Below are positions 1 through 18,181 of a stretch of DNA of 18,181 nt, one piece after another. The stretch's first letter is position 1; the number at the start of each line of letters is the position of its first letter. Origin of the DNA: Fidelibacterota bacterium (lineage in GTDB: Bacteria; Fidelibacterota; UBA8477); assembly GCA_021734045.1 (NCBI GenBank), contig JAIPJR010000058.1, positions 1-18,181 on the forward strand, read 5' to 3'. The translations under genes were made by a program, and so were the position numbers. The notes beneath the pieces were generated by a model. The model saw only the letters and a program-made list of their open reading frames with translations. It ran no database searches and was not told the DNA's origin.

Positions 1-146
1 ACGAATCATCTTGAAATTACCTTTGTCTGCAAGGGTTTTGGATATAACGGCTTGTTTTCCTTGCAGATAAGTTAATATTATAACACTCTAAGTCAATGTA
101 TTTATTAATGGTTAAGGCTTCTTGAGGAGACCCTAATTAGCCGAGC

Positions 147-1412
147 ATGACCGCAGCGCCTTCATATCCTCGATTTATTCTGGAAAATCTTACCTCTGCC
201 CTGGTGGATACACCGGTTGTGCTAATCCATGGGCCAAGACAGTCAGGCAAATCAACCCTGTCCAGAATGCTTGATGGAGCGTACCATTATATAACATTCG
301 ACAATGAAACAAACCTGACGGCAGCGAAATATGATCCAATCGGTTTCTTTCATCACCTGCCCCAAAAATGCATTTTGGGCGAAGTCCAATTGGTTCCGGA
401 AATTTTTAGGTCATTGAAGCATTCGGTTGATGAAGATCGTCGGCCGGGGCGTTTTGTATTAACAGGTTCGGCGAACATTCTGCTCTTACCACAAATTTCG
501 GAATCACTGGCAGGGCGTATTGAGAACTTACGCCTGCACCCTTTGGCGCAAAGTGAGATCCAAGGTGTAAGGCGTAATTTATTGGCCGATTTATTTGATG
601 AAAAATTTCCCACAGACGACATGCCGCTAAACTATGATGATATTGTGAAACGGATTCTGTGGGGAGGCTATCCTGAACCAAATAAACGCAATGAGCTTTC
701 CAGAGTGCGAGCATGGTACCGTAACTATATCAAGACTATTATTGAACGAGATTTATTGAATCTCACAGCGATCCATCGTCCGGGTACACTTCCGAGGTTA
801 CTCCAGTTGTTAGCAGCTCAATCAGCTCAATTACTCAATATTTCCAAGGTTGCACCGGCCTTTCAGCTTACAACTCCAACTGTTCGCCATTATACAGATT
901 TGTTGACCAGGGTATTTTTGATTGATCTGTTGCAGCCATTCTATAGAAACCAAGTGAAGCGACTGATAAAAACACCTAAAGTACACCTTACGGATTCAGG
1001 ATTACTGTGTGTCTTACTCAATGCTTCCAGCGAACACCTCCGGAATAACTCAACATTATTTGGTCATATTCTGGAAACCTTTGTCTATAATGAATTCAGA
1101 CGGCATGCCAGTTGGTGGCCTGAAGAAATAAAATTTTATCATTTTCGTGACCGGGATGGCTACGAGGTTGATTTGGTGATGGAAGACAGCCGGGGAAGAA
1201 TAGTAGCGATAGAGGTGAAGGCTGGCGCAACCATTAAAAAAAGTGATTTCCGCGGGTTGCACAAATTCCACCGAATCGTTGGCGATCGGCTTGTTCTTGG
1301 TATTGTCATGTATCTGGGGGGACAGACTGTCCCCATGGGAAAGAAGATGTGTGCTCTCCCAATTAGCTCATTTTGGCATTTCCAGAGAGAAATGAACGAA
1401 AGCCCGGCCTAA
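147..1412 (+). CDS. DUF4143-family AAA+ ATPase with PD-(D/E)XK-like C-terminus
   Basis: This 421-residue protein has the layout of the AAA_14/DUF4143 ATPases. A P-loop (GPRQSGKST, residues 29-37) is followed by a Walker B region (ILGEVQLVPEIF, from residue 76), a sensor-type LTGSA (105-109) and LAGR (121-124). The C-terminal half has the DUF4143 fold with nuclease-like residues E310, D342 and E356-x-K358. The family is widespread and poorly understood; it has been linked loosely to mobile elements or toxin-antitoxin-like roles, and no function is proven. The Walker B Asp is replaced by Gly78 (family norm DE; here GE), which could impair hydrolysis. The ATG at 147 is the first possible start after an in-frame stop at 138-140. 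A GAGGAGA at 124-130 lies rather far upstream (16 nt). The gene stands alone and converges on the tldE gene. Family call is secure; function is unknown. Confidence 0.88.
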   Translation: MTAAPSYPRFILENLTSALVDTPVVLIHGPRQSGKSTLSRMLDGAYHYITFDNETNLTAAKYDPIGFFHHLPQKCILGEVQLVPEIFRSLKHSVDEDRRPGRFVLTGSANILLLPQISESLAGRIENLRLHPLAQSEIQGVRRNLLADLFDEKFPTDDMPLNYDDIVKRILWGGYPEPNKRNELSRVRAWYRNYIKTIIERDLLNLTAIHRPGTLPRLLQLLAAQSAQLLNISKVAPAFQLTTPTVRHYTDLLTRVFLIDLLQPFYRNQVKRLIKTPKVHLTDSGLLCVLLNASSEHLRNNSTLFGHILETFVYNEFRRHASWWPEEIKFYHFRDRDGYEVDLVMEDSRGRIVAIEVKAGATIKKSDFRGLHKFHRIVGDRLVLGIVMYLGGQTVPMGKKMCALPISSFWHFQREMNESPA

Positions 1413-1428
1413 ACGGGTCGGGCTTTTC
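1399..1428 (+). terminator. Rho-independent terminator overlapping the ATPase stop codon
   Basis: AAAGCCCGGCC (1399-1409) pairs with GGTCGGGCTTT (1416-1426), an 11-bp stem with one G-T wobble and a 6-nt loop, followed by a short T-rich tail. The stop codon TAA (1410-1412) starts the loop, so the stem encodes the last residues of the ATPase. Because the downstream gene converges and the stem ends are A/T-symmetric, it may also stop transcripts of the - strand tldDE genes. Confidence 0.75.
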
Positions 1429-1461
1429 TGTTAATCCGCTTTCTTGTGATTCTGATTCTAC

Positions 1462-2802
1462 CTAGTTCCCCGCAAAACTGACCCCGTCGAATAGTAGTGA
1501 GGGCGATCGTAACGAAGAATAGGTGTAGGGGTCGTTTCCGGTTTCCACCAGACTATCGAACAACTCGATGAAATTCCCCGAAATGTTCATTTCACTCACC
1601 GGCTGAACCCGCTGACCCTTCTCAATGAGCCAACCGCTGACACCCAGCGAAAAATCACCGGTGGTGGTGTTAGCATTTCCACCGATAAATCCGGTTACCA
1701 AAATACCTCTGTCCAGATCGGCTTCCATCTCGGCACCGGATCGTTTACCGGTTTCAAATGTCACATTCGATGACCCGCTTGTAGTGGGTTGCATCCCCAG
1801 TTTCCGTCCATAATAGACATCCACATAGTAGTTCTGGAGGACACCATCTTCCACCAAGACCAGTTTTTTCGCCGCAATACCATCGCCGTCGTAGTAACGA
1901 CTGCCCAGTCCGCGTACGATTAGGGGATTGTCAACAAGAGTCAAATGTTCAGAGCCAATGCGTTTCCTGTGCATGCCCTCCAGGAAGGATTGTTTCTGCT
2001 GAATGGCATTGGCAGTGAAGGGATACAATACCCGCCAGAAAAGTCCACCGGCCGCTGAATTTTCCAGCAACATGGGCATTTTACCCGATTTGACCTTTTG
2101 CTGACCCATACTGTCCAGTGCGCGTTGAAAAGCTTCGTCAGCAATCTGCTGCGCAGCGGGGAGGTCATTTAAATGACGCGCACCATAGTACCGCCAACCC
2201 TCCGGCTTTTTATCATTCTCACCACGCAATGACACCGATGCGCCACTAGAGAAGCTTGAACTTTCGTAATTCCCTTCAAACCCGTTGGATTTGAGGTGGG
2301 TGTTCTCGTAATGGCTGTCGCTGAATCCACTTGAAATGGAAATGAGCCGCTCATCGCGTCCCTGAATGAGGTCGTGCAGCTCACGGGCCCGGGCAACGCG
2401 GTCCTCTGGCGTCACGGTGGTGTAATGGGCATCGTAAAGCTCCAAATCCATCGTTGGACGGCCTTCATAAAGTGACGGATCAGGGAGTGACTGATACGGA
2501 TCTTCACCCAGGAATTTGGTCATGGTAATCGCATCAGAGATGAACTTCTCCAAAGCGTCCTGTCGCAGATCATTGGTGGAGTGGGTACTATAGCGCCCAC
2601 CGGCAAAGATTTCTATCCACAGTGAATTCTGGGTGGATTCCTTCAGCTTATCAATCTGATCATCACGAAAGTCCACATTGATGGAGCGATTACGGCTGAT
2701 AACGATACTGGTATCTTCCGCGCCGTGCTCCAGGGCAAACTTTTGCGCCCAGTGGGCCAATTTTGTCTTATCCGGTGCTGAATTTTTTTTGATAATGTCC
2801 AT
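1462..2802 (-). CDS. tldE: TldE/PmbA-type subunit of a TldD-TldE metallopeptidase
   Basis: This 446-residue protein belongs to the PmbA/TldE branch of the TldD family. It has the family's layout throughout: an N-terminal alpha/beta domain, a central 'ENSAAGGLFWRVL' region (where TldD has its zinc helix) and a C-terminal 'GGNANTTTGDFSLGV' glycine-rich segment. There is no HEXXXH motif, as expected for the non-catalytic partner. In characterised systems TldD and TldE form a heterodimer that degrades unfolded or modified peptides, for example in microcin B17 maturation and CcdA turnover. The ATG at 2802 has AGGGGG (2813-2808) five bases upstream, within the end of tldD; the two genes are 2 nt apart and probably translationally coupled. 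No signal peptide or Tat motif is seen at its N-terminus, unlike its partner. The assignment to TldE rather than TldD is by the missing motif and the pairing. Confidence 0.87.
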   Translation of the reverse strand: MDIIKKNSAPDKTKLAHWAQKFALEHGAEDTSIVISRNRSINVDFRDDQIDKLKESTQNSLWIEIFAGGRYSTHSTNDLRQDALEKFISDAITMTKFLGEDPYQSLPDPSLYEGRPTMDLELYDAHYTTVTPEDRVARARELHDLIQGRDERLISISSGFSDSHYENTHLKSNGFEGNYESSSFSSGASVSLRGENDKKPEGWRYYGARHLNDLPAAQQIADEAFQRALDSMGQQKVKSGKMPMLLENSAAGGLFWRVLYPFTANAIQQKQSFLEGMHRKRIGSEHLTLVDNPLIVRGLGSRYYDGDGIAAKKLVLVEDGVLQNYYVDVYYGRKLGMQPTTSGSSNVTFETGKRSGAEMEADLDRGILVTGFIGGNANTTTGDFSLGVSGWLIEKGQRVQPVSEMNISGNFIELFDSLVETGNDPYTYSSLRSPSLLFDGVSFAGN

Positions 2803-2804
2803 GT

Positions 2805-4334
2805 TTACCCCCTGCCGCCAACCGTTATGGATGAAACCAGACAGCTGGGCATTCCCTGTGAAACGGGCACCATTTGGCCGTTTTTCCCGCAGGTCCAGCC
2901 GCCTTCAGATAGTTCAAGGTCATTGGCTACCATGGTGACCTCTTCGAGAACCTTTGGCCCATTTCCAATAATATTCACATCCTTAATCGGTGCCGTTACC
3001 TTACCATTTTCAATCAATGCGCCGGACTTCACATAAAATGTAAAATCTCCCGGACCGATATTCACCTGACCGTTGGTAAACTGGTCGGCGATAATACCAA
3101 ATTTCACATTAGAGACGATTTCCTCAAAGGTGTGCGGTCCGTTGAGCATGTAGGTATTACGCATCCGCGGCATGGGGTTATGTTTGAAGGATTGGCGGCG
3201 CCCATTTCCCGTGGGTTTCAGCCCATAATGTTTTGCTGAAATCCGATCGTGCAGATAGGTGCGCAGAATGCCATTCTCCACCAGGAAGGTTTCCTGTGAA
3301 GGAACACCCTCATCATCCACATTAATCGTTCCCCGGGTGTAGGGATTGGTGCCATTATCTACAATAGTCACAAAATCAGCGGCTACTTTCTTGTTCAGTT
3401 TTTCCGAGTAGATGCTGGTTCCAATGCGGTTGAAGTCGGCTTCCATACCGTGGCCGATTGCCTCGTGGAGCAGAATGCCAGCGCCCCCTGCTTTCAGCAC
3501 AACTGGTAGCTCACCGGCGGGTGAAGGTTGCGCTTCGAAAAGTTTAATGGTCCTGGCCACGACCTCTTTAGGCATCCGCTCCAGTCGTTCCGGTGTGAGA
3601 AACTTAAAGTCATCACGGGCTGAATAATCAAAATAATTGCTCTCCCGGCTGCCATTGTGTTCCGCAGTACAAAACGCGATGAGACGAATCATGGGTTGGT
3701 AGTCGGTAGCAAATTCCCCCAGCGAATTGGCAATTAGGATGTAGTTTTCACTATCACTGTAGCGCAACCCTGCTTTCACTACCCGGGAATCCTGCTGGAA
3801 AATGGCATCATTCACCGACTTGAGCATGCTCACCACATTCTGCACGCCCACATCTTCATAGGAGAGGTTGGTCTGGTAGTGATTGGTAAGTTTAATGGCT
3901 TTTAATTCCGTGGGGGGTACCCGTTTACTACCCGATGCAATATTGGCGGCGGTCCGGGCGGCAGCTTTCATACTGTTCAGGGATAAATCTTCTGTGAAGG
4001 AATACCCGGTTTGGTCGCCCTTCAGGACACGGATGCCCACACCCAACTCCACCTCTGTGCTGGCGGAATTCACGATATTGTCTTCGACCCGGATGCTGTT
4101 GGATAAGGTGTTTTGAAAAAAGATATCGCAATAATCACCCCCGTGCGCCAGTGCCTCGGACATCACTTTCCGGATAATTTCCGGGTCCACCCCAAATCGC
4201 TGGAAATAGAGTTCATGGGGCTGACTGCCACCTGCCATTCCGGCTAAGGTTTTTTGCATAAAGCCGGGAATGGTTGTCAATGCCAGTCCCGTTCCGGTAA
4301 CTTTTACGAAGTCTCGTCGACTCATAATCCTCAT
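2805..4334 (-). CDS. tldD: Tat-exported TldD-type zinc metallopeptidase
   Basis: The predicted product has 509 residues. The zinc motif HEAIGH (residues 290-295) gives two His ligands and the catalytic Glu, and Cys482 in 'TCGKNGQ' fits the third ligand known from E. coli TldD. The N-terminus is a twin-arginine signal: SRRDFVK at residues 5-11, then a hydrophobic stretch (about 14-30) and an Ala-rich cleavage zone. The start is set at the ATG at 4334, because AAGGAG (4346-4341) sits six bases upstream; a TTG further upstream at 4364 would lengthen the signal but has no such site. TldD is the catalytic partner of the TldE-like protein encoded 2 nt downstream. Cytoplasmic TldD is usual in proteobacteria; the Tat signal implies periplasmic action here, which is inference. 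Confidence 0.9.
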   Translation of the reverse strand: MRIMSRRDFVKVTGTGLALTTIPGFMQKTLAGMAGGSQPHELYFQRFGVDPEIIRKVMSEALAHGGDYCDIFFQNTLSNSIRVEDNIVNSASTEVELGVGIRVLKGDQTGYSFTEDLSLNSMKAAARTAANIASGSKRVPPTELKAIKLTNHYQTNLSYEDVGVQNVVSMLKSVNDAIFQQDSRVVKAGLRYSDSENYILIANSLGEFATDYQPMIRLIAFCTAEHNGSRESNYFDYSARDDFKFLTPERLERMPKEVVARTIKLFEAQPSPAGELPVVLKAGGAGILLHEAIGHGMEADFNRIGTSIYSEKLNKKVAADFVTIVDNGTNPYTRGTINVDDEGVPSQETFLVENGILRTYLHDRISAKHYGLKPTGNGRRQSFKHNPMPRMRNTYMLNGPHTFEEIVSNVKFGIIADQFTNGQVNIGPGDFTFYVKSGALIENGKVTAPIKDVNIIGNGPKVLEEVTMVANDLELSEGGWTCGKNGQMVPVSQGMPSCLVSSITVGGRG

Positions 4335-4518
4335 CTTTCGCTCCTTGTCCCGGTCCGTGTTCAAACTAACCAGGATCCGTTTGAGGTCAGACTACCGTGC
4401 TTTCAGTTTTGGGATAAAAGAATCAGGTTGAGAGCCCGGAGTCAGGCGTTAATTCGTTATCAATGTGCCGTGCTTGCGCGGCTTTGACCCGCCATTAATA
4501 TGATGGTTGTCACATTTA

Positions 4519-5883
4519 TTAACGCACAATACTGATTTTTTGGGTCACAAAGCTGGTCTGACCCGTTATGCTGGTAAATTGAAACTGGCAATGATACACA
4601 CCGGAGCTGAGTTGTGCTGCATCAACGTGCCAATTATGGGACCCAGCGCTTAACGTTCCCAATTTCTGCGCCATGACCCGTTGTCCTCGCAGGTTGTAGA
4701 TATTAACCCACACCTGGCCGCCCTCAGGAATGGTAAAGGTGGTACGGGTGGACGCGTTGAAGGGATTGGGAAAAATGTTATCAATAGTGAATTCGGCCGG
4801 CAGTGTGGCTGTGTCGGTCTGTTCTAAAGCCGTGGCGCTTTCCGGGAAAAAGGTGTAGGCGACACCGCCTTTGGCGAACCAAGCCTGGGAAATGCTGGAT
4901 TTGTTATACACATAACTGTAGCCATTACTGCGGGCCGGATCGTGAACGATGGGTTGGCCGTTGCTGGTGAATCCGGCCAGCATGAGCAGGTGTCCGCTGT
5001 AGAGTGGCTGTCCGATGGACATTGCAATTCGCCCACCAGTGGCCAGGACCTCATAGGCCTCACTCCAGGTGCGGTACCGGTTTACATAGCCTTCCACACC
5101 ATACCGGCTGGCGCTTTGGACTGCGCGGGGCCAGACACCGAAGATGTGATAGTAGGGGTCGTAGGTATCCCACGCAAATTCCAGCATATCCACCGTTTGG
5201 CCAAAACTGGCCAGAATCATGGCGGTTGTGGTAGGCGAGCAGATGCGCCCCCCGATCTCCGGATCTACACCGATTTGGTAGATAAACTGGGTGGGGACAA
5301 AAATCTGGGGTGGATTATCGGCAATGATATTCGTCAGGCTATAATTGTCTGTGGAGGCTTCATCGCTCACCTGCATGGAAAAACGACGCAGGGTGGGTGA
5401 TTCGATGCTGGTGTTATCCCGTTGGAACTCCACCTTGGCCTGCCATTCTGTGCGGTCATAATAGAGAATACCGGTATCGATGTTGATATAACCGCCGGCA
5501 TAGCTGGTGGTCTTGGTGCCTGACCAATAATTGGTCTGCCAGAAGCCGATTTCCAACCACGGTGACCAGCCGGTATTCCAGGGAAAGCGCACAAAAACAC
5601 GGAATCCGGCCTGAGATTCGGGTGCCGAACCATTCCAGGAGGCGATGACTTCATTAAAGGGGTGTTCCATTTCCACCGGGTTAAAAATCACATAACCGGA
5701 GAGGGCATTATCGGCAAGCTGAATATTCTCGCCAGTGTTGATAACACCTTGTGAGGAAGCCACTTGCTGCCATACGGTATTGGCATCCGGCCAGGTGAGA
5801 AATTGGTCCGGGTGGGCGCCATACGCGACAGCAAGTAAAAGGGAAAGTGAAATAAAAAATCGGTTTAATTTATTATAAAACAT
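4519..5883 (-). CDS. Secreted C39-like cysteine peptidase with T9SS-type C-terminal sorting domain
   Basis: The 454-residue protein starts with a signal peptide (hydrophobic 9-21, likely cleaved after AYGA). Residues about 30-180 form an unassigned beta-rich domain. The peptidase_C39_2-like domain covers about 195-345: Cys215 in 'GGRICSPTTTAM', His298 in 'SGHLLMLAGF' and Asp315 in 'IVHDPA' are the presumed catalytic triad. Residues 365-454 are a FlgD-Ig/type A sorting domain, with 'IFPNPFN' (370-376), 'VNIYNLRGQRV' and a basic end 'KISIVR'. Such tails direct export by the type IX system and attachment to, or release from, the cell surface. Substrate unknown. The neighbouring genes suggest no shared pathway. 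The start has only a distant AGGA. The C39 and sorting-domain calls are by motif, and a bacteriocin-processing role is not implied because no ABC transporter is fused or adjacent. Confidence 0.84.
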   Translation of the reverse strand: MFYNKLNRFFISLSLLLAVAYGAHPDQFLTWPDANTVWQQVASSQGVINTGENIQLADNALSGYVIFNPVEMEHPFNEVIASWNGSAPESQAGFRVFVRFPWNTGWSPWLEIGFWQTNYWSGTKTTSYAGGYINIDTGILYYDRTEWQAKVEFQRDNTSIESPTLRRFSMQVSDEASTDNYSLTNIIADNPPQIFVPTQFIYQIGVDPEIGGRICSPTTTAMILASFGQTVDMLEFAWDTYDPYYHIFGVWPRAVQSASRYGVEGYVNRYRTWSEAYEVLATGGRIAMSIGQPLYSGHLLMLAGFTSNGQPIVHDPARSNGYSYVYNKSSISQAWFAKGGVAYTFFPESATALEQTDTATLPAEFTIDNIFPNPFNASTRTTFTIPEGGQVWVNIYNLRGQRVMAQKLGTLSAGSHNWHVDAAQLSSGVYHCQFQFTSITGQTSFVTQKISIVR

Positions 5884-5947
5884 AATGTTAAGTAGTTATT
5901 CCTAATTTAAGAAAACGGGCAGGCTCCACTGTGGAATCATGGAAAAA

Positions 5948-6151
5948 TTATAAAATTACCTTGTACAAAATGGCAATGCCGGCTGCGATGAAAACAACGC
6001 CCCAAATCAGGCGTTGAGCCAGAATCGTTTCATCCGTGGAGAGGACCCGATTCACATATTCACCCAATCGCACCACATTGCGCGGGAAAAATAAAAGTGC
6101 CAGACCAAAGAGTAGTCCGATAATGCCGATGATGAGTAGTATGATATCCAT
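5948..6151 (-). CDS. Small two-helix membrane protein
   Basis: This 67-residue protein has two hydrophobic segments (about residues 3-22 and 47-66) joined by a polar loop containing 'PRNVVRLGEYVNR' and 'STDETILAQR', an arrangement seen in small hypothetical inner-membrane proteins of several phyla. AAGGGG lies seven bases upstream of the ATG, a good ribosome binding site. It is divergent from the minor pilin operon and follows the same direction as the C39 peptidase gene (64 nt away). I do not recognise a named family, and no function can be given. Confidence 0.78.
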   Translation of the reverse strand: MDIILLIIGIIGLLFGLALLFFPRNVVRLGEYVNRVLSTDETILAQRLIWGVVFIAAGIAILYKVIL

Positions 6152-6281
6152 TATTCAGCCCCTTTTTTATTTGGTTCGAGCGTGGCTATCTTAAACAATT
6201 GTTTCTGGTATTAGAAATAATTTTTACATTCAAGTAAATGCTAAAATATATCTCGCTATACCCCATAAATGACAATAAGTG

Positions 6282-6800
6282 ATGCCGAATCTACCAAAAC
6301 TCCAAAAAAATGAGACCCCCGACTTGTTTGACGAACGCGGTTTTACACTCATGGAAACCATCACGGTATTGGTGTTGATGGCTGCCCTGGCAATAGTGAT
6401 TGTGCCCAACATGTTCTCTTCTTATCAGTCCTTCATACGGTCCTCAGCCCTTAATCAGGTAGGAAGAGATTTGCGTTACGCTCAGGAATATGCTATTTCC
6501 CGAAGGGATACGGTCTGGATTGCCTTCAATGTAGGCGGAAATTCCTATGCTGTGTATGGCGGGGATTCAACCGCGGTGAAGACACTGTTAAAGAGCCATA
6601 CCGAAGGAGACTGGGTCGTGCAGATGGGGCAGCGTGAATATAAGTACCTCACATTGGTTGACGCAGATTTTGACGGGGGCTCAGAATTGGTATTTGATAA
6701 TTTTGGCAATCCGATTTTGACAAGCGACGGATTACTGGAATTTGGGGATGGCTCTACGATCACAGTGCAGGCGGAAACGGGAAAGGTATCAATTCCCTAG
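6282..6800 (+). CDS. GspH/FimT-like minor pseudopilin (first gene of pilin operon)
   Basis: This 172-residue protein carries a type IV prepilin leader: cleavage after Gly20 in 'DERG|FTLMETITVL', Glu at mature position +5 (Glu25), and a hydrophobic helix to about residue 45. The body resembles GspH/FimT/FimU: 'LRYAQEYAISRRDTVWIAF' and a beta-rich tail ending 'ITVQAETGKVSIP'. These pseudopilins sit in the minor-pilin complex that primes pilus assembly at the inner membrane and caps the fibre. An in-frame stop at 6276-6278 limits the start to GTG 6279 or ATG 6282; the ATG is preferred, though no ribosome binding site is clear. It is the first of four closely spaced genes, and its position matches H (FimU) in the order H-I-J-K. 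Confidence 0.86.
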   Translation: MPNLPKLQKNETPDLFDERGFTLMETITVLVLMAALAIVIVPNMFSSYQSFIRSSALNQVGRDLRYAQEYAISRRDTVWIAFNVGGNSYAVYGGDSTAVKTLLKSHTEGDWVVQMGQREYKYLTLVDADFDGGSELVFDNFGNPILTSDGLLEFGDGSTITVQAETGKVSIP

Positions 6801-6807
6801 GTGTAAT

Positions 6808-7293
6808 ATGCGGAAATCCAAAACAAACCAGGGAATCACAATCAGCGAACTCGTCATTTTCATTGTCATCGCCGGTATTGCTTATTTGGCATTGATGCGT
6901 GTATTCATTTTTGCCAATGAGCTCTCAATGAAAAATGAAGTACAGACGACGATGATTCAACTGCTCCTTGATCGGTTGGAAATTGTAAAAAGTAAACGAT
7001 TTGATGAAAAGCTATACCCCAGTTGGTCAACCACTCTGGGTCCGGACACCGGTGAGCTAGCGGAAGCGGATTTTGATGATTGCGACGATTACCAACACTA
7101 TTTGGAAACCAACATCCCGGGTCACGAGGGCTATCAGCGTTACACACGTGTATTTTATGTCAATCCGGCTATCAGCATTAATGACAGCATTCCCAATGTG
7201 ATGTTTATGAAAAAAATCATCGTTCGTGTAAGTCACCCCGATTATGGGAATTTGGATATGAGTTCATTAATAGCCTCACGCTCCGGACTGTGA
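6808..7293 (+). CDS. GspI/PilV-like minor pseudopilin
   Basis: This is a 161-residue protein with a weakly conserved but recognisable prepilin N-terminus: Gly9 then 'ITISELVIFIVIAGIAYLAL', with Glu14 at mature +5. Cleavage after Gly9 gives a class III-type short leader with basic residues (RKSK). The rest is a soluble domain with 'SHPDYGNLDMSSLIASRSG' at its end, similar in position to the strand after the GspI/PilV alpha-spine. The ATG at 6808 lies 7 nt after the previous stop; an upstream start at 6742 would overlap the preceding gene and destroy the leader, so it is rejected. Second of four tightly packed genes; by order and size it fits I/PilV. The role is to bridge H and J/K in the tip complex. 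Confidence 0.8.
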   Translation: MRKSKTNQGITISELVIFIVIAGIAYLALMRVFIFANELSMKNEVQTTMIQLLLDRLEIVKSKRFDEKLYPSWSTTLGPDTGELAEADFDDCDDYQHYLETNIPGHEGYQRYTRVFYVNPAISINDSIPNVMFMKKIIVRVSHPDYGNLDMSSLIASRSGL

Positions 7294-7295
7294 GT

Positions 7296-7847
7296 ATGAG
7301 CAGTATGCTGCATAAACGATTGGTAAAGCAACTCTCTCCAGGCTACACACTCATGGAGCTTGTAGTGGTTATGCTCATCATTGGGATTGTAGGCAGCATG
7401 AGCTTGCGGGTGTTAGCCAATATTTCCAAAGTTTATGAAAATGTCCTTATTCGGAGCACGCTGGTAGACGAGAGCCGCACGGCTGCACTGCGGTTCTATC
7501 GGGAAATTAAGACGATTCCGTTTGCCACGTCCCTTTCAGTGGCCGAAGAAAAAAGCGTTGCCTGGGGACTGCATTCTGGGAAAGCGTATACCTATAGCCT
7601 GAACGGCACCACCTTGCAGCGAACCGTAGACAGCGGGTCACCGGTAGTCCTGGCAAGTCATTTGGATGTTACCAACTCTCGTTTTTACTACTTTGATTCA
7701 ACGGGAACGGAATTGACGACGTTGCCCCTGAGTGCTGCGGATCGCCAGAAGGTTCGCCTCTTAAGCTTTCAATTTAAATTTTCCCTCAGTGGTGAGGACT
7801 ATTGGATTGGTCACGCCCTGTTTTTGTCCAATTTACGGAAACATTAA
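7296..7847 (+). CDS. GspJ/PilW-like minor pseudopilin
   Basis: This 183-residue prepilin-like protein is processed after Gly16 in 'LSPG|YTLMELVVVMLIIG', with Glu21 at mature +5 and a long hydrophobic helix followed by 'LRVLANISKVYENVLIRS'. The C-terminal domain is beta-rich ('YTYSLNGTTLQRTV', 'RLLSFQFKFSL'), the pattern of GspJ/PilW. The first possible starts are GTG 7290, which overlaps the previous stop, and ATG 7296; I use the ATG, but the overlapping GTG is possible. Third gene of the operon, in the J/PilW position, ending one base before the next start. Confidence 0.82.
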   Translation: MSSMLHKRLVKQLSPGYTLMELVVVMLIIGIVGSMSLRVLANISKVYENVLIRSTLVDESRTAALRFYREIKTIPFATSLSVAEEKSVAWGLHSGKAYTYSLNGTTLQRTVDSGSPVVLASHLDVTNSRFYYFDSTGTELTTLPLSAADRQKVRLLSFQFKFSLSGEDYWIGHALFLSNLRKH

Positions 7848-7848
7848 A

Positions 7849-9765
7849 ATGCAGGCTGCTTCAAAATTTCGGAAACTTTTGTCCCTCTCTTCCGGTGGTC
7901 ACCGTGGATTTGCGTTCATTGGGGTGAGTATTATGCTCATTCTTCTTACTGCTGTTATTTCCATATTCCTGTTTACGACTGTGAATCGGATGGGTGCTGG
8001 TTCCACAGACTATTATATGGCGAATCGAGCGTATCAGTTGGCGTTTTCCGGTGCCGAATACATGTTTGAGATGATTCGAACTGCTTCACTGAATGTTGGT
8101 TCGTATGGCCCTTACCAGATGGATGGTGGCACATTCACGATTAAAATCAACTATGTTGAAGCGGATAAACTGAAAATCACCATTACTGGCCGAATTGATG
8201 AATATGAACGGGTTGTCGCCTATTATGCCAAGGTGGAACAGTCGGGGGTCTTTCCCGAATTACCCCTGGTTAATTATGCACCGGACTGGTGGAAATCCGG
8301 TGCGCCACAACTATTGGTGATTGATGACCCGGCACGATTTTCCGATTCGTACATTGCCGGAAATGCGAACCTCAAGGGGACAAATTTTGGAAGTGAAACT
8401 TACATGCAGGTGGGATATCTGTATAATAACCCCCGCCATGGATTAATAGCTGCCGCGCTGGATCAGATTCCCACGAATCGAACCATTGATGCTGCCTATT
8501 TGCAGCTGGCAACGCAAGATGGTACCGATAATTTAGCGCACAATATTGCGGTTCACCGTCTTACGACACCATGGGATGAGTATACCGTAGCCTGGCGGAA
8601 AAATAAGCCCTGGTCTACGGATGGGGGGGACTATATAACCCCTGCCGAAGTGATTGATCAGGCTCAGTGGACCGGCTCCAGCCTGTATTATTCATGGGAT
8701 GTGACCAGCTCCCTAAGCGATTTTTATAACCTGATTATCCCCAATTATGGATGGTTGCTAAGGTTCACAGGTTCTGAAAACGAATATATTGACTTTCATA
8801 CCCGAGAGAGCGGCATCAACCGTCCCCGGTTGGAGATTTACTACTCCGGTGATCCCGAGCCGGCAGGATTGGAAATTAAACCGACAGCCAGTTTGTACGG
8901 AAATCTGTATGTGGGCGGAAATGTGGTCGCCCGGGATGGTGCTACCATTGGTGATCCACCCTTGGATCCGGTGGTTATTTACGTAAGTGGTGAGGATACC
9001 GTCTATAGCAATGAATTTGATACATACTTCAGCTGGGGCAGCCTGGCTTATCCGCCCACAATATCTTTTTTGGATTCTACTGTTGTGGACAGTGTTGACT
9101 CGCTGCTTACTGTCGCTGAAAACATATCCTCCAGCAGTGGCAACAAAATCTCCGGTAGTCGGTCATTTACAGTGCAAACGCTAGATTTCAATGATTATGC
9201 GGAGAATACGCTGTTTGTGAAGGGTGACATTTCCATGACCGGTACCACCGTACTCTCCATGCCCTTTGAGGCTCCCGGAAAAATGGTGGCTTCGGGTAAT
9301 ATTTTGATGGAGAACCATCCCGGTGGAGGTGTCACCATCGGGGATAATATGATCTTTGTTGCTGGTGGCAATATCATTATTACCGGCGATGCTCAGTTCG
9401 GAGTTGATCACTCAGCTACAATTCCGGCGGAACGTGAGGTAACCACGAACCAGCTCTGGGCTCGGGATTATTTAAATACTGGTACAAATGGTTATATCAC
9501 CATTCAGGATAATGCCGAAGTCTGGTCGGTTGTCATATCGGATCGGACAATTCATCTCAGCGCAGATTTGTACGGCGCGGCATTCACGCCCGATACATTG
9601 GATATGAGTTATGCTACTACTTATCTGGAAGGGGCATTCTGGTGTGGACAGGTTGTGGGGGATTCTCTGGGACTGGGAATTTACAATCTTACCAATATCT
9701 ACCCTCAGATCATATTTGCCGGGAAGTCCGTGTCCGTTGATGATTTCGGTTTGGTCGAGGAATAG
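7849..9765 (+). CDS. PilX/GspK-position tip pilin with DNRLRE and beta-helix-like cargo
   Basis: This 638-residue protein begins with a prepilin-like segment: basic leader, Gly20|Phe21 in 'GHRG|FAFIGVSIMLILL', a hydrophobic helix to about 45, and 'MANRAYQLAFSGAEYMFE' typical of PilX/GspK. Mature position 5 is Gly25, not Glu, a known feature of the K-type subunit at the pseudopilus tip. Residues about 155-333 match the DNRLRE domain: 'SDSYIAGNANL..GTNFGSE', 'IDAAYLQL', 'TTPWDEYTVAW', 'YSWDVTSSL', 'NYGWLLRF', 'FHTRESGINRPRLEIYY'. Residues 345-638 repeat 'YGNLYVGGNVVARDGA', 'LFVKGDISMTG' and 'MVASGNILMENH', suggesting a beta-helix or bactofilin-like polymer domain (compare DUF7305 in PilX-like proteins). 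It ends the operon, 1 nt after the previous stop, in the place where K or PilX sits. Its role as a tip adhesin or scaffold is inferred. The start is the ATG at 7849; an upstream frame extension overlapping the previous gene is rejected. Confidence 0.82.
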   Translation: MQAASKFRKLLSLSSGGHRGFAFIGVSIMLILLTAVISIFLFTTVNRMGAGSTDYYMANRAYQLAFSGAEYMFEMIRTASLNVGSYGPYQMDGGTFTIKINYVEADKLKITITGRIDEYERVVAYYAKVEQSGVFPELPLVNYAPDWWKSGAPQLLVIDDPARFSDSYIAGNANLKGTNFGSETYMQVGYLYNNPRHGLIAAALDQIPTNRTIDAAYLQLATQDGTDNLAHNIAVHRLTTPWDEYTVAWRKNKPWSTDGGDYITPAEVIDQAQWTGSSLYYSWDVTSSLSDFYNLIIPNYGWLLRFTGSENEYIDFHTRESGINRPRLEIYYSGDPEPAGLEIKPTASLYGNLYVGGNVVARDGATIGDPPLDPVVIYVSGEDTVYSNEFDTYFSWGSLAYPPTISFLDSTVVDSVDSLLTVAENISSSSGNKISGSRSFTVQTLDFNDYAENTLFVKGDISMTGTTVLSMPFEAPGKMVASGNILMENHPGGGVTIGDNMIFVAGGNIIITGDAQFGVDHSATIPAEREVTTNQLWARDYLNTGTNGYITIQDNAEVWSVVISDRTIHLSADLYGAAFTPDTLDMSYATTYLEGAFWCGQVVGDSLGLGIYNLTNIYPQIIFAGKSVSVDDFGLVEE

Positions 9766-9826
9766 CCAATTCCCTCACTTCAGGGCGATCTGGGGTACCA
9801 AAATTTTTTATCAGATAGAAAAATAC

Positions 9827-10285
9827 CTATGGTCTGAACTTGACCTCGAAATTGTAATCAGGGTCTTTGAGGGCGAAGCCCGGTGTGTACGTTGAATCGG
9901 GTGGCAGGGTATAATAGAGGTAAGGATTGTTGTTGGGGTTATAGAGGATTTCCTCTTCCGAGAACAGGTCTACCGGTCTCAAGCCATTGTCCAGAATGGT
10001 ATTCTGTGACCATTCGGTAGTAAGCTGACTGTCGGGTGGTGTGGCAGGAAATCCGGCCACTTCACCTTCCAGCAACATTTGGTAATAATAGTTGGCGAAT
10101 CCGGTTTTCAGCGTTACCAGATTCATTTTGGTTTTGGATATCCGCGCCTGGACCGTGAATTGATTATACCGCGGCAGGATAATAGACGCCAGGATAGCAA
10201 TGATACCCATAGTTGCCACCAACTCCAGAAGTGTAAAGCCCCTCTGTTTCTGGTGGCGAAGTCTGGTGTTTTTATCCTGACTCAT
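9827..10285 (-). CDS. Type IV pilin-like protein
   Basis: This 152-residue protein has a classic leader: Gly16|Phe17 in 'QKQRG|FTLLELVATMGIIA', with Glu21 at mature +5, followed by a hydrophobic alpha-helix and 'ILPRYNQFTVQARISKTKMNLVTL'. The C-terminal region is rich in Tyr, Asn and Pro ('YNPNNNPYLYYTLPP') and has no Cys pair, so there is no disulfide D-region of the Pseudomonas or Neisseria type. It converges on the minor pilin operon (61-nt gap). A terminator lies between this gene and the pilin gene before it, so it may be less abundant. The ATG at 10285 is chosen; a TTG 21 bases upstream is possible, and no good binding site supports either. It may be a minor shaft pilin. Confidence 0.84.
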   Translation of the reverse strand: MSQDKNTRLRHQKQRGFTLLELVATMGIIAILASIILPRYNQFTVQARISKTKMNLVTLKTGFANYYYQMLLEGEVAGFPATPPDSQLTTEWSQNTILDNGLRPVDLFSEEEILYNPNNNPYLYYTLPPDSTYTPGFALKDPDYNFEVKFRP

Positions 10286-10340
10286 GGTTTTTGTGTCACA
10301 GTCCAACTTTCGAAAATTGGTGAGCAGTTCAGTGGTAAAG

Positions 10341-10374
10341 AGAGAAAAAAGCCCCAGAAAGAGTCCGGGGCTTT
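10341..10374 (-). terminator. Rho-independent terminator between two pilin genes
   Basis: Read on the - strand, AAAGCCCC pairs with GGGGCTTT (an 8-bp perfect stem at 10374-10367 and 10355-10348), with a possible GA/TC extension into the loop, followed by a T tract (TTTTTTCTCT). It lies 43 nt after the stop of the 10417-10845 pilin gene and 56 nt before the next pilin gene. This makes the upstream two pilins a transcription unit of their own, with at most partial read-through. Confidence 0.85.
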
Positions 10375-10416
10375 CACGCTTTAGCAGGATTTAGTTATCC
10401 TCACTTTAAGAAACTA

Positions 10417-10845
10417 CTACCGTGCTGTCCAGGTTCCTAAGGTGAAGGTGGTACCTGTGGTGTCATATGTCATATAGTAATCGATACCAGAATCCGTGAA
10501 ATCGGCATCTGAATTACCATCATACAGGAAAGTATCAGGATCAGCACTAGATCCAGCCGCAAAGCCGAGTTCATTTGAAGATTCTTCAACAAGATCTGTT
10601 AACGTGAACGAATTGTTGGGAGGATAGCTTTTGGCTCCATTGGAAGCCAACTGCTGCAGACCATACATCCGTAAAGCGCTGTTGATTTCTACCCGAAATT
10701 GCGCACGTGTCTTGCTTTTCGCTGTGTCTGTAAAGTCAAACAGTTTCGGCACAGCGTAGGCGGCCAACACACCCAGGATAACCATCACAGTGATGAGCTC
10801 GATCAGGGTGAAGCCTTTGTTTTTTCTTGTCTTTGTAAGCATCAT
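10417..10845 (-). CDS. Type IV pilin, candidate major subunit
   Basis: This is a 142-residue prepilin: Gly11|Phe12 in 'RKNKG|FTLIELITVMVILG', Glu16 at mature +5, then a hydrophobic helix ending near residue 35 and 'AVPKLFDFTDTAKSKTRAQFRVEINSAL'. The small Cys-free globular part is rich in Thr, Asp, Gly and Tyr. Two features fit high expression: AAAGGGG (10856-10850) just upstream of two tandem ATGs (10845, 10842), and a strong terminator after the gene. The spacing slightly favours the second ATG. The gene follows another pilin gene by 50 nt. Assignment as the major pilin is an inference from these signals, its small size and the conserved leader, not from a specific family match. Confidence 0.88.
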   Translation of the reverse strand: MMLTKTRKNKGFTLIELITVMVILGVLAAYAVPKLFDFTDTAKSKTRAQFRVEINSALRMYGLQQLASNGAKSYPPNNSFTLTDLVEESSNELGFAAGSSADPDTFLYDGNSDADFTDSGIDYYMTYDTTGTTFTLGTWTAR

Positions 10846-10895
10846 GTTGCCCCTTTCTTAAGGATTTTTTCTTATTACTTACTTATTTATTTTCA

Positions 10896-11426
10896 TTAAA
10901 GTTTTAACTGGATGTTGAACAATGTGGAATCCTGGACATCCCAGATTTTGATCCGGGCAGGTTGAAAATTGGAAATATACACGGTCCCGGCAGCGTTCTG
11001 ACCAAAGGTAATGCTGGCTTCCTGCTCCCGTTGTATTTTATAGGGCAGATCGCCAAAGGGAGAGACCGGCGGACGTTTGCCGAACATATCCCCGAACTTC
11101 ACGGTCTGAGTGGCACCGTTAAATTCATAGGTGATCACAGCCGTGGAATCACTAACATCCTGTGCTGATGCTAACGCAGCATCAACCTGAGGGACAGGAT
11201 TAGCTCCCGATGCCCGGGAGACCACTGCATCGTAATGCACTTTAATCACATTGGCGATGGTATTGAGATTGTCCGTTGTTTTTACCGTTTTAGACTGGGC
11301 TTGCTGCTCCAGAAAATAGGGAATCGCCAGTGCGGCCAGGGTGCCCATGATACTCATGCTCACCACCAGCTCCATCAGGGTAAATCCCCTTGTCTTCCTG
11401 CTTCGCTTAATTTTCATCAATCTCAT
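10896..11426 (-). CDS. Type IV pilin-like protein (first of the - strand pilin genes)
   Basis: This 176-residue prepilin is cleaved after Gly14 in 'RKTRG|FTLMELVVSMSIMG', with Glu19 at mature +5. It has the usual hydrophobic helix, then 'IPYFLEQQAQSKTVKTTDNLNTIANVIKVHYDAV', and a Cys-free globular domain that includes 'MFGKRPPVSPFGDLPYKIQ'. The ATG at 11426 has AAGGAAG about five bases upstream; a longer frame from 11489 would put some 20 extra residues before the leader and is rejected. It is probably co-transcribed with the next pilin gene. A -24/-12-like promoter and a sigma-70-like alternative are visible upstream (see separate entry). Confidence 0.87.
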   Translation of the reverse strand: MRLMKIKRSRKTRGFTLMELVVSMSIMGTLAALAIPYFLEQQAQSKTVKTTDNLNTIANVIKVHYDAVVSRASGANPVPQVDAALASAQDVSDSTAVITYEFNGATQTVKFGDMFGKRPPVSPFGDLPYKIQREQEASITFGQNAAGTVYISNFQPARIKIWDVQDSTLFNIQLKL

Positions 11427-11461
11427 CACAACTTCCTTATTTGTTCTCAGGGTGTAATACG

Positions 11462-11477
11462 ACAAGAGTTGTGCCAA
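11462..11477 (-). promoter_or_regulatory. Possible sigma-54 (-24/-12) promoter of the pilin genes
   Basis: On the - strand TTGGCAC (11477-11471) is followed after four bases by TTGT (11465-11462). The -24 element is perfect, but the -12 GC is GT, a departure at a nearly invariant base. Transcription would start some 24 nt before the pilin ATG, leaving room for its AAGGAAG site. Just upstream, TTAACT-17-TATGAA is a sigma-70-like alternative. Sigma-54 controls pilA in several other bacteria. Suggestive only. Confidence 0.3.
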
Positions 11478-11591
11478 TTCATAAATCATTGAAAAACAAT
11501 AGTTAACGAAATATTGTAATTAAAGGAGTGTCACAAGAATGAACAGTATGTGTATCATAATGAAACACTTGCTGCTTTTTGATGCAGCCAA

Positions 11592-11720
11592 TTATGTTTT
11601 ACTGATGATCCAAATGGCAATCACGAGAAAATAGACCACGAAAAGAATTGCGTACATCCAGTTGGGATACTTCTTCTTGAATATGAGGTAATGCAATCCC
11701 TTCTCATCCGATCCAGCCAT
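11592..11720 (-). CDS. 42-residue single-helix membrane protein
   Basis: This short gene encodes 42 residues: a charged N-terminus (MAGSDEKGLHYLIFKKKYPN) and one hydrophobic segment (about 23-40, 'YAILFVVYFLVIAIWII'), ending SKT. AGGGAG lies five bases upstream of the ATG at 11720, supporting translation. The basic KKK just before the helix suggests an inner-membrane protein with its N-terminus in the cytoplasm. It lies 61 nt after the amidase gene in the same direction and 165 nt before the pilin genes, so it could be co-transcribed with either. I recognise no family. Tail-like small proteins of this form often accompany larger membrane complexes, but nothing here shows a partner. Confidence 0.66.
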   Translation of the reverse strand: MAGSDEKGLHYLIFKKKYPNWMYAILFVVYFLVIAIWIISKT

Positions 11721-11781
11721 AATAACTCCCTGGTTGATTTTTGATTTCGCTTAGTTTACAGGATGGGGTCTTCTGGTTCAA

Positions 11782-14700
11782 TTAAAACTTTTTCGTCTCC
11801 AGGTATTGGATTAAGCCCCGCATTAAAGCCGTCCGGGAACCGGGCTCCACACTCTCAAAAGGAAATCCCAATACGACTAAACGAAAATTCTGGTCAGGGT
11901 AAAAATACCCTGCTGGAAACTGGTTATCTCCATATCGAAATAGAACAACAGCATCCCGCCCAACCTGTAACGCATCTGGCGATTCAACAATATAGATGTC
12001 ATCGAACTGACCCTGATTGAATTGAAATTCAGGTAATTCAAGCGCCAACAGGGAGTCGGAGACGATCACATCTCCCGAGCGGTTCGCGTGGTCGGAGATC
12101 CACCGGAGATTTAAAACCGATTTAACAAAGCTGCGGGTAGAGTCGTTGGAAAATTCTCCCATCAACGGATCGGTAGCCACATAAGCACCAGAAATCAGCA
12201 CGCGCCGTTCGGCGGCTTTCAACATTCTCAGCCGTTGCTGCAGATTCTCCGGTAAGACGCGATACCGCACCTCGTTTGGTGGAACTAAACTGGTTTTAAC
12301 CGCGCGCTGCTCACCCAGACTCAGATCAAACAAGGCATAATCCACACTGAACAAAGAATCCGCAAGCCAGCCATCGCGGGTTACCGAACAGAATGAGTAA
12401 CCATTCGCCAGGAGCGCCTTTCCATGAATGCGGGTGTAATCACGGGTGTTGCCGGGACGGGTCAGCGTCTCCTCATTGGCGTAGCTGGAACCATGTCCCG
12501 GAAAGGCATTGGTGTGATACGGGACATGGGGATCGAAGGCATATTGCTCACCGGTAAAATTGATGTCTATGCGGTCGGCAACACCAGCATCAATGAAATT
12601 GGCCATCCCCATAAACTGGTCGGCTTCCATCACGGCCGGGCCGGAAACACGATCAAAGCCATCCACGATCAATGCGGTTCCCAGTGTGTCCACTGGCGCA
12701 ATCCCCACTGACAAAGTGGGAGAAGGAAAACTCTCACCGCCACCGTTCACGGCTGTTACGCGGAAACTATAGATTTCCCCCGGCGCCAGGTTTTTTAACT
12801 CAATCTGATGCTGTCCCACCAACTCACCATTGTCAAAAGCGGCGTCACCCAGTCGTGAATAAACCCGAAAGGCTTGTGGTTTCGCAGTGGGCTCCAGCGG
12901 ATCCAATTCTGGCTGCCAGCGCAGGAGTACCGTATCTGAATCGGTGAGCAGCGCTTCAAATTTTTGAATGGGCAACGGTTGCACCATATAGGGCATACCG
13001 TGCTGAGAACTGATGAACTTCAGCATTCCTTTGTAGATGGAACGCGCCACATCAAAACGAAATGCCGGATCGGAGGCGTATTTCATGTCGGTGAAATTTT
13101 GATGCGAAAGCAATTCCAGCAAAATGCCCGGCATATTGGGGCGGGCGGCTTCACTATATAGCGCATCCATGAGTTGACGCCGTTTCCAGGTCGGGTCATA
13201 TTTTTTCCGAATATCCCGCACAATCTGGGTTTGCACGATATCCCCAAGATCCCGGTTAGCCAGGCGTGACATGCCATCGGGAAAATAGCGGGTGGAATCC
13301 ATGCCCTCCAGACTGTAAATCATGAGCGTACCTACCGTGGAGTCCGGCCCCTTGATACCGGCATCCGTGTGAAATGCCATGGAAACATCGATGGGAATGC
13401 CCAGTCCTTTCACCAACCGGTTGTTGGTCGGTCCAAAAGGGGCACCATAGAGATAATTGGCGTACTCAGCACGACTCTGGTAATCGTCCCGATAGTCATA
13501 TTCATCCTCATTAAGAACATAGACCAGCGTGTCCGGCATGCCGGCATACTGGAGGTAGTAGCGACTGCCTTCGGTGAATTTAGGGCGCCCGCTGGTGCGA
13601 CCATTACGCATCACAATCCCCATCCCACCACCGAAGCGGACCGCGTCGGCGGAGATGACTTTTCCCGGAACCATGGCGTCATTCATCAATACAACCGCCC
13701 CCGAGTTTGGTGAATAGCCGGTGGCAAACCGGAATTTTCCCAAATACAACCAGGTGTTCCCCCCAATACTCTGATTCACGCGAAAATCGGTAGCACCCCC
13801 CAAATGCCGCACCTGGTAATGGACCTCCGACGAGCTGCTGTCGGTTCTACAATAGGTTACATACACAGCATACTCACCCGTTTCCGGGATTTGTGGAATC
13901 CAGTGAACGCTGGCAGAAGCCAATGTATCGGTTCGGGTCACGAGTTGAGCGCCCCGTCCAAAGGGATTGAAATTGGCGGGGTAGGGTGGATTTCCTACCG
14001 CGAATCCTACCGAATCACCCACTTCCCAGATGGGAGCACCCCCCATTGTCTGCGAAATCTTCAGGTTGGGCTTATTGCCGGTCGTGCTGGCACTGTCATT
14101 ATCAATAATCACTTCATGGGTCTGGATATCCCGCTCCCGGGGAATGAAAACATGCGCCCCGGCATTTTCCAGCATGGGTGCCAGATAGGGGATGACAAAA
14201 GCATAGGGAAGCAAATCTTCAACGGTTTGGAATAGCCGGGGACGCTGCCATTCCCACACATCTTTCCGATTATTGTAATACCAACCATGACTGGGCCACA
14301 CCACAATATTCCGTCCCCAGAGACCAAATTCCGGAACCGTGGATTTGCTTAAATTTTGAACAATTGGTACCGGACGGTTGCCATTTGAAAGGGGCATGCG
14401 TAAACGATCATAACGCTCGCTGCCAGAGCGGAAAATGTTGGGAATGAGCTGTTCCAGTGGAATTTCCAGTGAATACAGTTTTACGGTGTAATTCCGGAAG
14501 CGCCAGCCCAGGGTTTTTTTAATTGCGCCATACACCCGGGCAACATTTTCCTCCCGCCACGGAAGGTGGGAAAAATGTTCGCTGAAATAAATTTCCAGCA
14601 CCTGGATATCTGGTTTTCGATGCAGGCTGTCAATACTGGTAGGGATGGGTAATGGCACCGGTGTTTGGCTGATTTTGGTCGTTTGCAGCCAGCCATTCAC

Positions 14701-14862
14701 CCGGTTAAATGCAACCCGCGATTTTCGGTCCATTTGGCGAATGTGTGCAGGTGCCTCTTCTGTAGGAATAAAGCCGGCACACTGAATAAAAACCAACGCC
14801 AGAATGATGACCAGACCAATTCTGAATTGCCGAAAACTGTTGTCGAAATGAATCATCCCCAT
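11782..14862 (-). CDS. Envelope N-acetylmuramoyl-L-alanine amidase with inserted golvesin-like domain, Fn3 and GATase-like tail
   Basis: About 1026 residues (numbers below count from the possible TTG at 14868, 1028 residues). A hydrophobic segment at 17-30 ending in Cys30 could be a signal anchor or a poor lipobox (Gln at -1). The amidase_3-type catalytic residues are split: His194 in 'WPSHGWYY' and Glu217 precede 'FIPRERD' (241-247); His500 in 'AFHTDAG' and Glu585 in 'GILLELLSH' follow. Between them, about residues 270-415 match the golvesin C-terminal-like domain ('VHWIPQIPETGEYAVYVTY', 'TWLYLGKFRF', 'ADAVRFGGG'). Residues about 632-722 are fibronectin type III; 730-1026 a Rossmann-like domain ending 'VVLGFPFESVE'. 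Related Bacteroidota proteins are often misnamed xanthan lyase. It would cleave peptidoglycan stem peptides, but activity is unproven. ATGs at 14862 and 14856 are both possible; no clear binding site decides. Confidence 0.8.
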   Translation of the reverse strand: MGMIHFDNSFRQFRIGLVIILALVFIQCAGFIPTEEAPAHIRQMDRKSRVAFNRVNGWLQTTKISQTPVPLPIPTSIDSLHRKPDIQVLEIYFSEHFSHLPWREENVARVYGAIKKTLGWRFRNYTVKLYSLEIPLEQLIPNIFRSGSERYDRLRMPLSNGNRPVPIVQNLSKSTVPEFGLWGRNIVVWPSHGWYYNNRKDVWEWQRPRLFQTVEDLLPYAFVIPYLAPMLENAGAHVFIPRERDIQTHEVIIDNDSASTTGNKPNLKISQTMGGAPIWEVGDSVGFAVGNPPYPANFNPFGRGAQLVTRTDTLASASVHWIPQIPETGEYAVYVTYCRTDSSSSEVHYQVRHLGGATDFRVNQSIGGNTWLYLGKFRFATGYSPNSGAVVLMNDAMVPGKVISADAVRFGGGMGIVMRNGRTSGRPKFTEGSRYYLQYAGMPDTLVYVLNEDEYDYRDDYQSRAEYANYLYGAPFGPTNNRLVKGLGIPIDVSMAFHTDAGIKGPDSTVGTLMIYSLEGMDSTRYFPDGMSRLANRDLGDIVQTQIVRDIRKKYDPTWKRRQLMDALYSEAARPNMPGILLELLSHQNFTDMKYASDPAFRFDVARSIYKGMLKFISSQHGMPYMVQPLPIQKFEALLTDSDTVLLRWQPELDPLEPTAKPQAFRVYSRLGDAAFDNGELVGQHQIELKNLAPGEIYSFRVTAVNGGGESFPSPTLSVGIAPVDTLGTALIVDGFDRVSGPAVMEADQFMGMANFIDAGVADRIDINFTGEQYAFDPHVPYHTNAFPGHGSSYANEETLTRPGNTRDYTRIHGKALLANGYSFCSVTRDGWLADSLFSVDYALFDLSLGEQRAVKTSLVPPNEVRYRVLPENLQQRLRMLKAAERRVLISGAYVATDPLMGEFSNDSTRSFVKSVLNLRWISDHANRSGDVIVSDSLLALELPEFQFNQGQFDDIYIVESPDALQVGRDAVVLFRYGDNQFPAGYFYPDQNFRLVVLGFPFESVEPGSRTALMRGLIQYLETKKF

Positions 14863-14879
14863 CCCCAATTACAAATAAG

Positions 14880-14896
14880 ACCTGCCGGGAGCAGGT
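14880..14896 (-). promoter_or_regulatory. Perfect inverted repeat upstream of the amidase gene
   Basis: ACCTGC (14880-14885) and GCAGGT (14891-14896) form a perfect 6-bp inverted repeat with a 5-nt loop, some 20 nt upstream of the amidase start. On the - strand it lies just after TTGACT (14904-14899) and before TTATTTG, so it could be an operator inside a promoter, or a hairpin ending suf transcripts, though the T tail is poor. No choice is possible from sequence. Confidence 0.3.
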
Positions 14897-15045
14897 TCAG
14901 TCAAAATTATCCTCTGTCAGTCGGGCGTAAACTTGCGAGATGCGCAGTTGGTTTCCAAATAAAACAAACGGCGATGGTTAGCTGCCTGTCTGTAGTGAGC
15001 GCAGCGATATTTTAGGATTTATAAATAAGGAGGGAGTCGTACTGC

Positions 15046-15069
15046 GAGCCTTGACGAAAGTCATGGCCC
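15046..15069 (-). other. Hairpin directly after the Rrf2 gene
   Basis: GAGCC-TTGAC-GAAA-GTCAT-GGCCC on the + strand folds as an imperfect stem with two mismatches and a GAAA loop (TTTC on the - strand). It begins 13 nt after the Rrf2 stop. No T tract follows on the - strand, so it is a weak terminator candidate, perhaps an mRNA 3'-end stabiliser. The rest of the 219-nt gap before the amidase gene shows an AT-rich stretch near 15010-15030 but no gene. Confidence 0.25.
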
Positions 15070-15081
15070 CCGCGTGAAAAT

Positions 15082-15579
15082 TTATTGAGCCAGCTCTGAC
15101 TTTTCGGTGGGACGCTTGATATGGACCAGGGAAGTCTGCAGGCTGTCCACCCACCAGCTCATCTGATTCTGATCCAATAAATCCCGAAGTGTGGTGGTCT
15201 GCAGGACGCGATCCAACACATTCTGGATCGAACACCACAGGGAGCGGACAGTGCAATGGGTATGGTGAACACAGACATCAGCACTACCGCTGTGGGTTTC
15301 ACAAAATTGGCCATTGAATAAGCGCCCGCCCAGCACCTCCAGCACATCACCGATGATGATTTCTTCCGCCGGTTTTGCCAGCGTGTAACCGCCGGTTTTC
15401 CCGCGAACGCTCTGAATCAGGCCATTCATCCGTAAAATGCGCAATAATTTGCCTACATTGTGAACCGACAGGCCTTCGCGCTTGGCAATTTCCGGGATAG
15501 TCAGTCCTTCCGGGCGGTCATTGTGGCCCACCTGCAGCAGGCAGCGCAAACCATATTCTTCCTGTGTGCTGAATTTCAT
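15082..15579 (-). CDS. Rrf2-family [Fe-S]-type transcriptional regulator
   Basis: This 165-residue winged-helix protein has the Rrf2 signature: MKFSTQEEYGLRCLLQV at the start, a helix-turn-helix ('LTIPEIAKREGLSVHNVGKLLRIL', 26-49) and the wing 'GLIQSVRGKTGGYTLAKP' (53-70). Cys93, Cys103 and Cys109 (with Cys116 nearby) lie in the region where IscR and relatives bind an iron-sulfur cluster; the spacing is C-X9-C-X5-C, and His105, His106 and His108 are close by. It is the last gene of the suf cluster, 25 nt after the DUF59 gene, whereas IscR and SufR are often first or divergent. This placement would tie its level to suf transcription and give feedback on cluster supply (inference). It could also be a nitrite/NO sensor such as NsrR, but the suf context favours a cluster-homeostasis role. 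Confidence 0.87.
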   Translation of the reverse strand: MKFSTQEEYGLRCLLQVGHNDRPEGLTIPEIAKREGLSVHNVGKLLRILRMNGLIQSVRGKTGGYTLAKPAEEIIIGDVLEVLGGRLFNGQFCETHSGSADVCVHHTHCTVRSLWCSIQNVLDRVLQTTTLRDLLDQNQMSWWVDSLQTSLVHIKRPTEKSELAQ

Positions 15580-15604
15580 GTGTTCATCATGCCCGGCATG
15601 TCAA

Positions 15605-15961
15605 TTAGAGTAATCCCAGCGCCAAAAGCGCCTCTTCCGACATCATTTCCTTGGACCACATGGGCTCAAAAACTAACTGTACCCGAGCCTCGCGCACCCC
15701 TTCAACCTCCGCAACTTTGCGTTCCACCTCCCCCGGCAGGGATCCGGCCACCGGGCAGTTGGGAGCGGTGAGTGTCATGATGACATCCACGGAATTATCC
15801 TCCTGAATGTCGATATTATAAATCAGGCCCAGGTCGTAGATATTCACCGGAATTTCCGGGTCATACACGCTCTTCATTGCCGACACGATGGCATGCTCCA
15901 ATGACTTTTTTTCGTGTAATTCCGTGCCGGTCATAGTTTCTTCGTGTTGGTTCTCATGCAT
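15605..15961 (-). CDS. SufT/MIP18-family (DUF59) Fe-S cluster assembly protein
   Basis: This 118-residue protein is a single DUF59/MIP18-like domain: 'SVYDPEIPVNIYDLGLIYNIDI' (from about residue 31), then 'VIMTLTAPNCPVAGSLPGEV' with the conserved Cys (about 69). Members act in maturation of Fe-S proteins, as carriers or adaptors, in bacteria (SufT) and eukaryotes (MIP18/CIAO2). The gene sits 6 nt after sufU and 25 nt before the Rrf2 gene, in a suf operon where SufT-like proteins are common. The ATG at 15961 is used; a later ATG (15934) preceded by GAAGAA is an alternative and would drop the non-conserved first nine residues. Length is normal for the family. Confidence 0.87.
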   Translation of the reverse strand: MHENQHEETMTGTELHEKKSLEHAIVSAMKSVYDPEIPVNIYDLGLIYNIDIQEDNSVDVIMTLTAPNCPVAGSLPGEVERKVAEVEGVREARVQLVFEPMWSKEMMSEEALLALGLL

Positions 15962-15967
15962 AATCTA

Positions 15968-16423
15968 TTACTCAGTGCTTATGACGGTTTCGGTTTCGGT
16001 TAATGCTGCTTTCATGGTATGCCAGGCCAGGGATGCGCATTTTACGCGCACCGGAAACTCCCGCACACCGGCGAACACAGCCAATTTCCCCAATTCTGCC
16101 ATCCCGGTTTCAGGATCAATTTTTCCCGTAACCACATCATGAAAACTATCGAATGCCACGATCGCTTCCTCAACCGATTTCCCTTTCAGAAAACCGGTCA
16201 TAAGTGAGGCGGACGCTTTTGAAATGGCACAGCCCTTCCCATCAAAAGTGATTTCCTGAATAGTGCCGTTCTCATCGGTTTTGATGTAGACATGGTAGTG
16301 ATCACCACACAGGGGATTGAATCCTTCCGAATGATGATTGGCATCCGGGAGGGGCTTAAAATTCCGCGGATTGCGGTTGTGGTCCAGTATCAATTCCTGG
16401 TAGAGTTCGCGTATTTCAGACAT
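15968..16423 (-). CDS. sufU: SufU zinc-dependent sulfurtransferase for SufS
   Basis: This 151-residue protein is SufU rather than scaffold IscU/NifU: Cys39 and Asp41 in 'NPLCGDHY', Cys65 in 'GKGCAISKASASLM' and Cys129 in 'RVKCASLAWHT' are the zinc ligands, and the extra 18-21-residue segment typical of SufU (about 99-124, 'GKIDPETGMAELGKLAVFAGV') is present. In Bacillus subtilis SufU takes the persulfide from SufS, with a zinc-ligand swap, and passes sulfur to SufBCD. The start codon overlaps the sufS stop by one base (TAATG), suggesting coupled translation and equal supply of the two. The 6-nt gap to the DUF59 gene places it firmly in the operon. Confidence 0.93.
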   Translation of the reverse strand: MSEIRELYQELILDHNRNPRNFKPLPDANHHSEGFNPLCGDHYHVYIKTDENGTIQEITFDGKGCAISKASASLMTGFLKGKSVEEAIVAFDSFHDVVTGKIDPETGMAELGKLAVFAGVREFPVRVKCASLAWHTMKAALTETETVISTE

Positions 16424-17676
16424 TATCGAAATACCTCAATTGCTTTCTGCAGCGCCTGCATCATTGCGTCAATATCCGCTTGATTATTGTAAAATGCCAG
16501 CGACACCCGGGTGGTGGCGGGAATCTGGTAATGGTCCATGATGGGCTGGGTGCAGTGATGTCCCGTGCGAACTGCAACCCCTTCCATATCCAGGATGGTT
16601 CCGATATCATGGGGATGAATATCTTCCAATGCGAATGAGATGACGCCTGCCTTGTTCTGCGCGTTACCGATGATGGTGAGCCCTTCAATTTTTTTCAGCG
16701 CTTGCGTAGCATAACGCAGCAACTCATTCTCATAGCGAATGATCTCTTCCAGAGACCAACTCGTCAAATATTCCAATGCCGCGCCCAGACCGATGGCTCC
16801 GGCGATATTGGGCGTGCCGGCTTCAAATTTGTGGGGTACATCGGCGTAGATGGTTTTTTCGAATGTCACCGAGTGAATCATATCACCACCGCCCTGGTAG
16901 GGTTGCAGCTGATCCAGCCGATCCATTTTACCATAGACCACACCAATCCCCGTAGGACCAAAAACTTTGTGACCACTGAACACGAAAAAATCTGCATCAA
17001 TGGCCTGTACATCTACCGGCAGGTGCGCCACAGACTGGGCACCGTCGATGAGAACCGGGATTTCCTGTGCGTGGGCCATTTTTACCATCTCGGCAACGGG
17101 GTTAATAGTGCCCAGAGTATTGGAAAGATGCACAATCCCCACCAGCTTCACGCGCGGATTCAGCATCGACTGGTAGGTATTCAAATCAATTTCACCGGAG
17201 TCCATGAAGGGAATGACTTTTAATGTGGCGCCGGTTTGTTCGCACAGAATCTGCCAGGGAACGATGTTGGAATGGTGCTCCATTTCGGAGATAAGAATCT
17301 CGTCACCGGCGTGCACGAAATGACGGCCAAAGGTCTGGGCAATGAGATTCACCCCTTCCGTGGCTCCCCGCACGAAGATGATTTCATTCTCATCGGCGGC
17401 ATTGATGAAGCGCCTTACGGTTTGACGTGCGCGCTCGTACTGTCCGGTGGCTTTTTGGCTCAGGTAATGGACGCCACGATGGACATTGGAATTATCCCGC
17501 TGGTAAAAACGGTTTACCGCCTCGATCATGGAAGCGGGTTTGTGGGTTGTGGCGGCATTGTCCAGATACACCAACGGCCGACCATGGACTTCCTGATGGA
17601 GTGCCGGGAAATCAAGCCGAGCTTTGGCCGCGTTAAACGTGTCCGTGGAGGTTTGTGTTTTTACATCGGTATTCAT
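16423..17676 (-). CDS. sufS: SufS-type cysteine desulfurase
   Basis: This 417-residue PLP-dependent group II cysteine desulfurase provides sulfur as a persulfide for Fe-S clusters. Lys237 in 'SGHKVFGPTG' binds PLP, Asp211 in 'LIDGAQS' stacks on the ring, 'EMEHHSNIVPW' (131-141) lies in the active site, and Cys375 in 'RTGHHCTQP' is the nucleophile. 'EDIHPHDIG' (351-359) holds the His that swaps onto the SufU zinc in known pairs, fitting the sufU gene immediately downstream. The ATG at 17676 follows AGGTGA, which overlaps the sufD stop, and the gap to sufD is 11 nt. The length is usual, and no residue is missing. It could be called CsdA or SufS from sequence alone; the suf context decides for SufS. 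Confidence 0.94.
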   Translation of the reverse strand: MNTDVKTQTSTDTFNAAKARLDFPALHQEVHGRPLVYLDNAATTHKPASMIEAVNRFYQRDNSNVHRGVHYLSQKATGQYERARQTVRRFINAADENEIIFVRGATEGVNLIAQTFGRHFVHAGDEILISEMEHHSNIVPWQILCEQTGATLKVIPFMDSGEIDLNTYQSMLNPRVKLVGIVHLSNTLGTINPVAEMVKMAHAQEIPVLIDGAQSVAHLPVDVQAIDADFFVFSGHKVFGPTGIGVVYGKMDRLDQLQPYQGGGDMIHSVTFEKTIYADVPHKFEAGTPNIAGAIGLGAALEYLTSWSLEEIIRYENELLRYATQALKKIEGLTIIGNAQNKAGVISFALEDIHPHDIGTILDMEGVAVRTGHHCTQPIMDHYQIPATTRVSLAFYNNQADIDAMMQALQKAIEVFR

Positions 17677-17687
17677 CTGGTTTTCAC

Positions 17688-18181
17688 CTAACCGAGTCGC
17701 CGGTTGACGATTGTCTGGATGAATTGTCTCATCTCATCATGAGGCACGCTATTCACAATTTCATTGGCGAAAGCGTCAGTCAGCAAATGCCGTGCTGCCT
17801 CCTCACCGATTCCCCGGGAGCGCAGGTAAAAAATCTGATCCTCATCCAATTGACCCACGGTAGCGCCGTGAGAAGCCTTGACGTCATCAGCGAAAATTTC
17901 CAATTGAGGACGGGTGTCGGCCTGAGCGGTTTTGGAGAGCAACAGGTTTTTGTTCATCTGCTGGGCATCTGTCTTCTGAGCGTCCTGCCGCACCAATACC
18001 CGACCGGTGAAGACACCATGTCCGTGGTCATTCATGACGCCGCGATAATGCTCCGTGCTGGTGGTGTGGGGAACCGCATGATCAATGTAGGTCTGATTAA
18101 CCATGTGCTGCTCACCGGTGTCAATGTAAAGTTCGTTCAGGTTGACTTCGCTGCCGGATCCGTCCAGCAAGACACTAATTT
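17688..18181 (-). CDS. sufD: SufD scaffold subunit, C-terminal part (cut by window edge)
   Basis: The reading frame is open to the right edge, so only the last about 164 residues are seen; no true start lies in the window, and a TTG at 18170 is internal. The sequence matches the beta-helix core and C-terminal helices of SufD: 'YIDHAVPHTTSTEHYRGVM', 'TDAQQMNKNLLLSKTAQADT', 'PQLEIFADDVKASHGATVG' with the His of HGATVG, and 'FYLRSRGIGEEAARHLLTDAFA'. Before HGATVG the usual Cys is Ala here. SufD partners SufB and the ATPase SufC in the SufBC2D complex that builds Fe-S clusters. The residues shared with SufD rather than SufB (HGATVG) settle the subunit. sufB and sufC are expected beyond the edge. 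Confidence 0.92.
   Translation of the reverse strand, partial: ISVLLDGSGSEVNLNELYIDTGEQHMVNQTYIDHAVPHTTSTEHYRGVMNDHGHGVFTGRVLVRQDAQKTDAQQMNKNLLLSKTAQADTRPQLEIFADDVKASHGATVGQLDEDQIFYLRSRGIGEEAARHLLTDAFANEIVNSVPHDEMRQFIQTIVNRRLG

Follow-up and report, generated by a model that had tools for sequence, protein, structure and literature searches.

In known T4F, K subunits cap the H-I-J-K tip and lack Glu5 (PMC9934059). GspK and PilX are both encoded by the fourth gene of their sets, lack Glu5, and are predicted tip caps, with a helical insert in GspK and a small pilin domain in PilX. Modular pilins are also a described kind, with 264 architectures reported (PMC8179133). In S. sanguinis, the large minor pilins PilC and PilB carry a non-pilin binding module (ConA-like lectin and vWA, respectively) grafted on a small pilin module; both are placed at the tip by modelling, where the grafted modules bind proteins and glycans (PMC8179133, PMC9934059). 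ComZ of Thermus thermophilus, whose gene sits among those of minor pilins, is a proposed tip pilin with Gly5 that combines a pilin-like domain with a large, DNA-binding beta-solenoid (PMC6561018). The founding CBM96 domain binds alginate via a basic groove and is ~30% identical to DNRLRE-domain members (PMC9971899).

The window, an 18,181-nucleotide stretch of DNA from a Fidelibacterota bacterium, contains an H-I-J-K operon. Judged from its sequence, the fourth gene encodes a pilin of the K position that carries a DNRLRE domain and ends in a beta-helix-like tail. The features are as follows.

6231–9828, no strand: divergence block covering H-I-J-K, from DNA identity with congener G001
6279–6800, forward strand: H subunit, FimU/GspH-like prepilin, from GspH PF12019, N_methyl, and ComGD/GspH-type leader matches
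6808–7293, forward strand: I subunit, PilV/GspI-position prepilin, from position and leader
7290–7847, forward strand: J subunit, PilW/GspJ-position prepilin, from N_methyl
7849–9765, forward strand: K-position modular pilin, 638 aa, from intact ORF, profile matches, and relatives
7909–8250, forward strand: pilin module, residues 21–134, mature Phe+1/Gly+5, alignable to the N-modules of K proteins that lack the insert
8251–8859, forward strand: inserted block with DNRLRE/CBM96, residues 135–337, from NF033679 and PF24517, missing in the sister-family K
8374–8838, forward strand: DNRLRE profile match, residues 176–330, NF033679
8860–9762, forward strand: beta-solenoid-like tail, residues 338–638, shared by K proteins both within the order and outside it
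9827–10306, reverse strand: prepilin, N_methyl E 5.6e-8
10417–10845, reverse strand: prepilin, major-pilin-like, N_methyl E 3.5e-9
10896–11489, reverse strand: prepilin, N_methyl E 5.2e-7

The H, I, J, and K genes overlap or abut, with a 4-base overlap between I and J, and K is the last of the four. Both congeners and the sister family have the same order, which agrees with the initial annotation of K as the fourth gene of an H-I-J-K operon. The H subunit matched GspH PF12019 with E 6.5e-4 and 20.6 bits, slightly below the cutoff of 21, and N_methyl with E 4e-3. The J subunit matched N_methyl with 21.3 bits, barely above the cutoff of 21.2, and the I subunit gave no family match in Pfam or NCBIfam. 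In the sister family, three prepilins lie in the place corresponding to the three reverse-strand prepilins of the window, directly upstream of HIJK (synteny, L089). Positions 4519–5883, on the opposite strand just upstream of the tip operon, encode a C39-like protease that bears a T9SS type A sorting domain. Positions 11782–14868, also on the reverse strand, encode a protein of 1028 aa in which Golvesin_C and fn3 occur together with an amidase-like stretch.

The leader of the window K reads HRG/FAFIGVSI, with Gly at mature +5, confirming the K-type leader with Gly for Glu that was noted earlier. The congeners have Tyr at this position, and Glu5 was found in none of the 17 aligned K proteins. 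Profile searches of the window K returned no match to PilX_N, to GspK (Pfam, NCBIfam), or to the Pfam N_methyl profile, so its body is neither PilX nor GspK, as had been proposed; among the 17 relatives, PilX_N matched one, at E 0.04. Residues 176–330 matched DNRLRE NCBIfam NF033679 with 86.8 bits (cutoff 34, E 1.6e-24), and residues 165–330 matched CBM96 (Pfam PF24517) with 49.5 bits (cutoff 26, E 5.7e-13). The predicted DNRLRE domain is thus present, over both curated cutoffs. The match lies far beyond what chance would give, and each of the two congeners independently yielded one over cutoff (103.5 and 97.2 bits). The initial annotation had placed the two regions at residues 155–333 and 345–638. 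These boundaries proved close, with alignment to insert-free relatives giving an insert at ~135–337. A class III leader and a helix-plus-sheet pilin module are both present in the window K, and its extra domain, DNRLRE/CBM96, is of a type not specific to pilus biology.

Single-sequence AlphaFold2 modelling of residues 21–134 gave one 57-residue helix followed by an antiparallel beta-sheet, with a mean pLDDT of 64.2. The full-length model of the window K, also from a single sequence, reached a pLDDT of 38.8 and was too poor for use. A fold search with the N-module yielded only generic cystatin/NTF2-like helix-on-sheet matches below trust level. Pilins were absent among the matches listed, and an archaeal pilus chain at Foldseek rank 32 was uninformative either way. 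Sequence searches against solved structures with the window K, the K profile, and the DNRLRE profile found nothing significant. The N-module model therefore agrees with a pilin fold without proving one, and the pilin assignment rests more on the leader, the gene position, and the alignment with other K proteins than on the model.

The tail (residues 338–638) had been called bactofilin-like. In the window K itself, the profile search gave no family match in this region. The description is nevertheless reasonable from weak matches in relatives: Bactofilin matched the tails of 5 of the 17 aligned K proteins (best 7.4e-4) and DUF7305 matched 4 of the 17 (best 2.2e-3), all weakly, while YdcK solenoid, FapA, and MinC_C each matched in single members of this set. 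More distant K proteins matched DUF7305 at 2.8e-4 and 5.4e-4, and an ice-binding-like adhesive domain at 3.6e-6. Bactofilin, DUF7305, YdcK solenoid, FapA, MinC_C, and the ice-binding-like domain are, as far as is known, all beta-solenoid or beta-helix families. Because the weak matches in relatives all point to such families, the tail is likely a beta-solenoid.

The window K can now be compared with the described systems. Like PilC and PilB of S. sanguinis, it is a large minor pilin with a non-pilin module on a small pilin module. In contrast to them, its module is DNRLRE/CBM96, it has an additional beta-solenoid-like tail, and it is the K subunit of a diderm-type H-I-J-K operon and lacks Glu5, whereas PilC has the canonical Glu5. 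With ComZ it shares Gly at +5 and the pairing of a pilin module with a large solenoid-like region in a minor pilin set. However, ComZ lacks DNRLRE, its solenoid precedes the last pilin strand whereas that of the window K follows the pilin module, ComZ binds DNA, and the two proteins show no detectable sequence similarity. The window K is also the fourth gene of its set and without Glu5 as in GspK and PilX, yet neither of these has DNRLRE or a solenoid. Its inserted domain falls in the profile family of TM6-N4 of the alginate lyase Dp0100 (CBM96/DNRLRE), over the Pfam and NCBIfam cutoffs; unlike TM6-N4 and its kin, the carrier here is a pilin and not an enzyme or S-layer-type protein. The initial annotation knew of no described tip pilin with DNRLRE, and we likewise found no relevant description of DNRLRE joined to a pilin in the literature searched, although Dataset S1 of PMC8179133 could list one. 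The general principle is less new, as grafted modules on pilins are already known from that article. The modular pilin as such is thus already known, and what we did not find described is, as read from sequence, the K carrier, the DNRLRE/CBM96 module, and the order of pilin module, module, and solenoid. Because K pilins do not match the N-methylation motif, the published survey by this motif (IPR012902, PMC8179133) would tend to miss them.

To place the insert in an evolutionary context, the K proteins of relatives were compared. The genus comprises three genomes, and the two congeners share the K architecture of the window, with 653 and 664 aa and ~41–42% identity to the window K. In all three, the K pilin carries the sole DNRLRE domain found in the genome, at genome completeness of 82–92%. 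In the sister family f2, K proteins of ~440–470 aa have the pilin module and the tail without anything between them, in the same H-I-J-K order. Separate alignments of the modules gave N-modules of 134–162 aa, differing mainly by leader length, and tails of 299–319 aa. Against the insert-free K proteins, only the window genus has the extra block of 203–218 aa. The insert is also missing from the K proteins of families f9, f16, f17, f28, and f20. In the tree, the three DNRLRE K proteins formed one clade with a support of 100/100, while the branching among families was poorly supported. Given the insert-free K proteins of these six families and the single supported DNRLRE clade, the domain was most likely gained in the window genus rather than lost elsewhere. 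One further candidate relative, L002, was rejected, its match being a chance stretch in an unrelated protein. Of 245 genomes of the phylum scanned with NF033679, 86 gave matches, 28 of them over cutoff. At the top DNRLRE loci examined outside the genus (L097–L123), the displayed ORF begins like that of a secreted protein or lipoprotein and lacks a pilin leader, although for a few loci it may differ from the DNRLRE ORF.

Other K proteins of the phylum carry a different domain. LamG (Laminin_G_3, PF13385), of the ConA-like lectin/glucanase superfamily, was found well over cutoff on ten K proteins (L069, L070, L071, L072, L073, L077, L078, L079, L085, and L090) from families f22, f11, f24, and f6. 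At four of these loci (L071, L072, L077, and L078), the neighboring I pilin also has LamG. In the f22 K proteins, LamG apparently lies inside the tail, and the 901-aa K of L072 contains three LamG-matched stretches. An alpha-L-fucosidase gene, matched at E about 1e-118 to 1e-120, adjoins the large K pilin in 4 of the 6 f22 loci (L070, L073, L074, and L085). On the evidence of these profile matches, carbohydrate-binding-type modules have repeatedly been grafted onto the tip set in this phylum, and DNRLRE is one instance. Additionally, locus L081 (G212:C102) contains two large K-like solenoid pilins of 544 and 524 aa in tandem, with no visible H, I, or J between them.

Our best reading of the window K is a tip adhesin for polysaccharide, a built-in ligand-binder, and we regard this as reasonably probable. 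The reading draws on the tip-capping role of K subunits without Glu5 in known T4F and on the place of DNRLRE beside the alginate-binding CBM96, and it is strengthened by LamG on K pilins from further families of the phylum. The earlier proposal of a built-in tip adhesin thus stands as the most likely interpretation from these precedents, with both the tip site and the binding being predicted. DNRLRE domains in S-layer and other secreted proteins may, by comparison, be structural. The domain could be a ligand-free spacer, or a stability domain, that keeps the solenoid clear of the fiber. Secreted proteins, S-layer-type ones among them, contain DNRLRE domains to which no function has been assigned (PMC9971899), which is compatible with such a role, as is a tail that is as conserved between congeners as DNRLRE (43–44% versus 40–41%). 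However, the sole DNRLRE copy found per genome sits exactly on the tip pilin, and a lectin-like domain is grafted on the same subunit in other families. We consider a spacer unlikely.

The resemblance to ComZ raises the question of transformation. The K protein could form a DNA-receptor tip in which the solenoid tail binds DNA and DNRLRE is a spacer or accessory, given that ComZ, a proposed tip pilin, unites Gly5 with a DNA-binding beta-solenoid (PMC6561018). ComEC is present in the window genome and its relatives, making this role conceivable, yet ComEC also occurs in 10 of 14 control genomes and is weak evidence. No ComZ chain appeared among the sequence or profile matches, and a DNA receptor would leave the recurrent LamG and DNRLRE grafts unexplained. 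A DNA receptor is, in our view, quite unlikely, and the polysaccharide adhesin is retained as the preferred reading.

The machinery that would carry this tip was then considered. In the sister-family genome G004, a single contig holds HIJK, three further pilins, a secretin, a PilB-type ATPase, PilC, and a prepilin-peptidase-like gene, together with two PilT/PilU ATPases of 445 and 413 bits (cutoff 319). A corresponding PilT-PilT-regulator-PilD-PilB block lies on contig C112 of the window genome, apart from the contig of HIJK; the PilD assignments were made from sequence reading, without a profile match. From the synteny in G004 and the matching C112 block, the home of the tip set is likely a retractile type IV pilus. 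Service in a type II-like secretion pseudopilus, with K as a large GspK analogue, is very unlikely: the secretin scores similarly against GspD and PilQ, and the genome has GspE/GspF-like genes at other places, but two PilT-type retraction ATPases over cutoff occur in the syntenic G004 cluster and in the genome's own C112, and K has no helical GspK domain. The suggestion that K acts in place of PilY1 gained little, as PilY1 (PF05567) had no match in 40 relatives, yet the control genomes were likewise without a match. The window genome also encodes a second type IV pilus cluster, L091 (G000:C117), with a 585-aa K-like pilin at 3413–5170 that has no family match. At 9566–12445 of the same locus, a PilQ-like gene is followed by one for a lipoprotein-like product of 959 aa that contains Big_1 and invasin D3 repeats. 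L093 (G000:C54), also of this genome, holds a third GspE/GspF-like set accompanied by a pilin.

DNA identity between the window and congener G001 changed sharply at the limits of the operon. It was ~85% up to position 6231 (75–94% per 100-base step), ~53% inside the block, and ~86% from 9828. The flanking proteins PmbA, TldD, the C39 protein, and the next pilin were 92%, 96%, 89%, and 92% identical, respectively, whereas H, I, J, and K were 46%, 52%, 43%, and 41% identical, respectively. G001 and congener G002 diverge evenly, with 62–87% in the flanks and 54–76% in HIJK. Both have a gene of 164–175 aa 3' of K that is missing from the window; these genes (L095 10956–11450 and L096 14314–14841) encode small, secreted-type proteins with no Pfam match. 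A search for repeats at the block edges found nothing beyond short chance matches. Based on the sharp borders, the conserved flanks, and the even divergence of G001 and G002, the window lineage most likely received H-I-J-K as one block by cassette replacement. Diversifying selection alone hardly explains borders this sharp around a divergence that spans the entire operon and its upstream edge. The main caveat is an assembly chimera mistaken for a real swap, as all genomes are fragmented and probably metagenome-derived assemblies. However, in the window as in G001, both edges fall inside a single contig, they coincide with the operon limits, and G001 and G002 mutually agree, making a chimera highly improbable.

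Together, these observations suggest how the polysaccharide adhesin might work. The ancestral K of the order would have consisted of a pilin module and a beta-solenoid tail, as the architecture of relatives indicates, and in the window genus a DNRLRE/CBM96 beta-sandwich appears spliced between the two. The class III leader and hydrophobic helix would be processed and K would join H, I, and J in assembly, as other K subunits do, while the absence of Glu5 and its bulk would restrict it to the tip. There, DNRLRE would probably be the head that binds a ligand, namely a polysaccharide, acidic or otherwise, of a surface, a biofilm, or a neighboring cell. Pilus extension would present this head, and PilT-type retraction would pull on the bound surface. 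Replacement of the H-I-J-K block, presumably by recombination, would alter tip specificity while keeping the adjacent major-type pilins. Tentatively, and as something quite possible but short of probable, we propose that H-I-J-K is an exchangeable tip cassette, in which K and sometimes I takes plug-in sugar-binding-type domains for a job done elsewhere by PilY1, and which is recombined as a whole set while its neighbors stay.

Herein, a carbohydrate-binding-module family joins the list of pilin-borne domains and is placed on the K subunit. The presence of LamG, DNRLRE, or neither at one position across the phylum allows a test of whether grafting and whole-set swapping are the means by which tip specificity evolves. 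The same phylum-wide pattern makes testable how diderms may adhere without PilY1.
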